From the NCBI GenBank assembly GCA_022843745.1, contig JALHNB010000003.1:1-64000 (forward strand): 64,000 nucleotides of DNA. The letters run 5' to 3'. Shown in pieces: positions 1-64,000 of this stretch. The DNA is from Anaerolineae bacterium (lineage in GTDB: Bacteria; Chloroflexota; Anaerolineae; Aggregatilineales; Phototrophicaceae). The position numbers and the translations under genes are program-made. Every line of letters begins with the position of its first letter. Positions within the stretch are counted from its first letter, which is position 1. Under the pieces are notes generated by a model. It worked only from the letters and a program-made list of their open reading frames with translations, did no database searches and was not told the origin of the DNA.

Positions 1-33
1 TTCACGCACCGTAAATTCGTTGAAAATGGGCTA

Positions 34-258
34 TTAGGCTGAATCACCGCGAAAATTATCGCGTCCCAGCATCGCACCCCCAACAATCAGAATTGCGCCC
101 GCACCCAGCAGCAGCATAAATGTGGCTGCTCCGGGAGGGCTTGTCGTTTCTTCAGTGGTTTGTGCCTCAGTGGCTTCCTCAGCCATCGTCAGCGGGACGA
201 CGAGCAGCAAGCTGCACAATACCAGCGCCAGCAAGAGTTTCTTGAATGTTTTTTGCAT
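34..258 (-). CDS. Small secreted or membrane-anchored protein of unknown function
   Basis: A 74-residue protein. Residues 1-26 form a clear signal peptide (basic start, leucine/valine-rich core, cleavage probably after TMA). An acidic threonine/glutamate-rich stretch follows, then one glycine/alanine/leucine-rich membrane segment at about 46-66 and a short charged tail. An AAGGAG ribosome site lies about 12 bases upstream of the ATG. It lies downstream of the cytochrome bc genes on the same strand but beyond a terminator-like hairpin, so it may be expressed separately. I do not recognise a family. A small accessory subunit of the bc complex is possible but unsupported beyond position. Confidence 0.6.
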   Translation of the reverse strand: MQKTFKKLLLALVLCSLLLVVPLTMAEEATEAQTTEETTSPPGAATFMLLLGAGAILIVGGAMLGRDNFRGDSA

Positions 259-340
259 GGGTAATCCGATCTCCTTGAAAACTGCGAGTCTTATTTCAAT
301 TATTGCGTGAATCGCGCCGCTTGAACAGAGGGTTAGATTA

Positions 341-370
341 AAAAAGCCCCGGATATTCTCCAGGGCTTTT
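341..370 (-). terminator. Terminator hairpin after the cytochrome bc operon
   Basis: Two 12-base arms (A4 GCCC C GGA and TCC A GGGC T4) pair with one mismatch around a five-base loop. A runs on one side and T runs on the other would allow termination on either strand. It lies 17 bases beyond the stop of the cytochrome c gene, as expected for an intrinsic terminator of the Rieske-cytochrome b-cytochrome c transcript. Confidence 0.75.
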
Positions 371-387
371 GATTGTAGAAGGTAGTA

Positions 388-1551
388 CTATTGATCGTAG
401 CTTTCGAGGTAAGCCAGAATGTCCGCCAGCATTTGAGCATCCAGCCGTTCGCCGAAATAGTTTGGCATTATACCTACATAATTACCTGGCACTCGATATG
501 CCTCTGGATGGACGATACTCTCAACCAGATACTGTTCCGGTGTGTAGCCAGCCAATGCTGGATCGCTCAAGCGATCACCCTGAGTGACGGCCTGCCATGT
601 TTGCTCTGTAAGTGGCGCGATTGTTTCGTTGCTATGGCAACCAGCGCAGCCAAGTGCACCATTGTACAGCGTTTGACCATTGTTCGGATCACCTGTGACC
701 GTTTCCAATTGTGTCAGGATAGCAGCTACATCGGTGCCAATGGGGTTCTCAATGGATGAACTATTGGCCTGTCCAGGTCTAACAGCGAATTGATTGACTG
801 CGAGCAAGTCGTCAAGTGTCCAATCACGATCAAAATTCAGGATGTAGTTTGTGAGGTCTTGAATCTGATCTTCGCGCAGTGGGCCACCGGCGGTCTGTGA
901 CCAGGCGGCCATTGGCTGAGGCCAGTAGCTTTCGCTCGTTGGGCGTCCTGAAATCAGAGTCGTGTGAATGAAGGCTTCCAGTGTTCCACCCCAACCCAGA
1001 TATTCCAGGCGGTTATAGAGAGTCTCGGGGTCATATCCCTTGTCGATAGCACCCTGAATCTGTACTGTTAACGCAGTACGCTGCGTTTCGATGTCAGCCA
1101 GTTGTGCGGTGATTGTTTCGGTTGGGTTTTCGCCAAATTCTTCAGTAATCGCGGCAAGGCGAGTGTCAATTTCGGCTTTGCGTTCGTCGGTCACACCTTC
1201 AGCCGTGAGTTCTGCTGTAAGTGCGTCAAATTCACTTTGAGCTGATTGGAGGCGTTCAGTTTCTGAGCGAACATCCTCAAGGAAATCATGCCCGAACAAC
1301 ACCGGGTTATTCAGGCCAGGTGCGATACCTATCAGGCCGCGACCATCCGGCCCATGACAGGATGTACAGTTATTGGCGAACAGCGTCGCGCCGCGCTCAA
1401 TCGAGCGTCCGAGATACTGCTGCTCAAAAGCTTGCATACGCCCTGGTTCATTGATTGCCAACCAGCCGACGAGTACCATGATCCCCAGGAACATGGTCGC
1501 ACCTACCAGAATACGGTTTTCTATTTTTTCGATAAGCAAACGTTGTAGCAT
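388..1551 (-). CDS. Membrane-anchored di-heme cytochrome c subunit of a bc-type complex
   Basis: A 387-residue protein with an N-terminal membrane anchor at about residues 15-33 and two class-I heme sites: CTSCH near residue 62 and CAGCH near residue 302. A likely Met ligand lies in the GIMPNYF segment. Between the first heme and its distal part is a glutamate/threonine/alanine-rich helical insertion of roughly 70 residues (about 95-165) that looks like a coiled-coil hairpin. It should pass electrons from the Rieske/cytochrome b core to a terminal acceptor outside the membrane. A TTG nine bases upstream is possible, but the ATG at 1551 has a GGGGAT ribosome site at good spacing. It is the third gene of the operon, 15 bases after cytochrome b. 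Confidence 0.85.
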   Translation of the reverse strand: MLQRLLIEKIENRILVGATMFLGIMVLVGWLAINEPGRMQAFEQQYLGRSIERGATLFANNCTSCHGPDGRGLIGIAPGLNNPVLFGHDFLEDVRSETERLQSAQSEFDALTAELTAEGVTDERKAEIDTRLAAITEEFGENPTETITAQLADIETQRTALTVQIQGAIDKGYDPETLYNRLEYLGWGGTLEAFIHTTLISGRPTSESYWPQPMAAWSQTAGGPLREDQIQDLTNYILNFDRDWTLDDLLAVNQFAVRPGQANSSSIENPIGTDVAAILTQLETVTGDPNNGQTLYNGALGCAGCHSNETIAPLTEQTWQAVTQGDRLSDPALAGYTPEQYLVESIVHPEAYRVPGNYVGIMPNYFGERLDAQMLADILAYLESYDQ

Positions 1552-1566
1552 CGGATTCAATCCCCG

Positions 1567-3513
1567 TTATTCGAAGTAGGCGGAATTCTGATTGATAAAA
1601 ATGTGTACGCCGTTGATGCGTCGTCTCGGCTGGCCGTTTTCATCCAGCAGAGGGATCGGCTGACCATTCTCATCCAATACCGGATTGCCGCTTTCGAGCT
1701 GTACTTCGTCCCAGCTAATCACCAGATCAATACGCTTGAGATTCGGCTGGTTCTGAGTGATGATAATCGCGCCCCAGGCGTTATACAACTCCACATTCTC
1801 TTTTTCCAAGTGCTCAGCAAATTCCTGCAAAGCGTGATGCAGTTCAGGCGCATCAGCCGGAACGGTGTTGAAACGCACCGCACCTAGCGGAAGATGCTGC
1901 GTTTCCAGATATTCAACAAGCACTTCGGCTGGCACGATGGCCTCTGGAGCAGATGCAGCAGCTTCGACTGTCGCTTCCGTCTCAGGCGCAACCACGACAT
2001 CGGATGCCACTGCTTCAGTGGTCGCCTCTGCACCTGCCACTGCCTCAACGGTAGATTCTGCGGTAGCCTCGGCAGGCACAACGCCTGGAACAATGATGGG
2101 TGTCTCAAGTTCCTCATTAAAGGCCATCACCGCTGCGGAAGCTTCTTCCGACCCAGCTTCGATCTCGCGGGTCGTATATGCACCAACGACAAGTTGATCA
2201 TACGGCACAGGCCGCATCGCACCCATGTGGTTATGCGCAGGCTCGAATGTCATTTCGTGGAGGATTTCCGTGTCGGCGGAGGTGTTAACGCCAAATTCCG
2301 GTAATCCCATATAACTGAGGACAACGGTCATCGAACACAACACCAGCGCGACACTCATGGCAAAACGTCGGTCTGCAAAGCGGCGGCTGCGGGTGACATC
2401 AATGTATGGGACAATCATTAAGAAGATAATGAGCAGCGTTGGGAAGATAATGCCCCAGAACAGTTTATCGCCCAGTTTCAGCGCGCCTTGTACCCAGAGG
2501 AAATACCAGGGGGCAGTCGTGCCCAGCGGCGTCACCTGCGGATCGGCGTGATTTTCCAGGGGAGCATGATAGAACCAGACGCACAGCATCACCAGGATAA
2601 ACGTCGTCACAGCGAACCACATCACTTCGCTGGTGAGGACATCCGGGATGAAATAGACACGTTTATCGAGCGGGACGCGCTTGGCTGTATCTTCGCCGAT
2701 ATTTTCTTTCTGCGGCGGCAGGCTGTGACCGTGAATGATCACTTTATAATAATGAACGCCCGTGAAGATAAACAGGAAAGCAGGCAGCGCCAGCACATGA
2801 ACCATATAAAAACGGAGCAAGCCGTTCGCGCCGAGTTCCGGGCCACCACGCACCAGCAAGTTAACCTGTTCGCTGATAACGGGGGTTGCTTCCACCATAC
2901 TGGCACCGATTGTTACCGCCCAGAGTGCCAACTGATCCCAGGGGAGCAGATAGCCAGTAAAACTGAGAAGGCCGGTAAGAACCAAAAGAAGCACACCCGT
3001 AAACCACGTAAATTGTCGTGGTTTCTTGTAACTGCCTGTAAAAAACGTTCGAAGCATGTGGAGAAAGACGATTAAGACCATCGCTTCCGCGCCGAGACGA
3101 TGCAGGTCGCGGGCAAACTGCCCCAGCGGGACATTGCTCAACATATTGAGCATGTCACCATAGGCGATTTGTGGTGATGGCGTGTACCAGAACATCAGAA
3201 TGATGCCCGTAACAGTCTCGAAAAACACAAAATAAGTAGACAACCAGCCCAACCGGAAAGTTGGGTAGAGTCCGGTCATATCGGAATGAAAATAACTGGG
3301 GCGCATGTGCAGCCAGAAACCATCAGCATGGGGAGTCAGGCGCGGGTTCGGGCGGCGGCTGGGGGCTTCCCCACGCAGCGCTTCACGAATGTCCTGAATA
3401 TTCATGCCAGCGGTCAAACGCTCGACAACTTCATCAACGCCCTCGAAAACGGCTTTTTTCAGGCCCTTTTCTTTAACATCGTCGAGAAACGATGGAAATG
3501 GAAGTACGGACAT
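1567..3513 (-). CDS. Cytochrome b subunit of a menaquinol bc complex, with long C-terminal extension
   Basis: A 648-residue protein, much longer than the usual 200-430 residues. The first 400 or so residues are the cytochrome b core. Paired heme histidines are visible in the HRLGAEAMVLIVFLHMLR helix and again in the FYMVHVLALPAFLF helix with the following GVHYY. An APWYFLW segment takes the place of the canonical PEWY loop, as in menaquinol-type enzymes. Several further membrane helices follow. After them comes an alanine/glutamate/threonine/valine-rich linker (about residues 455-530), then a separate soluble domain of about 110 residues. That domain contains a short internal duplication built on LDENGQP. 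An AGGAG site precedes the ATG. The gene sits between the Rieske and cytochrome c genes in one operon. Confidence 0.9.
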   Translation of the reverse strand: MSVLPFPSFLDDVKEKGLKKAVFEGVDEVVERLTAGMNIQDIREALRGEAPSRRPNPRLTPHADGFWLHMRPSYFHSDMTGLYPTFRLGWLSTYFVFFETVTGIILMFWYTPSPQIAYGDMLNMLSNVPLGQFARDLHRLGAEAMVLIVFLHMLRTFFTGSYKKPRQFTWFTGVLLLVLTGLLSFTGYLLPWDQLALWAVTIGASMVEATPVISEQVNLLVRGGPELGANGLLRFYMVHVLALPAFLFIFTGVHYYKVIIHGHSLPPQKENIGEDTAKRVPLDKRVYFIPDVLTSEVMWFAVTTFILVMLCVWFYHAPLENHADPQVTPLGTTAPWYFLWVQGALKLGDKLFWGIIFPTLLIIFLMIVPYIDVTRSRRFADRRFAMSVALVLCSMTVVLSYMGLPEFGVNTSADTEILHEMTFEPAHNHMGAMRPVPYDQLVVGAYTTREIEAGSEEASAAVMAFNEELETPIIVPGVVPAEATAESTVEAVAGAEATTEAVASDVVVAPETEATVEAAASAPEAIVPAEVLVEYLETQHLPLGAVRFNTVPADAPELHHALQEFAEHLEKENVELYNAWGAIIITQNQPNLKRIDLVISWDEVQLESGNPVLDENGQPIPLLDENGQPRRRINGVHIFINQNSAYFE

Positions 3514-3533
3514 TACATCTCTCCTGGTGCCAC

Positions 3534-4118
3534 TTAGACTTTGCCGTTACGCATTATTCGAGAGCTGGTATCAACAAGAATTTCCTGGATCGTGCGTCCT
3601 TGCAGCGGAATCGGGTCGCCAGCGGCATCGGTAGCGGCCGACGTACCATCCGTGAAAATGATGGTCGTTCTAAAACGATCCAGGCTGCGCGGTGCAGGGC
3701 CTTCGATGTATTTCCCGTTAATCTGATATTTCGAACCATGACACGGGCATTCAAACCGGAAGTTCGTATCAACCCATTTGGGAAGGCAACCCAGATGCGT
3801 ACAGACCGCATACAGCGCGACAAAACCCTCCGAAGAATTCGAAAGCCAAAAACGGCCTTCAGGTTTGGCAATAGGCGCTGTATCTGCCAGCGGCAAATCG
3901 GCTGGGTTTACAGTGAACGTGCCGCCAAACTCCCCGGCTTTAAAACGGGGGTAGGCAAACCATAAAACGGTGGCCGTGACTTCACCTGCTACTAGAAGAA
4001 AAGATGCGCCCCAGATGTAGTACAAAAATTCGCGGCGGCTGGGCGCACTAACGGCTACCTCAGCAGCTTTTTCGGCTTTCGGTGTCGCAGCGGATTTAGC
4101 TGCGCTGGCTGTAGCCAT
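3534..4118 (-). CDS. Rieske iron-sulfur subunit of the bc complex
   Basis: A 194-residue protein. A short alanine/lysine-rich N terminus leads into one membrane helix (about residues 30-50) preceded by an RREF twin-arginine-like motif. The Rieske domain carries the two cluster loops CTHLGC and CPCHGS, which give the Cys-His/Cys-His ligands of the 2Fe-2S cluster. Two further cysteines in these loops could form the usual stabilising disulfide. It oxidises the quinol and passes one electron to the cytochrome c subunit. The start is supported by a strong AGGAGG nine bases upstream. It is the first gene of the operon, so transcription should begin in the AT-rich region 4119-4412. Confidence 0.95.
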   Translation of the reverse strand: MATASAAKSAATPKAEKAAEVAVSAPSRREFLYYIWGASFLLVAGEVTATVLWFAYPRFKAGEFGGTFTVNPADLPLADTAPIAKPEGRFWLSNSSEGFVALYAVCTHLGCLPKWVDTNFRFECPCHGSKYQINGKYIEGPAPRSLDRFRTTIIFTDGTSAATDAAGDPIPLQGRTIQEILVDTSSRIMRNGKV

Positions 4119-4412
4119 TTATTAATGCCTCCTGGTCAATTTACCTGGAATTTGAAAAGTTTAACGCAAATTCTGGAGATCACACAATTTGTAGTGACCA
4201 ATGTTTTGTTAAACAATTTATCCATGATTCAAAGATTGCTTTTATCATGTTAAATATATCACAAACGATCTCGAATTGTCAAAAAAGCATAAGCAAAATT
4301 TTTAACTTTCACGCGCCCGGATTCAGGTCGATTTGCCCTTCTCAGATGACACCAATCCCGATATAGTTATCGACATCAAAATCGCTATTTGCGTGGTTAT
4401 TATAACGTTTTT
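4119..4412. promoter_or_regulatory. AT-rich divergent intergenic region between the bc operon and RNase D
   Basis: About 290 bases between two divergent genes, clearly richer in A and T than the surrounding coding DNA. It must hold the promoter for the Rieske operon (minus) and probably one for RNase D (plus). I do not see an unambiguous -35/-10 pair, an inverted operator or an RNA gene here. Confidence 0.35.
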
Positions 4413-5552
4413 ATGACGAATACCCCTATCGCCCCGGCACGCTACGTTGATAATAACACGGCGCTGCGCAATCTGGTAAAAAATCTCGAAAACGAGTCTC
4501 TGCTGGCAATTGATACCGAATCCAACAGTCTCCATGCTTATCGTGAGCGAGTCTGCCTGATACAGCTATCGACCCGCACCGCCGATTACATCATCGACCC
4601 GCTGCGAATCAGCGATATGCAGCCGCTTGGCACGATTCTGGCAGATCGAAAAGTCGAAAAAGTTTTTCATTCGGCAGAATATGATGTCATGACGATCAAG
4701 CGAGATTTCGGTTTTCAGATCCATAATCTCTTTGATACCCAGCTTGCTGCACGAATCCTGGGGCGCACCCTGTTCGGCCTGAGTGATCTATTGGAAGCTT
4801 ATATCGGTATTCAGCCGGACAAACGCCATCAGCGAGATGATTGGGGCGAACGTCCGCTGCCCAAAGATAGTTTGCTTTACGCCCAGATGGACACCCATTA
4901 TCTTCCTTATCTGCGGGATCGGCTGCGCGAGGAACTTGAGCAAGCAGACTCATGGATCGAGGCGCAGGAAGCTTTTGAAGAACTCGACACCATCCCATCG
5001 GCAAATAGCAGCCCGTTTGACCCCGACGGTTATTGGCGCATCGGCACATCCAACGACCTGAACCGCCGCCAGATGGCAATTTTGCGCGAACTTTATCTGC
5101 TGCGTGAGCGTTTGGCGGAACAGCGCGACTGCCCGCCATTTAAAGTATTTGGCAATTCGGTGATGATCACGCTGGCACAACTGACTCCGCATGACAGAGA
5201 TCAACTGGAAAAAATAAAAGAATTATCGCCCAAAATCACACGGCGTTACGGCAGCGATCTGCTCCAGGCGATTGAACGGGGTTTGAAGGCCAAGACTCCC
5301 TCACCGCCACCACGTCCGCCGCGCATGGATCCCATCATCATGGAGCGCTTTAACGCCCTGCGCGAATGGCGCAAACAACGGGCGACTGCGCGTGGAGTCG
5401 AGTCCGACGTGATCGTCTCAAAAGATGTATTATGGACATTGGCAGAACGCGCCCCGGCTCATGTGAACGATATGCAAGATATTCCTGGGCTTGGCCCCTG
5501 GCGACTCTCTCATTATGCCAATGAGCTTCTGGAAGTTATCCGGCGCGGGTAA
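4413..5552 (+). CDS. rnd: Ribonuclease D (DEDD exonuclease with two HRDC domains)
   Basis: A 379-residue 3'-5' exoribonuclease of the DEDDy class, which trims the 3' ends of tRNA and other stable RNAs. The ExoI motif is the IDTES segment near residue 33. ExoII includes VFHSAEYDV, and ExoIII has the Tyr-x3-Asp pattern YAQMD. Two helical HRDC domains follow, one around residues 215-275 and one ending with IPGLGPWRL near the C terminus. This matches the E. coli architecture and length. A TTG 24 bases earlier is open, but the ATG at 4413 fits the family start. The bases after its stop contain a degenerate 36-bp repeat. Confidence 0.9.
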   Translation: MTNTPIAPARYVDNNTALRNLVKNLENESLLAIDTESNSLHAYRERVCLIQLSTRTADYIIDPLRISDMQPLGTILADRKVEKVFHSAEYDVMTIKRDFGFQIHNLFDTQLAARILGRTLFGLSDLLEAYIGIQPDKRHQRDDWGERPLPKDSLLYAQMDTHYLPYLRDRLREELEQADSWIEAQEAFEELDTIPSANSSPFDPDGYWRIGTSNDLNRRQMAILRELYLLRERLAEQRDCPPFKVFGNSVMITLAQLTPHDRDQLEKIKELSPKITRRYGSDLLQAIERGLKAKTPSPPPRPPRMDPIIMERFNALREWRKQRATARGVESDVIVSKDVLWTLAERAPAHVNDMQDIPGLGPWRLSHYANELLEVIRRG

Positions 5553-5624
5553 GAGTCGGCAACAGAACCAGATTTTGGGCCAGGCGAAGAGTCGACGATA
5601 AAACGAGATTATTAGGAAAACAAA
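5553..5624. repeat. Degenerate 36-bp tandem duplication just after the RNase D stop
   Basis: The sequence immediately after the TAA (starting GAGTCG at 5553) reappears 36 bases later at 5589. About 21 of 29 compared bases match, and shared blocks include GAGTCG, AAC and AGATT. The offset is a multiple of three, so the copies share a frame: read through from the stop, both segments are open until a TAG at about 5614. This is a weak member of the boundary repeats described in the findings. It fills almost the whole gap to the next gene. Confidence 0.5.
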
Positions 5625-5626
5625 TC

Positions 5627-7039
5627 ATGCGATTGACATTTTACGGCGCGGCTCGAACAGTAACCGGCTCTCAACATATGGTTGAGGTAAACGGTCAGCG
5701 GATTTTGCTCGACTGTGGCCTGTACCAGGGAAAGCGCAGCGAAGCCGCCGAGCGCAATCAGCATTTGCCATTTCCCGCGCATGAAGTCGATGTCATGGTG
5801 CTGTCCCACGCGCATATCGACCACTCCGGCAATATCCCCAATCTGGTTAAAAGTGGCTACGATGGCGAAATTGTCAGCACCTATGCCACACGCGACCTGT
5901 GCGCGACGATGCTGCTCGACAGCGCGCATATCCAGGAAAAAGATGCCGAATTTGTCAACAAGAAGCGCAAAAAACGCGGCGAAGTGCCTATCGAGCCGAT
6001 CTACACGCAGGAAGATGCAGTAAAAAGCCTCGATTATTTCACATCGCAAAGCTACAACCGTTCGCGCCAGATCGCACCGGGTGTCACACTCACTTTTATT
6101 GACGCAGGCCATATGCTGGGCAGCGCGAGTGTGGTGCTGGATATTGAAGACCATGACGCGCACCGCGATGTTCGACTGGTTTTCAGCGGTGATATTGGTC
6201 GTGCGGGAATTCCGATTATTCGCGATCCGCAAACCGTTGAATCCGCTGATATTCTGATCATGGAAAGTACCTATGGGGATCGCCTGCATCCGCCCTATGC
6301 CGAATCCAACAAGGATTTGGAGCGAATCGTTAATGAAACCTACCAGCGTGGCGGCCTCATCATCGTCCCGGCCTTCGCTGTCGGGCGGACTCAGCAGCTT
6401 GTTTATTCGCTCAACCGATTGGCGGATGCGGGCGATATTCCCCGGCTGCCCATTTATGTGGACAGTCCGTTAGCCGTGAACGCGACATCCGTTTACCGGA
6501 TGCACCCCGAATGCTATGACGACGAAATTCGGAACTTTATACTGGGCGAGAATGGACAGCGTGAAGCCTTCGATTTCGGTCATCTCATTTATACACGCTC
6601 GGTAGAAGAGAGCAAACAGCTCAACTTTTTGCGTGAACCCGCCATCATCATCAGTGCCAGCGGGATGGCCGAGACAGGCCGCATCCTGCATCACCTGAAA
6701 AATCACATCGAAGACCCGAAAAACACGGTTCTCATCACGGGCTGGCAAGCGCCGGACACACTGGGGCGCAAATTGGTCGATAAGCTGCCGACTGTGAGCA
6801 TCTTTGGCGAACCTTATCAAAACCGAGCGCACCTGGAAGTCTTAAATGGCTTCAGCGGTCACGCCGATCATGACGAACTATTGGATTGGGTCGGCGCGAT
6901 TAAAGACAAACCCAAGCGCACATTTCTGGTGCATGGCGAAGAAAAAGCGGCTTTCGCGCTGGCGGAATCGCTCAAAACTCAGTTTACGATGTGGGTGGAT
7001 GTGCCACAAATGAAAGAATCGTTTGAGGTGACACTATGA
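5627..7039 (+). CDS. Metallo-beta-lactamase/beta-CASP nuclease (RNA-processing exonuclease family)
   Basis: A 470-residue protein. The MBL domain carries HAHIDHSG (about residues 60-67) and a later GDIGRAG metal-binding aspartate loop. The inserted beta-CASP domain includes VPAFAVGRTQQ, SASGMAETGRILHHL and the C-terminal NGFSGHADHDEL histidine motif. This order is that of the YSH1/CPSF-73-like single-chain nucleases of bacteria, which cut or degrade RNA using two zinc ions. An AGGAAA site precedes the ATG. The stop overlaps the start of the next gene by four bases (ATGA), so the two are probably translationally coupled. Confidence 0.9.
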   Translation: MRLTFYGAARTVTGSQHMVEVNGQRILLDCGLYQGKRSEAAERNQHLPFPAHEVDVMVLSHAHIDHSGNIPNLVKSGYDGEIVSTYATRDLCATMLLDSAHIQEKDAEFVNKKRKKRGEVPIEPIYTQEDAVKSLDYFTSQSYNRSRQIAPGVTLTFIDAGHMLGSASVVLDIEDHDAHRDVRLVFSGDIGRAGIPIIRDPQTVESADILIMESTYGDRLHPPYAESNKDLERIVNETYQRGGLIIVPAFAVGRTQQLVYSLNRLADAGDIPRLPIYVDSPLAVNATSVYRMHPECYDDEIRNFILGENGQREAFDFGHLIYTRSVEESKQLNFLREPAIIISASGMAETGRILHHLKNHIEDPKNTVLITGWQAPDTLGRKLVDKLPTVSIFGEPYQNRAHLEVLNGFSGHADHDELLDWVGAIKDKPKRTFLVHGEEKAAFALAESLKTQFTMWVDVPQMKESFEVTL

Positions 7040-7434
7040 GCCAGACCAGCATTTTCGCGGACGAATGGCGCGACTGCCTGCGTGAACATTATATGTATGT
7101 GATTCGCGAACACGACGAAGTCACGCGCCCCACGCTGACCAAAGTGATGATCGAGGCCGGATTCACGGACAGCGAATTGGCGGAACTCCGCGTCCGGGCG
7201 ACCATGCGTGCCGACGAGATGCCGGAGAATTTCGTGCCGGATTTGGACGTGCTGGAAACAAAAATTCATCCTGTGCCGGAAATTCCTGTGCCGGAAGTCG
7301 CCGTACTGGAAGAACTCATCGAGGACGCGCCGCCAATAGATGAGGTTGCCGTGCCGGAAGTTGAAGAAGCTAAAGCAGAAGAAGAAATCGAGAAAGATGA
7401 TCCCGATGCGCCGAAGCAGTTAAGCCTGTTTTAA
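7036..7434 (+). CDS. Small acidic protein with a C-terminal clamp-binding-type motif
   Basis: A 132-residue protein of no family I recognise. The first 65 residues look like a folded helical module. The rest is a proline/valine/glutamate-rich, very acidic tail with repeated VPE units (IPVPEVAV, AVPEVEEA). The protein ends in KQLSLF, which matches the bacterial sliding-clamp binding consensus QL(S/D)LF exactly and sits at the extreme C terminus, where such peptides usually function. It overlaps the upstream beta-CASP nuclease gene by four bases and is followed five bases later by tadA. A clamp-tethered adaptor for the nuclease is an inference only. Confidence 0.7.
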   Translation: MSQTSIFADEWRDCLREHYMYVIREHDEVTRPTLTKVMIEAGFTDSELAELRVRATMRADEMPENFVPDLDVLETKIHPVPEIPVPEVAVLEELIEDAPPIDEVAVPEVEEAKAEEEIEKDDPDAPKQLSLF

Positions 7435-7439
7435 CAGAA

Positions 7440-7904
7440 ATGAATGACGAATTCTGGATGCGGGCAGCGCTGGCGGAGGCCGAAAAAGCGCTGGAATACG
7501 CGGATGTGCCGATTGGGGCAATAGCCGTGCGCGATGGAGTCATTATTGGCACGGGTCACAACCGCCGCGAGGCTGACCAGGACCCGACAGCCCACGCCGA
7601 AATGATCGCCATCCGGCAGGCCGCGCAGGTGGTCGGTCATTGGCGGCTGGAAAATGTCACACTTTACTGCACGCTCGAACCCTGCGCCATGTGCGCTGGC
7701 GCGATGGTGTTAGCGCGTTTACCCCGACTCGTCTACGCGACATCTGACCCGAAAGCCGGAGCAGCAGGCAGCGTTCTCAATATCCTGCAACATGAACAGC
7801 TCAATCACCGCGTTGAATGTACACACGGCCTGTTAGCCGAGGAAGCCGCCGAGCAAATCCGCGCCTTTTTTCGCGCCCTTCGCGCCGACGGCCAGCGGCA
7901 CTGA
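7440..7904 (+). CDS. tadA: tRNA-specific adenosine deaminase
   Basis: A 154-residue zinc-dependent deaminase that converts adenosine to inosine at the wobble position of tRNA-Arg(ACG). The HAEM motif supplies the zinc histidine and the catalytic glutamate, and PCAMCAGAM supplies the two zinc cysteines. The N-terminal start (MNDEFWMRAALAEAEKA) and the length match the family. It begins five bases after the previous stop with no strong ribosome site of its own, which suggests expression with the two upstream genes. Guanine-deaminase relatives share the fold, but the motif spacing fits TadA. Confidence 0.92.
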   Translation: MNDEFWMRAALAEAEKALEYADVPIGAIAVRDGVIIGTGHNRREADQDPTAHAEMIAIRQAAQVVGHWRLENVTLYCTLEPCAMCAGAMVLARLPRLVYATSDPKAGAAGSVLNILQHEQLNHRVECTHGLLAEEAAEQIRAFFRALRADGQRH

Positions 7905-7905
7905 A

Positions 7906-8208
7906 TTAAGCGCGTCTTCCACTTATCAGGCGACCAATGAAGATCACCACGATTGCGCCAATGAGCGCAGTGAGGATCGAGCCGATTCCCAGGCCAACAT
8001 CAATCGTGCCATTATTAAAACCGAGCAGGCCGAGAATAAAGCCACCCAAAAATGACCCGATCAACCCCAGGATGATGTCAGACACGAAACTGGAATTCGC
8101 TGATCCCATGATTCGACGAGCCAGTGCTCCGGCGATAAAGCCGATGATGATCCAGCCGATGCAGTAAACCGGTGAAAGAATTAAGCCTGAGATAAAATCG
8201 CCCATCAA
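7906..8208 (-). CDS. GlsB/YeaQ/YmgE-family small membrane protein
   Basis: A 100-residue, very hydrophobic protein with three predicted membrane helices rich in glycine and isoleucine. Recognisable features are GWIIIGFIAGALARRIM in the first helix and GLIGSFLGGFILGLLGF in the second. This is the transglycosylase-associated/GlsB family, which is stress-linked but biochemically undefined. It ends one base after the convergent tadA stop. A second ATG three bases in is equally possible as start. Confidence 0.85.
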   Translation of the reverse strand: MMGDFISGLILSPVYCIGWIIIGFIAGALARRIMGSANSSFVSDIILGLIGSFLGGFILGLLGFNNGTIDVGLGIGSILTALIGAIVVIFIGRLISGRRA

Positions 8209-8303
8209 AGTACCTTTCTTAAGAGTAAAATTTCAATATAATTTTAAAGGACATACCATTAGATTTGCGCAAGATCGGCATTCTCAAATAATGCTCTTTA
8301 TCG

Positions 8304-8309
8304 TATAAT
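8304..8309 (+). promoter_or_regulatory. -10 element for tRNA-Ser
   Basis: A perfect TATAAT ends 11 bases before the first base of the tRNA. A weak -35 (TTCTCA, four of six matches) lies 17 bases upstream at 8281. The position fits transcription starting a few bases before the mature tRNA. Confidence 0.6.
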
Positions 8310-8320
8310 CCTCCTCCTAT

Positions 8321-8407
8321 GGAGAGGTGCCGGAGTGGTTGATCGGGCCTGTCTCGAAAACAGGTATAGCCGCAAGGCTATCGAGGGTTCGAATCCCTCC
8401 TTCTCCG
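8321..8407 (+). tRNA. tRNA-Ser (anticodon CGA)
   Basis: An 87-base cloverleaf. The acceptor arms GGAGAGG and CTTCTCC pair with one G-U. The anticodon stem and loop CCTGT CTCGAAA ACAGG gives anticodon CGA. A long extra arm (TATAGCC-GCAA-GGCTATC) is typical of class II serine tRNAs, and the T arm contains GGTTCGAATCC. The discriminator is G and CCA is not encoded. The stop codon of the opposite-strand gene begins three bases after the tRNA end. Confidence 0.95.
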
Positions 8408-8410
8408 CTT

Positions 8411-9838
8411 TTATTCAACATAGCTTTCCGCGAACGCCATGAAGCGATAAACATCGCTGAAGTTCGAAACCAAGCCCAGCGACACGCGCACCGCACCCGT
8501 CGCTTTCCCATCCATAAATGTTAAAAATTCATCGAATGACAGCGGCTGTATTTCACGGAAACAGCCGGACATGTCCTCGCTTGTGAGGTTATTGGCGACT
8601 TCGCCCGCACCAGGGTTACAAAAACACCCCGTTCGCAGCGAAATATTGGCAGCGTTCGCCCTGGTTTCGATATGGCGGAAATTGATGAGGTTGCCCTGTG
8701 CATCCAGAATATTGAAGCTGATCGTGCCACCCCGCATGTACATATCCGCTGGGCCATAGAGCCGGATCAATGGAGCGCCGTTACTATGACGCAGACTAAG
8801 CAGCGCATTCAGCAGCCAACCTGTCAGCGATAGCACGCGCTCATGGATCACATCAATCCCAATGGATTCAAGATGTTTAAGGCCGATCTCGACAGCCGGA
8901 ATCGTCAGATAATTAATCGTGCCGTCCTCAAATCCCGCTTCGCCCTCTGCCAGATAGTGACCATCGCCCTGCACCGAGGCAAGCGTAATCGTCCCCCCAG
9001 CGAACCAGGGACGACGCAGTTTCGGGAGTGCATCCTTACGCGCGATCAGGCAGCCAATGCCAGTGGGATAGCCAAACATTTTATAGAACGACAGCGTGAC
9101 GAAATCCGGCTTAACCTGACTCAGGTCGAGGCGGTTGGTCGGTGCGAAAGCCGCGAAATCCACCAGCACATCCCAGCCTTTTGCGTGGGCATGTTCAACC
9201 CATTCCAGTGGGTGCTGTACGCCGGAAAAATTTGATTGAGCCGGATAGGCGAACAGATTACGCTGCCCTGGCTGGACTTCATCAAATAACTGATGAAGTT
9301 TCTCTTCGTCAACACGCAGCTCTGGCCGAAAAACCGGCACATAAATAATTTCGGCACCCTTATGCCGTGCGAATTCGCGAATGCCATTGACGGAATTGTG
9401 ATTATCGAAGGTGAGCATATAGCGTCCACCCGGCTCAAACGGATAGGACTCGCCCACGAGTTTCAGTGCGCCACTGGCATTCTGCGTGAAAATAACGACA
9501 TATTCATCCGGTGAAGCATTAAAGTATTGCATCACATAATGCCGCGCCTGTTCATCGAGCTTCGTCATCGCTTGTGAAGTCGGATTGCTGGAATGCGGAT
9601 TTCCGAACACGCCCCGCCGGAGCAAATCCATATGCTCGCGAAGCTGGACATCCCCATACAAACTGCCACCCGTATAATCCAGATAAATATGCCCCTGCTC
9701 ATCCAGACGAGCATATTCGCTCATTCGCAGATCATCCAGGCGATGAGTGGCGCTATATTCAGGGTACGCTTCCAAAAATTCCTGGTACGCTGCCTGTTCC
9801 GAGACATAAAATTTTGTTTTTGAAGCAGCGATAGCCAT
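8411..9838 (-). CDS. Class V aminotransferase, molybdenum-cofactor-sulfurase-like
   Basis: A 475-residue PLP enzyme resembling the N-terminal NifS-like domain of eukaryotic Mo-cofactor sulfurase. The N terminus contains YLDYTGGSLYG. The cofactor lysine lies in LSFYKMFGYPTGIG (around residue 260), and LRTGCFCNPGAGE carries the cysteine expected to hold a persulfide. The usual C-terminal MOSC domain is absent. In this class the enzyme takes sulfur from cysteine and passes it to an acceptor, in the eukaryotic case molybdenum cofactor. No molybdenum cofactor or iron-sulfur assembly genes are nearby, so the acceptor is unknown. A general cysteine desulfurase or lyase role is the alternative. Confidence 0.8.
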   Translation of the reverse strand: MAIAASKTKFYVSEQAAYQEFLEAYPEYSATHRLDDLRMSEYARLDEQGHIYLDYTGGSLYGDVQLREHMDLLRRGVFGNPHSSNPTSQAMTKLDEQARHYVMQYFNASPDEYVVIFTQNASGALKLVGESYPFEPGGRYMLTFDNHNSVNGIREFARHKGAEIIYVPVFRPELRVDEEKLHQLFDEVQPGQRNLFAYPAQSNFSGVQHPLEWVEHAHAKGWDVLVDFAAFAPTNRLDLSQVKPDFVTLSFYKMFGYPTGIGCLIARKDALPKLRRPWFAGGTITLASVQGDGHYLAEGEAGFEDGTINYLTIPAVEIGLKHLESIGIDVIHERVLSLTGWLLNALLSLRHSNGAPLIRLYGPADMYMRGGTISFNILDAQGNLINFRHIETRANAANISLRTGCFCNPGAGEVANNLTSEDMSGCFREIQPLSFDEFLTFMDGKATGAVRVSLGLVSNFSDVYRFMAFAESYVE

Positions 9839-9927
9839 AAGACACTCCTTTAATTTCAGATGCTTGTCTCTATGCTACCACTGATTCTGGCGATCATGGC
9901 ATCGGCAAGGGAAATTTTTGCAGCCTT

Positions 9928-9992
9928 TTACACCTTTAACAGAATGCGTTGCTTGAATTTTTACGGCTTTGAAAGAACGCGCTGCCTGACTT
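9928..9992 (-). repeat. Two echoes of the PLP decarboxylase 3' end (33/32-bp units)
   Basis: Reading the minus strand, the gene ends QRVLTKP-stop (stop at 9993-9995). Two degenerate copies follow. The first ends at a TAA at 9961-9963 and would encode QRVLSKP. The second ends at a TAA at 9928-9930 and would encode QRILLKV. Offsets are 32 and 33 bp, so the copies are not all in the gene's frame. Between the gene end and the first echo there are six differences in eight codons (CAA/CAG, CGA/CGC, GTC/GTT, CTG/CTT, ACA/TCA, CCA/CCG), and five of these are at third positions. The repeats fill most of the gap to the upstream-facing neighbour. Confidence 0.8.
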
Positions 9993-11408
9993 TTATGGCT
10001 TTGTCAGGACTCGTTGTCCAGCTTCCGCCAATACGTTCAGCAGCGTATCCAGGTCGGCCTCTGTCGTGCGGAAATTGACGACACATGCCCGCAGCACCAG
10101 ACGGCCTTCAAGCTCAGTCGTGGTGAGAAAAATCTGGCCTTCCTGCTGAACAATCGCCACAAGCTGACGATTCAGGGAATCCAAATCAGTGATTCCCGGC
10201 GGGGCATAGCGAAAACAGGTGACACTCAGCGGCCCGGCAGCGATCAATTCAAAATCGTCGCGCTCCTGAATGCGCTTCTGTAAAAACCTCGCCAGCGTAA
10301 TATCGCGGCTGATGGATTCGCGATAGCCCTGTTCGCCGATGTGTTGCAGTGCCATCCATAATTTGAGCGCTTTAAATCCGCGTGTCTGCTGAATACCAAA
10401 CTCCGAAAACCAGGGCAAAGCGTTATCATCGCGCAAATAAGGTGGAATCAGGCTGAAGGCATCGCGCATGGCCTGGGCATCACGCACCAGAACACAGCCG
10501 CATTCCACTGGAACATAGAGCCACTTGTGCGGGTCAATGGCGATGCTGTCAGCGCGTTCGATTCCGTCATAAAGCCCTACTGTTTGTTCAGCTAGAATGC
10601 CGAATCCGCCGTAAGCACCATCCACATGAAACCATAAGTCTTGTTCAACGCATAAATCGGCAATTTCATTCAGCGGATCAATCGCGCCTGAGTTGACCGT
10701 ACCCGCATTGGCAGCCACACAAACTGGACGCAAACCCTGCGCACGATCAGCAGCGATTTGAGCACGGAGTTGATCGACATTGATGCGATAATCGGCATCC
10801 ACCGGGATTTTGCGCAGATAATCATTGCCGATACCGAGAATTTCGACAGCTTTTTGAATGCAGCTATGTCCCTGTGTAGATGTGTAGACGACCATCGGCG
10901 CGGATTCAGATTGAAAGCCCTGCGCACGGATTCGACCTTCCGTTTTAACATGGCGCATCGTCCCTAACGCGATGAGATTGGCAACGCTGCCACCGCTGCA
11001 CAGCAGTGCGCCGCCATCCGCTGGAAAAGTCATGATAATTTTGAGCCACTTCAGCACCGCATGTTCGATATAGGTCGCGGCGTGGTCACCTCCGGCTACA
11101 CTCGGATTCACACCTGCTGCCAGCAGTTCCGCAAGAATCGCAATTGGCGCGGCGGGCGAATTAATCCAGGCGAAAAAACGTGGGCTGTTGTTGCCCATTG
11201 GGTAAGGCAAGAGGCGATTGGCAGCGTCTTCTAATACATCAGACGGATTTTGACCTTCCTGGGGAAGTGGCTGACTCATGATTTGTTCGCGCAGATCTCC
11301 TGTCGGGCGGCGCACAGGGGCTTCACGAACGGTTTTGAGTTGTTCAGCGATCAGATCAATGGCACGATAACCGAGTTCACGAAATTGCTCAGGGGACAGG
11401 TCAATCAT
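9993..11408 (-). CDS. Pyridoxal-phosphate-dependent amino acid decarboxylase (group II)
   Basis: A 471-residue enzyme of the aromatic L-amino acid/tyrosine/glutamate decarboxylase fold. IDPHKWLYVP holds the cofactor lysine (around residue 300). HVDGAYGGFG provides the aspartate that contacts the PLP ring nitrogen, and the N-terminal NNSPRFFAWINSPAAP segment is typical of the aromatic decarboxylase branch. It would release CO2 from an amino acid to give an amine; the substrate cannot be read from the sequence. Both ends of the gene are flanked by short tandem repeats. The start at 11408 has an AAAGG ribosome site and is duplicated upstream. Confidence 0.88.
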   Translation of the reverse strand: MIDLSPEQFRELGYRAIDLIAEQLKTVREAPVRRPTGDLREQIMSQPLPQEGQNPSDVLEDAANRLLPYPMGNNSPRFFAWINSPAAPIAILAELLAAGVNPSVAGGDHAATYIEHAVLKWLKIIMTFPADGGALLCSGGSVANLIALGTMRHVKTEGRIRAQGFQSESAPMVVYTSTQGHSCIQKAVEILGIGNDYLRKIPVDADYRINVDQLRAQIAADRAQGLRPVCVAANAGTVNSGAIDPLNEIADLCVEQDLWFHVDGAYGGFGILAEQTVGLYDGIERADSIAIDPHKWLYVPVECGCVLVRDAQAMRDAFSLIPPYLRDDNALPWFSEFGIQQTRGFKALKLWMALQHIGEQGYRESISRDITLARFLQKRIQERDDFELIAAGPLSVTCFRYAPPGITDLDSLNRQLVAIVQQEGQIFLTTTELEGRLVLRACVVNFRTTEADLDTLLNVLAEAGQRVLTKP

Positions 11409-11458
11409 GGCGTTTCCTTTGATTAATCAGGTCAATCATGGTGTTCCCTTTGGGTAAC
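11397..11458 (-). repeat. 31-bp tandem duplication of the decarboxylase start region
   Basis: Two 31-bp units (11397-11427 and 11428-11458) match at about 26 positions. On the minus strand each contains an AAAGG-type ribosome site, an ATG and the first codons ATT GAC CTG (MIDL). The upstream copy is out of frame with the gene. Its ATG (11439) would open a 12-codon reading frame whose TGA overlaps the true ATG. This is a start-side counterpart of the 3'-end echoes, and the upstream copy could act as a short leader frame. Confidence 0.75.
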
Positions 11459-11512
11459 GTTAAGATTAAACTATGTTAGCGTAAGACAAATTATCAACAG
11501 GAAAAATGGCCT

Positions 11513-12070
11513 TTGAAGACCATATCGGTTTTTGGAAGTTCGCTGCCGCATCCGCACGAGGCCGATTATATCGCCGCCTACGACGTGGGTCGTGCGCTCG
11601 GTGAAGCAGGATTTTGCATCATGACAGGCGGCTACGCAGGAGTCATGGAAGGAGCAAGCCGGGGCGCGGCAGAAGCCAACGCGCACGTCATCGGCGTGAC
11701 AACGATTCAAATCGACATCATCCGAAATCATGGCTGCAACTAGCGGGTCAAAGACGAAATCAAATATCCGACTCTGCGCGAACGCCTACTGCATCTCGTC
11801 ACTGAAGCCGATGCTTATGTGGTCATGCCGGGTGGATTGGGAACACTGAACGAACTCGTTACCGTATGGGAATTGATGCGAATTGGCGATATTCGCGTCA
11901 GGCCGCTGATCTGTTACGGTGCATATTGGGAGCATACGCTGGCGGAACTAAAAAAGAGCCAATATGTCCTGCCGCAATATTAGGACATGCTCGAATTTGC
12001 GGATACACCCGAAGAAGTCGTGACAATATTGCAGCGTGAAATTACAAAGGAAAGCGCAAAAAATGAATAA
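11513..12070 (+). pseudogene. LOG-family (lysine decarboxylase-like/cytokinin-activating) gene with two in-frame TAG codons
   Basis: A single reading frame from a TTG at 11513 to a TAA at 12068 encodes a complete LOG-type Rossmann protein of about 185 codons. The N terminus is ISVFGSSLPHP, the middle has MTGGYAGVMEGASRGA, and the second half has the signature PGGLGTLNEL. It is interrupted by TAG at 11741-11743 and again at 11981-11983, with no frameshift. LOG enzymes release the base from nucleoside 5'-monophosphates. TAG is a normal stop elsewhere in the window (secA, the response regulator), so decay by two nonsense mutations is the simplest reading. The end overlaps the next ATG, which shows a former operon. 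Confidence 0.8.
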
Positions 12071-12587
12071 CCTACAGACAGAACGCAAACAGAAGGATGA
12101 TTTTTTCAAGCGTCATCCTCAATCGCCCCTTACGCCGGAGCAGCAGGCCAAATTTACGAGCCTGAGCTACTACGACTATAACCCTGATCTGGATATAAAC
12201 GTCAATATCGAGCCATTCGCCGAGCAAAAATTCGTGCAAATCCAGACGACGACTGGCGACATGAAACGCTTCAAGCGCTATGGCGAGTTCAAATTTACGG
12301 CGGACGGTGAGGAAACACGCCTGACGCTCTACGAGGCTGACTATGGATTTTTCCTGCCGTTCGTCGATGCCAACGCTGGAACGGAAACCTATCCTGCTGG
12401 ACGCTATCTTGAGCCAGAACAACTCGGCGACACACTGTTCAACGTCGATTTCAACAACGCTTACAATCCCTACTGTGCTTATGGGGATGGCTGGTCATGC
12501 CCGATCACGCCGCCGGAAAATCGCCTGAAGGTCGCCATCCGCGCGGGCGAAAAAATTCCGCAGGGCGAGTGGGTGGCGAAAACATAA
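12063..12587 (+). CDS. DUF1684 family protein
   Basis: A 174-residue protein. The conserved C-terminal part is characteristic: DFNNAYNPYCAY, GWSCPITPPENRL and VAIRAGEK are hallmark DUF1684 segments, preceded by a beta-rich central region with RYGEFKF and a YPAGRYLEP segment. The biochemical function of the family is not known. The ATG at 12063 overlaps the stop of the broken LOG-family gene, so it was probably once translationally coupled to it. An upstream in-frame ATG at 12036 lies inside the LOG frame and is less likely. Confidence 0.8.
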   Translation: MNNLQTERKQKDDFFKRHPQSPLTPEQQAKFTSLSYYDYNPDLDINVNIEPFAEQKFVQIQTTTGDMKRFKRYGEFKFTADGEETRLTLYEADYGFFLPFVDANAGTETYPAGRYLEPEQLGDTLFNVDFNNAYNPYCAYGDGWSCPITPPENRLKVAIRAGEKIPQGEWVAKT

Positions 12588-12682
12588 GGTCTATAAGGCC
12601 ATTTCGGTTGTTCCATATCTTTGATGACCTGCAAATGCTATCATCCTGCGACGTTCATTTATTTTAGTCGCCGAAAGATGTC

Positions 12683-14566
12683 ATGATGCAGCCCTTACTG
12701 TTACCGATTCCCCGTGAAGTCTCTATCGACGCAAACCAAACTTCTCTGCCAGAAAAAGCGACGATTCGTATCAGCAGCGCCGAATTACTTTTTGAAGCGC
12801 AGCTTGCTCAGAACGCATTGTCCCAATATGCGAATCTGAATTGGTCGATTGTCACCCACGCACACACATCTGGCCTCACACTAACGATTGATCCTGCGAT
12901 GCCGCATTCGCAGGGCTATAGGCTCATCACTCACGCTGGTCAAACCACGATTATCGGCAAGGATGCAGCGGGAGTCTATTATGGGGTGTGTACTTTTGCG
13001 CAACTGCTTCAGCATTACGGCGCTGCCCTGCCGGATATGCTCATCAACGACTGGCCTGATTTCCCGGTACGTGGCGTGATGCTCGACATCAGCCGGGATA
13101 AAGTGGTCATGATGGAGACGCTTTATTCGCTGGTGGAAATGTTAGCCAGTTGGAAAATGAATCACTTGCAGCTTTATATGGAACACAGCTTCGCCTACAG
13201 CCAACATGAAATAGTCTGGAAGGAAGCCAGCCCTTTTACCGCGCAGCAAATTCTGGAAGTGGATCGTTTTTGTAAACAGCATCATATCGAGCTTGTCGCC
13301 AACCAAAACAGCTTCGGTCACATGGAACGCTGGCTGAAACACGCGCCTTATAAACAGCTGGCCGAATGCCCCGATGGATTTATCGGCAATTTTGGCGATC
13401 ATCTCGGTGAGCGCCGTCCCGCCACTTCGCTCAATCCGCTTGACCCCGCGAGTATTGCGCTCATCGACGGCCTATACAGTGAATTAGTGCCGAACTTCAC
13501 GTCACCGACTTTAAATGTGGGCGGGGATGAGCCCTGGGAAATGGGGCAGTGCCAGAGTCGGCAGGATTGCGAAACACGTGGCAGAGGGCGCGTTTACGTC
13601 GATTATTTGCTCAAATTGTACGAACTCACGCAAAAGCATGGGCGACAGATGATGTTCTGGGCGGATGTGATCGTGAAATACCCCGAACTGATCCCGGACA
13701 TGCCGAAGGATGTCATCGCCATCGAGTGGGGATACTACATGGGGCATCCCTATGAGCAGCATAGCCCTATGTTTGCAAAATCGGGCCTTCCTTTTTACGT
13801 TTGCCCTGGCACGTCAAGCTGGAATTCGCTGGCAGGCCGTACCACCAATGCCATAGGCAATACGCGCGATGCGGCATCTACGGGACTGAAGTATGGCGCA
13901 TCGGGATTTCTGATGACGGATTGGGGAGATCGCGGTCATTGGCAACCTTTAGCCGTCAGTTACCTGGGTTTTATGTGCGGGCTGGCGAATGCCTGGGCAT
14001 ACGATGCCAATACAGAACTCGACCTGCCAGCGCTTCTGGATCGTTTCGTCTTCAAGGACAGCGCCAATCTCATGGGTAAAATCGCTGCTGACCTGGGTGA
14101 TCTCTACACTTTACCCGGACTGGAATACCCAAATGGCAGCCTGCTATTCTTCCTGCTGCAACAAAACGATAAAGACCTTGCGACGTTAATCCGCAATCTC
14201 GACCAGAATGTCGTACTTGATAAGCCTTTTGGCATCATCACTGAGACGATGCAGCAGTGTCTCGCGAAAATTGATGACAGCCTTCAGCAGATTTTGCTCT
14301 CCAAAGCGTCTGGCCTGATTAAAGATGAATTCACACAGGTCGCGAACCTCATGAGACATGCCTGTCAGCGCGGCCTGTTCATGAATGGCGATAAGGGTGT
14401 TAGCGCTGCCTACCTCCTCAACGACCTGGAAAATCTCATCCCCCAGCAGCGTTTGAACTGGTTAGCGCGGAATCGTCCCGGTGGATTGAAAGACAGTATC
14501 AAGCGCTTCGAGCCGCTTTTGCGCCAGTATCGCGACCTGACTGGCGATATACCCAGCTATCTCTAG
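12683..14566 (+). CDS. Glycoside hydrolase family 20 (beta-N-acetylhexosaminidase-like)
   Basis: A 627-residue enzyme. An N-terminal GH20b-like domain (about residues 1-120) leads into a TIM barrel beginning FPVRGVMLDISRDKV. The acid/base pair is the Asp-Glu of NVGGDEPWEMG near residue 280. Barrel strands include HLQLYMEH, ELVANQNSFGHM and MMFWADVI. The family removes terminal N-acetylglucosamine or N-acetylgalactosamine by substrate-assisted catalysis. No signal peptide is visible, so it is probably cytoplasmic and acts on imported oligosaccharides or recycled peptidoglycan. The next gene is a sugar-type solute-binding lipoprotein, but hairpin and promoter signals separate them. Confidence 0.88.
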   Translation: MMQPLLLPIPREVSIDANQTSLPEKATIRISSAELLFEAQLAQNALSQYANLNWSIVTHAHTSGLTLTIDPAMPHSQGYRLITHAGQTTIIGKDAAGVYYGVCTFAQLLQHYGAALPDMLINDWPDFPVRGVMLDISRDKVVMMETLYSLVEMLASWKMNHLQLYMEHSFAYSQHEIVWKEASPFTAQQILEVDRFCKQHHIELVANQNSFGHMERWLKHAPYKQLAECPDGFIGNFGDHLGERRPATSLNPLDPASIALIDGLYSELVPNFTSPTLNVGGDEPWEMGQCQSRQDCETRGRGRVYVDYLLKLYELTQKHGRQMMFWADVIVKYPELIPDMPKDVIAIEWGYYMGHPYEQHSPMFAKSGLPFYVCPGTSSWNSLAGRTTNAIGNTRDAASTGLKYGASGFLMTDWGDRGHWQPLAVSYLGFMCGLANAWAYDANTELDLPALLDRFVFKDSANLMGKIAADLGDLYTLPGLEYPNGSLLFFLLQQNDKDLATLIRNLDQNVVLDKPFGIITETMQQCLAKIDDSLQQILLSKASGLIKDEFTQVANLMRHACQRGLFMNGDKGVSAAYLLNDLENLIPQQRLNWLARNRPGGLKDSIKRFEPLLRQYRDLTGDIPSYL

Positions 14567-14575
14567 TAAGCCCTC

Positions 14576-14618
14576 ATTCGATACCTGCTTTTCGATGCAA
14601 AAGAAGCAGGTATCGAAT
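14576..14618 (+). terminator. Long perfect inverted repeat after the GH20 gene
   Basis: Two perfectly complementary 15-base arms (14576-14590 and 14604-14618) surround a 13-base loop, starting nine bases after the GH20 stop. There is no T run afterwards, so it may be a stem that blocks RNA decay or a factor-dependent end rather than a classical intrinsic terminator. Confidence 0.6.
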
Positions 14619-14710
14619 ACCAATTGAAGCGTCGTACCCAATTTCACACATTTTATGCGCAGCCTTTCCCGCAAAAATCCGGCACTATCTTCAAGAGGCT
14701 ATGTATCGTG

Positions 14711-14716
14711 TATAAT
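14711..14716 (+). promoter_or_regulatory. -10 element upstream of the solute-binding lipoprotein
   Basis: A perfect TATAAT preceded by GTG lies 33 bases before the start codon of the lipoprotein. The -35 region 17 bases upstream is poor (TCTTCA). It indicates that this gene has its own promoter after the GH20 hairpin. Confidence 0.45.
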
Positions 14717-14748
14717 TTCCGTTTGGATTTGAACGGAGATTCTGCTGG

Positions 14749-16086
14749 ATGCGTGCTGAAAAACAGGTTGCTTATTACGTCGCGCTGGTAACAACTATCC
14801 TCATGTCGATGGTCGTATCCGCTTGTACGGCTGACAATCAAGAGGTCGAGCAGGGTTTAATTACCGAAATCCTCAATACGCCGACAGCTACCACCATCTC
14901 CCAAACGCCTCCATTCGCGCCCACCCTTGCTGTTGTACCTACTCAGTCGGGGCCGACGACGCTGGTGGCCTGGTGGCCGGATTCCATTGCGTCTGCTGAT
15001 AATGCTTCCGCCGCCAATGTGCTGACCGAGCAGGTTGAATCTTTTCAGACGATGCAGGGTAACGTGATTATCCAGATACGCCTTAAGCAAGAAAATGATC
15101 TGGGCGGAATCATGTCTACACTCCGCACTGCCAGCGCGGTTGCTCCGGGCGCACTCCCGGATTTGACGCTTATCCGGCGTGAAGACCTGCTGGATGCCGT
15201 ACAATCTGGCCTCATTTACCCGCTGGAAGGCAAAATCGCTTCAGCGATTCTGGGTGATCTTTACGATGTCGCGCTGCAACTTGGTCAGGTCGATGGTCAG
15301 CTTTATGGTTTGCCCTATCTGCTCGATGCCCAGCACACAGCCTATAAACTCTTTGGCGATGACGAAATTCCTCCGGCACGTTTTGACGATCTGCTGACCG
15401 CACAGCGCTCATTTGTCTTTCCCGCCGCAGAAGCCAATGGGGTATGCAGCGTTTTTCTCCTGCAATATCTGGCGGCAGGCGGTACGCTGCCTGTCGATAA
15501 TGTCATGACCATCAATGAGGCTGCTTTATTAACTACCCTGACCTTTTATGAGCAAGCGGTGGCTGAAGGAATCATTGACGAGTCCGTCCTGAATTACACC
15601 ATGACCACTGAATATCAGGCCGATCTTTTATCCGGCGTGATTGATGTCGGGCTGGTGACATCAAAAAGTTATTTAGATCTGACACAGGCAGGCGAAAAAC
15701 TGGAATTCGGGACGATTCCCACCGAGTTCGGACAGGTTGTGAGTGAGGTCAACGGCTGGATGTGGGTTTTAACAACTTCCAGCGCTGACCGTCAGGCTTT
15801 GGCGGTGCGCTACCTGAATTGGATGATGAATGCCGGACGACAGGGACAATACAGCCGAACCGTTAATTTCCTGCCGTCCCAACGTACCGCGCTGACCGAG
15901 TGGGGCAACAGCGACTACATCAGCTTCGCCGATACCCTCCTGGCGAATGCAACGGTGCCGTTATCCGATAATGCAGGTGGGATTGTCGCACGTGCCATGC
16001 AGGGTGCATTGGTATCTGTACTGCTTGGACAGAGCAGTGCCGAGCAAGCGACACAGGCCGTCATGAGCCAGGTCAGTACAGGCTAG
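14749..16086 (+). CDS. Extracellular solute-binding lipoprotein (ABC importer family 1 type)
   Basis: A 445-residue protein. A signal sequence ends in a VVSAC lipobox with the lipidated cysteine at position 26, followed by a threonine/proline-rich linker to about residue 65. The mature part has the alpha/beta pattern of sugar-type binding proteins. It starts with TTLVAWWPD and includes PDLTLIRREDLLDAVQSGLIYPLE and a C-terminal ASADRQALAVRYLNWMM segment. It should capture a solute outside the membrane for an ABC transporter, but no permease or ATPase gene is next to it. Its stop codon lies inside the outermost copy of the repeat that follows. Confidence 0.85.
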   Translation: MRAEKQVAYYVALVTTILMSMVVSACTADNQEVEQGLITEILNTPTATTISQTPPFAPTLAVVPTQSGPTTLVAWWPDSIASADNASAANVLTEQVESFQTMQGNVIIQIRLKQENDLGGIMSTLRTASAVAPGALPDLTLIRREDLLDAVQSGLIYPLEGKIASAILGDLYDVALQLGQVDGQLYGLPYLLDAQHTAYKLFGDDEIPPARFDDLLTAQRSFVFPAAEANGVCSVFLLQYLAAGGTLPVDNVMTINEAALLTTLTFYEQAVAEGIIDESVLNYTMTTEYQADLLSGVIDVGLVTSKSYLDLTQAGEKLEFGTIPTEFGQVVSEVNGWMWVLTTSSADRQALAVRYLNWMMNAGRQGQYSRTVNFLPSQRTALTEWGNSDYISFADTLLANATVPLSDNAGGIVARAMQGALVSVLLGQSSAEQATQAVMSQVSTG

Positions 16087-16147
16087 CAAATACCGACTTT
16101 TAGGCAGCGAATACTGACTTTTAGGCTAACGAATACCGACTTTTGAT
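16083..16147. repeat. Three 21-22-bp copies spanning the convergent stops of the lipoprotein and receiver genes
   Basis: Units begin at about 16083, 16104 and 16126. Each carries, on the minus strand, the codons for KVGI-R at the end of the receiver protein. On the plus strand each starts with GGC followed by a TAG- or TAA-like triplet, echoing the Gly-stop of the lipoprotein. The middle copy has lost one base and both stops. The repeated unit therefore covers the junction where two convergent genes once overlapped by a CTAG, and it has been multiplied in place. Confidence 0.8.
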
Positions 16148-16488
16148 AGACTGTTCTTGAGCATGTCCAGTTTGATCGGTTTTGCTAGATAACCATTCGC
16201 GCCCGCTTTATCCGCTTCTGCAATCATCGGTGGCGCGTGGGCGGAAATCATAATAATTGGCACTTTGGATGTTGCTTCCTTCAGACGCAACTCACGGCAC
16301 AAATCCAGCCCGTTTCCATCCGGCAGCATAATGTCCAGCAAAATCGCATCCGGCTCTTCGTAGGCCAGCTTATCCCTGGCTTGATTAACCGACAGCGCGG
16401 GGATCGATTGATGACCACTCATATTCAGGAAAATACTGAGCATTTCCACTGTGAGCGTCTCATCGTCAACAACTAGAATTTTTGCCAT
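16126..16488 (-). CDS. Stand-alone response-regulator receiver protein
   Basis: A 120-residue CheY-like receiver domain with no output domain. The acidic pocket is VDDE at residues 7-10, the phosphorylated aspartate is D52 in LLDIMLPDG, and the conserved lysine lies in YLAKPI near residue 103. It would be phosphorylated by a histidine kinase and signal through protein contacts. No kinase gene is adjacent; the only one in the window is the large kinase at 53.7 kb, and pairing with it is speculation. Tandem copies of its 3' end follow the stop. Confidence 0.9.
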   Translation of the reverse strand: MAKILVVDDETLTVEMLSIFLNMSGHQSIPALSVNQARDKLAYEEPDAILLDIMLPDGNGLDLCRELRLKEATSKVPIIMISAHAPPMIAEADKAGANGYLAKPIKLDMLKNSLSKVGIR

Positions 16489-16557
16489 GATGATGCCAGC
16501 CTTCTAAGACAGCCATTCCAAATAAATCCGATTATAACCGTCTCTGTGCCTACCAAT

Positions 16558-16630
16558 GATTAAAGCGAGACTTTTTTCTCATGTAACGAGTGATTAAAGC
16601 GAGACTTTTTTCTCATATAGCGAGTGATTA
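16558..16630 (-). repeat. Three 34-bp copies containing the 3' end of the two-domain acetyltransferase gene
   Basis: On the minus strand the gene ends YEKKISP-stop (stop 16628-16630). Exactly 34 bases further is YEKKVSL-stop (16594-16596), and 34 bases beyond that is HEKKVSL-stop (16560-16562). The two outer copies are nearly identical to each other. The gene copy differs from them by ATC/GTC, TCA/TCG and CCT/CTT. Because 34 is not a multiple of three, the echoes are out of frame with each other. Confidence 0.85.
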
Positions 16631-17785
16631 AGGTGAGATTTTTTTCTCATAGAAGCGATGGGTCTTGTAAATTTCTGAGCCGAAACTTTTGGCGATGCTC
16701 ACCATATTTTCATTGGCTTCCAGAATCCAGCCAGAATCCGAATGCTGAATGGATTTGCTGTTCATCAGCGCTTCTAACACATGATAATATAACACAGCAT
16801 CCACGCCTTTATTGCGAAAATCCTGTTTGACTCCCATTAGCGGGATACGCACCCAGTCGATCACCGGCTTCAGCTTCCAATGCCAGAGCGCTTTCAGCAG
16901 CGTAAAGATCTCCAGCTCCCCAGGGCGCGGATAGGCCAGGCGCAGCACCTGATTAAAATCGGGAATACCCATGATAAAGCCAGCGGGTTGATCGTCAACA
17001 TCGGCAAAAAAAGCAAAATCTGGTTCAAAAAACTGCCCCAGACTTTTAACCAGGGCGTCGAGTTCTTTGGGAGTCATGGGTACAAAGCCCCAGTTTTTGT
17101 CCCAGGCGGTGTTGTAAATTTCCTTAAACAACACAAATTCTTCTTTCAAGCGCTTGCGGTCAATGTGGCGGACGGTAATTTTATTACGCTTCATCACCGC
17201 TTTGGTCAGCCGTTCCAGCCGATCCATCGTCGCATGTTCAAGCGCACCCTGACGGCTGAGATGGAAGCTGAATACGTCCATTGCCTTCTCAAAACCCGCG
17301 TTGGTAAGCAACTTTCCATAATACGGGTGATTATAGGGCATCAGCAAAACCGGAGGCACAAATCCATCGACCAGAATACCGACATCTTCATGGGTTGTAA
17401 AAGTCTGCGGGCCACGTACCGCATCGTAGCCGCGCGCTTTCACCCATTCTGCGGCGATATTGAGCAGTGCTGTCGCCGCTTCCTGGTCATCGTAGACATC
17501 AAATGCGCCAAACCAGCCGATGTGTTCTTCGTGAAATTCGTTGTGCCGCTTGTTAATAAAAGCCGCAATCGTGCCGACAATTTTATCGCCGCGCCAGGCA
17601 GCGAAAAAATCGCCCTCCATATATTCCCATGATGGATTTTTCTTCTTATCCAGCAGGTCGCGCCGCATCGAGAGCAAGGGTGGCACCCAATTGGGATCAT
17701 CTTTGTAGAGTGTCCAGGGAAATTCAAAAAACGCCTTGAAATCTTCCCGGCTTTCAACTTTGCGAACGGACACCGAATTCGACAT
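16628..17785 (-). CDS. Two-domain GNAT-like acyltransferase of unknown substrate
   Basis: A 385-residue protein with two GNAT-like regions. The first covers residues 1-180 (VRKVESREDFKAFFEFPWTLYKDDPNWVPP, GTIAAFINKRHNEFH, GWFGAFDVYDD). The second runs from about residue 200 and contains FADVDDQPAGFIMGIPDFNQ and GVKQDFRNKGVDAVLYYHVLEA. Large conserved proteins of this kind occur in many environmental bacteria without a known substrate. I base the call on these motifs and the overall pattern, not on a characterised homologue. The gene has a short leader and faces the tRNA-Asn divergently. Its 3' end is tandemly echoed downstream. Confidence 0.7.
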   Translation of the reverse strand: MSNSVSVRKVESREDFKAFFEFPWTLYKDDPNWVPPLLSMRRDLLDKKKNPSWEYMEGDFFAAWRGDKIVGTIAAFINKRHNEFHEEHIGWFGAFDVYDDQEAATALLNIAAEWVKARGYDAVRGPQTFTTHEDVGILVDGFVPPVLLMPYNHPYYGKLLTNAGFEKAMDVFSFHLSRQGALEHATMDRLERLTKAVMKRNKITVRHIDRKRLKEEFVLFKEIYNTAWDKNWGFVPMTPKELDALVKSLGQFFEPDFAFFADVDDQPAGFIMGIPDFNQVLRLAYPRPGELEIFTLLKALWHWKLKPVIDWVRIPLMGVKQDFRNKGVDAVLYYHVLEALMNSKSIQHSDSGWILEANENMVSIAKSFGSEIYKTHRFYEKKISP

Positions 17786-17857
17786 AGAGGCTTCTTTCGT
17801 AAGCTACCAGCGCACTATGTAATGTTACCCGCTTCTCAGACAAGCGCAAGAAACGTC

Positions 17858-17886
17858 TTGACAGCGTATAGGCGCTTTGCTATCAT
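17858..17886 (+). promoter_or_regulatory. Sigma-70-type promoter of tRNA-Asn
   Basis: A perfect TTGACA (17858-17863) and a TATCAT (17881-17886) are separated by exactly 17 bases. The mature tRNA starts 11 bases after the -10 box. This is one of the clearest promoters in the window and shows that the host uses standard housekeeping sigma signals. Confidence 0.8.
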
Positions 17887-17897
17887 GTTAACCGTCT

Positions 17898-17969
17898 TCC
17901 ACAATAGCTCAACGGCAGAGCAATCGGCTGTTAACCGATCGGTTCTTGGTTCGAATCCAAGTTGTGGAG
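17898..17969 (+). tRNA. tRNA-Asn (anticodon GTT)
   Basis: A 72-base cloverleaf with acceptor arms TCCACAA/TTGTGGA, a D arm GCTC/GAGC, the anticodon stem ATCGG/CCGAT around CTGTTAA (anticodon GTT), and the T arm CTTGG-TTCGAAT-CCAAG. The discriminator is G and CCA is not encoded. It is preceded by a strong promoter and followed by a terminator. Confidence 0.95.
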
Positions 17970-17974
17970 CAGCG

Positions 17975-18009
17975 AAAAAACACCTCACAAATTGTGGGGT
18001 GTTTTTGTT
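17975..18009 (+). terminator. Intrinsic terminator after tRNA-Asn
   Basis: A hairpin of 12-base arms (AAAACACCTCAC and GTGGGGTGTTTT, one G-U pair) with a five-base loop is flanked by an A run and followed by T5GTTT. It begins six bases after the tRNA and could also end coaX transcription from the other strand. Confidence 0.85.
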
Positions 18010-18031
18010 TTCCATATTGCTGTCGCTGGTT

Positions 18032-18814
18032 TCAGGCAGTTGGTTTTTTGTTGATCTCATAAATAATGCGCAGCCCATCGAGCGTGAGTTCCGGCGCGAT
18101 CAGATCAATTACATCCGTATGCTGGTTAAAAAGCGTTGCAAGTCCACCCGTCGCAATCACCTTGATGGCAGCTTCATTGCCCATAGAGGCCTTAATACGT
18201 TTGACCAATCCCTCAACCAGCGAAACATATCCCCAGAAAATACCTGACTGCATGGCGTGAATCGTATTTTTGCCAATCGGACTGGGCGGCGGTATAAGGT
18301 CAACTTTGTGCAGTCGTGCCGTCCGACTGACAAGCGCGTCATGCGCCACAGCAATTCCGGGCGAAATCGCGCCACCCTCATAAGCGCCATCGGCTGAGAT
18401 CACGTCAAAGGTCGTCGCTGTGCCAAAATCAATCACAATCGCCGGGCCACCATACAGCTTCACGACTGCCGCCGCGTTGACAAGCCGATCTGCACCTGCC
18501 TGCTCTGGCTGGTCTATCGCAATTTTGATGCCCATTGGCGTTTTATTGGTGACGACCATCGGTTCGATTTCGATATAACGCTCCACCAACTCGACAAATG
18601 CTCCGGTGAGAGGCGGGACAACGCTCGAAATAATGACACCCGTGACCGCACGATAGCCCATATCCGCGCTGCTGAGAAAATTGCGTACCAGAACCGCATA
18701 TTCATCCGGCATCTTATCGGCGACGGTACGCGCCCGCCACGAAAGCTTCCACGAATCGCCGCGCCACAGACCAAGATGGACATTGGTATTTCCGACATCA
18801 ATGGCTAATAACAT
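18032..18814 (-). CDS. coaX: Type III pantothenate kinase
   Basis: A 260-residue enzyme for the first step of coenzyme A synthesis. The phosphate-binding MLLAIDVGNTNVHLGLW is at the N terminus. GADRLVNAAAV and the second phosphate motif VIDFGTATTFDVIS follow, then GGAISPGI. The length matches the family. The reading frame extends 41 codons upstream, but that part is translated intergenic repeat. The ATG at 18814 has an AGGTG ribosome site and gives the family's N terminus. Confidence 0.93.
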   Translation of the reverse strand: MLLAIDVGNTNVHLGLWRGDSWKLSWRARTVADKMPDEYAVLVRNFLSSADMGYRAVTGVIISSVVPPLTGAFVELVERYIEIEPMVVTNKTPMGIKIAIDQPEQAGADRLVNAAAVVKLYGGPAIVIDFGTATTFDVISADGAYEGGAISPGIAVAHDALVSRTARLHKVDLIPPPSPIGKNTIHAMQSGIFWGYVSLVEGLVKRIKASMGNEAAIKVIATGGLATLFNQHTDVIDLIAPELTLDGLRIIYEINKKPTA

Positions 18815-18853
18815 TTCACACCTGTTTTTAAGTCCTCGAAATGATGGGTAGTA

Positions 18854-18919
18854 TAGCGGAAAAGTGATCGTCTGTTTATGACCGTCTAGCGGAAAAGTGA
18901 TTGCCTGTTTATGACAAGC
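18854..18919. repeat. 33-bp tandem duplication between coaX and the deoxyribosyltransferase gene
   Basis: Two units (18854-18886 and 18887-18919) match at about 28 of 33 positions; the first 15 bases are identical. It lies upstream of both divergent genes, so unlike most repeats in this window it does not contain a gene's 3' end. The second copy ends 19 bases before the ATG of the plus-strand gene. Confidence 0.8.
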
Positions 18920-18938
18920 CTTAAGGAGCAAAACCACT

Positions 18939-19346
18939 ATGCACCAACGCGAAATTTATATTGCAGGGCCGCTGTTCAATACGCACGAACGCTGGTATCT
19001 GGAACAAATCGCCGCCGCGCTGGAACAAGTTGGATACAAAACCTTTTTACCGCATCGCGATGTCGGGTTGCTATCCGGCGATGCCTTGCTGGATCGCAGC
19101 CGCATTTTTCAGGGTGATCTGGCGGCACTGGAACGCTGTGATGCCTGTGTCGCGCTGCTGACGGGCGCTGACCACGACTCCGGGACATGCGGTGAATTAG
19201 GCTACATGTACGCGAAGGGCAAGCCCTGTTTCGGTATCAGTGATGATGTGCGGCGTATGAACAATCTCATCTGGGGATTGTGCGGGGAAGGGAAACAGAT
19301 CGCCAAAACAATTGACGAACTGTTATCCCTGGTTACGAATATTTGA
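18939..19346 (+). CDS. Nucleoside 2-deoxyribosyltransferase-like protein
   Basis: A 135-residue protein of the NDT fold. The IYIAGPLFN start, the LPHRDVG loop and the DSGTCGELGYMYAKGKP segment carry the family signature, including the glutamate expected to attack the sugar. Family members swap bases on deoxynucleosides or hydrolyse deoxynucleoside monophosphates; this sequence alone does not tell which. An AAGGAG ribosome site precedes the ATG. It ends a few bases before the convergent transporter gene. Confidence 0.85.
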   Translation: MHQREIYIAGPLFNTHERWYLEQIAAALEQVGYKTFLPHRDVGLLSGDALLDRSRIFQGDLAALERCDACVALLTGADHDSGTCGELGYMYAKGKPCFGISDDVRRMNNLIWGLCGEGKQIAKTIDELLSLVTNI

Positions 19347-19350
19347 TGGT

Positions 19351-20052
19351 CTAATCACTCAGCGACAGCGGGTTAAACGAAATTCCCCGATCGTAGACAT
19401 CGAGATTCTCTTTGCGTTTGACAAAATTGACCACGATATAGGTTAATGGCGTTGCCAGCGCTTCATAGGCGACTTTAAACAACCACTGAGTCAACATCGA
19501 GGAAAGCAGCGCGTCATTCGGCGATGTCCCCCAGAAAGCGATGAAGATGAAAATGACCGAGTCGAATGCCTGACCAACAACCGTTGATGTAATCGTGCGT
19601 GACCACAGCCAACGCCCTTTTGTCGCCACTTTCATACGTGCCAATATATAGGAGTTGGCAAATTCGCCGACCAGAAACGCGATAAATGAGGCGATCAACA
19701 GGCGCGGTGTGTAGCCCAGAATGCGATCATAAGCGGCCTGTCCGTCCCAAAAACCAGCAGCAGGCAAAGCTTGCCCGATGACAATCCCGATAACGACGAT
19801 CAGGTTACAGAAAAAGCCCAACCAGATGACCCGACGCGCCTGTTTAAAGCCGTACACTTCCGTCAAAACATCGCCGACGATGTAGCTGACCGGAAAAATG
19901 ACGATCCCGGCATCGACAATCAGCCCACCAAGATCAACCAATTTTACAGCCACGATGTTCGCGGTAATCAGGCAAGTGATAAATGTCGCGACAATCAACA
20001 AGAACCAGATCGAATATCCACTGGATGCCTGGCGCTCAATATCGGTTTTCAT
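19351..20052 (-). CDS. Queuosine-precursor-type transporter (VUT/YhhQ family)
   Basis: A 233-residue integral membrane protein with about six helices. Family features include TANIVAVKLVDLGG, VFPVSY-like IVFPVSYIVGDVLTEVYGFKQARRVIWLGF, and VVGQAFDSVIFIFIAFWG. YhhQ proteins take up queuosine precursors such as preQ0 or preQ1. The ATG at 20052 has a GAGGGA ribosome site; an upstream in-frame start adds 16 residues of doubtful coding sequence. No queuosine synthesis genes are nearby, and I saw no convincing preQ1 riboswitch upstream. Confidence 0.85.
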   Translation of the reverse strand: MKTDIERQASSGYSIWFLLIVATFITCLITANIVAVKLVDLGGLIVDAGIVIFPVSYIVGDVLTEVYGFKQARRVIWLGFFCNLIVVIGIVIGQALPAAGFWDGQAAYDRILGYTPRLLIASFIAFLVGEFANSYILARMKVATKGRWLWSRTITSTVVGQAFDSVIFIFIAFWGTSPNDALLSSMLTQWLFKVAYEALATPLTYIVVNFVKRKENLDVYDRGISFNPLSLSD

Positions 20053-20123
20053 AGCCAGTCCCTCGATTGACTTATTGCACCTTTGGAAGCGAAGTATCAA
20101 ACTTCACCGCTAATTTATCACAG

Positions 20124-21179
20124 TTACGCTTCCAGTAAATAGCGCGCCAGCAAATGAGTCGTGTGCAGCACACTTTCCTCATGGGTACGCTCGTAGGAGT
20201 GTGAGGCATCGACACCCGGCCCGATCAAGCCGACTTTCGCATCGCCGCCCGCCCGCCAATAGGCTGTGCCATCCGAGGAGTAGAAAATATAAATGTCCGT
20301 TTTGTAGGGTATATTATGGGTCTGCGACAGCCGACGCAGCTTGTTCGTCATATCGAAGTGATACGGCCCGCCGCCATCCTTGACGCAAATACTGACCGAA
20401 AACTCGTCGGAATTCTGACTTTCGCCAATCGCGCCCATATCAATGGATAAGAGTTCCGCCATCTCAAACGGCCAACCAGACGAGCCGCCATGCCCGACTT
20501 CTTCATAATTGGCGACTAAAAACGCCGTGTCCTGCGCAGGCTGCAAACCTGCCTCCTTCATCGCTAGCAGTGCGCCATAAATCGCGGCGACTCCGGCTTT
20601 GTCGTCCAGAAAGCGACCCCGGATAAAACCATTCTCGCCGACTTCCACACGCGGATCAACAAAAATAAAATCGCCGACTTCGATTCCCAACGCACGGGTT
20701 TCATCAGCGCTTTTCGTTTTGACATCCAGGCGGATTTCCATATTCTCAGCGGTGCGCTCGGCAGTAAAAATATTGCGGTTGACGTGCGAACTCGGATTGG
20801 CGGAGAGCATCGTTCCGCGATAGCGCTTGTCATCGGCGGTGCGAACGGTAACGCCTTCCATTTCAAGCGTTGCCCAGACGATTCCCCCCAGCGGATTCGT
20901 TCTCAGACGACCATTTGCCTTGATCTCACGCACCATCAACCCCAGCGTATCCACATGTGCGGTGACACCCCGGCGGGCACTGTCCGATTGGCCTTTCCAG
21001 GTCGCCAGCAGTGCGCCTTTGGTGGTGGTCGTCAAGGTCAGGCCGGGAACAGCAAGGGCTTCGAAGGCTTTGCGAACATACTCAATCGCTTCGATATGAT
21101 AGCCCGTTGGGCTTGGGACTTTGAGCAGCTCCACCAAAAAATCGACGGTAGCCTGAAGGTTGATGTGCAGATCGGTCAC
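20124..21179 (-). CDS. M42 family metallopeptidase
   Basis: A 351-residue di-metal aminopeptidase-like protein. Metal ligands are seen in VTAHVDTLG (His, Asp), LDDKAG (bridging Asp), NYEEVGHGG (catalytic Glu and ligand Glu), SIDMGAIG (Asp) and HSYERTH (His). It most resembles the subgroup annotated as osmoprotectant NAGGN-system M42 peptidase, but none of the other genes of that pathway is present here. A cytoplasmic aminopeptidase role is the safer reading. The 200 bases between this start and the next gene are AT-rich and hold no recognisable gene. Confidence 0.88.
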   Translation of the reverse strand: MTDLHINLQATVDFLVELLKVPSPTGYHIEAIEYVRKAFEALAVPGLTLTTTTKGALLATWKGQSDSARRGVTAHVDTLGLMVREIKANGRLRTNPLGGIVWATLEMEGVTVRTADDKRYRGTMLSANPSSHVNRNIFTAERTAENMEIRLDVKTKSADETRALGIEVGDFIFVDPRVEVGENGFIRGRFLDDKAGVAAIYGALLAMKEAGLQPAQDTAFLVANYEEVGHGGSSGWPFEMAELLSIDMGAIGESQNSDEFSVSICVKDGGGPYHFDMTNKLRRLSQTHNIPYKTDIYIFYSSDGTAYWRAGGDAKVGLIGPGVDASHSYERTHEESVLHTTHLLARYLLEA

Positions 21180-21379
21180 GATGGTATGATCCCTTCTGGA
21201 AAACAGATTATTTCAACATTGTAAACTATTTTGACGAATAGGACTGCAATCCTGTAGAAAAAACGTGGCAAGCGCTGTAATGTAATATCAATAAACAGAT
21301 AATTGCGATAAATTGCGAAACAATTCTCCTTATCATCCGTATTGTAGTTAATTGCAATGAGCTATTAAGGCAGCTATTT

Positions 21380-22864
21380 ATGAAGCGACGTGATTTTTTG
21401 CGTATCAGTGGAGCAGCAATCGCCACCGCCGGGGTCGCAAATGCCCTTCCCAATTGGGCGATGCCGCCGGAGCAGGCCATTCCCGCCGATCCCCTGCTGC
21501 ATCTCCTCAATCGCATCACCTGGGGGCCGCGCCCGGAAGAAATCGTCAGAGCGCAGGCTATTGGCTACGAAGCGTATCTTGAAGAACAGCTTAATCCTGA
21601 AAATATTGACGATTCTGAAATGGATACACGGCTGGAAAGCTTGCCCATCCTCGCGATGAATCGGCAAACGGCCTCGCTTTTGAGCGACCCGGAATATCGC
21701 ACCTTTCTCGCGCTGACAGAGGGCATGGTGATGCGAGCAGTTCATAGCAAACGTCAGCTTTCCGAGCGTATGGCTGAGTTCTGGCTCGATCTTTTTAACA
21801 TCCCCAGCGAAGAATTGAGTATTGATTTGCTGGATTTCCACCACAATGTGATCCGTCCCAACGCGCTCGGCAATTTCCGCGATATGCTGTTCGGTACGGC
21901 GCGAAGTCCCGCCATGCTCTATTATCTCGATAATTATCTCAACGAGGCCGAGCATCCCAATGAAAATTACGCCCGCGAATTGATGGAACTGCATACGTTG
22001 GGCGTGGATGGCGGCTACACCGAAACCGACGTGAAAGAAGTCGCTCGCGCCTTCACGGGCTGGACGATCAGGGACGCAACTGAAACAGGCTTTTTCTTCG
22101 ACCCAAACTTACATGATACAGGCGAAAAATTCATCCTCGGTCACACGCTCCCGGCGGATCGCGGCATCGAGGATGGCCTGCAGGTCCTGACGATTCTGAA
22201 TAGTCACCCTTCGACTGCGCGTTTTATCTGCGGCAAGCTGAGTGTGCGTTTCGTCAGCGATAACCCACCGCCAGAACTCGTCGAAAGCGCCGCGCAGGTA
22301 TGGATGGACAATTCCGGCGAGATCAGACCTGTGCTGCGCCATATTTTCCTATCCGAAGCATTTCGCCAATCCGTCGGTCAAAAACTGCGCCGTCCACTCG
22401 ATTTTTTCGTCGGGACGCTGCGGGCAAGCGGGACGGAATTTCGCGAACGCTATGTGATGATCGAGATGCTGCAAGACCTGGCGCAAATGCCCTATGGCTG
22501 GCAACCACCCAACGGTTATCCCGATGTCGCCGGGGCATGGGCGAACAGCAGCGGATTATTAGCGCGTTGGAACGTGGCGATGACGCTGACACATGGCGCG
22601 TGGAGCGACCCCGACATGCAAAGTCTCATGACCAATCATCTGATCGAGCGCATCGGGCAGCCTGCAACTGCCGGGGAACTGGTGGACAGCGTCGCGCAGC
22701 AGGTGTTTGGTGTACCATTGCCCGAAGCCCAACGCGCGACTTTCATCACCTACGCCACCGATAACGCCAGCGCCGATATGCCTGTAACACCGCGTTTACT
22801 GGCCCAAAAACTCGGCTCGCTGTTTGGGCTGATGCTGGCCTCACCGATGTATCAATGGCGGTAG
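21380..22864 (+). CDS. DUF1800 family protein with twin-arginine signal
   Basis: A 494-residue protein. The N terminus (RRDFLRISGAAIATAG) is a Tat signal, so the folded protein is probably exported. HLLNRITWGPRPEE, YLEEQLNPE, NENYARELMELHTLGVDGGY and VARAFTGWTIRD are hallmark DUF1800 segments. DUF1800 and DUF1501 genes are commonly neighbours in Planctomycetes, Chloroflexota and other phyla, and their joint function is unknown. Here the DUF1501 gene follows after 123 bases that hold two hairpin repeats. Confidence 0.88.
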   Translation: MKRRDFLRISGAAIATAGVANALPNWAMPPEQAIPADPLLHLLNRITWGPRPEEIVRAQAIGYEAYLEEQLNPENIDDSEMDTRLESLPILAMNRQTASLLSDPEYRTFLALTEGMVMRAVHSKRQLSERMAEFWLDLFNIPSEELSIDLLDFHHNVIRPNALGNFRDMLFGTARSPAMLYYLDNYLNEAEHPNENYARELMELHTLGVDGGYTETDVKEVARAFTGWTIRDATETGFFFDPNLHDTGEKFILGHTLPADRGIEDGLQVLTILNSHPSTARFICGKLSVRFVSDNPPPELVESAAQVWMDNSGEIRPVLRHIFLSEAFRQSVGQKLRRPLDFFVGTLRASGTEFRERYVMIEMLQDLAQMPYGWQPPNGYPDVAGAWANSSGLLARWNVAMTLTHGAWSDPDMQSLMTNHLIERIGQPATAGELVDSVAQQVFGVPLPEAQRATFITYATDNASADMPVTPRLLAQKLGSLFGLMLASPMYQWR

Positions 22865-22875
22865 GCGATCAGCAT

Positions 22876-22964
22876 TGTAGGGGTTTAGCGTGCTAAACCC
22901 GATATGCCAGTAGGGGCGCATCACGATCCGCACAGCATTTGTAGGGGTTTAGCAGGCTAAACCC
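22876..22964. repeat. Two GTAGGGG-type hairpin repeats
   Basis: Each unit is TGTAGGGGTTTAGC, a two-base loop and GCTAAACCC. The perfect nine-base arms are 22881-22889 with 22892-22900, and 22945-22953 with 22956-22964. A related fragment (GTAGGGGCGC) lies between them at about 22910. Two further members, with different arm sequences but the same GTAGGGG opening, are at 25.1 and 58.0 kb. They resemble REP-type intergenic palindromes, and transcripts of the gene pair would fold here. Confidence 0.85.
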
Positions 22965-22987
22965 ATAGAAATCTATTGGGAGTAAAC

Positions 22988-24247
22988 ATGCAATCACGAC
23001 GCGATTTTCTCAAAAATTTCGGCACAATCGGTGTCAGCAGCGCTCTGTTCCCTGCCTGGATGCCGCGTATGGCATTTCGCCCGCCGAATCAAAATGCGCC
23101 CGGTGATGTGCTGGTGTGCATTTTTCTGCGCGGCGGTATCGACGGTCTGAGTGCGGTTGTCCCCTATGGTGATGGCGCGAATTATTATGACATCCGCCCG
23201 ACGATTGCCGTCCCCGAACCCGGCTCGGCGGATAAATCAGCAATTGACCTCGACGGCTATTTTGGCTTCAACCCTGCGCTGGCTCCACTCCATGATATTT
23301 ACAGCGCAGGCAAGTTGGCTGTCGTCCACGCCGCTGGCTCAATAGATGCCAGCCGTTCTCATTTTGATGCCATGCAGTTCATGGAATATGGTACACCGGG
23401 TAATAAAACGACGGGTACAGGCTGGATTGGTCGCCACCTGCAAACCGCCGCGTGGCAAAACGACTCGCCATTTCGCGCGGTGGGCATGGGCGCGATGCTG
23501 CCGAGTTCGCTGCGTGGCTCGACTCCGCCGCTGGCACTGCGCTCGATTGCTGATTTCCACCTGAAAGGCCGCGAGGGTGAACTCAAACAGATCGAGCAAA
23601 TCCTTTCGCAGTTATATGCCACCAGTGCGCCCACCAACGCCCTCGAAACGCAGGCAAAATTGGTGTTCGATACGGTTGATATGCTTGGAGCATTAACCGC
23701 CGACGGTTATCAACCTGCCAACGGTGCTGATTATCCGGCGGATGGCGAGGGGTTTGGTATGGGCTTGAAGCAAATCGCGCAGTTAATCAAAGCCGATGTC
23801 GGCCTGGAAGTCGCCTGTATTGACCTGGGCGGCTGGGATACTCACGAACAGCAAGGGACAACCGACGGCTTTTTCTACGACTTACTCAGCACATTAGGAC
23901 GTGGGCTAGCCGCTTTTTATACGGATTTGGGTGATCGCATGAACGGAGTCTCGCTGGTGACGATGAGCGAGTTTGGGCGGCGCGTGGAAGAAAACGCCAG
24001 CCTCGGCACGGATCATGGGCATGGCAATTTCATATTTCTGATGGGTGGCGGCGTAAAAGGCGGTCAGGTTTTCAGCCAATGGCCGACTCTCGCCCCAGAA
24101 GCCCTGAACGATGGCGATCTGGCAATCACCACCGATTATCGCGATGTGCTGGCCGAGGTGGTGAGTCAACGACTGCTGAATCCCGCGCTGGAGCAGATTT
24201 TCCCGAATCACAGCGTCACGCCGTTGGGTTTGGTCGTGCCAAGATAA
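22988..24247 (+). CDS. DUF1501 family protein with twin-arginine signal
   Basis: A 419-residue protein of the alkaline-phosphatase-like DUF1501 family. The Tat motif SRRDFLKNFG starts the signal. LVCIFLRGGIDGLSAVVPYGD, DLGGWDTHEQQ, SEFGRRVEENASLGTDHGHG and TDYRDVLAEV are diagnostic. DUF1501 proteins are exported and may bind metal, with unknown substrate. The ATG at 22988 has a GGGAG ribosome site; a TTG four codons earlier is not needed. It works presumably with the DUF1800 gene upstream. Its 3' end is repeated 33 bp downstream. Confidence 0.88.
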   Translation: MQSRRDFLKNFGTIGVSSALFPAWMPRMAFRPPNQNAPGDVLVCIFLRGGIDGLSAVVPYGDGANYYDIRPTIAVPEPGSADKSAIDLDGYFGFNPALAPLHDIYSAGKLAVVHAAGSIDASRSHFDAMQFMEYGTPGNKTTGTGWIGRHLQTAAWQNDSPFRAVGMGAMLPSSLRGSTPPLALRSIADFHLKGREGELKQIEQILSQLYATSAPTNALETQAKLVFDTVDMLGALTADGYQPANGADYPADGEGFGMGLKQIAQLIKADVGLEVACIDLGGWDTHEQQGTTDGFFYDLLSTLGRGLAAFYTDLGDRMNGVSLVTMSEFGRRVEENASLGTDHGHGNFIFLMGGGVKGGQVFSQWPTLAPEALNDGDLAITTDYRDVLAEVVSQRLLNPALEQIFPNHSVTPLGLVVPR

Positions 24248-24302
24248 TAATCGAACTACAGAGACGGCGTGCCAGAATAATTGAACCACAGAGACACAGA
24301 GG
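24237..24302 (+). repeat. 33-bp echo of the DUF1501 gene 3' end
   Basis: The gene ends V-P-R-stop (TAA 24245-24247). Thirty-three bases later the sequence reads V-P-E-stop (TAA 24278-24280), followed in both cases by a GAAC(T/C)ACAGAGAC stretch. The offset is a multiple of three, so a ribosome reading through the first stop would meet the second in frame. The outer copy runs straight into the dispersed ACAGAGACACA element. Confidence 0.7.
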
Positions 24303-24313
24303 ACACAGAGAAA
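24283..24313 (+). repeat. Dispersed intergenic element with ACCACAGAGACACAGAG core (copy 1)
   Basis: A 31-base purine/CA-rich segment. The same core recurs at 32361-32391 with one or two changes. Translated in one frame it gives NHRDTEDTEK, a peptide that I recall as a recurrent spurious N terminus in annotated proteins. Here it sits directly before the frame of the secreted protein that follows, and only the left half of the element is visible. Confidence 0.75.
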
Positions 24314-25090
24314 TTGAAATCAAAATATTCACTTCTAAAAAAGTACCATCTCATTGCGATATTTACCTTGTGTCTACTTTTATCCTTGCCTGTTTTGGCG
24401 CAGGATGAAGCTGAACAAGCAGTGATTCAACTTGTCGCTGAATCTGAGGAATTTACCGATTGGCTGGCACAATATGAAGGCTGGATAGCATACACCTATG
24501 CGCCCGAAGACGGGACGATATGGTACGTGGAGTTCTATACCGCCGAGGAAGATGATTGGCTGGGTTATGCCAATATCGACGCGGATACGGGCGAAATTCA
24601 GGATTCGCTTGTACCGATTCCGCTGCCGCCCGATGAATTTGCCGCCGGACAGGAGCGCGTCAGCAAGCTGGTGCTGAGTGACCCGGAAGTGATCGCCCGT
24701 CTGGTTGACCCGGTTTTGTGGTATCCCTACGTCGATTTCAATCGCTACGAACGGATGTGGGAAATGCACTTCTACCGGGGCAAAGAGGCGGTCATGGTGA
24801 AAGCGTATCTGGACGAGTTCACCTTTTCTATTCAGGAGATCGTGGACGAAAACGTGCTGACCGAGGAAGAGACGCTTCAAAATACCCGTGATGAGGCCAT
24901 CAATCTGGCATATGGCGCGGAAGGACTTGATACGGCACTCGAAGGCTTCGATAACTGGCGCACCTACGTCGAAAATCAGGGCGGCCCGCGCTGGAGCGTG
25001 ACTTTCGCCGCCGATGAGCGCGAATTATTTTACGCGCTGGTGGATGTAGCATCCGATAAGGTGATCGAAGCGGGCGAAACGGATCAATAA
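24314..25090 (+). CDS. Secreted protein of unknown function, two PepSY-like repeats possible
   Basis: About 258 residues. A signal peptide (KKYHLIAIFTLCLLLSLPVLAQ) is followed by two segments of similar character: about residues 35-110 (WIAYTYAPEDGTIWYVEFYTAEEDDW) and about 190-255 (WRTYVENQGGPRWSVTFAADERELF). Each ends in a D-T/S-G/D-x-I/V pattern reminiscent of PepSY modules. No catalytic motif is visible. The start is uncertain: the frame has no ATG before the signal peptide, and I chose a TTG that leaves out the translated repeat. Other TTG/CTG codons are possible. It follows the DUF1800/DUF1501 pair and may belong with it. Confidence 0.6.
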   Translation: MKSKYSLLKKYHLIAIFTLCLLLSLPVLAQDEAEQAVIQLVAESEEFTDWLAQYEGWIAYTYAPEDGTIWYVEFYTAEEDDWLGYANIDADTGEIQDSLVPIPLPPDEFAAGQERVSKLVLSDPEVIARLVDPVLWYPYVDFNRYERMWEMHFYRGKEAVMVKAYLDEFTFSIQEIVDENVLTEEETLQNTRDEAINLAYGAEGLDTALEGFDNWRTYVENQGGPRWSVTFAADERELFYALVDVASDKVIEAGETDQ

Positions 25091-25103
25091 ACGCACGATT
25101 CTT

Positions 25104-25131
25104 GTAGGGGCGAGGCGTTGCCTCGCCCGTA
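25104..25131. repeat. GTAGGGG-type hairpin repeat
   Basis: Perfect nine-base arms GGGCGAGGC (25108-25116) and GCCTCGCCC (25120-25128) enclose a three-base loop, opening with GTAGGGG. It lies between two convergent genes and could end both transcripts, although there is no T run. Confidence 0.8.
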
Positions 25132-25173
25132 GTTTGTGCCATTCGAGAACTGCTGCTGTTTTATTCCGATTCT

Positions 25174-26784
25174 TTACCGTGTAAATGTGCGGTAATAATC
25201 CGCAGCGCCAAATTTTGCCCGCACCGCCTTGCCATTGACCATCGAATCAAAGCGGAGTCGCTCAGCCGAACGCGCATCCTCGCCCACGCGAAACGCGCCA
25301 TTCTCCAGCAAAACAAGCTTCTCTGTTAAACTGTAAGCTGGAAAGACTGCGACCAACTCGCCCTTACGCAAGACCACTCGGAAATTGGAAATCCAGGGGT
25401 TATACGAGCGATAATGCCCGATATAGGCGTTCCATTCTGCTGGATAATCAAAACTTTTCGCGCCTGCATAGCGCTCGTGCGTGTACCAATCCCCACCATA
25501 AAATACTTCGACAACCTGCTCACCTTCACGCCCGAATTGCAGGAGAGAACGGTCAAAATCGGGATGGTAGGCATAAAATTGATGTTCACCGCGCAGATAC
25601 AGGGCAAGATTTTGACCATCGTGTTTGAGGATCAGTTGACCATTTTCAGCCGCAAATGTGAGCGATTTATCACCGGATGTGTAAATCCCGGCATAGTCGG
25701 CGGCGTTCGCAATTTGCTGTGTATCCGCTTCGGACGGAAGTGGTGGCAGTTCCTGACCTTCTGAAACGGCACGAAGCACTTTGAGCGCATGAGCGGTAAT
25801 CTCATTCGGGTTGAGGTTTGGCCCATTGATTAGAACAGTCGCGCCAAATCCGCTGTCCATATCTGCGATCATGTTCGATACGTAGCCGACCATACCACCG
25901 CTGTGACCGAGATGAATGTGACCATCAACCGTACTCGTCATTAGACCGTAGCCATAAAAATTTTCTTCTGCCCATGAGGTCGTCAGTTTTTGGCTCATGA
26001 GGTCAAAATTGGATTTTGATAGAACCCCTTCCTGCCCACGATTCATCAGCATCCGTAGATAAATTGCCATGTCGCCGGGCGTAGAAGAAATGCAACCGTC
26101 ACCTGTGTTCGATTCAAACCAGGTTGCAGGCGCAACGGGTAAATGTGGCGGCTTGGGGCGATCATCAAAATAGGCGACATAACCGACTGCCAGCCGTTCG
26201 CGCATATCATTGTCGATCACAGGCGCGGTGGCGTTCATGCCCAGCGGCTTTAGGACTCGCTCACGAATGATGTCAGCATAATTTTGCTCAAGCACATCTT
26301 CGAGCAGAACACCGAGCGTCTTATAGCCAACGTTTGAATAGTGAAAATACTCCCCAGGTGCAGAACCCGTTTCGGTTTCGCGCAGGGCGTAAGCTTCGTA
26401 GCGCGGCTCACCTGTAAAATCACTGCCGTTAATGATGCCCGATGTGTGTGTCATCAAATCATGGAGCGTGATCGGCCTATACTTTGACTGCACCTCGAAC
26501 CAGGGCAGATATTGCGAAACAGGCGCATGTAAATCAATCTTGCCAGCCTCGTAAAGCTGCAAAAGAGCGATATTCGTGAATGATTTGCCAATCGAGCCGA
26601 TTTCAAACAGCGTTTCCGGCGTGACGGGCAAGCCAGCCGCCAGATTCGCGTCGCCATAACAGGCGATATGCAGCGTTTTTTCGCGATCCGTGAGGGAGAT
26701 CGAGAGTCCCGGCGTATTGGTCGCGCCCATTTTTTGCCTGATAAATTGATCGAGTTGTGCGAAGGCTGCTTCAAATTGTGACAA
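25174..26784 (-). CDS. Serine hydrolase of the beta-lactamase/penicillin-binding class C fold
   Basis: A 536-residue protein. The N-terminal catalytic domain has the nucleophile motif S-I-G-K (FEIGSIGKSFTN), the YSN motif (YSNVGY) and the HSGG motif near residue 310. A C-terminal beta-rich domain (from about residue 370) starts near YAGIYTSGDKSLTF. Such enzymes act as esterases, D-aminopeptidases or peptidases; no signal peptide is visible, so it is probably cytoplasmic. The frame opens further upstream, but a TTG at 26784 has an AGGAG ribosome site eight bases before it. The true start is therefore likely that TTG. Confidence 0.82.
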   Translation of the reverse strand: MSQFEAAFAQLDQFIRQKMGATNTPGLSISLTDREKTLHIACYGDANLAAGLPVTPETLFEIGSIGKSFTNIALLQLYEAGKIDLHAPVSQYLPWFEVQSKYRPITLHDLMTHTSGIINGSDFTGEPRYEAYALRETETGSAPGEYFHYSNVGYKTLGVLLEDVLEQNYADIIRERVLKPLGMNATAPVIDNDMRERLAVGYVAYFDDRPKPPHLPVAPATWFESNTGDGCISSTPGDMAIYLRMLMNRGQEGVLSKSNFDLMSQKLTTSWAEENFYGYGLMTSTVDGHIHLGHSGGMVGYVSNMIADMDSGFGATVLINGPNLNPNEITAHALKVLRAVSEGQELPPLPSEADTQQIANAADYAGIYTSGDKSLTFAAENGQLILKHDGQNLALYLRGEHQFYAYHPDFDRSLLQFGREGEQVVEVFYGGDWYTHERYAGAKSFDYPAEWNAYIGHYRSYNPWISNFRVVLRKGELVAVFPAYSLTEKLVLLENGAFRVGEDARSAERLRFDSMVNGKAVRAKFGAADYYRTFTR

Positions 26785-26847
26785 AATTTTCTCTCCTGCC
26801 TGCTCAAATGGTACAATCAAAAGTTATAGGCAGGAGTATAACCTAAC

Positions 26848-27792
26848 ATGGCGGATATTCACGTTCGACAGGCCAGGCTGGATGATACACAGGCGATCAG
26901 CGCTTTATACCGATCACGAATCGGCGCGTGGCAGCGTCTCGATGAGCGCGGGCAGGTGCAGGATGTCGCTTATGAGTCGCTGACCATCTACGAGCGCTGG
27001 CTGCACGGCGGCCCCTGGATGAGCATCGAAACAGGCGCGATTCAACTCAGCCATTTGCTGCGCGGCGCGGGCATCCCGCTGGTCGCCGAAATTGACGGCT
27101 ATGTGGTGGCCTATACCGAAGCGTACCAGGGCGCAGAACCGTCGCCCTTTGGCGTTCATTTGAATATGATCGACCCGGTTATCCATCCGCATTATCCCAA
27201 CGCAGGATTGGAGGCCTCACTGATTCAATACCTGCTCGAACAGGCAAAAACGCTTAAATGTAAGCAGTTTCTTGTCAGTTCCGCACTGCCCGATTTTCGA
27301 ACTGTCTATCAACATAGTGGCCTGAAGCCGCTGGCGACAGTCCGGCGTTTTACCCTCTCCGCAAAAACGGGACAGGGGTTTTACCGCACCGTCGATCATC
27401 CGAATGCTGACGCGGCGCAGATTAACGGCTGGCATATGCCCATCGGACGATTGGGCAGCGCCCGCCAGCAATGGGAAACACTCTGGCCGCGCACCTGGGA
27501 TTCTTTACCGGAGATTCGCCAGCGCCGAACACATCGCCTGCTTTTCAACGCCGCCGGACAGGAAGCACTCATTTACTGCCAACAGCAGCTTTACGCACCG
27601 CGCAGTGCCGATATTTCCTGCTGGTCGCCCAAACCGCTGACGACTCAGCTTTTAACCGCCATCCGCGATTGGGCGCACCGTGAAGGCTACCGCACACTGG
27701 TCATGCCAGTGCTGGAAGATACCGTCAAGACGCTGGGTTCCGAGGCTGAACCGGACGGCTATTTTCAGGAGACATTCGGCATCAATGTTTAA
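26848..27792 (+). CDS. GNAT-family N-acetyltransferase
   Basis: A 314-residue protein. The first 180 residues form a GNAT domain: IHVRQARLDDTQAISALYRSR, then AEIDGYVVAYTEAYQG, then HPHYPNAGLEASLIQYLLEQA as the acetyl-CoA loop region. The remaining C-terminal part is a second, more degenerate GNAT-like domain ending with DWAHREGYRTLVMPVLEDT. Substrate is unknown. An AGGAG ribosome site lies ten bases before the ATG. The divergent region with the serine hydrolase is very short, so the two promoters must overlap. Confidence 0.75.
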   Translation: MADIHVRQARLDDTQAISALYRSRIGAWQRLDERGQVQDVAYESLTIYERWLHGGPWMSIETGAIQLSHLLRGAGIPLVAEIDGYVVAYTEAYQGAEPSPFGVHLNMIDPVIHPHYPNAGLEASLIQYLLEQAKTLKCKQFLVSSALPDFRTVYQHSGLKPLATVRRFTLSAKTGQGFYRTVDHPNADAAQINGWHMPIGRLGSARQQWETLWPRTWDSLPEIRQRRTHRLLFNAAGQEALIYCQQQLYAPRSADISCWSPKPLTTQLLTAIRDWAHREGYRTLVMPVLEDTVKTLGSEAEPDGYFQETFGINV

Positions 27793-27915
27793 TTTCTTAC
27801 GTTATAATTGCGGCATGTTTGACTTTTATTCCGAGCTTTACTGTAGGCCGTTTGGCTTTTGTCCTAAGCATTACTGTAGGGTGTTTGACTTTTGTTCGGA
27901 GATTTGTTGATGGTT
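27787..27915 (+). repeat. Three 33-bp tandem copies bridging the GNAT stop and the next start
   Basis: Units begin at 27817, 27850 and 27883 with GTTTGAC, GTTTGGC and GTTTGAC, exactly 33 bases apart. The GNAT gene end itself (GTT TAA, 27787-27792) resembles them and lies 30 bases before the first. Read as the gene's end, the copies give Val-stop (TGA), Val-Trp and Val-stop. The last copy includes the ribosome site CGGAG and the ATG of the next gene. The repeat therefore fills the whole intergenic space. Confidence 0.8.
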
Positions 27916-28638
27916 CAACCGGATCGCGTCGAGTACAACATCACCAGCGGTCACATTCAAATCGCGATGGAAGACGGCGCGATGTTCCCCGCGTATATGG
28001 CGCATCCCAATATCGCCACCAAATTCCCCGGAATCGCACTGATTCACGACTGGTGGGGCATGACCAGCCTTGTCCGGCATCTGGCGCACCTGTTCGCTCA
28101 GTCCGGGCATTATGTGATCGTACCCGATTTATTTAATGGCAAAACAGCCACCACGCGCGAAGAAGCGCTGCAACTCATTGATACCCTCGGCAATGGCGGT
28201 TACAAGCGTATTGATACAGCCCTGAGCGTCCTCGAAAATCATCACCAGTGCAACGCCAAAGTCGCCGCTATTGGTCTGGGTATGGGTGGCAGTCTGGCTT
28301 TTGAAGCGGCGATTGTTCGCCCCGATCTCGAAGTCGCTATCGCTTATGCGGGTTTTCCACAGCGCTATTTAGGCCACTTTAAACGTGGAAAAACGCCGAT
28401 TCTCGCTTTTTACGGATCACAAGAGCCATATATTTCGCGTGATCTGATCGAAAAACTGCGTCAGGAATTTGCTGCTGCACCGCTGCCTCACGAAGTCATG
28501 ATAGTCTCTGGTGCGGGACATGACATTTTTACCGACGACCACACGCCCTACAGCGCCATCGCGATGCAAAAAACGCTCGATTTTCTGCTGCATCATCTGG
28601 GCGGCCCGGCGCACCCGGCACTGCGGAAAAAATCATGA
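27910..28638 (+). CDS. Dienelactone-hydrolase-like protein lacking the nucleophile
   Basis: A 242-residue alpha/beta-hydrolase. IALIHDWWGMTSLVRHLAHLFAQSGHYVIVPDLFNG is typical of the dienelactone hydrolase family. At the nucleophile elbow, where the family has G-x-C-x-G-G, this protein has GLGMGG with glycine in place of cysteine or serine. The acid position reads YGSQEPYIS, without the usual aspartate. The histidine is retained in SGAGHDIF. It may be a non-catalytic or altered member. The ATG at 27910 is preferred over an upstream TTG because of its CGGAG ribosome site. Its stop overlaps lipB by four bases. Confidence 0.75.
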   Translation: MVQPDRVEYNITSGHIQIAMEDGAMFPAYMAHPNIATKFPGIALIHDWWGMTSLVRHLAHLFAQSGHYVIVPDLFNGKTATTREEALQLIDTLGNGGYKRIDTALSVLENHHQCNAKVAAIGLGMGGSLAFEAAIVRPDLEVAIAYAGFPQRYLGHFKRGKTPILAFYGSQEPYISRDLIEKLRQEFAAAPLPHEVMIVSGAGHDIFTDDHTPYSAIAMQKTLDFLLHHLGGPAHPALRKKS

Positions 28639-29315
28639 TGCCGCGCTGCGAAGTCTGGCAGTTGGGTTTGATGCCCTATCAGGCCGCCTGGGATTTGCAG
28701 GATCAACTGGTGCGCGAACGAAGTCAGGCCGAAACGCCGGATCGTCTGCTTCTGGTACAGCATCCTCATGTCTACACATTAGGCTCAAGCGGTCATGACG
28801 AAAATCTGCTGCTCTCCGATGAAGAACGCGAACGACGCGGCATCGACATCTTCCGCATTGATCGCGGCGGCGATGTGACCTATCACGGGCCGGGGCAAAT
28901 CGTCGGCTACCCAATCATCCAATTACCACGCGGCGAAAATTTACGGCTCGACGTGCGGGGCTACGTTCGCAACCTCGAAAATGTCATCATCCAAACACTG
29001 GCGGATTACGGGATTGTCGGCAAACTCATTGACAACTGCACCGGGGTCTGGGTCGATACACCGGATGGTGAAGCGAAAATCTGCGCGATTGGTGTCAAAA
29101 TTAACGTCAAAGCCATCACTAAACACGGTTTCGCGCTCAATGTGAATACGGATATGACTTATTTTGAGGGAATCATCCCCTGCGGCATTACCGATAAAGG
29201 CGTGACCAGCATGGCAGCACTGCTCGGCAGTCCGATTGACGAAGTCGAGGTTGTACAGCGCATCATCGACCATTTCGGCGCGGTGTTCGGCTATGAGATG
29301 GTCAAAAAGCGCTGA
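28635..29315 (+). CDS. lipB: Octanoyl-ACP:protein octanoyltransferase
   Basis: A 226-residue enzyme that moves octanoate from acyl carrier protein to lipoyl domains, the first step of lipoate synthesis. The family signature RGGDVTYHGPGQIVGYP is near residue 75. The acyl-accepting cysteine lies in PCGITDKGVTSM and the partner lysine in AIGVKI. Length and start agree with the family. It overlaps the preceding hydrolase-like gene by four bases. No lipA is nearby. Confidence 0.93.
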   Translation: MMPRCEVWQLGLMPYQAAWDLQDQLVRERSQAETPDRLLLVQHPHVYTLGSSGHDENLLLSDEERERRGIDIFRIDRGGDVTYHGPGQIVGYPIIQLPRGENLRLDVRGYVRNLENVIIQTLADYGIVGKLIDNCTGVWVDTPDGEAKICAIGVKINVKAITKHGFALNVNTDMTYFEGIIPCGITDKGVTSMAALLGSPIDEVEVVQRIIDHFGAVFGYEMVKKR

Positions 29316-29317
29316 AT

Positions 29318-29872
29318 TTATTTCGGGAAAATATCGCGCACCGCCAGCATAAATTCCGGCAGCACATCGCCGCCCTCAAGCGTGGCATTGATGCCATACG
29401 GAATGGTTCGCAGCCCACCATCTTCATTAAGCATCATGACATGGACGGTTTTTTCATCGGTATAAACCGCCCAAACCATTTTTGTCCCGGCTTGTAGATA
29501 TTCGCGAGCCTTTTTAAAAATATCTTCAGTTGGCGAAACAATTTCCACAGCTAGATCGGGAGCAATTTCGAATCTTCGGGGAATCTGAGCCACACGACCT
29601 TTTGAAATAAAGCCGACATCGGGCAACTGAACAACCTTTGGCGCGAGTTTGAAGCCGCCATCCGCACCCGTCACATACCCCAGGTCGCGCGGAATGACAA
29701 AAGCATTCAGAAAATAACCGATACGCGCACCCGTCACGCTTTTGATCGGCCTCGACGCAGCTACCTCAACAATCACTCCATTATCGAGTTCAAGCCGCTT
29801 GTCTTCATTTTCAGACAGCTCCGCGATTTCAAAAAATTCTTCAGCCGTATAAAGCTTTTCACGCACAACCAT
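29318..29872 (-). CDS. Uma2 family (PD-(D/E)XK-like) putative nuclease
   Basis: A 184-residue protein of the Uma2/DUF820 family. LYTAEEFFEIAELSE begins the fold and LELDNGVIVEV follows. The presumed nuclease centre is PDVGFI followed by PDLAVEIVSPTE, with a later KMVWAVYTDEKTVHV strand. These proteins multiply in Chloroflexota and Cyanobacteria and are thought to be nucleases, possibly of mobile origin, but a function is not established. It ends three bases after lipB, tail to tail. Confidence 0.85.
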   Translation of the reverse strand: MVVREKLYTAEEFFEIAELSENEDKRLELDNGVIVEVAASRPIKSVTGARIGYFLNAFVIPRDLGYVTGADGGFKLAPKVVQLPDVGFISKGRVAQIPRRFEIAPDLAVEIVSPTEDIFKKAREYLQAGTKMVWAVYTDEKTVHVMMLNEDGGLRTIPYGINATLEGGDVLPEFMLAVRDIFPK

Positions 29873-29925
29873 ATTTTGGCTCCAACACTCATGACATCAT
29901 TGTTACACGCGAAAGCAGGTGCAAT

Positions 29926-31482
29926 CTATTCCTCATTCGCTTTCGTCGCCGTGTCGCCATATTCCTTTTCCTGCTGGTCAGGGCGGCGTTGATACAGCTT
30001 TGTGAGAAACGCGAGGCCATCTTTGCCGGGATGTTCAAGCGCGTCCGGCGTAATGCGCCACGACCAATTGCCCGATTCGACCCCCGGCGTATTCATCCGG
30101 CCTTCCGCGCCGATCCCAAGAATATCCTGCATCGGCGCGACAAAGGTATGCCCTACGGACATCATCCCCAGCCGAATCATCGTCCAGTTCGCCTCGCGCA
30201 CATCGCGATCCAGATAGGCCTGAATAAACCGCCGCATCCCCTCATCGACTTCGCTGCGCCACCAGCCCACTGTTGTGTTATTGTCGTGCGTGCCGCTGTA
30301 GACGACGCTGTTGGGAACGTGATTATGTGGTAAAAATGGATTTTTCGGATCGCTCCAGGCGAATTGCAGCACCTTCATACCCGGCAGGCCGAAATCGTCC
30401 CGCAGCTTTTCCACGCCTTCGGTAATAACGCCCAAATCCTCCGCGATGATGGGAAGTTCGCCACCCAACCCTTGCCGAACCGCACTGAAAAAATCTTCGC
30501 CAGGGCCAGGAATCCACTCGCCGTTGACAGCCGTTTCTTCGCTGGCGGGAATCTCCCAATAAGCCTCAAATCCGCGAAAATGGTCGATGCGAACAATATC
30601 AACCAGCGCCAGACTTGCCTTGACACGGCGAATCCACCAGCGGTAGCCATCCTTCTGCATGACATCCCAGCGATAAAGCGGATTGCCCCATCGCTGCCCC
30701 GTCTTGCTGAAATAATCCGGCGGAACACCCGCGATCACCGTCGGGTTGCCTTTTTCGTCGAGATAAAATTTATCGCGATTCGCCCAGACATCGCTGCTGT
30801 CGTGCGCCACAAAAATCGGTAGATCGCCAATAAAGCGAATCTTTTTCGCGCCGGCGTAGTCTTTTAATTCATGCCACTGCTGATGAAACAGCCATTGGCG
30901 AAAGCGGTGCTGGTTGATGCGTTCGGCGTGAGTCTCACGCGCGGTGTCAAGGTCATCACGTTTACGCAGCGCTTCCCCCTCCGGCCATTCGACCCAGGGG
31001 CGGCCATTATGATGATCCTTGAGCGCCACAAACAAGGCAAAATCGTCCAGCCAGTGAGAGTTTTGGGTACACCAGCTTTCAAAAATGTTTCGTTTTTCGA
31101 TGCTGGCTTCCACTTCAAATCGTTTATAAGCCAGATCAAGCATATGATTGTGATATTGAATCACTGCGCCGAAATCGACGGCTTTCTGAGGAAAATTCGG
31201 CACAACAGCGACATCTGCTTTGGTCAGCCAGCCGTCCTCAACCAGCTTATCGAGGCTAATCAGATTCGAATTGCCCGCGAAAGCTGAAAGTGTCTGATAA
31301 GGTGAGTCGCCATAGCTAGTGGGGCCAAGCGGCAAAATCTGCCAGACGCTTTGCCCAGCAGCCTCCAGCCAGTCAACAAATTTATAGGCCCAATCGCCCA
31401 GATCGCCAATGCCATAGCGTCCAGGAAGTGAAGTCGGGTGCAGTAAAACGCCGCTGGAACGAGGGAATAAATTGTTCGCCAT
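29926..31482 (-). CDS. malQ: 4-alpha-glucanotransferase (GH77)
   Basis: A 518-residue amylomaltase that rearranges alpha-1,4-glucans during maltodextrin and glycogen metabolism. RSSGVLLHPTSLPGRYGIGDLG opens the enzyme. The nucleophile aspartate is in VRIDHFRGFEAYWEIPA, the acid/base glutamate in IIAEDLGVIT and the third aspartate in YSGTHDNNTTVGWW. Length is standard. No glycogen synthase or phosphorylase gene is adjacent. The malQ start faces the divergent SDR gene across about 90 bases. Confidence 0.94.
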   Translation of the reverse strand: MANNLFPRSSGVLLHPTSLPGRYGIGDLGDWAYKFVDWLEAAGQSVWQILPLGPTSYGDSPYQTLSAFAGNSNLISLDKLVEDGWLTKADVAVVPNFPQKAVDFGAVIQYHNHMLDLAYKRFEVEASIEKRNIFESWCTQNSHWLDDFALFVALKDHHNGRPWVEWPEGEALRKRDDLDTARETHAERINQHRFRQWLFHQQWHELKDYAGAKKIRFIGDLPIFVAHDSSDVWANRDKFYLDEKGNPTVIAGVPPDYFSKTGQRWGNPLYRWDVMQKDGYRWWIRRVKASLALVDIVRIDHFRGFEAYWEIPASEETAVNGEWIPGPGEDFFSAVRQGLGGELPIIAEDLGVITEGVEKLRDDFGLPGMKVLQFAWSDPKNPFLPHNHVPNSVVYSGTHDNNTTVGWWRSEVDEGMRRFIQAYLDRDVREANWTMIRLGMMSVGHTFVAPMQDILGIGAEGRMNTPGVESGNWSWRITPDALEHPGKDGLAFLTKLYQRRPDQQEKEYGDTATKANEE

Positions 31483-31571
31483 TTTAAATCCAATTTTGAA
31501 AATCGAGCTTGTGAGTCTATATTGTAACAGACTTCATGGATTAAACTTTAGCCTGCAAACGGAGCAAACCA

Positions 31572-32351
31572 ATGCAAAATCGAGTCGCGTTCATCACGGG
31601 CGTATCCAGCGGCATAGGCCGGGCGACAGCTCTCGCTTTTGCGCGGCAGGGGATAGATGTTGCCGGGATCGCACGCCGTGCTGAACGTCTGACTGAACTG
31701 GAAGCGGAAATCAACACACTCCCGACTGCACACGGCGATTTTCTCGGCATCGCAGGTGACGTGACCACTGCAGAATCCATGAATGCTGCCGTCGCACAGA
31801 CGCTTGAACGCTTTGGGCGGCTGGATATTCTGGTCGCCAACGCCGGACTCGGACAGCGCGGCGCGGTGGCGGATGCCGAATGGTCGCATCTCGAAACGCT
31901 GCTGCGCACCAATATCGACGGCGTACTGCACAGCATCCGCGCGGCAGTCCCGGCGATGCGCAAAAATGGTGGCGGACACATTATCACGGTGTCGTCTGTG
32001 GTCTATAATCTGACTTCGCCCTACGCTGCTACCTACGCCGCCAGCAAAGCCTTTGTCAGCAGCCTCGCCAATTCGCTGCGGCTGGAATTGGAAGATGAAA
32101 ATATTTTTGTCACCGATGTGCTGGTGGGGCGCACTGAAACCGAATTTAACGAGAAACGGCTGGGCGCTGGCAAACGCACGGGCGAAGGCATCCCCACCAT
32201 GAGCCCCGAAACAGTTGCCGAGGCGATTGTAAAAGCGACAACAAGCCATCAAAAAACGGTCATCCTGCGATTTTTCGATAGGCTCATCATCTTGGGCAAT
32301 ATTTTTGTGCCGGGGATCATCGGACGCATGGCAAAACGGCAGTATAGATAA
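31572..32351 (+). CDS. Short-chain dehydrogenase/reductase
   Basis: A 259-residue classical SDR. The nucleotide-binding TGVSSGIG is at residues 9-16 and VANAGLG near 90. The catalytic Ser is in ITVSSVVYN, and YAATYAASK gives the Tyr-x3-Lys pair. The basic residues after the second strand (IARRAERL) suggest NADP(H). The substrate is unknown. Its C-terminal part (RFFDRLIILGNIFVPG) is hydrophobic and may contact a membrane, as in sugar-nucleotide or lipid-related SDRs. Confidence 0.88.
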   Translation: MQNRVAFITGVSSGIGRATALAFARQGIDVAGIARRAERLTELEAEINTLPTAHGDFLGIAGDVTTAESMNAAVAQTLERFGRLDILVANAGLGQRGAVADAEWSHLETLLRTNIDGVLHSIRAAVPAMRKNGGGHIITVSSVVYNLTSPYAATYAASKAFVSSLANSLRLELEDENIFVTDVLVGRTETEFNEKRLGAGKRTGEGIPTMSPETVAEAIVKATTSHQKTVILRFFDRLIILGNIFVPGIIGRMAKRQYR

Positions 32352-32360
32352 AACAAATTT

Positions 32361-32446
32361 GAACCACAGAGACACAAAGGACACAGAGAAAATAAAATAT
32401 CCCTTTGCGATTCTTTGCGTTCTCTGCATCTTTGCGTCAAATCTTT
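32361..32446 (+). repeat. Dispersed intergenic element with ACCACAGAGACACA core (copy 2, fuller)
   Basis: The left part (32361-32391) matches the element at 24283. The right part (32402-32446) is a pyrimidine/TTTGCG-rich segment with three TTTGCG-type units. Together they resemble a complete version of an element I recall from intergenic DNA of several phyla. It lies directly before the epimerase start and accounts for a false 24-residue extension of that frame. Confidence 0.75.
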
Positions 32447-32476
32447 TGCTATTTGCATTTCAAATTGGAGACTCTC

Positions 32477-33379
32477 ATGTCATACGATTTACGCATTCTC
32501 GAAAATGACTTCTGGCAGATCGGCATTTTGCCCGAAACAGGCGCATCAACCGCTTTTGGTCGCGTGAAAATCGGCGGCGTGTGGGTTGATCTCATGCGCC
32601 CAACAGACGAGGCTGACTACGGCAATTCGAGCAACTGCGCCAGCTTTTTGATGATTCCGTGGTCAAACCGCGTTCGAGATGCGCGTTTTCGTTTCAACAG
32701 AACCGATTACACATTGGAAGTGAGCAGCAAAGATGGCACAGCCATACACGGTGACGTGCGCAAGCGTTCCTGGCAGGTGGTCAGCGCAGACCAAACGCAC
32801 ATCAAGCTCAGTTTTGACTCTGCCGAACATGAAAATATCAACTTTCCGTTCAAATTTTCGGCAATCGCAGAATATGCGTTGGAAGATCGCGATTTTGTGA
32901 TGCGGCTGACCCTCAAAAATACCGATCAGCAGCCAATCCCTGGGGGATTCGGTCATCATCCCTATTTTGTAAAAACATCGGAAGTCGCCCTCGATCTCCC
33001 CTTTGATCGTCAATTTATACTGGTCAATTCGCTGCCGGAAGGCCCATCCGTGCCGATCACGCCGCGAGTAGATTTTCGTGAGGCTCATCCACTTGGTGAT
33101 ACGATCATGGATGACCAGCTTACCAGCAGACAAGGCGAAAAACCCTCACGCTTAATCTACCCTGATGTCGAAATCGCCATGTACAGCGACCCGATTTTCC
33201 AGCATATGGTCGTCTTTTCACCACCTGGCAAACCTTTTTACGCCATCGAGCCGGTCACGAACGCCAACGATGGCTTCAATTTGTACGATCAAGACATCGA
33301 GGGAACAGGCGTTTTCGTACTTGAGCCGAGCGAAGAAAAAAGCGGCACGATGCGGCTTCGAATCGAAAAATCGAAATAA
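32477..33379 (+). CDS. Aldose 1-epimerase family protein
   Basis: A 300-residue beta-sandwich protein of the galactose mutarotase superfamily. GGFGHHPYF carries the conserved histidine, and YAIEPVTNANDGFN contains the glutamate expected to act as base. RVRDARFRFNRTDYTLE and the substrate-loop MIPWSNRVRDARF are typical. It interconverts alpha and beta anomers of sugars. The ATG at 32477 has TTGGAG eight bases upstream; earlier in-frame codons come from the dispersed element. Confidence 0.85.
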   Translation: MSYDLRILENDFWQIGILPETGASTAFGRVKIGGVWVDLMRPTDEADYGNSSNCASFLMIPWSNRVRDARFRFNRTDYTLEVSSKDGTAIHGDVRKRSWQVVSADQTHIKLSFDSAEHENINFPFKFSAIAEYALEDRDFVMRLTLKNTDQQPIPGGFGHHPYFVKTSEVALDLPFDRQFILVNSLPEGPSVPITPRVDFREAHPLGDTIMDDQLTSRQGEKPSRLIYPDVEIAMYSDPIFQHMVVFSPPGKPFYAIEPVTNANDGFNLYDQDIEGTGVFVLEPSEEKSGTMRLRIEKSK

Positions 33380-33427
33380 GCAAAACCTTATCAGTTATGC
33401 GCAAAATTAGCCGATATAATAGTTACA

Positions 33428-33928
33428 ATGCGTATTTACGCGCGGGAAAACATGGCTCAAAAACTCAACTCGATGCGACTGCTGGAACAGAATAAGGTTC
33501 TCTACGAGGCAATTGAATACAGCGACGAAACACGGGACGCTGAAGAAGTCGCGGAGATGATCGGCGTACCCGCGTCGATGGTCTACAAAACGCTGGTGGT
33601 TGAGCCAGTTGGCGGTGGCAAACCGTGTCTGGCGATTCTGGCATCGGATCGCACCCTTGACCTCAAAAAACTGGCAACGGTTATGGGCGTAAAAAAGGTG
33701 GGCATGGCCGCGCACAAAGATGCCGAGCAATTAACGGGGTTAAAAGTTGGTGGGATCAGTGCGTTGGCGCTTACTCATAAAAATTGGACGGTTTTTCTCG
33801 ATCAGCCAGCGATCAACCTGGAACATATTCTCGTTAGCGCCGGGCAGCGTGGGACACAGCTTCGCGTGCCTACCGCCGCATTCATTCGCCTAACACGGGC
33901 AAAAGTAGCCGATATTAGCTCTGAGTAA
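33428..33928 (+). CDS. YbaK/EbsC-type aminoacyl-tRNA deacylase
   Basis: A 166-residue trans-editing protein like Cys-tRNA(Pro) deacylase. The fold is recognised from VYKTLVVEPVGG, CLAILASDRTLDLKKLA (with the active-site lysine region), and GGISALAL followed by VFLDQPAINLEHILVSAGQRG. It would hydrolyse misacylated tRNA. Two starts are possible. The ATG at 33428 sits seven bases after a TATAAT, which would make the mRNA nearly leaderless. The ATG at 33452 follows CGGGAAAAC. Confidence 0.85.
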   Translation: MRIYARENMAQKLNSMRLLEQNKVLYEAIEYSDETRDAEEVAEMIGVPASMVYKTLVVEPVGGGKPCLAILASDRTLDLKKLATVMGVKKVGMAAHKDAEQLTGLKVGGISALALTHKNWTVFLDQPAINLEHILVSAGQRGTQLRVPTAAFIRLTRAKVADISSE

Positions 33929-33944
33929 AAGCGTGAGGAAAATC

Positions 33945-34295
33945 ATGCGTGTGTCTGCCGACCCCGGTTATAACCCATATCGTACCGATGAATTATTCGC
34001 CCTGACGATGGATGGTTTTATTATCGCCCAGGATATTGCCTGTCAGCATGAGTTTGTTGCCACCCAGCGCTGCCCTGAAACCGGAAAGCCCCTCAAGGTC
34101 ATTGCCCAAATCAATCGCTCATTTCAGGGTTTGAACGAGGTCGTGGCTGTTTCGCTGGGTACTGGCAGGCAGTATAACTTCATTTTTGACATCAGCAACG
34201 ATGTCTATCAGTCCTGGTGGGCAGAGTCGATGGGTGATTTTTATGTCCGCCTGTTTGACGGCCCAGGACGTACCGCCGCTTCTGTCAACTATTAA
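33945..34295 (+). CDS. Conserved-looking small protein of unknown function
   Basis: A 116-residue protein I cannot assign. It has a cysteine pair in ACQHEFVATQRCPETGKP that could bind metal, although only two cysteines are present. A beta-rich region contains IAQINRSFQGLNEVVAVSLGTGRQYNFIFDIS, followed by YQSWWAESMGDFYVRLFDGPGR. A GAGG ribosome site precedes the ATG, with an upstream GTG also in frame. It follows the deacylase gene by 16 bases and overlaps pfkA by four bases tail to tail. Confidence 0.65.
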   Translation: MRVSADPGYNPYRTDELFALTMDGFIIAQDIACQHEFVATQRCPETGKPLKVIAQINRSFQGLNEVVAVSLGTGRQYNFIFDISNDVYQSWWAESMGDFYVRLFDGPGRTAASVNY

Positions 34296-35260
34296 CGCGA
34301 AAGAATACGCGCCAATTCATAAAACGACTCGTTGATCTGCCGGGTTTTAGTCGTTACTTCTTCAAGCGACACGGTTTTAATTTCGCGTCCCTGCAAACCA
34401 ACCATCACACCCGACTGCCCCTCCTGGAGCGCTTCCAATGCACGTACTCCCATGCGAGAGGCCAGCAAACGATCAAAAGCAGTAGGACTGCCGCCGCGCT
34501 GAATATGGCCGAGAATCGACAGACGAATCTCAAAGCCGACACTCTCTTTTTTGTCCAGATAAGCGGCAAGCTCCGAGGTTGTAAAAGGCGCACCCTCGGC
34601 GATAACGGCGACAGCGTGTGTTTTGCCACGCACATACGAGTCTTCCAGCGCCGCCGCGACCTCGTCCATTGAGGTGGCTTTTTCGGGGGTGACGACGATT
34701 TCCGCGCCGCCCAGGATGCCACTCATCAACGCCAGATAGCCGCAGTTGCGCCCCATCACCTCGATCAGGAAAGCGCGTTGATGTGACGTTGCCGTATCAC
34801 GAATGCGATCCAGCGAATCGAGGATGATATTCAGCGCCGTATCGACACCGATGCTCATATTCGTTCCCCAGATATCATTGTCGATGCTGCCAGGAATGCC
34901 AACGACAGGTATGCCCAGATTGTGCAGCGCCATCGCACCACGCAGACTGCCATCGCCACCAATGACGACCAAGCCCTCGATGCCACGTTCATTCAGGCGG
35001 CGCAAACCCCGCTGCTGCCCCTGGCGCGTTTTAAATTCTTCGTTACGCGCGGTTTGTAAAATCGTCCCTCCGCGCTGCAAAATACCACTCACTTCACGGC
35101 TGGTCAGGAGTTCAATATCTCCCGCCAGCAATCCCGTATAGGCTTGTCGGATTCCATAAACCTCAACCCCATATTCCAAGCCTGCCCTCACAACAGCGCG
35201 GATCGCGGCGTTCATGCCGGGAGCATCTCCGCCGCTGGTCATCACGGCAACACGTTTCAT
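34292..35260 (-). CDS. pfkA: ATP-dependent 6-phosphofructokinase
   Basis: A 322-residue glycolytic enzyme. SGGDAPGMNAAIRAVVR begins the ATP site, and GGDGSLRGA is the form typical of ATP rather than pyrophosphate users. PGSIDNDIWGTNMSIG contains the catalytic aspartate. EIRLSILGHIQRGGSPTAFDR binds fructose 6-phosphate. Length is standard for the bacterial allosteric enzyme. The gene stands alone between a convergent unknown gene and dnaE. Confidence 0.95.
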   Translation of the reverse strand: MKRVAVMTSGGDAPGMNAAIRAVVRAGLEYGVEVYGIRQAYTGLLAGDIELLTSREVSGILQRGGTILQTARNEEFKTRQGQQRGLRRLNERGIEGLVVIGGDGSLRGAMALHNLGIPVVGIPGSIDNDIWGTNMSIGVDTALNIILDSLDRIRDTATSHQRAFLIEVMGRNCGYLALMSGILGGAEIVVTPEKATSMDEVAAALEDSYVRGKTHAVAVIAEGAPFTTSELAAYLDKKESVGFEIRLSILGHIQRGGSPTAFDRLLASRMGVRALEALQEGQSGVMVGLQGREIKTVSLEEVTTKTRQINESFYELARILSR

Positions 35261-35344
35261 AGCCGTTTTTCTCCCGATTGATCTGGAATGTATGTCAACA
35301 GAGCAAATTTTATCCTTTTTGGCTAAGGATACAAATTGCGTTCT

Positions 35345-38300
35345 TTAATCGGGGCGTTCAAAGACCTCGATGTTGTTCTCGCCAACCAGTTTAGCAAGTT
35401 TTTCTTTCAGTTGCTCACAATAATAGGTGGTATGGTTAGGAAATTCCAGCTTAAATGATTGATCTTTTCCCTCAATAACGATGGTAAAACGATCATCACC
35501 GGGAAATTCGGTCATAAAGTTGTGAATTCGCTTCAATCGCCGTCGATCCTGAGCGTCATCCGCAGTGCGCTGCATGTAAACATAAATCCAATGGCGGGCG
35601 CGAGTGGGGTCGCCCATTTCCGCAGCACCCGGCAGCGGGAACATGATGTCGCCCACCGGGGTTGAGATCGGTGCAGACCCGTTAGCTACTGGTGCAGACC
35701 CGTTCATAGCAGCCCGATTCATAGCACTCCCGTTCACAGCAGATTTTGCTGCATATGCGGGCGCGGTGATCTCCGGCTCCGGCACGGGTTCTGGTACAGA
35801 CGGGGGAGCAGGTTCAGACGTAGGCGCAGGGGCAATTGCTTCATTATAAAAATTCGACGGTGGCGAGGGGATGTAATCTTCATCCATCGGCGGCGCATCC
35901 TCGTCGCTCAATGCCCAGGGCGGCGGCTCATTGCTATACCCATTCGACATGAAGCTGTTATCAGGCCGGACGACATCGAAATCCTGCGAAACCTCTTCGG
36001 CGATGATTTGTGGGTCATTGCGGGACATATCAAATTTACCCGCGACTTTGACGATTTTGCCCTCCTCAATGAATTCCTGGAATTTCTGCCATGTGCGCGG
36101 GAAGAGGACAACCTCAATTGCCGTCGCCGATTCACGCCAATCTTCCAGTTGCAGCACACACATCATGTCGCCTTTTTGGGTGACAATTTTGCGCAGTGAG
36201 ACGATCTCCCCGGCCACAGCGACTTGCTTGCCACTCATTGTGGAATCCGGGTCTTTAAGTTCCTGGATGCTGTTTGTGTTGGCATGTTGCAGATCAGCGC
36301 GGTATCTATCGGCGGGTCGTCCGGTCACATACAGTCCCAGCAGTTCTTTCTCCCAGTTGAGCATTTCACGTTCGGGGGCTTCTTCGATGTTCGGCAGCGG
36401 CAGTGAATCATCACCCATGCCGGCAGCGCTCCCGCCAAACATATTCATCTGGCCGATCTCTTTATCTTTGTGGTAATTGGTGCTGTACATCGTGATACGT
36501 TCGAGCGCGTCAAGAAGCTGCTGGCGCTTGCCAAACTCGCGCATCGCTCCCACTTTAATCAGGCTTTCCAGCGTTCGCTTGCCCACCACACGCAGATCGA
36601 CGCGGCGGCAAAAATCTTCGAGGCTTGTGAAACGTCCATCCTCGTTGCGTGAGTCAATAATGGGCAGAAGTGCAGCAGCACCCGCGTTTTTAATCGCCGC
36701 TAACCCAAAACGAATGCCTCGTACACCGCTAGGCTGCTTCTGAATATCAAAATCAAGCAGGCTGTAATTGACATCTGGCGGCAGAATGGGAATGCTCAAA
36801 CGACGCGATTCTTCCAAAAATATCGCGATCTTGGCGGTATCGTCGCGATGTACCGAGAGCATCGCCGTGATGTATTCCGCCGGATAGTGTGTCTTGAGGA
36901 ATGCCGTCTGAACGGTGATGACCGCATAATCCGAAGCATGGGCGCGGTTAAAGCCATAATTGGCGAAAAATTCAATGTCCGCGAAAATGCGCTCGGCAGA
37001 CTCCGCATCTACACCGTGCTGCGGGCCGCGCTCGATAAAAATCGACTTGTGCTTGAGCAAGTCTTTTTCGCGCTTTTTCGATACTGCTTTACGCATCAAG
37101 TCTGCTTCGCCGAGTTCGTAGCCGAACAACTGCCCGGCGATCTGCATGATTTGTTCCTGATAGATGATGATCGCGTAGGTTTCCGAAAGTATTGACTCTA
37201 ATTTCGGATGCAGATAAGTGACGGGTTCTTCGCCGTGCATCCGCTTGTTATACATGGGGATGTATTCCATCGGGCCAGGGCGATAGAGCGAAATGGCCGC
37301 GATGATATTCTCAAACCGATTCGGACGCATCCCGCGCAGCATTTGCTGCATCCCGCCGCTTTCGACCTGGAATATGCCGACGGTTTCGCCCCGTGCAATT
37401 AACTCAAACGCTTTGTCGAGCTGGTCACTTTGGGCAGCATCATGGGACACCTGTTCATGACGATAGGGGATATTCTCCATCGTGTAGCGAATGCCGTGAT
37501 AGCGGTTAATCAATTCACATGCTTTACGCATGATCGTCAGCGTCGAAAGTCCAAGAAAGTCAATTTTCAACAAGCCGATGGATTCGCAGGTTTCCATTGG
37601 GAACTGAGTCACGGCTTTAATCGAACTATTATCGTCGTCCCCGCGCGTCAGGCGATGCAGCGGGATATATTCGACCAGCGGCTTATCACCGACAATCACG
37701 CCTGCCGCATGAGTGGAAGCGTGGCGGCTAACCCCCTGCAAGACTCTGGCAACATCAATCACCTGCCGGATGTCGTTGTCTTTTTTGTACAGCTCAAGCA
37801 GTTCAGGATTGCCTTCGACATACTCCATAATCGGCTTCGGTTTTGGCTCACTGGGGATCAGCTTGGCAGCCTGATTGACAAGCGTCAGCGGCACATCCAG
37901 CGCACGACCAATATCGCGCACAGCCGCCTTTGGCCCCATCGTCCCAAATGTGATAATCGCCGCGACTTTATCCTCGCCATATTTACGCGCGGTGTAGTCG
38001 ATCATTGCTGCACGTTGGTCGTCGGGGTAATCCAGATCAATATCCGGCATACTGACGCGCCCCGGATTCAGGAAACGTTCGAACAGCAAATTATTCTGAA
38101 TCGGGTCGATATTGGTGATCCCCAGGCTGTAAGCCGCAACGCTGCCTGCACCCGAACCGCGCACATTCCACCAAATATCGGCATGACGCGCATACTCACA
38201 CAAATCCCACACGATCAAAAAGTAAGTCTCAAAGCCCATGTTGTGGATAATCTGCAACTCATAATCGAGCCGCTTGCGCAAGTTTTCATCGCGCTCGGCA

Positions 38301-39250
38301 CTCTCACCGTAGCGCCACTTCAGCCCCTTCTCACACAGATAGCGCATATAGGTTTCAGACGTGTGTCCTGCTGGGACGGGGAAAATCGGCAGGTGATAGC
38401 CTTTTGTGTCCAGATTAAGATCGCACATCTCAGCAATTTTGAGCGTATTTTTAAGAGGTTCGCCGTCGCGGATGTTGCCGAAATACTTCCACATTTCGTT
38501 CTGCGAAGTCAGGTGATAGCTGGCATCGGACATCCGCAGGCGATTTTCATCGCGCTTCAGGGCGGTTGTCTGAATGCACAGCAGAGTGTCATGCGGGTCG
38601 TAATCGGACTCAAGCACATAATGCACGTCATTCGTAGCAACCATCGGCGTATCGGCATACTGGCTGTTTTCAACCAACCACTTATTCACGATTTCCAATT
38701 CAGGAATATCGTGCTGCTGTAATTCCAGAAAGAAATTTTCCTTGCCAAAAGTGTCCTGATACCAGCCAAGCAGTTCACGCGCCTCGGCATCCTGCCCCGC
38801 CATCACCGCGTTGGGAATCTGCGCTGCCAGACAGCCACTCGTCGCGATTAAGCCTTCCGCATGAGCCGCCAGAAAGTCGCGGTCAATACGTGGACGGTAA
38901 TAATAACCTTCAAGCTGCGCGGCACTGGCGATTTTGAGCAGATTTTTATAGCCTGTTTCGTTTTTCGCCAGCAGCAGCATGTGAAATGCTTTTTTATCGA
39001 GCTTTGGGTCTCGGTCAAAACGTGATGCCCGCGCCAGATAAGACTCGACACCAATAATCGGCTTGATGTCGGCATCTTTGCAGGCGCGATAAAAGTCGAT
39101 CACGCCAAACATCGTGCCGTGATCGGTGATCGCCAGTGATTTCATGTCGAGCGCTTTTGCCCGGTCAACCAGCTTATCAATGCGGCTCAAACCGTCGAGC
39201 AGCGAATATTCAGTATGGACGTGGAGATGCACGAAATCTTTATCGGTCAT
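35345..39250 (-). CDS. dnaE: DNA polymerase III alpha subunit
   Basis: About 1,301 residues. The PHP domain starts HLHVHTEYSLLDG. The polymerase active site is in PDIDLDYPDDQR with a partner aspartate upstream region SGAGSVAAY. Helix-hairpin-helix, an internal clamp-binding peptide QMNMF (about residue 935) and an OB domain follow. A 110-residue proline/alanine/serine linker with NGSA-like repeats (about 1100-1215) then leads to an 88-residue C-terminal domain. It is the replicative polymerase. A GTG nine bases upstream is an alternative start; the ATG at 39250 fits homologues. A 430-codon opposite-strand frame inside this gene is a shadow. Confidence 0.95.
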   Translation of the reverse strand: MTDKDFVHLHVHTEYSLLDGLSRIDKLVDRAKALDMKSLAITDHGTMFGVIDFYRACKDADIKPIIGVESYLARASRFDRDPKLDKKAFHMLLLAKNETGYKNLLKIASAAQLEGYYYRPRIDRDFLAAHAEGLIATSGCLAAQIPNAVMAGQDAEARELLGWYQDTFGKENFFLELQQHDIPELEIVNKWLVENSQYADTPMVATNDVHYVLESDYDPHDTLLCIQTTALKRDENRLRMSDASYHLTSQNEMWKYFGNIRDGEPLKNTLKIAEMCDLNLDTKGYHLPIFPVPAGHTSETYMRYLCEKGLKWRYGESAERDENLRKRLDYELQIIHNMGFETYFLIVWDLCEYARHADIWWNVRGSGAGSVAAYSLGITNIDPIQNNLLFERFLNPGRVSMPDIDLDYPDDQRAAMIDYTARKYGEDKVAAIITFGTMGPKAAVRDIGRALDVPLTLVNQAAKLIPSEPKPKPIMEYVEGNPELLELYKKDNDIRQVIDVARVLQGVSRHASTHAAGVIVGDKPLVEYIPLHRLTRGDDDNSSIKAVTQFPMETCESIGLLKIDFLGLSTLTIMRKACELINRYHGIRYTMENIPYRHEQVSHDAAQSDQLDKAFELIARGETVGIFQVESGGMQQMLRGMRPNRFENIIAAISLYRPGPMEYIPMYNKRMHGEEPVTYLHPKLESILSETYAIIIYQEQIMQIAGQLFGYELGEADLMRKAVSKKREKDLLKHKSIFIERGPQHGVDAESAERIFADIEFFANYGFNRAHASDYAVITVQTAFLKTHYPAEYITAMLSVHRDDTAKIAIFLEESRRLSIPILPPDVNYSLLDFDIQKQPSGVRGIRFGLAAIKNAGAAALLPIIDSRNEDGRFTSLEDFCRRVDLRVVGKRTLESLIKVGAMREFGKRQQLLDALERITMYSTNYHKDKEIGQMNMFGGSAAGMGDDSLPLPNIEEAPEREMLNWEKELLGLYVTGRPADRYRADLQHANTNSIQELKDPDSTMSGKQVAVAGEIVSLRKIVTQKGDMMCVLQLEDWRESATAIEVVLFPRTWQKFQEFIEEGKIVKVAGKFDMSRNDPQIIAEEVSQDFDVVRPDNSFMSNGYSNEPPPWALSDEDAPPMDEDYIPSPPSNFYNEAIAPAPTSEPAPPSVPEPVPEPEITAPAYAAKSAVNGSAMNRAAMNGSAPVANGSAPISTPVGDIMFPLPGAAEMGDPTRARHWIYVYMQRTADDAQDRRRLKRIHNFMTEFPGDDRFTIVIEGKDQSFKLEFPNHTTYYCEQLKEKLAKLVGENNIEVFERPD

Positions 39251-39363
39251 GGGATTCACATTTTCTATTTTCGGGACATCCTGTAGAACAATTATATCAT
39301 TTTCGACGCGGGGTTGAACGGCTTTTCAGGTTATAATTGGATGACTTCTAATCCGGGAGTGAG

Positions 39364-40266
39364 ATGATGCCTGCTCGATTGCTCAAAAATCCGTACCGAG
39401 GCGTTAATGCCCATCTGCACAGCATGGCACAAAATCCGGTACGCAGTCCAACAATCTGGACGAGTATCCACGCCAGTCATATTAACCACATAACCGATAC
39501 ACTTAATCGACAGCTACCCCCTAATTACATCGCGCGTACCGAGCAATCTTTGCAAATATGGTCGGAAGACCTGGGAATCGGCACAATGGAACGACAGATA
39601 CGGCGTCCCGATACCGGTATTTTTCGATCCGGTATCAGTGGAAGCGGGCCAAATCCTGTCCTGGAAGTTGAGGCGGATTCCGCTGTTCGTGTCATCTCGA
39701 TTAAGCATCTGCTCGAAGATGAAGATATGTTCACACCATCTGTCGTGGTTTACAGGCCGGAGGAAAATGAATATATGGGCGATCCAATCACACGAATCGA
39801 ACTACTTTCGCCTAGTAACAAAAAACGTGGGCCGGATTATCAGGCTTATGCGAGTAATCGACTGATGGCATTACGCAGCGGCACATCGCTGATCGAGTTA
39901 GATTATTTACATCAAACGCCTTCACCGCTGCCAGAAATACCCGCCTATCCCGACGAAACCGCTTCCCATGCTTACTCACTTGCGGTTACAGATCGGCGCG
40001 TCGGCCAGAACCCGGAGGTGAATACAATCGTTTACCTGCTGGATGTGGATATGATATTACCCACTGAAGTTATTCTGCCGCTGGCTGACCAGGACAGCAT
40101 ACTATTCGATTTCGAGGCCGTTTATCAATATACATTTGAAGTCGGGCGTTGGGGCATCCACATTGATTACGAGGAACTTCCGAAAAATTTCACTTCCTAC
40201 AGCTCATCACCAGGGCGCATTAGAGAGGTGATGGAGAGAGCTAAATCAGAAACAACTCAGGGATAG
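39364..40266 (+). CDS. DUF4058 family protein
   Basis: A 300-residue protein with the DUF4058 pattern: KNPYRGVNAHLHS at the N terminus, WTSIHASHINHITDTLNRQLPPNYIARTEQSLQIW, then TRIELLSPSNKKRGPDYQAYASNRLMALRSGTSLIELDYL. The central IELLSPSNK and LIELD segments resemble strands of a PD-(D/E)XK-like core, although no function is established. A GGGAG ribosome site precedes two successive ATGs. A TATAAT lies at 39332. It overlaps the convergent PIN-domain gene by ten bases. Confidence 0.8.
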   Translation: MMPARLLKNPYRGVNAHLHSMAQNPVRSPTIWTSIHASHINHITDTLNRQLPPNYIARTEQSLQIWSEDLGIGTMERQIRRPDTGIFRSGISGSGPNPVLEVEADSAVRVISIKHLLEDEDMFTPSVVVYRPEENEYMGDPITRIELLSPSNKKRGPDYQAYASNRLMALRSGTSLIELDYLHQTPSPLPEIPAYPDETASHAYSLAVTDRRVGQNPEVNTIVYLLDVDMILPTEVILPLADQDSILFDFEAVYQYTFEVGRWGIHIDYEELPKNFTSYSSSPGRIREVMERAKSETTQG

Positions 40267-40709
40267 CTATTCGGGTTATCAACAGTGAAACCTTCACTTG
40301 CAGCGATAGTTAGCAGATTGATATCGGCAGTAATAAATGTCATGGACGTTTTGAGAATCGCAACGGCATGAAGTCCGCAAGCCAGTTGAATAGCATCCAA
40401 AGCGCGTAATGGATGTTTATTCGTTAAATAGTGTGCCTCCAATAACCGCGTAGTCTCTAGCGGCACAACCAGATATTCCGTCTCAATGTGCAATAAAAAA
40501 TTTGCCTGCAAGATTGAAACTTGGGACTGCGTAAGTGCCTTTTCTCTTCGTCTACGATTCAATAAAGACGACATTTCTACGACGGCTGTTTCTGCAACAG
40601 CGATCACATTTCCAGAAGTCGGCAAAATCCAACTCAATACCCAACGAGAGCCAGGCTCTGATAAATAGCGTTTTGCTAACGCACTGGTATCAACAAAAAA
40701 CGCACTCAA
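40257..40709 (-). CDS. PIN-domain protein (VapC-like toxin candidate)
   Basis: A 150-residue PIN-fold protein. The first acidic residue lies in FFVDTSALAKRYL, and later acids are in AETAVVEMSS, RALDAIQLAC and TFITADINLL, matching the four-acid metal site of PIN ribonucleases. As a toxin it would cut RNA. It overlaps the upstream small gene by four bases, the usual arrangement of a type II toxin-antitoxin pair. Confidence 0.85.
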   Translation of the reverse strand: MSAFFVDTSALAKRYLSEPGSRWVLSWILPTSGNVIAVAETAVVEMSSLLNRRRREKALTQSQVSILQANFLLHIETEYLVVPLETTRLLEAHYLTNKHPLRALDAIQLACGLHAVAILKTSMTFITADINLLTIAASEGFTVDNPNSYP

Positions 40710-41032
40710 TATAGCCCTCTATCCTCATCAATGAGTTCTTCTGAGGGACGCGCACCCGGCGGCATTTTGCCCAATTCAAGTAATTCTTCAGGTGTCAGAG
40801 CTATTGTCCCTTCGGGCGCATGAATCGATGTCACCAGAGAGCCTGCCGCCAATAATCGAGCGCGTGCTTCCTCTCGTGTAAGCTCAGTTGCAGATTCCGG
40901 CACAATCTGCTTGGCACGGATTACCAACTCTACTGGCCCAGTTGGAGTGTCAGCCGGAAGATCAAGCACCAGATGCCGATCTTCACCAATCGTTGTGTGA
41001 ATAACAATAGAATTCGCAGCTTCTTTTTGCAT
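40706..41032 (-). CDS. Antitoxin-like partner of the PIN protein
   Basis: A 108-residue protein. The C-terminal SEELIDEDRGLY resembles the toxin-wrapping tails of proteins found before PIN genes. The middle has an LTREEARARLLAAG helix, and the N-terminal part, with VIHTTIGEDRHLVLDLP, is beta-rich and may bind DNA or form the dimer. It precedes the PIN gene with a four-base overlap. A canonical VapB fold is not evident, so antitoxin is inferred mainly from context. Confidence 0.65.
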   Translation of the reverse strand: MQKEAANSIVIHTTIGEDRHLVLDLPADTPTGPVELVIRAKQIVPESATELTREEARARLLAAGSLVTSIHAPEGTIALTPEELLELGKMPPGARPSEELIDEDRGLY

Positions 41033-41048
41033 GATATGCGCCTTTCAC

Positions 41049-41114
41049 TGGTTCACAACATAACATTTGAGCGAATGCCAGTGGTTCACAGTATAACATT
41101 TGAGCGAATGCCAG
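41049..41114. repeat. 33-bp tandem duplication upstream of the PIN module and fpg
   Basis: Two units (41049-41081 and 41082-41114) differ at only two bases. They lie in the divergent region, 17 bases from the antitoxin-like start and 70 bases before fpg, so no gene 3' end is involved. Each unit ends GCGAATGCCAG, which shares ATGCCAG with the fpg start (ATG CCA GAA). A duplicated operator for the toxin-antitoxin pair is an alternative reading. Confidence 0.85.
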
Positions 41115-41183
41115 TACAATTTGCCTACAAGTTTTCTCCAGACCTTCAACATCGAAAAATCAAAATCGGATTACACTACAGTT

Positions 41184-42008
41184 ATGCCAGAATTACCAGA
41201 AGTCGAAACCGTTGTCAGAGGATTACGAACGCCACTCGTTGGACGCACGATACAGGGCGTGTGGTACGACGTGGCAAAAGTCATCGCCAAGCCGTCGCCG
41301 GATGAATTTATCGCGCGGGCAACGGGTCAAACTGTACGCGCTATCAACCGCCGCGCCAAATATATCCTGTGTCAGTTAGATGATGGCATTCTCGCCGTCC
41401 ATTTGAAAATGACTGGACGCTTGTATGTCTCAGACGATCCAAACGGGGCTATGAATGATCGCTGGGTAAGGCTGCGTTTTGCGCTGGATAACGGCCAATA
41501 TCTTCATTTTTCGGATGCGCGACGGTTTGGTAAGGCGTATTTGATCGACGATATTTCCGATATCGCGCCTGACCTCGGCCCCGAACCGCTGGAAGATAGT
41601 TTCACAATTGAAGAATTTCGCGAACGGGTGAAAGGTCGTCACAGGGTCATCAAAGCGTTGCTGCTCGACCAATCATTTATCGCTGGTGTAGGCAACATTT
41701 ACGCCGACGAAGCACTGCATCACGCCAAAATTCATCCGCTGCGCACGGCTGACCAACTCAACGAAGCCGAAATCGCGCGGCTGTACGGGACGATTCGCGA
41801 TGTTTTGAATAACGGCATCGAATATCAAGGCGCAAGTATCAACTGGTATCGCAAACCAGATGGCACACGCGGCGAATCACAGGATCATTTTTACGTTTAT
41901 GGTCGCGAGGGCGAACCCTGCCTCACCTGTGGTCAGCCGATTGAGAAAATCCGGGTAGCGCAGCGCGGCACGCATTATTGCCCAGCCTGTCAAACAATTT
42001 CTAAGTGA
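41184..42008 (+). CDS. fpg: Formamidopyrimidine-DNA glycosylase
   Basis: A 274-residue base-excision repair enzyme. The start must be the ATG at 41184 because the mature N terminus PELPEVE supplies the catalytic proline and glutamate. HLKMTGRL holds the conserved lysine. QSFIAGVGNIYADEALHHAKIHP is the helix-two-turn-helix. The C-terminal zinc finger has CLTCGQP and HYCPACQ. It removes 8-oxoguanine and related lesions and cuts the strand. Confidence 0.95.
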   Translation: MPELPEVETVVRGLRTPLVGRTIQGVWYDVAKVIAKPSPDEFIARATGQTVRAINRRAKYILCQLDDGILAVHLKMTGRLYVSDDPNGAMNDRWVRLRFALDNGQYLHFSDARRFGKAYLIDDISDIAPDLGPEPLEDSFTIEEFRERVKGRHRVIKALLLDQSFIAGVGNIYADEALHHAKIHPLRTADQLNEAEIARLYGTIRDVLNNGIEYQGASINWYRKPDGTRGESQDHFYVYGREGEPCLTCGQPIEKIRVAQRGTHYCPACQTISK

Positions 42009-42021
42009 AGGTTGAATCATC

Positions 42022-43080
42022 ATGGAAAGTGGTTTGGACGATTTTATCAGGCAAGTTCCTACCGGCCCCATCGTCATGTTGTGTGTATCGGGGATTTTGA
42101 TGGTGATCGCGCTGGTAGCGATTGTTCGCGCCCGCACTCAACGAGCAAAAAAAGCTTCTCTAGCGGCATCGCAAGCCGCACCCGCCTATGTTACTCAAAC
42201 GGCATCACAAGCGCCTGCCTACGTTCCGGCCTCACGCCCCGTAACCAGCGAACTGCCGGACCTGGATATGCTCATTCCCGCATCACCGCAAAATAATCCA
42301 CCACCCGCGCCTGCCGCACCACGTGCCGCCCGTAAAGGCACACACAGCGTGACGCTCAATGATGGCGAAACTACTGAAGCTGTCGAAGTCATGACGATTC
42401 TGCGCGATGTGGTCAATGGTGGCCTCATCGTCCAGATTGGCGACAAGTCCTATCGCAATCTGGCAAATGACGATTCGACCAAAACCAGCTTCATGAAGAT
42501 CATGCGTGAGTTAGCGGGTGTTGTGAAATCAGGCCCGTTACCCTCACAGAAGGTTGAAGAACCTGTTGTAAAAATTGAAGAACCTGTTGTCAGGTCGCCA
42601 CAACCGGATTTGACTCCGTCCGCATCTTTTGATGAAGCGCCCTCACTACGCGATCTGATGTCGTCATCTGAGGATGAGGATGAGTCTGACGTTGAAGCAC
42701 CAGCAGTCAAACCCAAGCCGGCTTATATTCCCCCGCCGCCGACCAATCCTTCAGGCGAGATGCCGGGTGATCTGCCAAAATATAAGTGGGACGACAAAAC
42801 CCCTGCGCCCAAAAAAGGCGGACTTTTTCGTCGTGGCAAACTCGATTTGGAACCCGTCCCCGAACTCAACATCGCAGCGGCAATTGAGGCGTATCTCCAG
42901 CACAAGCTGAAATACACGCCGGGGTATGAAACCCGCAGCATCCATGTCCACCCCTCACCGGATGGTGGGGTCAGTATCGAAGTCGATGGCAAATTTTATG
43001 ATGCGGTAGGCGATGTCGCCGAGACAGACGTGCGTGAATTTCTATCGGCTACGATTCAGGAGTGGCAGCAGCGGAATTAA
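42022..43080 (+). CDS. Membrane-anchored protein of unknown function with proline-rich linkers
   Basis: A 352-residue protein. One N-terminal membrane helix (about residues 16-36) is followed by alanine/proline-rich disordered segments. Two compact domains can be seen: about residues 100-165 (HSVTLNDGETTEAVEVMTILRDVVNGGLIVQIGDKSYRNLA) and about 285-350 (IAAAIEAYLQHKLKYTPGYETRSIHVHPSPDGGVSIEVDGKFYDAVGDV). An acidic stretch (SSSEDEDESDVE) lies between. No family is recognised. It follows fpg by 13 bases and its 3' end is repeated downstream. Confidence 0.65.
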   Translation: MESGLDDFIRQVPTGPIVMLCVSGILMVIALVAIVRARTQRAKKASLAASQAAPAYVTQTASQAPAYVPASRPVTSELPDLDMLIPASPQNNPPPAPAAPRAARKGTHSVTLNDGETTEAVEVMTILRDVVNGGLIVQIGDKSYRNLANDDSTKTSFMKIMRELAGVVKSGPLPSQKVEEPVVKIEEPVVRSPQPDLTPSASFDEAPSLRDLMSSSEDEDESDVEAPAVKPKPAYIPPPPTNPSGEMPGDLPKYKWDDKTPAPKKGGLFRRGKLDLEPVPELNIAAAIEAYLQHKLKYTPGYETRSIHVHPSPDGGVSIEVDGKFYDAVGDVAETDVREFLSATIQEWQQRN

Positions 43081-43133
43081 CGCTAAACATAGAGTGGCAG
43101 CAGCGGAATTAGGCCTTTAAACGCTAAACATAG
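43060..43133. repeat. 32-bp duplication spanning two convergent gene ends
   Basis: The segment starting GAGTGGCAGCAG at 43060 recurs at 43092. The first copy ends the plus gene (EWQQRN-stop) and the second repeats those codons exactly. The distal half of each copy (ACGCTAAACATA) is the end of the minus-strand MBL gene, encoding YV-stop. The outer copy has about ten extra bases. The unit therefore covers the full junction of two convergent genes, as at 16083. Confidence 0.88.
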
Positions 43134-43984
43134 GGTTCGCTGATGGCTTCAATTTTCAGCTTACCCTGCTCGTCCTCGGTCAGTCGTCCGACCTGACGAT
43201 AAGGGTCATGCGCAAAAATCAGAATCGCATTCGTTTCCAGCGCCCATTTTTGCCATTTACGCTTGGTTTCCAGCGTTTCCAGCGGCTCGACATCGTATGC
43301 CGTCATCCAACCCAGGCGCTCGAAATGCACGGCGTAGGTTGACATATCACATGGGTAGAAAGCATATTGTCCACTGTTTTCGAAAATAACGCTCATATGC
43401 CCCGGCGTATGACCGCGTGTAACAACGCCTCGTATTCCCGGCGCAAGATCCGTATCGCCATCCAGCAAACGCATCTGCCCACTCTCGACTAACGGCTGAA
43501 AATTTTCGGCTACATACGTCGCTCGTGTCCGTTCATTGGGACGACTCGCGTCTTCATATTCGCGCCGCTGCACCACATATTCCGCATTCGGAAAAACCGG
43601 AATCACCTGACCGTTAGCATTAAAAGCGGTGTTACCCGCGGAATGATCGGCGTGGAGGTGAGTGTCGATCACCAGATCAATATCGCCAGGAGTCAGTCCT
43701 AGCCGTCCTAAACCTTCGATCAAGCCGCCATTGGGTCGATCTAAATGAAGCTGCTTTTGAATTTTATCGGGGAGCTTGCTGCCATAGCCCGTATCGACCA
43801 CGATATTTTTGCCACCTGTTTGCACCAGCAGGCAGTTGAGCGACATGAGGATAAGCTGATTTTCATCGGGCGTAAAATAATTTTGCCAGAGAACGCGCGG
43901 CACGAGGCCGAATGCGCCACCCGGATCAACGCTGTGATAGCCATCGTTGATGATATGAATGCGAATGTCGCCAATTTGCAGCAC
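43124..43984 (-). CDS. MBL-fold metallo-hydrolase
   Basis: A 286-residue protein of the quorum-quenching lactonase/SoxH-like type. The metal motif is DTHLHADHSAG (about residues 100-110). A later RGHTPGHMSV supplies the third-site histidine, YPCDMS the bridging acid and FAHDPYRQ the last histidine. Substrate is unknown; lactonases and glyoxalase-like hydrolases share this pattern. The GTG start follows the upstream stop directly, with GGAG eight bases before it, so it is translationally linked to the small membrane protein gene. Confidence 0.82.
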   Translation of the reverse strand: MLQIGDIRIHIINDGYHSVDPGGAFGLVPRVLWQNYFTPDENQLILMSLNCLLVQTGGKNIVVDTGYGSKLPDKIQKQLHLDRPNGGLIEGLGRLGLTPGDIDLVIDTHLHADHSAGNTAFNANGQVIPVFPNAEYVVQRREYEDASRPNERTRATYVAENFQPLVESGQMRLLDGDTDLAPGIRGVVTRGHTPGHMSVIFENSGQYAFYPCDMSTYAVHFERLGWMTAYDVEPLETLETKRKWQKWALETNAILIFAHDPYRQVGRLTEDEQGKLKIEAISEPYV

Positions 43985-44314
43985 TTAATTACGCTCCGCG
44001 AACAGCCAGCTCCAATAACGCCACGCAATAATCACGCTAAGCGTGAGGCTCACAGCCGGGAGAATGCCATAAAAAAAGATAACGGTTGCGTCTTCCTGGA
44101 GGGTTACATCTGCGGCGAGATCGGCTGGATCGCTCATGAATCTGACGAGAATGCTGATGCCCATCAACAGCGCAGCCACATAAAAGCCGAGGTAATAAGG
44201 TCGGGCGCGGGTGACAATGCCCAAACGCTTACTCAGCAGCGCCATCACGATAAACACGACAAAAACGGAGAACATCCCAATCAAGTTGAAAAAGCGCGTC
44301 CAGTCCAGTGACAT
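43985..44314 (-). CDS. Small three-helix membrane protein
   Basis: A 109-residue protein with membrane helices at about 9-28, 40-60 and 82-102 (FFNLIGMFSVFVVFIVMALL, YLGFYVAALLMGISILVRFM, ILPAVSLTLSVIIAWRYW). No family is recognised. It is co-oriented with a second small membrane protein upstream and is joined directly to the MBL gene downstream. The last echo of the previous gene's 3' end lies only five bases before its ATG. Confidence 0.65.
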   Translation of the reverse strand: MSLDWTRFFNLIGMFSVFVVFIVMALLSKRLGIVTRARPYYLGFYVAALLMGISILVRFMSDPADLAADVTLQEDATVIFFYGILPAVSLTLSVIIAWRYWSWLFAERN

Positions 44315-44318
44315 AATC

Positions 44319-44398
44319 CTATTTTCGACCCGTCATTATTTATGCTCGACCTGTCACTATTTATTTCTGACTATCGCTCTTTACTTGCGACCCATCAT
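44319..44398 (-). repeat. Echoes of the 3' end of the 98-residue membrane protein gene
   Basis: On the minus strand the gene ends MMGRK-stop (44381-44383). Two copies follow: VTGRA-stop (stop at 44340-44342) and MTGRK-stop (stop at 44319-44321). Offsets are 41 and 21 bp, so the spacing is irregular. The outer copy is a complete five-codon frame (ATG to TAG) placed just before the start of the next gene. Confidence 0.7.
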
Positions 44399-44677
44399 CA
44401 TCAATCTGAATAAGATTGTGCTTAAATAGAGCAGCACAATTCCGGCAGCTCCTGAAAATAAATCGCCCAGCATATCGCCCGCCACCTGGTCGAGGCTGGC
44501 ATAACGCACCGCCGATGCGCCAAATAATACCAATGGGACGATGTAAAATGAAAAATAGGTGCGTTCCCCTGAAAAATTCTGATAAAAACGCGCGATCAAC
44601 AGCACGATGAAGATCAATGCCGCAAGGGGAAACCAGCTATATAAATATAAAAACTGATTAATCGATAAGGATGTCAC
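44381..44677 (-). CDS. Small membrane protein, probably related to its downstream neighbour
   Basis: A 98-residue protein with three membrane helices (LYSWFPLAALIFIVLLIARFY, FSFYIVPLVLFGASAVRYA, LFSGAAGIVLLYLSTILFRLM). Both this protein and the next have an arginine-tyrosine or arginine-phenylalanine pattern after the second helix and the same helix spacing, so they may be paralogues that form one complex. The start lies 18 bases after the winged-helix-like gene. Confidence 0.65.
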   Translation of the reverse strand: MTSLSINQFLYLYSWFPLAALIFIVLLIARFYQNFSGERTYFSFYIVPLVLFGASAVRYASLDQVAGDMLGDLFSGAAGIVLLYLSTILFRLMMMGRK

Positions 44678-44695
44678 CCGTTTGTGCTGCCTCGA

Positions 44696-45067
44696 TCATC
44701 GCATCCCACGAATGACATGATAAATAGCCTTCACGCGAAATTGACGATCATTGCAAGCAGCCACAAATTGATTGACCACTTCCCTCATGGTTGGGTCTTT
44801 CACCAACGAGTAAACCCGTACTCTGGAAATGTCGTTGTATTGCAGCACACCCGCTTTGACCAGTCCCACCAGCTCATCCTCAATCGTGCGTGCATCGCGC
44901 CCGATATAGCGCGCGATGTTTTCAGACGTGTCAGCAGCGTGGGGGTTATCATGGAAAAAACGAACGAGATCCCACTTAATAAATGAATTGACTTTGGTTT
45001 GCAGAAAATTCAGCAAGTCGGGATCCATATCATCCATCAATTGCGAAGCGAAATCAGTCTGTGTCAT
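44696..45067 (-). CDS. Winged-helix-like protein heading a small membrane operon
   Basis: A 123-residue protein. WDLVRFFHDNP, TSENIARYIGRDARTIEDELVGLVKAGVLQYNDISRVRVYSL follows the helix-turn-helix plus wing pattern of small transcription regulators. It is first in a minus-strand run with two small membrane proteins and an MBL hydrolase, and may regulate them. The call rests on pattern only, with no specific family recognised. Confidence 0.6.
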   Translation of the reverse strand: MTQTDFASQLMDDMDPDLLNFLQTKVNSFIKWDLVRFFHDNPHAADTSENIARYIGRDARTIEDELVGLVKAGVLQYNDISRVRVYSLVKDPTMREVVNQFVAACNDRQFRVKAIYHVIRGMR

Positions 45068-45109
45068 CGATTCTTTCCTGCGGGTTCTTTATTAATCGAC
45101 TTCGAGATG

Positions 45110-45138
45110 GCCTCATTTGACTTCCACAAATGAGGCCA
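45110..45138 (-). terminator. Perfect hairpin downstream of secA
   Basis: Eleven-base arms GGCCTCATTTG (45110-45120) and CAAATGAGGCC (45128-45138) with a seven-base loop lie beyond the secA 3'-end repeats. They could end the secA transcript before the next minus-strand gene. There is no clear T run. Confidence 0.6.
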
Positions 45139-45168
45139 GATTATCATCGCTGTGCTTATCGTCGCACG

Positions 45169-45253
45169 TTATGCGCCGACATAATCCTTGTGGCTACACA
45201 TTATGCGCCAACGTGATCGTTGTAGTCACACACTACGCGCCGACATGATCCTT
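45169..45253 (-). repeat. Three 32-bp copies containing the secA 3' end
   Basis: The gene ends KDHVGA-stop (45233-45235). Exactly 32 bases further is NDHVGA-stop (45201-45203), and 32 beyond that KDYVGA-stop (45169-45171). The first pair differs by AAG/AAC, CAT/CAC, GTC/GTT, GCG/GCA and TAG/TAA, all at third codon positions. The non-coding tails of the units differ by a few bases. The 32-base offset puts each echo out of frame with the gene. Confidence 0.9.
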
Positions 45254-48007
45254 CTTATCCTGCTGATAATGACAGTTCTTATATTTCTTGCCACTTCCAC
45301 ACCAGCAAGGGTCATTGCGTCCAAGTTTTTCTTTCTCAGTTTTACGCGCTGGCTCTGCCTTGGCTGTGACGGTTGAGCCGCCTACACTGGGGCGAACAGC
45401 CTGCAAATTCCGGCGTACTGGCTGCGGCATATTCACCTGGACGCGGAAAATATCACGTGCGGCCTGTGCACGAAGCTCATTCTGCATTTCCTGCCACATG
45501 GCATAACCCTGTCGCTTATATTCGACCAGAGGGTCACGCTGCGCGATGGACATCAGGCCGATACCTTCCCGCAAAACGTCCAGATCGGTCAGGTGTCGTC
45601 GCCAATATTGATCGACGGTACTGAGCATCACCATACGTTCCGCACGTGGCATCAGGTCTGGGCCAAGTTCACTCGCCTTTTTATCATAGGCCTCATGTAC
45701 CGCTTCGATGAGCGTGTTTTCCAGTTCATCAATGTCCATATCCTCCATTGTTTCTGGAGTCACATTCGCTGGCACGGGGAACACGGTAAACAACTGACGA
45801 TACATGGCATCAATATCCCAGGTATCGGAATCCGCTTCATCTCCGACAAATTCTTCAAGAATTGCCAGGACTGCTTCTTCCATAATCTGGATATATTGAT
45901 CGCGTAGATTTTGAGCTTCGAGTAATTCGTGGCGCTGTTTATAGATCACTTCGCGCTGTTTGTTGACGACATCATCGTATTCTAGCACTTTTTTACGAAT
46001 GTCGAAGTTATGTCCTTCGACTCGCACCTGCGCCTGCGCGATGGATTTGCTAATCATGCCGTGTTCAATCGGCTCATCTTCGGGGATGCTGGCCCAGGAC
46101 ATAAAGTTCTTGACTCGATCTCCGCCGAAGCGTTTCATCAGGTCATCTTCCAGGCTCAGGTAAAAGCGCGATTCGCCGGGGTCGCCCTGACGTCCTGAAC
46201 GACCACGAAGCTGGTTATCGATCCGTCGTGCTTCATGGCGTTCTGTACCAAGGACGAAAAGGCCGCCCGCCGCGATGACTTTCTGGCGATCCTGCTGACA
46301 TTCGGCTTTCGCTTCCGCCAGTGCTGCCTGCCACTGTTCCGGTGTCGCCTCGCTGATTTCGATCCCTTGCTTGCGCAGTCTCTCGCGCGCATGACCGTCC
46401 GGGTTGCCGCCGAGCAGAATATCGACACCGCGACCCGCCATATTCGTCGCAATCGTGACCGCGCCGGAACGCCCCGCCTGCGAAATAATGATCGCCTCGC
46501 GTTCGTGCTGCTTGGCGTTCAGAACCTCATGCGGTACACCCGCTTTTTTGAGAGCTTTGCTGAGTCGTTCGGAGGTTTCAATCGCCACAGTACCGACCAG
46601 TACAGGCTGACCTTCCTCCTGACGATCCTTAATTTCAGTGATAACCGATTTGAACTTCGCTTCTTCGGTGGCGTAGATCAGGTCTTCATAATCCTTGCGG
46701 ATCGCCGGGACGTTGGTCGGGATAGCAACCACTTCCAGGTTATAAATTTTCTCAAATTCTTCCGACTCGGTCATGGCAGTACCCGTCATGCCCGCCAGCT
46801 TTTTGTACATGCGGAAGAAATTCTGAAACGTGATCGTCGCCATGGTCATATTTTCGCGGCGAATCTGTACGCCTTCTTTGGCCTCAATCGCCTGATGCAA
46901 GCCTTCCGAGAATCGCCGTCCATACATCATGCGTCCGGTAAATTCATCGACGATGAGAACCTGCCCGTCCTGCACGACATATTCTTTATCATTGTGATAG
47001 AGAGCATGGGCGCGGAGTGAATTATCGAGATAGGGGATCATGTCGGCTTTTTCAGCACTGTAAAGATGCTCGATTCCCAGCCGACGCTCGACTTTTTCGA
47101 CACCGCCTTCGGTGAGATAGGCAACGCGATCTTTAATATCGACCACATAATCGCCATCGGGTTCTTCGTTTTCGATGCTCTCCGCGCTGCTCGGTTTCAG
47201 CGTGCGGACAATCTGAGCGAATGTTTTGTAGTAGTCGGAAGGCGCATCGGCCTGACCGGAGATAATCAACGGGGTACGCGCTTCATCAATGAGGATGTTA
47301 TCGACTTCATCGACAATGGCGAAAAATAGTTCGCGCTGGGCAAGCTGGCTGCTATCAACCACCATGTTATCGCGCAGATAATCAAAGCCAAATTCGTTGT
47401 TCGTGCCGTAGGTGATGTCGGCGGCGTAGGCTTCCTGCCGACGCACCGGGCGCAAATTCTGATAGCGTTCGTCATCCGAACCGAATTCCGGGTCGTAGAT
47501 AAATGAGCCAGAATCAGGGTTTCCTGCTGTGTTTTGAATAACCGCTGCTGTCAGGCCAAGCAAGTGATAGACTGGCCCCATTGTTTGTAAGCCGACTTTA
47601 CTCAGATAATCGTTGGGCGTAACCAGGTGTGCGCCTCTGCCCATCAAGGCATTCAGATACAGGGGCAGGGTGGCGACCAGCGTTTTACCTTCGCCCGTTT
47701 TCATCTCCGCGATACGTCCCTGATGCAAAACGATGCCACCGATAAGCTGCACGTCGTAATGACGCAGGCCGATTGTGCGCGTTGAGGCTTCGCGAACCAT
47801 TGCGAACGCCTGTGGCAGAACATCGTCTAACTTTGCGCCATCCGCCAGCCGTTTTTTAAGCTCGTCTGTTTTCGCCCGCAACTGTTCGTTGCTCAGGCGC
47901 TTGATTTCTGGTTCAAGGGCATTGATCTGGGTCACTGTGTCGCGATATTTCGACAGCGCCCGTTCAATGGGATCGCCCACTACTTTCTTAACAATATTTC
48001 TGAACAT
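45233..48007 (-). CDS. secA: Preprotein translocase ATPase SecA
   Basis: A 924-residue motor that drives protein export through SecYEG. Walker A is MKTGEGKTLVA (about residue 100), the DEAD-type box is VDEVDNILIDEARTP, helicase motifs continue to GRSGRQGDPGESRFYLS, and the C-terminal zinc-binding SEC-C motif is CWCGSGKKYKNCH. A central insertion around residues 530-570 (GHARERLRKQGIEISEATPEQW) is common outside Proteobacteria. The ATG at 48007 has GAGGCT upstream and gives the family N terminus. Confidence 0.96.
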   Translation of the reverse strand: MFRNIVKKVVGDPIERALSKYRDTVTQINALEPEIKRLSNEQLRAKTDELKKRLADGAKLDDVLPQAFAMVREASTRTIGLRHYDVQLIGGIVLHQGRIAEMKTGEGKTLVATLPLYLNALMGRGAHLVTPNDYLSKVGLQTMGPVYHLLGLTAAVIQNTAGNPDSGSFIYDPEFGSDDERYQNLRPVRRQEAYAADITYGTNNEFGFDYLRDNMVVDSSQLAQRELFFAIVDEVDNILIDEARTPLIISGQADAPSDYYKTFAQIVRTLKPSSAESIENEEPDGDYVVDIKDRVAYLTEGGVEKVERRLGIEHLYSAEKADMIPYLDNSLRAHALYHNDKEYVVQDGQVLIVDEFTGRMMYGRRFSEGLHQAIEAKEGVQIRRENMTMATITFQNFFRMYKKLAGMTGTAMTESEEFEKIYNLEVVAIPTNVPAIRKDYEDLIYATEEAKFKSVITEIKDRQEEGQPVLVGTVAIETSERLSKALKKAGVPHEVLNAKQHEREAIIISQAGRSGAVTIATNMAGRGVDILLGGNPDGHARERLRKQGIEISEATPEQWQAALAEAKAECQQDRQKVIAAGGLFVLGTERHEARRIDNQLRGRSGRQGDPGESRFYLSLEDDLMKRFGGDRVKNFMSWASIPEDEPIEHGMISKSIAQAQVRVEGHNFDIRKKVLEYDDVVNKQREVIYKQRHELLEAQNLRDQYIQIMEEAVLAILEEFVGDEADSDTWDIDAMYRQLFTVFPVPANVTPETMEDMDIDELENTLIEAVHEAYDKKASELGPDLMPRAERMVMLSTVDQYWRRHLTDLDVLREGIGLMSIAQRDPLVEYKRQGYAMWQEMQNELRAQAARDIFRVQVNMPQPVRRNLQAVRPSVGGSTVTAKAEPARKTEKEKLGRNDPCWCGSGKKYKNCHYQQDKKDHVGA

Positions 48008-48097
48008 ATAGCCTCGATTATTCACCGTTTTCACAAGGATGAGAAGCGATTATATCATATACCCATATATACTCGATTAGAATTTATCAGACGAAAT

Positions 48098-48144
48098 GCC
48101 CAAATTCCCATCTATTAGATGCCTTGACTCCCATCTAATAACAT
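48098..48144. repeat. 23/24-bp duplication between secA and the aldo/keto reductase
   Basis: Units at 48098-48120 and 48121-48144 share TCCCATCTA and flanking positions, about 16 of 23 matches. It lies between the two divergent starts, in an AT-rich region 48008-48189 that must contain both promoters. No clear -35/-10 pair was found. Confidence 0.5.
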
Positions 48145-48189
48145 AGGAAATCCGTTAGAATCGAATTTAACCAACGATAAGGGGAAACT

Positions 48190-49155
48190 ATGCAATATAA
48201 AAATCTCGGACGTACAGGTCTCAAAGTCAGCCGCATCTGCCTGGGGACGATGAATTTTGGCTGGTCGGCAGACGAAGCCACATCGTTCACGATTATGGAT
48301 GCGGCATTCGAGGCGGGTATCAACTTTCTGGACACCGCCGATGTTTATTCGCGCTGGGTCGAGGGCAATCCTGGTGGCGTTTCTGAGCAGATTATCGGCA
48401 ACTGGCTGAAGACTCGTTCGCGGCGCGATGTTATCGTCGCGACAAAGGTTCGCGGACGTATGTGGGATGGGCCAAATGGCGAAGGTTTAAGCCGCGCCCA
48501 TATTATCCAGGCCGCCGAGGACAGCTTGCGCCGCCTCCAGACGGATTATATTGACCTCTATCAAACACATTGGCCGGATGCCGAAACGCCATTGGAAGAA
48601 ACATTATCTGCGCTGGATTCGCTGGTGCAATCCGGCAAAGTACGCTACATCGGCGCAAGCAATTACCCCGCGTGGAAGCTGACCAAGAGCCTATGGGTCA
48701 GCGATGTGCGCCGCCTCGCCCGTTTCGAAAGTTTACAGCCGCACTACAGCCTCCTGCATCGCAGCGAATTTGAGCTTGAATTGACCGAAGTATGCAGTGA
48801 TCAGGACATTGGCGTGATTCCCTACAGTCCTCTGGCGGCAGGTTTTCTCACAGGGAAATATACGCGCGAAAATAAGCAGCCCGATACCACCCGCGCCGAA
48901 GGTGGCCTGATTCAAAAGCTGGTAAACGATGAAAAAGCCTATCAGGTGATGGATGAAGTCAACCGCATCGCTGCTGCGCATCATGGTTCAGCGGCTCACG
49001 TTGCGTTGGCGTGGCAGCTTCATCAGCCGGTGATTACGTCGTCGATCATCGGCGCACGGACAATAGATCAACTCAACGAACTGGTCGGCGCAGTCGATTT
49101 GCATCTCACAACAGAGGAAATTGAGACTCTGAATAAGGTTTCTGAAGGCTTTTAA
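48190..49155 (+). CDS. Aldo/keto reductase
   Basis: A 321-residue NADPH-dependent oxidoreductase of the AKR superfamily. The catalytic tetrad is visible as Asp and Tyr in [10 protein letters not shown], Lys in VATKVRG and His in [19 protein letters not shown] and [11 protein letters not shown] complete the cofactor site. The [19 protein letters not shown] start is typical of the ion-channel-beta/YajO-like subgroup. The physiological substrate cannot be read from the sequence. An AAGGGG ribosome site precedes the ATG. Confidence 0.92.
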
Positions 49156-49199
49156 CTGGTTTAATGGCTTGCTTATTTTCTGGCTTATCGAAAATCAAT

Positions 49200-49233
49200 C
49201 ACCTGCTTCACGGGTTTCCTGTGCAAGCAGGTG
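49200..49233 (+). terminator. Hairpin after the aldo/keto reductase gene
   Basis: Perfect nine-base arms CACCTGCTT (49200-49208) and AAGCAGGTG (49225-49233) flank a loop that can pair partly within itself. It lies 45 bases after the stop. No T run follows. Confidence 0.55.
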
Positions 49234-49358
49234 TCACTGCTTATACCTATCTACCTATTTCAAATTAGACCACTTTACCCACGTGATTCGCACGCGCAGC
49301 CCGTATGATCTTTATAACCTATCTCTCTGTAACGGAATTTATAATGGGAAGCGAAAAG

Positions 49359-50327
49359 ATGGTACAACTTGGTTACGCGATTTCATCGGAAGAACATGCA
49401 CCGAACAAACTGGTCGAGAACGCCCGTCGAGCCGAAGAAATCGGATTCGAATACGCGCTTATCTCCGATCATTTCCACCCCTGGGTTGACCAGCAGGGTC
49501 ACAGCCCATTTGTTTGGAGCATCCTGGGTGCGATAGCGCAGGCCACCACCAAACTGCACATCGGCACAGGTGTTACCAGCCCGATCATTCGTATTCACCC
49601 TGCAATTATTGCACAGGCAGCGGCTACGGTTGCCGCAATGATGCCGGGACGTTTCTTTCTGGGTCTGGGGACGGGCGAAAATCTCAATGAGCATGTTATC
49701 GGCGAGGGCTGGCCTGCCTACGATATTCGCAGCGAAATGCTTGAAGAAGCAATCGAGGTTATCCGTCTGTTGTGGCAAGGCGGCGTTCAATCGCATTATG
49801 GAACATACTACACCGTTGAAAATGCGCGGATTTACACACTGCCCGATGTCCTTCCAGCGATCATGATCGCGGCAGGTGGTGAGAAATCAGCGGAACTCGC
49901 CGGACGGATTAGCGATGGCCTGATTAACACCTCCCCCGATGCTGAAGTCGTCAGTGCTTTCAATAAAGCTGGCGGAAGTAAGCAGCCCAAATACGGCAAA
50001 ATAACCGTCTGTGTGGCGAAAGACGAAAAAACGGCGGTTAAAACAGCTCATAAATACTGGCCGACATCTGCGCTGACAGGTACGCTGAATCAAGACCTGC
50101 CTACGCCTACGACCTTTGAAGCAGCCGTGAAGACAGTGCGCGAAGAGGATGTCGCCGAAAATGTGATCTGTGGCAACGACCCCAAACGGCATCACGAGGC
50201 TATTCAAGAGTATATAGATGCGGGCTACGATCACATCTATATCCATCAGGTTGGCCCGGATCAGGAAATCTTTTTTCGGCTTTATGAGGAACAGATTCTG
50301 CCGGAGTTTCAGCAAGTGCTATCCTGA
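49359..50327 (+). CDS. LLM-class F420-dependent oxidoreductase
   Basis: A 322-residue TIM-barrel enzyme of the luciferase-like family, closest in pattern to F420-dependent glucose-6-phosphate dehydrogenase-like proteins (TIGR03557 type). MVQLGYAISSEEHAPNKLVENARRAEEIGFEYALISDHFHPW, GTGVTSPIIRIHPAIIAQAAATVA and FFLGLGTGENLNEHV are characteristic. It probably transfers hydride with coenzyme F420; a flavin is the alternative cofactor. The ATG at 49359 has GGAAG upstream and matches the family start; an ATG 15 bases earlier is open. Confidence 0.85.
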   Translation: MVQLGYAISSEEHAPNKLVENARRAEEIGFEYALISDHFHPWVDQQGHSPFVWSILGAIAQATTKLHIGTGVTSPIIRIHPAIIAQAAATVAAMMPGRFFLGLGTGENLNEHVIGEGWPAYDIRSEMLEEAIEVIRLLWQGGVQSHYGTYYTVENARIYTLPDVLPAIMIAAGGEKSAELAGRISDGLINTSPDAEVVSAFNKAGGSKQPKYGKITVCVAKDEKTAVKTAHKYWPTSALTGTLNQDLPTPTTFEAAVKTVREEDVAENVICGNDPKRHHEAIQEYIDAGYDHIYIHQVGPDQEIFFRLYEEQILPEFQQVLS

Positions 50328-50990
50328 TATTTTGTCGCGAGATTGACGGCGCAGCAGCCATCGAATCACAAATGGCGCAATCGAGATCACGCCGACCCCA
50401 ATATACAACGGGATAATCAGGCCGCGATTTTCGGTCAGACTGGTGCCGACAGCAACAAAAATAAATGTGGGGATGAAGCCGAGAGTCACGGACACCGCAA
50501 AATATTGGCGAAATGTGATGGTCGTCGTCAGCCCGGCGGCATAACTGACGAAATCGTAAATGGAAAACAAAAAAAGGCGGGCATAGGCAAGCGCCCGCCA
50601 GCCACCCAATTTTCCGATTAAATCGTCAACCCGCGCAACACTGCTTGCGCCAACAAAACGCATCACCACAGGCCGCCCTAATTTTCGCGCGATCAAAAAA
50701 CTGACGCTGCCGCCAATGACTTCGCCCAGCAGCGAATAAAACACGCCCGGCCACAACCCAAACAACAGGCCAGACGAAAGCTGAATCGGCCCAGCGCTGA
50801 GAGGCGCAAATATATAGGTTATGGCTTTTAGGAGCATGTAAGCAAGCGGGGCAAGCGGCCCCGCATTTTCAATCGTTTTCTGGATGCGCTCGACACCGAT
50901 CCATTCAATCGCTGCCAGCATCGCCAGTGTGATAATGATGAACGCCAGCGCACCAAACACGACAGTGCGCGGCGAAAATTCCGGTTGCAT
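50319..50990 (-). CDS. VTT-domain (TVP38/DedA-related) membrane protein
   Basis: A 223-residue integral membrane protein. The VTT core is seen in GPIQLSSGLLFGLWPGVFYSLLGEVIGGSVSFLIARKLGRP and in FVSYAAGLTTTITFRQYFAVSVTLGFIPTFIFVAVG. VTT proteins act as lipid scramblases or carriers in several systems; the substrate here is unknown. It is the last gene of the run that starts with the B12-binding protein, five bases after prs, and overlaps the convergent LLM gene by nine bases. Confidence 0.85.
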   Translation of the reverse strand: MQPEFSPRTVVFGALAFIIITLAMLAAIEWIGVERIQKTIENAGPLAPLAYMLLKAITYIFAPLSAGPIQLSSGLLFGLWPGVFYSLLGEVIGGSVSFLIARKLGRPVVMRFVGASSVARVDDLIGKLGGWRALAYARLFLFSIYDFVSYAAGLTTTITFRQYFAVSVTLGFIPTFIFVAVGTSLTENRGLIIPLYIGVGVISIAPFVIRWLLRRQSRDKISG

Positions 50991-50995
50991 AACAG

Positions 50996-52027
50996 CTATT
51001 CGTTAAACAACTCGCCCACGCTGCGTCCCGCGTGCGCCCGCAAAATGACCTCACCCAGCAGCGGCGCGACAGAGAGAATAGTCATATTGGGCAGCATTTT
51101 TTCGCGGTTGACCGGCAGCGTATTCGTAAAGATAATTTCTTTAATATTCGCTTCGGCCAGGCGCTCATAGGCTTTGTCGTTCATCAATGAGTGCGAAAAA
51201 GCGAAGTAAATGTCACGCGCACCCGCTTCGCGAATAGCATGGATGGCATTCACGGCGCTGCCTGCCGTCAACACTTCGTCGTCCACCAGCAGCACATTTT
51301 TGCCGCTGACATCGCCGATAATCGACAGAGCTTCGGGGCGTTCGGCGTTATCCACGCGCCGCTTTTCGACAATGGCGTGTGGCGTTCCCAGTTTTTCAGC
51401 CCAATTGCGGCCTTTCTTGGCAAACCCCAAATCCGCCGATACCACCACCAGATCTGGAATCTCTTTATCCTGCATATAGTCGCTTAAAAGATGAAACGCT
51501 GTAAGCGCATCACCAGGGATATTGAAAAAACCCTGAATCTGCCCAGCATGTAAATCAATCGTGATATAACGATCTGCCCCGGCAACCTCAATAATGTTCG
51601 CCACCAGACGTGCGGCGATACCCACACGCGGCTGATCTTTTTTATCGGAGCGACTGTAGGAGAGATAAGGAATGATGACGTTGATACGCGCTGCCGAATC
51701 CCGCTTGAGCGTATCGATCATAATCAGCATTTCCATGAGGTTGTCGTGGACGGGCGAGGCCATCGTCTGGACAAGATAGACATCCTGCCCGCGCACGCTT
51801 TCCTTAAGCTGAATAAAAATGTTCTCGTTCGAAAACACGCTGCGGTGATAATCGCCGGGTTTGATCTTCAGATAATCCGCAATTTCGCCGCCGAGTTCTT
51901 TCGATGCCGACCCGCAAAAAAGGAGAATATTTCCAAATTGGCCGGGACTGGAGGCCAGAAGGATGTGCGATCCCGGCTTGCGCACATATTTCGTTCCTGG
52001 AATTTTGTCCTTGCTTCCGTTCATCAT
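50996..52027 (-). CDS. prs: Ribose-phosphate pyrophosphokinase
   Basis: A 343-residue enzyme that makes PRPP from ribose 5-phosphate and ATP. It is about 30 residues longer than usual because of an N-terminal extension before LLFCGSASKELGGEIADYL. The pyrophosphate/ATP region includes IIPYLSYSRSDKKDQPR and ITIDLHAGQIQGFF. The PRPP loop reads LLVDDEVLTAGSAVNA, with EVLTAG in place of the more usual (M)(I)DTGG or similar. Two consecutive ATGs are possible starts. It lies 69 bases downstream of meaB. Confidence 0.9.
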   Translation of the reverse strand: MMNGSKDKIPGTKYVRKPGSHILLASSPGQFGNILLFCGSASKELGGEIADYLKIKPGDYHRSVFSNENIFIQLKESVRGQDVYLVQTMASPVHDNLMEMLIMIDTLKRDSAARINVIIPYLSYSRSDKKDQPRVGIAARLVANIIEVAGADRYITIDLHAGQIQGFFNIPGDALTAFHLLSDYMQDKEIPDLVVVSADLGFAKKGRNWAEKLGTPHAIVEKRRVDNAERPEALSIIGDVSGKNVLLVDDEVLTAGSAVNAIHAIREAGARDIYFAFSHSLMNDKAYERLAEANIKEIIFTNTLPVNREKMLPNMTILSVAPLLGEVILRAHAGRSVGELFNE

Positions 52028-52096
52028 CGTTTATTCCCCATTCACACTATCCATCCAGCAGAAACTAAGAGCGACTAAAAAAACACCTGTTGTCGT

Positions 52097-53122
52097 TTAC
52101 GAAACATCCGGTACTTTCGCCAGGACAGCCATTACTGCGCTTTCCGGGTCGATTTCACGGGCCTGAATGCGTCCGATAACATCGGCAAAAACGTTACCAG
52201 GGATTTTCTGCAACAAGCGCGTCATGAGCGCCTCGCGCAGCCGGTCATAAAGTTCGATCTCAATCTGCTGGCGTTCAAGATTAATTAGCGCAGCATCATT
52301 TGCCAGATAATGGCGATGGCGATCAATGGCCTCAATCAGTTCGCCAATGCCCTTTCCTTCGCTGGCAACCGTCTCGACAATCGGCGGAAGCCACATGGCC
52401 TCGACCTCATCCTTGTTACCCACCCCATTTGATTCGACCCGTAAAAGCTGTCCGTGATGCGCCACGACCTGACTGCGCGAGCCGGGGTGTCCGAGTTCGA
52501 GCATCGTTTTCAGGCTGCGGACGGTGTTTTTCGCGCCAGGGCGATCCGCTTTGTTGACGACCAGGACATCCGCGATTTCCAGAATACCCGCTTTAATCGC
52601 CTGAACATCGTCGCCAAGCCCCGGCGCATCGACCACCAAAGTTGTTTTCGCCGCCAGCGCAATATCAACTTCACTTTGTCCCGCGCCGACAGTCTCCACC
52701 AGAATAATGTCGAATCCTGCCGCATCCATGACACGAATGGCGCTGCGTGTGGCACGGGAAAGCCCGCCGAGACTGCCACGAGTCGCCATACTGCGGATGA
52801 AAACGCCTGTATCGCCCGAAAGCTCACGCATTCGGATGCGATCTCCCAAAATTGCCCCGCCGGAAAATGGACTGGTGGGGTCTACCGCCAGAACAGCAAC
52901 CGTTTTTCCCTGAGCGCGGTAAGCTTTGGTCAGCGCCGTGACCAGCGTACTTTTGCCCGTCCCCGGTGCGCCCGTCACCCCGATCACCCAGGCACGCCCC
53001 GTATGCGGAAATAACGCGGCTAAAACTTCGCCCCTATTCGCGGCCTCATTTTCGACAGCCGTCAAGAGCCGGGCCAACGCCCTACGGTTGCCATTTAATA
53101 ACTGCTCAACTAAATCGTTCAT
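52097..53122 (-). CDS. meaB: Methylmalonyl-CoA mutase-associated GTPase MeaB
   Basis: A 341-residue G3E P-loop GTPase that loads and protects B12 in methylmalonyl-CoA mutase. Walker A is GAPGTGKSTLV, the switch segment includes DPTSPFSGGAILGDRIRM, the DxxG region is ETVGAGQSEVD, and NKAD is the guanine-specificity motif. The start lies four bases after the stop of the B12-binding subunit, so the two are co-expressed. The mutase catalytic subunit is not in this window. Confidence 0.93.
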   Translation of the reverse strand: MNDLVEQLLNGNRRALARLLTAVENEAANRGEVLAALFPHTGRAWVIGVTGAPGTGKSTLVTALTKAYRAQGKTVAVLAVDPTSPFSGGAILGDRIRMRELSGDTGVFIRSMATRGSLGGLSRATRSAIRVMDAAGFDIILVETVGAGQSEVDIALAAKTTLVVDAPGLGDDVQAIKAGILEIADVLVVNKADRPGAKNTVRSLKTMLELGHPGSRSQVVAHHGQLLRVESNGVGNKDEVEAMWLPPIVETVASEGKGIGELIEAIDRHRHYLANDAALINLERQQIEIELYDRLREALMTRLLQKIPGNVFADVIGRIQAREIDPESAVMAVLAKVPDVS

Positions 53123-53126
53123 GAGC

Positions 53127-53528
53127 TTACTGGGTATCTTTGGGTGTCAGAATTTTATGAATATGGGCGACGATTTCTTCGGTACTGGTTCCCGGCCCGA
53201 AAATAGCGGTCACGCCAGCAGCTTCCAGCGTGGGGCGGTCACTATCTGGGATAATTCCCCCAACGAGAATCGGTATATCGTTAAGGCCAGATTTGTCCAT
53301 TGTCTGCCGAATTTTGGGAACGAGTGCCAGATGCGCCCCGCTGAGGATGCTTAACCCAACGATGTCCACATCCTCTTGCAGCGCAGCCTCGGCGATCATC
53401 TCCGGTGTCTGGCGCAGGCCTGTGTAGATCACTTCCATGCCAGCATCGCGCAGTGCGCGGGCGATCACCTTAGCGCCCCGGTCATGTCCATCCAATCCCG
53501 GCTTGGCAATTAACACTCGTATCGGCAT
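53127..53528 (-). CDS. Cobalamin-binding domain protein of methylmalonyl-CoA mutase type
   Basis: A 133-residue flavodoxin-like B12 domain. [37 protein letters not shown] contains the Asp-x-His-x2-Gly motif whose histidine coordinates cobalt. [14 protein letters not shown] and VGGIIPD follow. In split mutases this is the small subunit that partners a separate catalytic chain. With MeaB next to it the role in a B12 isomerase is strong; the exact acyl-CoA substrate is not determined, because no catalytic subunit gene is adjacent. Confidence 0.9.
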
Positions 53529-53706
53529 TGTTTTTGGATTCTCCTGGGATGGTGATAGGGTTTTTAGATTATAACAAATAAGACACGGCTGTCGAATTTG
53601 AAAACCAAAAACAAACGCAAACTCAATAGAGTCAAATAGTGCCGAAAAATAAGGTTATGATACAATAAATACTTAATCGCTCGTCATTATCATATTGAGA
53701 TTTGTG

Positions 53707-56700
53707 ATGGATGTAGCATCTAATTCTAAAACGAGCAAATCAATCCCTCGTGACCAAACGTTGCCAGAAGCGATCTCGACAACAGGTATGACGCGCCTTT
53801 TCTATGGCGCAGTCGTTGCCGCTGGGGTGGTGGTCGCTGTTTCGTTCATCATCTACCTGGCACTAGCCCTGGGTTGGCGAGCGCGGGCATTTCCTGGTTT
53901 TATGGTGACGAATACGCTGGTGATTGATGGCTCACAGCCGCTGGCCGCATCCACCTGGCCGGGTTTGAATATTGGTCTGCGTCGGCTGGATCAAATCGTC
54001 GCGATTAACGGTCAACCCCTGACCAATACGTCTGGGAATTATGCCGAAGCCCTGCAAAATTATCATGAAATCATCAACAGTCTCCGACCAGGATCAAGAG
54101 TTCAGATTGAGTTCAATCGCCCCGCTGAAGATGGAATGATTCGCTGCGCAGGCACATCGGGTACGATTGGCGACTGCCGCATTGCCCTGAACCTGGTTGA
54201 ATTTCCCGATCTTGATATGCTTGGTCTTTTTGTTGCGCCTTATGTCACAGGCCTGATAACGCTCCTGGTAGGTTTTGTGATCCTTCGCCTGCGTTCCAAC
54301 CAACCTGCTGGCTTGCTTGTCAGCTTAATTTGCTTTTCGATGGCTGGTTTTCTTGCGGGACTCTTTGATATAAACACGTCACAGGCTTTAGTGCCCCTGT
54401 GGATTATCGCGACCACAACTTTGGGCGCTTCGCTCATTGCCCTCAGCCTCATCTTCCCCATTAAATCAGCTCTGATATACCGTCAACCCACACTTGTCTA
54501 TTTCCCCTTTGCATTAGGGGCATTTGTAGCAGGCTTCCTGCTGTGGCTCTATTTTGCGCCACCGCAGCCAGATACTTTTGTAGGGACGAATACATTTTTT
54601 ACAGTATTCGTGAGCTTCATTTTTATGTTCATCATGCTTTTGATGAACAGGCGACACGCTTCATCGAATATCGTCCGAGATCAAAGCAACACGATTTTAA
54701 TCGGCCTCACACTCACCGGAGCGCCAATTATTCTGTGGCTGATCAACATTGTGTCACAGTTTTTCAATGTGCAGGCGGCGTTATCATTTAATACGTCCGC
54801 TGTAACCCCGTTCGCCATTGTTACCCCTCTGAGCCTGGCCTATGCCGTGCTTCAGTACCGCATCTTTGATACAGATCGCATCATCAGCCAGGGAATTACT
54901 TACAGCATCATGCTGGTGGCGCTGATCAGCGGTTATTTCCTGCTGGTCTTCAGTGCCAGTCTGGTTTTTACACAAGACCTCAGTAACCCGCTTATGATCG
55001 CGCTCGTCGTGTTTTTGATCGCGGTGCTGTTCTTGCCTGTGCGCACATTTTTACAGACGCGCATCGATAAACTGTATTATCGCGTCCGCCTGAATTACCA
55101 GGATCGTCTGGAAGTTTTCGCCCACGACACAACACAACTGCCCAATTTTAATGCGATTGTCACCGAATTCCTCGATCAGTTAAATGAAACCATCGAACCG
55201 AGCAGTATCTTTATTTTTCTGTTGAATCGCCAGGGAACCACTTACGCACCGATCAGTCATCCTGAGCCGAATACGGAAGTTCAATTTACCCACGAAACGG
55301 GAATCGCCGAGGCGCTCAACCAGAACGACCAGATGATCTATCTCGATTCAAAACATCCCTGGCCGGTTCCGCTGCGCAGCGAACGTCCCCGGCTGACCAT
55401 TCTGAATACAATGCTGATTCTGGGGCTGCCCGGTGGCAAGCAGTTGAACGGTTTTATCTGCATCGGCCCGCCCCGTTCAGGACGCGGTGGATACAACTAC
55501 GAAGAATTGCTATTCGTTCAAAATCTGGCGACGCAGTTGGCAATCGCTACTGAACGCGCACAGGTAGTCGAGTCGTTGGAACGTCGTGTGCAGGAATTGG
55601 ACGTTCTCAGCCAGGTCAGTCAGGCTGTCAACTTCACTATTAACTTTGATGACTTGCTCGAACTTATCAGTGCGCAGACCAGCAAACTGATTGAAGCAGC
55701 TTATTTTTATATTGCCCTCCGCGATGAAGTCACCAACGAGCTTTATTTCGCCTTCTTCCTGGAAGACGATGAACGTTACCGCGAAAAAGAAGATCGTCGC
55801 TGGCAAATCGGACGTGACTTATTCAGCGAAGTCGTGCGCACCGGACAGGCTATCCGCGTTCCCAATTATGGAATTGCGGTTTCGCAGCGCGGCGCTCCCG
55901 GCATCACGATTGACTCCGACCTGAAAGCCTGGATGGGTGTGCCGCTGCTCGCTGGATCGCGCACATTAGGCGTGATGGCTGTTGGTATGCTCCAGAGTGG
56001 CAAAACCTATGGCGACGATCAATTTAAAGTCTTCAGCGACATCAGCGCTCTGGCAGCAACGTCAATTGATAAAGCGCGTCTTTTCGAGGAAACCAACCGC
56101 CGCGCCCGACAACTCGCCGCGCTCAACAATATCAGCAACCAACTGGCAGGCGAATTGGACGTTCAAAAATTGCTCGAACTGGTGACACGAACTGCCGTCG
56201 AAATTTTGAATGCCGAAGCGGGTTCACTGCTGTTGAGTGTTGATGACGGCAGCAATGATCTGGAATTCAGAATCGCCATTGGCAGCTCTGGGCAAAATCT
56301 GGTCGGCACACGCTTTTCAGCCAAACGCGGTTTCGTGGGTGAAGTCGCCACCAAAGGCAAGCCGATTATCGTCAATGATGCCAGCAAAGACCCACGCTGG
56401 GGTGGCGAATTATCGAAAGGCGAATTCCAGACAAACGCGATTCTAGCCGTTCCCCTGCTCGCCAAAAGCCGGATTGTCGGCGTGTTGGAAGTGTTGAACA
56501 AGCGTGATGGCGGGGTCTACATTCAGGAAGATGCCGATTTGCTGACCACATTCGCGGGGCAGGCCGCCGTCGCCATCGAGAACGCGCGCCTCTTCCAGAT
56601 GACTGACTTGCAGTTAAGCGCCCGTGTGGACGAATTAGAAACGCTGGAACGAATCGACGTAGAGTTGAATCGTTCGCTCGATCTGCACCGTGTCGCTGAG

Positions 56701-57876
56701 ATCACCATGCGCTGGGCGATTGCCAACAGCGGCGCGACAGCCGGGGTGCTGGGTCTGGTCTTTGGCGATCCGCCGCACCTGGAAGTCGTCGCCAAATACG
56801 GTTATTCCGAGGGCGAATTTCCCGAAGGCGCGGAAGGCAACATCTGGCCGCTGGATCGTGGTATTGTCAGCCGTGTCATCCGCACACGCCAACCCGATAT
56901 TTCGACAGACGTAAGCATCGACCCCAGCTATATCCCCAGCTTGCGCGGCGCACTCAGCCAGATCACCGTACCGATGATGTCCGGCGGTGAAATCAGCGGC
57001 ATCCTGATCCTGGAAACCAATAAAGAGCCGCGCTTGAACCTGGTTGATCTGTCATTTGTTCAACGTCTGGCTGAACATGCCAGTATCGCGCTGACGAACG
57101 CCCAACTTTACGCCGAACTTGCCCGCGCGAATGACTCCAAGAGCGAGTTTGTCAGTTTTGTGGCGCACGAGCTAAAAACGCCCATGACATCGATCAAAGG
57201 TTTTACCGATCTGCTGCTGGGCAATCTGACGGGAACACTCAACGAAAAGCAGCAAAGCTTCCTGGGTACGATTCGCTCAAACATTGACCGCATGAACACG
57301 CTCGTCAGCGACCTCAACGACGTAACCAAGCTCCAGACTGATAATCTGCACATGGAGTTTTCGCCAGTTGATTTCCGTAACGTCATCACCGAAACGCTGC
57401 GTCCGCTGCAAAAGCAGATTGAAGATAAGCAGCAGCGATTACTGATCCTGATGGATGACAACTTGCCACCGATTCTGGCTGATCAAAATCGCCTGATTCA
57501 AGTATTGACCAATCTGGTCAGCAACGCCTATAAATACACCCCGCGTGAAGGCGACATACGGATTATGGCTGAAGTCGCCCCAAATCGTTGGGATCCAAAA
57601 GCCAAGAAAACCGATCAGGTGCTTCACATTTCGGTTCAGGATACGGGCATCGGCATGGATCAGGAAGACCTGGTTAAATTGTTCACGCCCTATTTCCGCA
57701 GCGAAAATCCCCTCGCCCGCGAACAGCCCGGCACAGGTCTGGGTTTGACAATTACGCATGGTATCGTCCGGCGGCATAACGGTCAAATCTGGGTTGAAAG
57801 TCAGGTTGGCGAAGGAACAACATTCCACTTTATTGTCCCGCTTGCCATCGAAACAGCGCCGCAGCCATCGAAATAA
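53707..57876 (+). CDS. Large membrane sensor histidine kinase with PDZ-like region and multiple GAF domains
   Basis: About 1,389 residues. A first membrane helix (about 35-58) is followed by an extracytoplasmic region that looks PDZ-like (LRRLDQIVAINGQPLTNTSG ... SLRPGSRVQIEF). Then come eight or so helices up to about residue 460. Four GAF-type modules follow (roughly 475-640, 650-795, 805-965 and 975-1135). The HisKA box is FVSFVAHELKTPMTSIKGF, and the ATPase part has NRLIQVLTNLVSNAYKYTP, DTGIGM and GTGLGLTITHG. No partner regulator is adjacent. The ATG at 53707 is preferred to a TTG 12 bases earlier. Its 3' end is tandemly repeated. Confidence 0.88.
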   Translation: MDVASNSKTSKSIPRDQTLPEAISTTGMTRLFYGAVVAAGVVVAVSFIIYLALALGWRARAFPGFMVTNTLVIDGSQPLAASTWPGLNIGLRRLDQIVAINGQPLTNTSGNYAEALQNYHEIINSLRPGSRVQIEFNRPAEDGMIRCAGTSGTIGDCRIALNLVEFPDLDMLGLFVAPYVTGLITLLVGFVILRLRSNQPAGLLVSLICFSMAGFLAGLFDINTSQALVPLWIIATTTLGASLIALSLIFPIKSALIYRQPTLVYFPFALGAFVAGFLLWLYFAPPQPDTFVGTNTFFTVFVSFIFMFIMLLMNRRHASSNIVRDQSNTILIGLTLTGAPIILWLINIVSQFFNVQAALSFNTSAVTPFAIVTPLSLAYAVLQYRIFDTDRIISQGITYSIMLVALISGYFLLVFSASLVFTQDLSNPLMIALVVFLIAVLFLPVRTFLQTRIDKLYYRVRLNYQDRLEVFAHDTTQLPNFNAIVTEFLDQLNETIEPSSIFIFLLNRQGTTYAPISHPEPNTEVQFTHETGIAEALNQNDQMIYLDSKHPWPVPLRSERPRLTILNTMLILGLPGGKQLNGFICIGPPRSGRGGYNYEELLFVQNLATQLAIATERAQVVESLERRVQELDVLSQVSQAVNFTINFDDLLELISAQTSKLIEAAYFYIALRDEVTNELYFAFFLEDDERYREKEDRRWQIGRDLFSEVVRTGQAIRVPNYGIAVSQRGAPGITIDSDLKAWMGVPLLAGSRTLGVMAVGMLQSGKTYGDDQFKVFSDISALAATSIDKARLFEETNRRARQLAALNNISNQLAGELDVQKLLELVTRTAVEILNAEAGSLLLSVDDGSNDLEFRIAIGSSGQNLVGTRFSAKRGFVGEVATKGKPIIVNDASKDPRWGGELSKGEFQTNAILAVPLLAKSRIVGVLEVLNKRDGGVYIQEDADLLTTFAGQAAVAIENARLFQMTDLQLSARVDELETLERIDVELNRSLDLHRVAEITMRWAIANSGATAGVLGLVFGDPPHLEVVAKYGYSEGEFPEGAEGNIWPLDRGIVSRVIRTRQPDISTDVSIDPSYIPSLRGALSQITVPMMSGGEISGILILETNKEPRLNLVDLSFVQRLAEHASIALTNAQLYAELARANDSKSEFVSFVAHELKTPMTSIKGFTDLLLGNLTGTLNEKQQSFLGTIRSNIDRMNTLVSDLNDVTKLQTDNLHMEFSPVDFRNVITETLRPLQKQIEDKQQRLLILMDDNLPPILADQNRLIQVLTNLVSNAYKYTPREGDIRIMAEVAPNRWDPKAKKTDQVLHISVQDTGIGMDQEDLVKLFTPYFRSENPLAREQPGTGLGLTITHGIVRRHNGQIWVESQVGEGTTFHFIVPLAIETAPQPSK

Positions 57877-57914
57877 CGTCAACCATCGACACAACGTCGC
57901 AGCTATCGAAATAA
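57845..57914 (+). repeat. Four 18-20-bp copies across the sensor kinase stop
   Basis: CCATCG-type units start at 57845 and 57865 (both inside the gene), 57883 and 57903. Read in the gene frame at its end, the copies give QPSK-stop, then QPSTQ without a stop, then QLSK-stop. One copy lies inside the coding region in another frame, so the last residues of the kinase were probably created by the same duplication process. Confidence 0.75.
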
Positions 57915-57944
57915 AAAACGCCTGCAAGAAATTGCGGGCGTTTT
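57915..57944 (+). terminator. Intrinsic terminator after the sensor kinase gene
   Basis: Arms AAAACGCCTGCAA and TTGCGGGCGTTTT pair with one G-U around a four-base loop, with A and T runs on either side. It directly follows the repeats at the kinase stop. Confidence 0.8.
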
Positions 57945-58002
57945 AGATGAAACTTCCTATAGATAACAACAAAGCGACTTCTTACAATATCCGGCGTTTC
58001 AT

Positions 58003-58030
58003 GTAGGGGCGTAGCGCGCTACGCCCCTAC
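58003..58030. repeat. 28-bp perfect palindrome of the GTAGGGG family
   Basis: GTAGGGGCGTAGCG is followed at once by its exact reverse complement. It lies between the convergent kinase and thioredoxin genes, 22 bases beyond the thioredoxin stop. Its opening GTAGGGG is shared with the hairpins at 22.9 and 25.1 kb. Confidence 0.85.
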
Positions 58031-58051
58031 GAAAATCATACGGTTCATGCA

Positions 58052-58381
58052 CTAGTTCAGGTGGTTTTCAATCTTCGGCAGGATTTTCGCTTTGGGTTGA
58101 TAGCCAGTGATTCGTTCGACAGGTTCGCCACCTTTGAACAGGATCAGGGTAGGAATACCCATTACGCCGTACTCAATGAGTACATTGGGGTTTTCGTCAG
58201 CGTCCAGCTTGGCAACGCGCAATTTCCCATCATATTCATTGGCGAGTTCTTCGACAATCGGGGCGATCATCCGGCACGGGCTGCACCACGTCGCCCAGAA
58301 ATCCACCAACACAGGCTGTTGCGATTCCAGCACTTCCGATTGAAAATTAGCCTCGGTGACATCGAACGTTTTCTTAGCCAT
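58052..58381 (-). CDS. trxA: Thioredoxin with CSPC active site
   Basis: A 109-residue thioredoxin that reduces protein disulfides in the cytoplasm. The fold is complete: VLVDFWATWCSPCRMIAPIVEELA, VAKLDADENPN, the cis-proline in GVMGIPTLILFKGG and a normal C terminus. The redox motif is CSPC rather than the canonical CGPC, which may shift the redox potential. It is divergent from hrcA, with a start only about 30 bases from the hrcA promoter. Confidence 0.92.
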   Translation of the reverse strand: MAKKTFDVTEANFQSEVLESQQPVLVDFWATWCSPCRMIAPIVEELANEYDGKLRVAKLDADENPNVLIEYGVMGIPTLILFKGGEPVERITGYQPKAKILPKIENHLN

Positions 58382-58409
58382 TAGCTTTACTGCACTCCTA
58401 TAGACTGCT

Positions 58410-58438
58410 TTGACGCCGTGTTTTCGGCATGTTATGAT
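58410..58438 (+). promoter_or_regulatory. Sigma-70-type promoter of the hrcA operon
   Basis: TTGACG (58410-58415) and TATGAT (58433-58438) with exactly 17 bases between. Transcription would start near 58446, giving a leader of about 65 bases to the hrcA ATG. I found no CIRCE operator (TTAGCACTC-N9-GAGTGCTAA) at or after this promoter. Confidence 0.7.
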
Positions 58439-58511
58439 AATATCGTTATTTTACTGGCAAGACACTCCCCGCGACACATCCGTTTTAATGGTTTATCGGG
58501 AACAACTCGCT

Positions 58512-59597
58512 ATGAGTATAGACGACACCGCACTACCAGAACTTACGCGGCGACAGGAAGAAATCCTCACCCTGATCGTCCGAGCCTACACAAATATACC
58601 AGAGCCTGTCAGTTCCAAACACCTTGTTGAAACGCACAGCCTCAACTTTAGCTCCGCGACGATTCGTAACGAGATGGCTGTCCTCGAAGAAAAAGGCTAT
58701 ATTTACGCGCCGCATACCTCTGCCGGACGTGTTCCAACCGAAAATGGCTACCGTTATTTCGTCAAGCGGCTGTTGAACAGCACCGATTTAAGCACAATTG
58801 ACCAGACTCGCATCACCGAAAAACTCCAAGGGCCGCACCTGGCAACCGAACAATGGATGCGCCTTGCCGCGTCAATCCTGGCACGTACCTCTCGTTCTGC
58901 CGCGCTGGTTACGCCACCGATCTCCCAGATCAGCCACTATAAACACCTTGAATTGATCTCGATTCAAGGGCGACTGGTGTTATTAGTGCTGGTATTGGAT
59001 GGCGGTCAGGTTCACCAGCAAATGTTGAACTTAGCCGATAGCATTGCGCAGCCTGTATTAAGCGAGGCCGCACAGCGCATTAACACACTATGCCTGGGCC
59101 TGAATGCCAACGAAGTGCGGATGAAAAGTGTCCAGCTTCTTTTGCTGGAGCGCGAAATGGCCGAAATCGTGGCCGATCTTATGGAAAAAGCCGACACGAA
59201 CCAGGTAAACTTTATATATGGGGACGGACTGAGTGAAATTATCAACGCATTCCAGGGTAATGACGGTGCGCAGCAGGCTATTCGTGTCTTTGAGGAGCGT
59301 GCCTTTTTGAACATCATCCTGAATGAGGTTCTAAATAGCCCCGTTTCAAGCCATGTCCAGGTCGTGATTGCCGGGGATGGACGCTGGGAAGAACTGAAAC
59401 ATCTGACGATGATTTTGAGCCGTTATGGTGTTCCCGGTCAGATGAGTGGTGCAGTGGGCGTGGTTGGTCCCACCCACATTAATTATGGACGAGCCATCAG
59501 CACCGTTCGCTATGTTTCCAATCTGATGACCGACCAGCTTACAAATCTGTACGAGCGTCCAAGCCTGACAGACAGCAGCGAAAACAACAACGAATAA
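58512..59597 (+). CDS. hrcA: Heat-inducible transcription repressor HrcA
   Basis: A 361-residue repressor of chaperone genes. The N-terminal winged helix contains LTRRQEEILTLIVRAYTNIPEPVSSKHLVE and SSATIRNEMAVLEEKGYIYAPHTSAGRVPTENGYRYFV, which are diagnostic. The rest is the GAF-like and inserted domains. GAVGVVGPTHINYGRAISTVRYVSNLM closes the protein. The ATG at 58512 fits the family; earlier in-frame starts include an ATG at 58488. It heads the hrcA-grpE-dnaK-dnaJ group. Confidence 0.93.
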   Translation: MSIDDTALPELTRRQEEILTLIVRAYTNIPEPVSSKHLVETHSLNFSSATIRNEMAVLEEKGYIYAPHTSAGRVPTENGYRYFVKRLLNSTDLSTIDQTRITEKLQGPHLATEQWMRLAASILARTSRSAALVTPPISQISHYKHLELISIQGRLVLLVLVLDGGQVHQQMLNLADSIAQPVLSEAAQRINTLCLGLNANEVRMKSVQLLLLEREMAEIVADLMEKADTNQVNFIYGDGLSEIINAFQGNDGAQQAIRVFEERAFLNIILNEVLNSPVSSHVQVVIAGDGRWEELKHLTMILSRYGVPGQMSGAVGVVGPTHINYGRAISTVRYVSNLMTDQLTNLYERPSLTDSSENNNE

Positions 59598-59754
59598 TTT
59601 AGTTTGATGTACAATAAACTTGATGTGGCTGGACGCAATAAAAAGCCATGTTTCTTTCGGTTTGTTAACGTAATTCTATGAGTCTCTCGATACACTGATA
59701 TTTTGAATTAGCCATTCCAGTATGATTCAATTTGCCTAGATAAGGACTGAACGA

Positions 59755-60306
59755 GTGAGTAGAGAAGAAGCAACGCAAATTAACGACGGCGAAACGCCTG
59801 TCGAAGATACACAACAGCCAACTGACGAAACTGCTAAAACGCCTGTAGCCGAGTTGGAAAAACTGCTTGACGAGGCACAACGGCAATCAAAAGCAAATTT
59901 TGAGGGATGGCAGCGTGAGCGCGCTGACTTCAGCAACTACAAAAAGCGAGTCGAGCGCGAGATGAAAGAAATTCAGCAAAATGCTACCAGCAGTACGCTG
60001 ATGGCTTTGCTGCCTGTCCTGGATGACTTTGAACGTGCGATGGCTAACCTGCCAGAGGATTTAAAAGGTCACTCCTGGCTGGATGGCGTAAGCGCTATTC
60101 AACGCAAATTCCAGAAGACTCTTGACGAATATGGCATTGTCATCCTTGATCCTGTTGGCGAAGTTTTTGACCCCAGCCGACATGAAGCAATAGGAACAGA
60201 TACCGATACCACGATTGAAAGCGGCCATGTCACCGTAACGTTGCAAAAAGGCTACCTCAGTGGAGATCGGGTACTGCGTCCTGCCCTGGTGCGCGTCGCC
60301 AGTTAA
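59755..60306 (+). CDS. grpE: Nucleotide exchange factor GrpE
   Basis: A 183-residue co-chaperone that releases ADP from DnaK. An acidic, threonine-rich N terminus of about 35 residues leads into a long coiled-coil (ELEKLLDEAQRQSKANFEGWQRERADFSNYKKRVERE) and the C-terminal beta domain (FDPSRHEAIGTDTDTTIESGHVTVTLQKGY). It starts with GTG, supported by AAGGA nine bases upstream. The 157 bases between hrcA and grpE hold no other gene, and I see no CIRCE element. Confidence 0.93.
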   Translation: MSREEATQINDGETPVEDTQQPTDETAKTPVAELEKLLDEAQRQSKANFEGWQRERADFSNYKKRVEREMKEIQQNATSSTLMALLPVLDDFERAMANLPEDLKGHSWLDGVSAIQRKFQKTLDEYGIVILDPVGEVFDPSRHEAIGTDTDTTIESGHVTVTLQKGYLSGDRVLRPALVRVAS

Positions 60307-60363
60307 CCATTCATAATAACGATATAACGATACACAAAACGCTAGTAGGAGATTATACACGTC

Positions 60364-62265
60364 ATGGGAAGAATTATAGGCATCGACCTGGGGACGACCA
60401 ATTCGGTGGTCGCGGTTATGGAAGGCGGAACGCCAACCGTTATCCCCTCAGCCGAGGGTGGCAAGCTCATACCATCGGTAGTTGCCCTCAATCCGAAAAC
60501 AGGGGAACGGTTGGTGGGCAAGGTCGCTCGTAACCAGGCCGTTATCAACCCTGAAAACACGATTTTCTCGGTTAAACGCTTTATGGGGCGCAAATTCAGC
60601 GACAAGCAGGTGCAGGATACGGTCAAGCGCATCCCTTACAAGGTGAGCGCCGCGCCCAATGGCGATGTCCGCGTTCATATGGGCGAGCGTGAGTACAGCC
60701 CGCCAGAAGTTTCCGCCATGATTCTGCAAAAAATCAAAGCGGATGCCGAAGCCTATCTCGGTGAAACGGTTGATCAGGCGGTCATTACCGTACCCGCTTA
60801 TTTCAATGACTCGCAGCGTAACGCCACCAAAGACGCTGGACGCATCGCTGGTCTGGAAGTTTTGCGTATCATCAACGAACCGACTGCTTCCAGCCTCGCT
60901 TACGGCATGGATAATCACAAAAATGAGATTATCGCGGTTTATGACCTCGGCGGCGGTACATTCGACGTTTCCATCCTCGAAGTTGGCGATGGCGTATTCG
61001 AAGTCCGCAGCACCAATGGCGATACTTACCTGGGTGGCGATGACTTTGACGAAGCGATCATTGATTGGGTCGCGGCTGAATTCAAGAAAGATCAGGGCAT
61101 TGATCTGCGCTCAGACCGTCAAGCCCTCCAGCGCCTCAAAGAAGCTGCCGAAAAGGCCAAGATTGAGCTTTCCAGCGCACTCAGCACCGAGCTTAACCTG
61201 CCCTTTATTACTGCTGATGCCAGCGGGCCAAAACATCTGAACATGACGCTGACCCGCGCCAAGCTGGAAAATCTGGCAGATAATCTGATTCGTCGCTCGA
61301 TTGGCCCCTGCGAACAGGCGATCAAAGACGCGGGAATCTCCAAAAACGAAGTCAATTCCGTGATCCTGGTCGGCGGTATGACTCGTATGCCTGCTGTCCA
61401 GGAAGCCGTCAAGAATTTCTTCGGCAAAGAGCCAAACCGCAGCGTGAATCCTGACGAAGTGGTCGCGATGGGCGCGGCAATTCAGGCAGGTGTACTGGGC
61501 GGACAGGTCAAGGATATTCTGCTGCTCGACGTAACACCGCTGTCGCTCAGTGTCGAGACTCTGGGTGGCGTCGCTACGCCGATGATCGAGCGTAATACGA
61601 CCATCCCGACCAAGAAAAGCCAGGTTTATTCTACCGCCGCCGACAGCCAGACTCAGGTCGAGATTCATGTCGTCCAGGGTGAACGCCCGATGGCTGCCGA
61701 CAACAAATCGCTCGGTAAATTCGTGCTGGATGGCATTCCGCCTGCGCCACGCGGTGTCCCACAGGTCGAGGTCACATTCGACATTGACGCTAACGGTATT
61801 CTGAACGTGAGCGCCCAGGACAAAGCGACGGGTCGCCAGCAGAAGATTACCATTACTGCTGGAAGCGGCCTAAGCGAAAAAGAGATCGACACGATGGTGA
61901 AAGAGGCGGAGAAACATGCCGCCGAGGATGCCAAGCGTAAAGAAGAAGCCGAAGTGAAGAACCAGGCTGAAAGCACTGTTTTCGCCGCTGAGAAATTCCT
62001 GCGTGAATACGGCGAAAAACTTCCAGAGGATGCCAAGAAGCAGACTCAGGAAAGAATTGATGCCGTGCGCAAGGCCGAAGAAGGCGGCGACCCGGAGAAG
62101 GTCAAAGCGGCTACTGAAGCGCTGGCGCAGTATATCCAGACGCTCGGTGGTCAGATGTACGAGCAACCGGCTGGTGCTGGCGCTCCTGCCTCGGACGGCG
62201 GTGGCGATAACCAATCCAAGAAGGGCGATGAGGATGTAGTGGACGCTGAGTTCACTGAAGCCTAA
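60364..62265 (+). CDS. dnaK: Chaperone Hsp70 DnaK
   Basis: A 633-residue ATP-driven chaperone. [52 protein letters not shown] and [18 protein letters not shown] are the ATPase phosphate motifs. [17 protein letters not shown] opens the substrate-binding domain, and the helical lid ends in a glycine-rich tail with [10 protein letters not shown]. It is 57 bases after grpE and is followed by a terminator. Confidence 0.97.
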
Positions 62266-62293
62266 CTTGGAAGCGGATAAAAGATAGAGCATT

Positions 62294-62325
62294 AAAGGGC
62301 AGGTTAATTTTTTGACCTGCCTTTT
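62294..62325 (+). terminator. Intrinsic terminator after dnaK
   Basis: The arms AAAGGGCAGGT and ACCTGCCTTTT pair with one bulge around a T-rich loop and are followed by TTTTCC. It suggests that much of the grpE-dnaK transcript ends before dnaJ. Confidence 0.75.
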
Positions 62326-62342
62326 CCAGTTAAGATGCGCGG

Positions 62343-62348
62343 TATAAT
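62343..62348 (+). promoter_or_regulatory. -10 element upstream of dnaJ
   Basis: A perfect TATAAT 37 bases before the dnaJ ATG, just after the dnaK terminator. The -35 region is not convincing. It suggests a separate start for dnaJ and prmA. Confidence 0.45.
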
Positions 62349-62384
62349 GTATGAAACTCCTGAGCGACTAAAACGGAATCGACG

Positions 62385-63545
62385 ATGGCAAAAGACTACT
62401 ATGAATTGTTAGATGTACCACGTACTGCCAGCAAAACAGACATCAAGCAGGCATTTCGTAAGCTGGCGCGTGAATATCACCCCGATGTCAGCAAACATAC
62501 CGACGCTGAGGCACGCTTCAAAGAAATTAATGAGGCCTATGAAGTCCTTTCTGACGATGATAAGCGTTCGCGTTATGACCGCTTTGGTCATGCGGGCGTA
62601 CAAGGTCAGGGTCAGGGCGCGGGCGGATTCAGCGGCTTTGGTGGTTTCGCGGGATTTGACGAGATTTTCGAGGAATTTTTCAACAACGTTGGCGGTTCGC
62701 GCTCTGCCGGAGGCCGTCGGGGGCCACGTCCCGGCGTAGACCGCAAAGTCGATGTGACGGTAACGTTTGAAGAATCAATCTTCGGCATTGAAAAAGAGAT
62801 CGAACTGGAACGGATGGATAACTGTGAAGTCTGCGACGGCAACGGCGCGGAACCAGGCACATCCACTGTGCGCTGTCCACAGTGCAGTGGTACGGGTGAA
62901 GTGCGTCAGGTACAGCAGACATTCCTGGGATCAATGGTGCGTGTCGCGACCTGCCCGCGCTGCAATGGACGCGGCGAAACGATCCAGACACCCTGCCACA
63001 ACTGCCGCGGCGATGGTCGTATCCGTAAGCGCACAACCCTCAACGTGCAAATCCCCCCCGGTGTGCGTGAAGGGTTACAAATCCAGGTACGCGGCGAGGG
63101 CGATTCCGGCGAAGCTGGCGCACCAAAGGGCAATCTCTATGTCATCGTGCATGTTAAAGATCACGAATTCTTCAAACGCCGCAATAACGACGTGATTCTC
63201 GACATCAATATCAACGTCGCTCAGGCCGCGTTGGGCGATAAAATCAGCGTTCCGACGGTAGATGGCCCGGTTGATCTGGCAATTACAGCAGGCACACAAA
63301 CCGGCAAGGTGTTCCGACTGCGTGGTAAGGGCATCCCCCGCCTTCGCAGCGACGGCTCGAATTCCGGCAGAGGCGATCAACTGGTATACATACAGGTTGA
63401 AGTGCCTAGCCATCTCACGGAGGAACAGCGCAAATTGTTTGAGCAGCTTGCCAAAACACTCGGCAGCGAAATCCAGCCACAGAGCAGCAACGGACGCGGC
63501 TTCTTCGAAAAAGTGATGGATTTCTTCGCGGGTGAGCAAAGCTAA
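62385..63545 (+). CDS. dnaJ: Chaperone protein DnaJ (type I)
   Basis: A 386-residue Hsp40 that stimulates DnaK. The J domain has YYELLDVPRTASKTDIKQAFRKLAREYHPDVSKHT with the HPD motif. A glycine/phenylalanine region includes GAGGFSGFGGFAGF. Four zinc-binding CxxCxGxG repeats are CEVCDGNG, CPQCSGTG, CPRCNGRG and CHNCRGDG. The C-terminal substrate domains follow with normal length. Confidence 0.96.
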   Translation: MAKDYYELLDVPRTASKTDIKQAFRKLAREYHPDVSKHTDAEARFKEINEAYEVLSDDDKRSRYDRFGHAGVQGQGQGAGGFSGFGGFAGFDEIFEEFFNNVGGSRSAGGRRGPRPGVDRKVDVTVTFEESIFGIEKEIELERMDNCEVCDGNGAEPGTSTVRCPQCSGTGEVRQVQQTFLGSMVRVATCPRCNGRGETIQTPCHNCRGDGRIRKRTTLNVQIPPGVREGLQIQVRGEGDSGEAGAPKGNLYVIVHVKDHEFFKRRNNDVILDININVAQAALGDKISVPTVDGPVDLAITAGTQTGKVFRLRGKGIPRLRSDGSNSGRGDQLVYIQVEVPSHLTEEQRKLFEQLAKTLGSEIQPQSSNGRGFFEKVMDFFAGEQS

Positions 63546-63547
63546 AT

Positions 63548-64000
63548 ATGAATTGGATTGAAGTCTCACTCAGTGTCGATGGTGAAGCCGCAGAAGCGGT
63601 TGCCGAACTGCTTCAGCGTTATGGGCATCAGGGCGTGTCCATTGAGCATGAGGGAATTCCGCCGGATAAACTGGATGAGGATGAACTCCCGCCGCCCAAA
63701 TATCTGACCGTTCGCGCCTATTTCCCGGCAGATGATCGCGCCGAAGAAACCCGCGCACGGTTGGACTCGGCACTCGGCTACATGAACATGATGTACCCCA
63801 TGCCAAAGCCCGTTTATACGCAGGTGGCGGATGAGGATTGGGCGGAAGCGTGGAAAGCGCATTATCATCCCATCCCCATCGGAAAAAAGCTGTTTATCCG
63901 CCCACGTTGGATAGCGCTCGCTGATACCAACGAAAGATTGGACATTTCGCTCGATCCGGGCATGGCTTTTGGCACAGGCACACATCCTACGACGCAGCTT
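63548..64000 (+). CDS. prmA: Ribosomal protein L11 methyltransferase (partial, cut by window end)
   Basis: The first 151 codons of PrmA. MNWIEVSLSVDGEAAEAVAELLQRYG begins the N-terminal substrate-recognition domain. DEDWAEAWKAHYHPIPIGKKLFIRPRW is the linker signature, and LDPGMAFGTGTHPTTQL starts the methyltransferase domain with its SAM-binding GTGTHPTT. The frame is open to the last base of the window. It begins two bases after the dnaJ stop, so it is in the same transcript. It methylates ribosomal protein L11. Confidence 0.93.
   Translation, partial: MNWIEVSLSVDGEAAEAVAELLQRYGHQGVSIEHEGIPPDKLDEDELPPPKYLTVRAYFPADDRAEETRARLDSALGYMNMMYPMPKPVYTQVADEDWAEAWKAHYHPIPIGKKLFIRPRWIALADTNERLDISLDPGMAFGTGTHPTTQL

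Follow-up and report, generated by a model that had tools for sequence, protein, structure and literature searches.

A small acidic protein with a conserved clamp-type C-terminal peptide in the order Aggregatilineales, a probable new accessory to DNA replication or repair

The stretch of Anaerolineae DNA analysed here (the window; 64,000 nucleotides) encodes a small acidic protein whose near-constant terminal peptide, of the clamp-docking type, suggests a probable new accessory to DNA replication or repair. We favour, with reasonable though not strong confidence, its being a lineage-specific client of the sliding clamp DnaN, with an N-terminal head that recruits or modulates a replication or repair partner. 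Docking of the terminal peptide on DnaN is the part of this reading that we hold very probable; for an adaptor role of the head the balance tips only slightly in favour. In such a mechanism the terminal QLSLF would dock into the hydrophobic cleft of DnaN, with the acidic flexible tail as a leash between head and clamp, and the three-helix head, held at the clamp, would recruit or modulate its partner. The features concerned are collected in Table 1.

Table 1. Position and supporting evidence of the window features discussed in the text (aa, residues of the small protein).
Feature	Position	Strand	Evidence
RNase D-like 3'-5' exonuclease with HRDC domains, upstream	4389..5552	+	Pfam DNA_pol_A_exo1 3.6e-48, HRDC 2.1e-37
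MBL/beta-CASP nuclease gene, a common though not constant neighbour	5627..7039	+	Pfam Beta-Casp 6.2e-40, RMMBL 5.3e-16
Small acidic protein, subject of this report	7036..7434	+	ATG start, 132 aa, homologues in 130/154 genomes of the order
N-terminal three-helix domain, aa 1-62 (predicted)	7036..7221	+	AlphaFold2 helices 6-24, 30-40, 45-56
Acidic proline-rich tail, predicted flexible, aa 63-127	7222..7416	+	pLDDT and homologue composition
C-terminal motif QLSLF of the clamp-binding type, aa 128-132	7417..7431	+	Homologue conservation, codon variation, published consensus
TadA tRNA adenosine deaminase, 5 nt downstream of the small gene	7440..7904	+	NF008113 187.1 bits (cut-off 150)
DnaE (Pol III alpha), internal QMNMF peptide	36101..39235	-	TIGR00594 1157.5 bits

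The ATG of the small gene shares bases with the TGA of the beta-CASP reading frame (ATGA), and the product ends in DDPDAPKQLSLF directly before the stop codon, its last residues being KQLSLF. An initial annotation of this DNA had pointed to the KQLSLF at the extreme C-terminus, to the four-base overlap and to a long acidic, flexible tail, all of which were borne out, the flexibility by structure prediction. The AlphaFold2 model has a pLDDT of 96-98 over residues 11-50, and the three helices appear again when the head is predicted alone; the values are 56-65 over residues 71-120 and 78 over residues 121-130. Alignments of the homologues show F7, W11, R12, C14, L15, G42 and A55 of the head as invariant or nearly so, with a mean column identity of 58% in the head alignment as opposed to 29% over the whole protein. 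Between residue 76 and the motif, the 115 homologues with an exact motif have a median of 69 residues (range 0-142), composed to 28% of D/E, 15% of P and 3% of K/R, and the median net charge of the family is -26. Model and alignments together show a leash that is variable and predicted to be disordered, behind a conserved head that is predicted to fold. In one 206-residue homologue (L050:5992-6609) units similar to VPDMPIEADDDL are repeated along the tail, which suggests leash growth by repeat expansion.

Sequence and structure libraries offered little by which to name the head. The 132-residue protein had no match in Pfam and two matches only in NCBIfam, both far below their cut-offs; no Pfam match was common to 26 relatives, and the best PDB match of the sequence profile, a designed homeodomain variant, reached an E-value of 0.082, nothing firm. 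Fold searches with the whole model and with the head alone gave no match with E of 0.001 or lower and only weak ones: the best Foldseek matches had E-values of 1.4 and 1.8, and the weak VIA matches included 3bey (Z 7.0, rmsd 2.1, 53 aligned), 1kon, a YebC domain (Z 6.5, rmsd 1.2, 48 aligned), and 8umv_B, a segment of an RFC subunit that we take to be the collar (Z 5.4, rmsd 3.8, 74 aligned). Subunits of RFC recur among the weak structural matches to the head, and the predicted resemblance is a lead rather than a result.

The clamp peptide is the most constant part of the tail. The window and 129 further loci gave a set of 130 genes, three of which are cut or masked, so that 127 have a readable end. 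An exactly terminal Q..[LMF]F is found in 115 of the 127 (I was permitted at the fourth position as well but never occurred); in three more genes the motif lies one or two residues short of the end, and nine are without it. The homologue search proposed by the initial annotation thus found the motif widely conserved, and homologues without it, which had been named there as speaking against the idea, are a minority, although this minority includes two families in which all readable genes lack it. When the last five positions of all 127 genes are counted with no selection for the motif, Q stands in 115, followed by L in 70 or M in 31, S in 88, L in 99, M in 12 or F in 9, and F in 116; at least one member has the motif in 36 of the 43 genera with a readable gene. 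The motif ends none of 686 neighbouring open reading frames of at least 100 residues, and it arose in 67 of 252,000 shuffles of the same tails. Among the 115 genes the motif is written with varying synonymous codons (Q as CAG in 79 and CAA in 36, the last F as TTC in 59 and TTT in 56, the L positions with six codons), which indicates that the peptide and not the DNA is conserved. Judged by these comparisons, the terminal motif is no product of chance and is conserved under selection across the order.

Of the nine genes without the motif, three belong to family f4, two each to f2 and f8, and one each to f3 and f1. In f4 all three readable genes (L183, L185, L189) lie beside a beta-CASP gene and encode 71-72 residues, with neither tail nor clamp peptide; in f2 the motif is absent from both readable genes, and in f8 it is present in two of four. 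The motif-less f4 and f2 genes and the partial state of f8 indicate that retention of the head does not require clamp docking. In one of the f8 genes (L204) another reading frame beside the end gives VQKSLF, and the loss of its motif may be a sequencing frameshift; no such alternative-frame motif was seen in the other eight, one of which (L205) has only 81 bases past the gene.

A second tail element occurs in part of the family. Between head and C-terminus, 51 of the 130 genes (L101, L103, L105 and 48 other loci) have a CxCxxC cluster, which takes the form HPxECxCxxC in 44 and is often followed by HDxxGQPL; judging by its pattern it is possibly metal-binding. The terminal clamp peptide is also present in 48 of the 51, the cluster standing without it in the f2 genes (L200, L221) and in L113.

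The bacterial clamp peptide has the consensus QL[S/D]LF or QxxLF and depends most on positions 1, 4 and 5 for clamp binding in E. coli, according to passages of PMC12309361, and such peptides are described as often C-terminal in parts of PMC4549789 and PMC9690074. The QLSLF of the small protein fits both forms, and the conservation of the family falls on those same three positions. Clients with a C-terminal peptide of the QL[S/D]LF type include PolC of B. subtilis and many transposases. The small protein resembles these clients, as passages of PMC12309361 and PMC4549789 portray them, in its terminal QLSLF-type peptide with positions 1, 4 and 5 most constrained; however, they are enzymes, and it consists of a helical domain of about 60 residues and a leash, in which no enzyme domain was found.

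The genome itself provides further yardsticks. A scan for QLxLF followed by a stop gave 20 pattern matches versus 34 in the reversed control, so that there is no excess of the raw pattern. Among open frames of at least 100 codons it ends three, where about 0.17 are expected from the composition of neighbouring C-termini and an assumed 7,000 genes, itself an estimate: the small gene, a family-4 uracil-DNA glycosylase (UDG) and a radical-SAM protein. The UDG (L240:811-1515; L275, G000:C19:119879-120583; TIGR00758 184 bits, over the cut-off) shares with the small protein a proline-rich charged linker, here ending in PPKQLSLF, and differs by its UDG domain. A search of 25 genomes of the order found a close orthologue in 19 (E 3e-65 or better, a limit set once the gap in E-values had become apparent), and all 19 have the peptide, exactly terminal in 18 and as QMGLFD in one; six of the 25 genomes have distant UDG paralogues only, in which no motif was seen. 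Among the carriers of the UDG peptide are members of f4, f2 and genus g31, in which the small protein is without motif or was not found. The radical-SAM protein (L242:1504-2670, minus strand) ends in PPQQLELF and scores 252.7 bits against TIGR03916, a putative DNA modification/repair family, below the cut-off of 343.5; its terminal peptide makes it a probable clamp client. To these are added the internal peptide of DnaE and a QLELW peptide, spotted by eye, in the Y-family polymerase of the genome. These comparisons show, next to the conserved and selected end of the small protein, similar peptides on proteins of replication and repair that the same genome encodes. DnaN gave a single match per genome in the 11 genomes tested (host DnaN: TIGR00663, 266.6 bits), and its segments DGYRL and MPM, which we take to be part of the peptide-binding cleft, are invariant in six aligned sequences.

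The protein appears to be a feature of one lineage. A protein search found it in 45 of 61 related genomes, and a profile search in 130 of 154 genomes of the order Aggregatilineales (class Anaerolineae, phylum Chloroflexota), among them 81 of 90 high-quality ones; 24 of the 154 gave no match in the profile search, nine high-quality genomes included. The order of the searched genomes is taken as Aggregatilineales from the labels on named relatives, 29 in number, which are for the most part metagenome bins of Anaerolineae or Chloroflexi, two of them labelled Aggregatilineales. In a sample of the class, 31 of 396 genomes matched, all 31 within the order; in a sample of the phylum, 2 of 400 matched, both from the window's own family, the listing not giving the number of further Aggregatilineales members in that sample. 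A record titled Pleurocapsa minor, a cyanobacterium (L060, JAHHHY010000002.1), also carries the gene, and this bin is probably mislabelled. Relatives of the protein were sought in viral contigs, plasmids and phages and none was found, on which ground a mobile origin was rejected. No described protein of such a design was found in the open-licence PMC literature by title or start of abstract.

The main rival to a clamp client with a recruiting head is a regulator or competitor of the clamp, which would occupy the DnaN cleft, with its acidic tail perhaps a DNA mimic, and so limit the access of polymerase or repair proteins in the manner of SocB. We regard this as possible, at a rather low probability. 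It would suit a small and very acidic protein in which the clamp peptide is the only recognised functional element, and small clamp-acting proteins exist: according to passages of PMC9690074, SocB uses the usual motif to bind the clamp cleft, and parts of PMC12795458 describe RipA as acting on the clamp. SocB and RipA are toxins of toxin-antitoxin systems, however, whereas the small gene is chromosomal, is kept order-wide in the high-quality genomes and often stands beside housekeeping genes, frequently rnd, beta-CASP or tadA. No antitoxin-like gene was noticed among the neighbours, which were viewed without an antitoxin-family search, and the blank result in viral contigs, plasmids and phages likewise speaks against this rival. 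So does the head, as its high conservation relative to the whole protein suggests that it does something.

Other proteins linked to a clamp invite comparison too. YabA and Hda, DnaN-dependent regulators of DnaA, are described as clamp-linked in parts of PMC4705661 and PMC9690074 respectively. An AAA+ match, the hallmark of Hda, was found neither in Pfam or NCBIfam for the small protein nor in Pfam for 26 relatives, and the same searches gave no YabA match, as far as those libraries contain a YabA model. YabA has a zinc domain, to which the CxCxxC cluster in a subset of the family offers some likeness. Small, mostly disordered eukaryotic PCNA binders with a PIP-box clamp peptide are represented by p15(PAF) and p21, and the likeness is one of design only; they belong to eukaryotic PCNA and the PIP box, with no sequence relation shown. 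Both are named in a table of PMC9690074.

The gene neighbourhood bears on the tether proposed by the initial annotation, in which the head would bind the adjacent beta-CASP nuclease and the tail would take it to the fork; we now think this improbable. The counts of upstream neighbours cover the 123 loci where 1,200 or more bases precede the small gene, and those of downstream neighbours the 122 loci where 600 or more bases follow it. On the same strand and no more than 150 nt upstream, 48 of the 123 loci have a beta-CASP gene, 13 an RNase D gene and 62 something else; when the limit is 800 nt, 56 have beta-CASP, 15 RNase D and 52 neither of the two. The gene pair is conserved in part of the loci, and in many of them small gene and beta-CASP gene overlap or are separated by less than 20 nt. 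By genus majority at 150 nt, the beta-CASP gene lies upstream in 19 of 43 genera, with families f1, f4, f7 and f8 represented, and this spread suggests that the adjacency is probably old. Against the tether stand the 52 loci with neither gene, the persistence of the beta-CASP neighbour in f4 though the small protein there has no tail, and the genomes in which the nuclease is missing. Among 22 genomes chosen for carrying the small gene without an adjoining beta-CASP gene, 14 have no orthologue (E of 1e-60 or lower) and eight have it elsewhere in the genome; 13 of the 14 small genes concerned have the motif and one (G014/L113) does not. This indicates that the small protein is independent of the beta-CASP nuclease, and an accessory factor occurring only with the nuclease was rejected on the same 14 genomes. 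The tether as main reading was likewise rejected, on neighbour counts and orthologue absence; what stands of the original proposal is a selected clamp-type peptide on a flexible tail.

The neighbours themselves do not carry the motif at their ends, as none of 56 readable beta-CASP genes, 52 RNase D genes and 89 TadA genes finishes in it, and the alternative that they bear the clamp motif instead was rejected. TadA, whose start at 7440 the initial annotation did not mention, follows the small gene at no more than 150 nt in 61 of 122 loci and at no more than 1,700 nt in 84, and by genus majority at 150 nt in 15 of 42 genera. The RNase D-like gene of the window scores 197.9 bits against TIGR01388, below the cut-off of 298.95. 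In two neighbour clusters, whose representatives come from the large genus g18, MalQ- or amylase-like genes, named by eye, lie upstream and complete the set of recurrent neighbours with TadA, RNase D and beta-CASP. A tRNA-Ser (cga) gene lies shortly downstream of the cluster in the window (8321-8408, plus strand). For RNase D, beta-CASP and TadA the best reading is that of a gene cluster passed on by inheritance, not of obligate partners.

A further alternative, that the terminal QLSLF serves the pocket of another adaptor and not DnaN, draws on the circumstance that clamp binding is deduced from the peptide alone; we give it little credence, as the same class of peptide is found on DnaE, the Y-family polymerase, the UDG and the radical-SAM repair-like protein of the same genome, with the conservation concentrated at motif positions 1, 4 and 5. 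It is very improbable that the protein is a clamp-docked adaptor which brings RNase D, the beta-CASP ribonuclease and TadA, all encoded by recurrent neighbour genes, to the replication fork, for example for clearing R-loops or primer RNA, although, if true, it would mean that RNA processing is permanently coupled to the sliding clamp throughout an order of Chloroflexota.

We return to the small protein as a clamp client whose head would serve replication or repair. Known bacterial clamp clients are mostly enzymes, regulators or toxins. The retention, across most of an order, of a small protein with no recognised enzyme domain points to a hitherto undescribed part of the Chloroflexota replisome or repair machinery. 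Since QLxLF C-termini are rare in the genome, and the other two stand on proteins with matches to repair families, the terminal peptide may also help to discover further clamp clients in this uncultured lineage.
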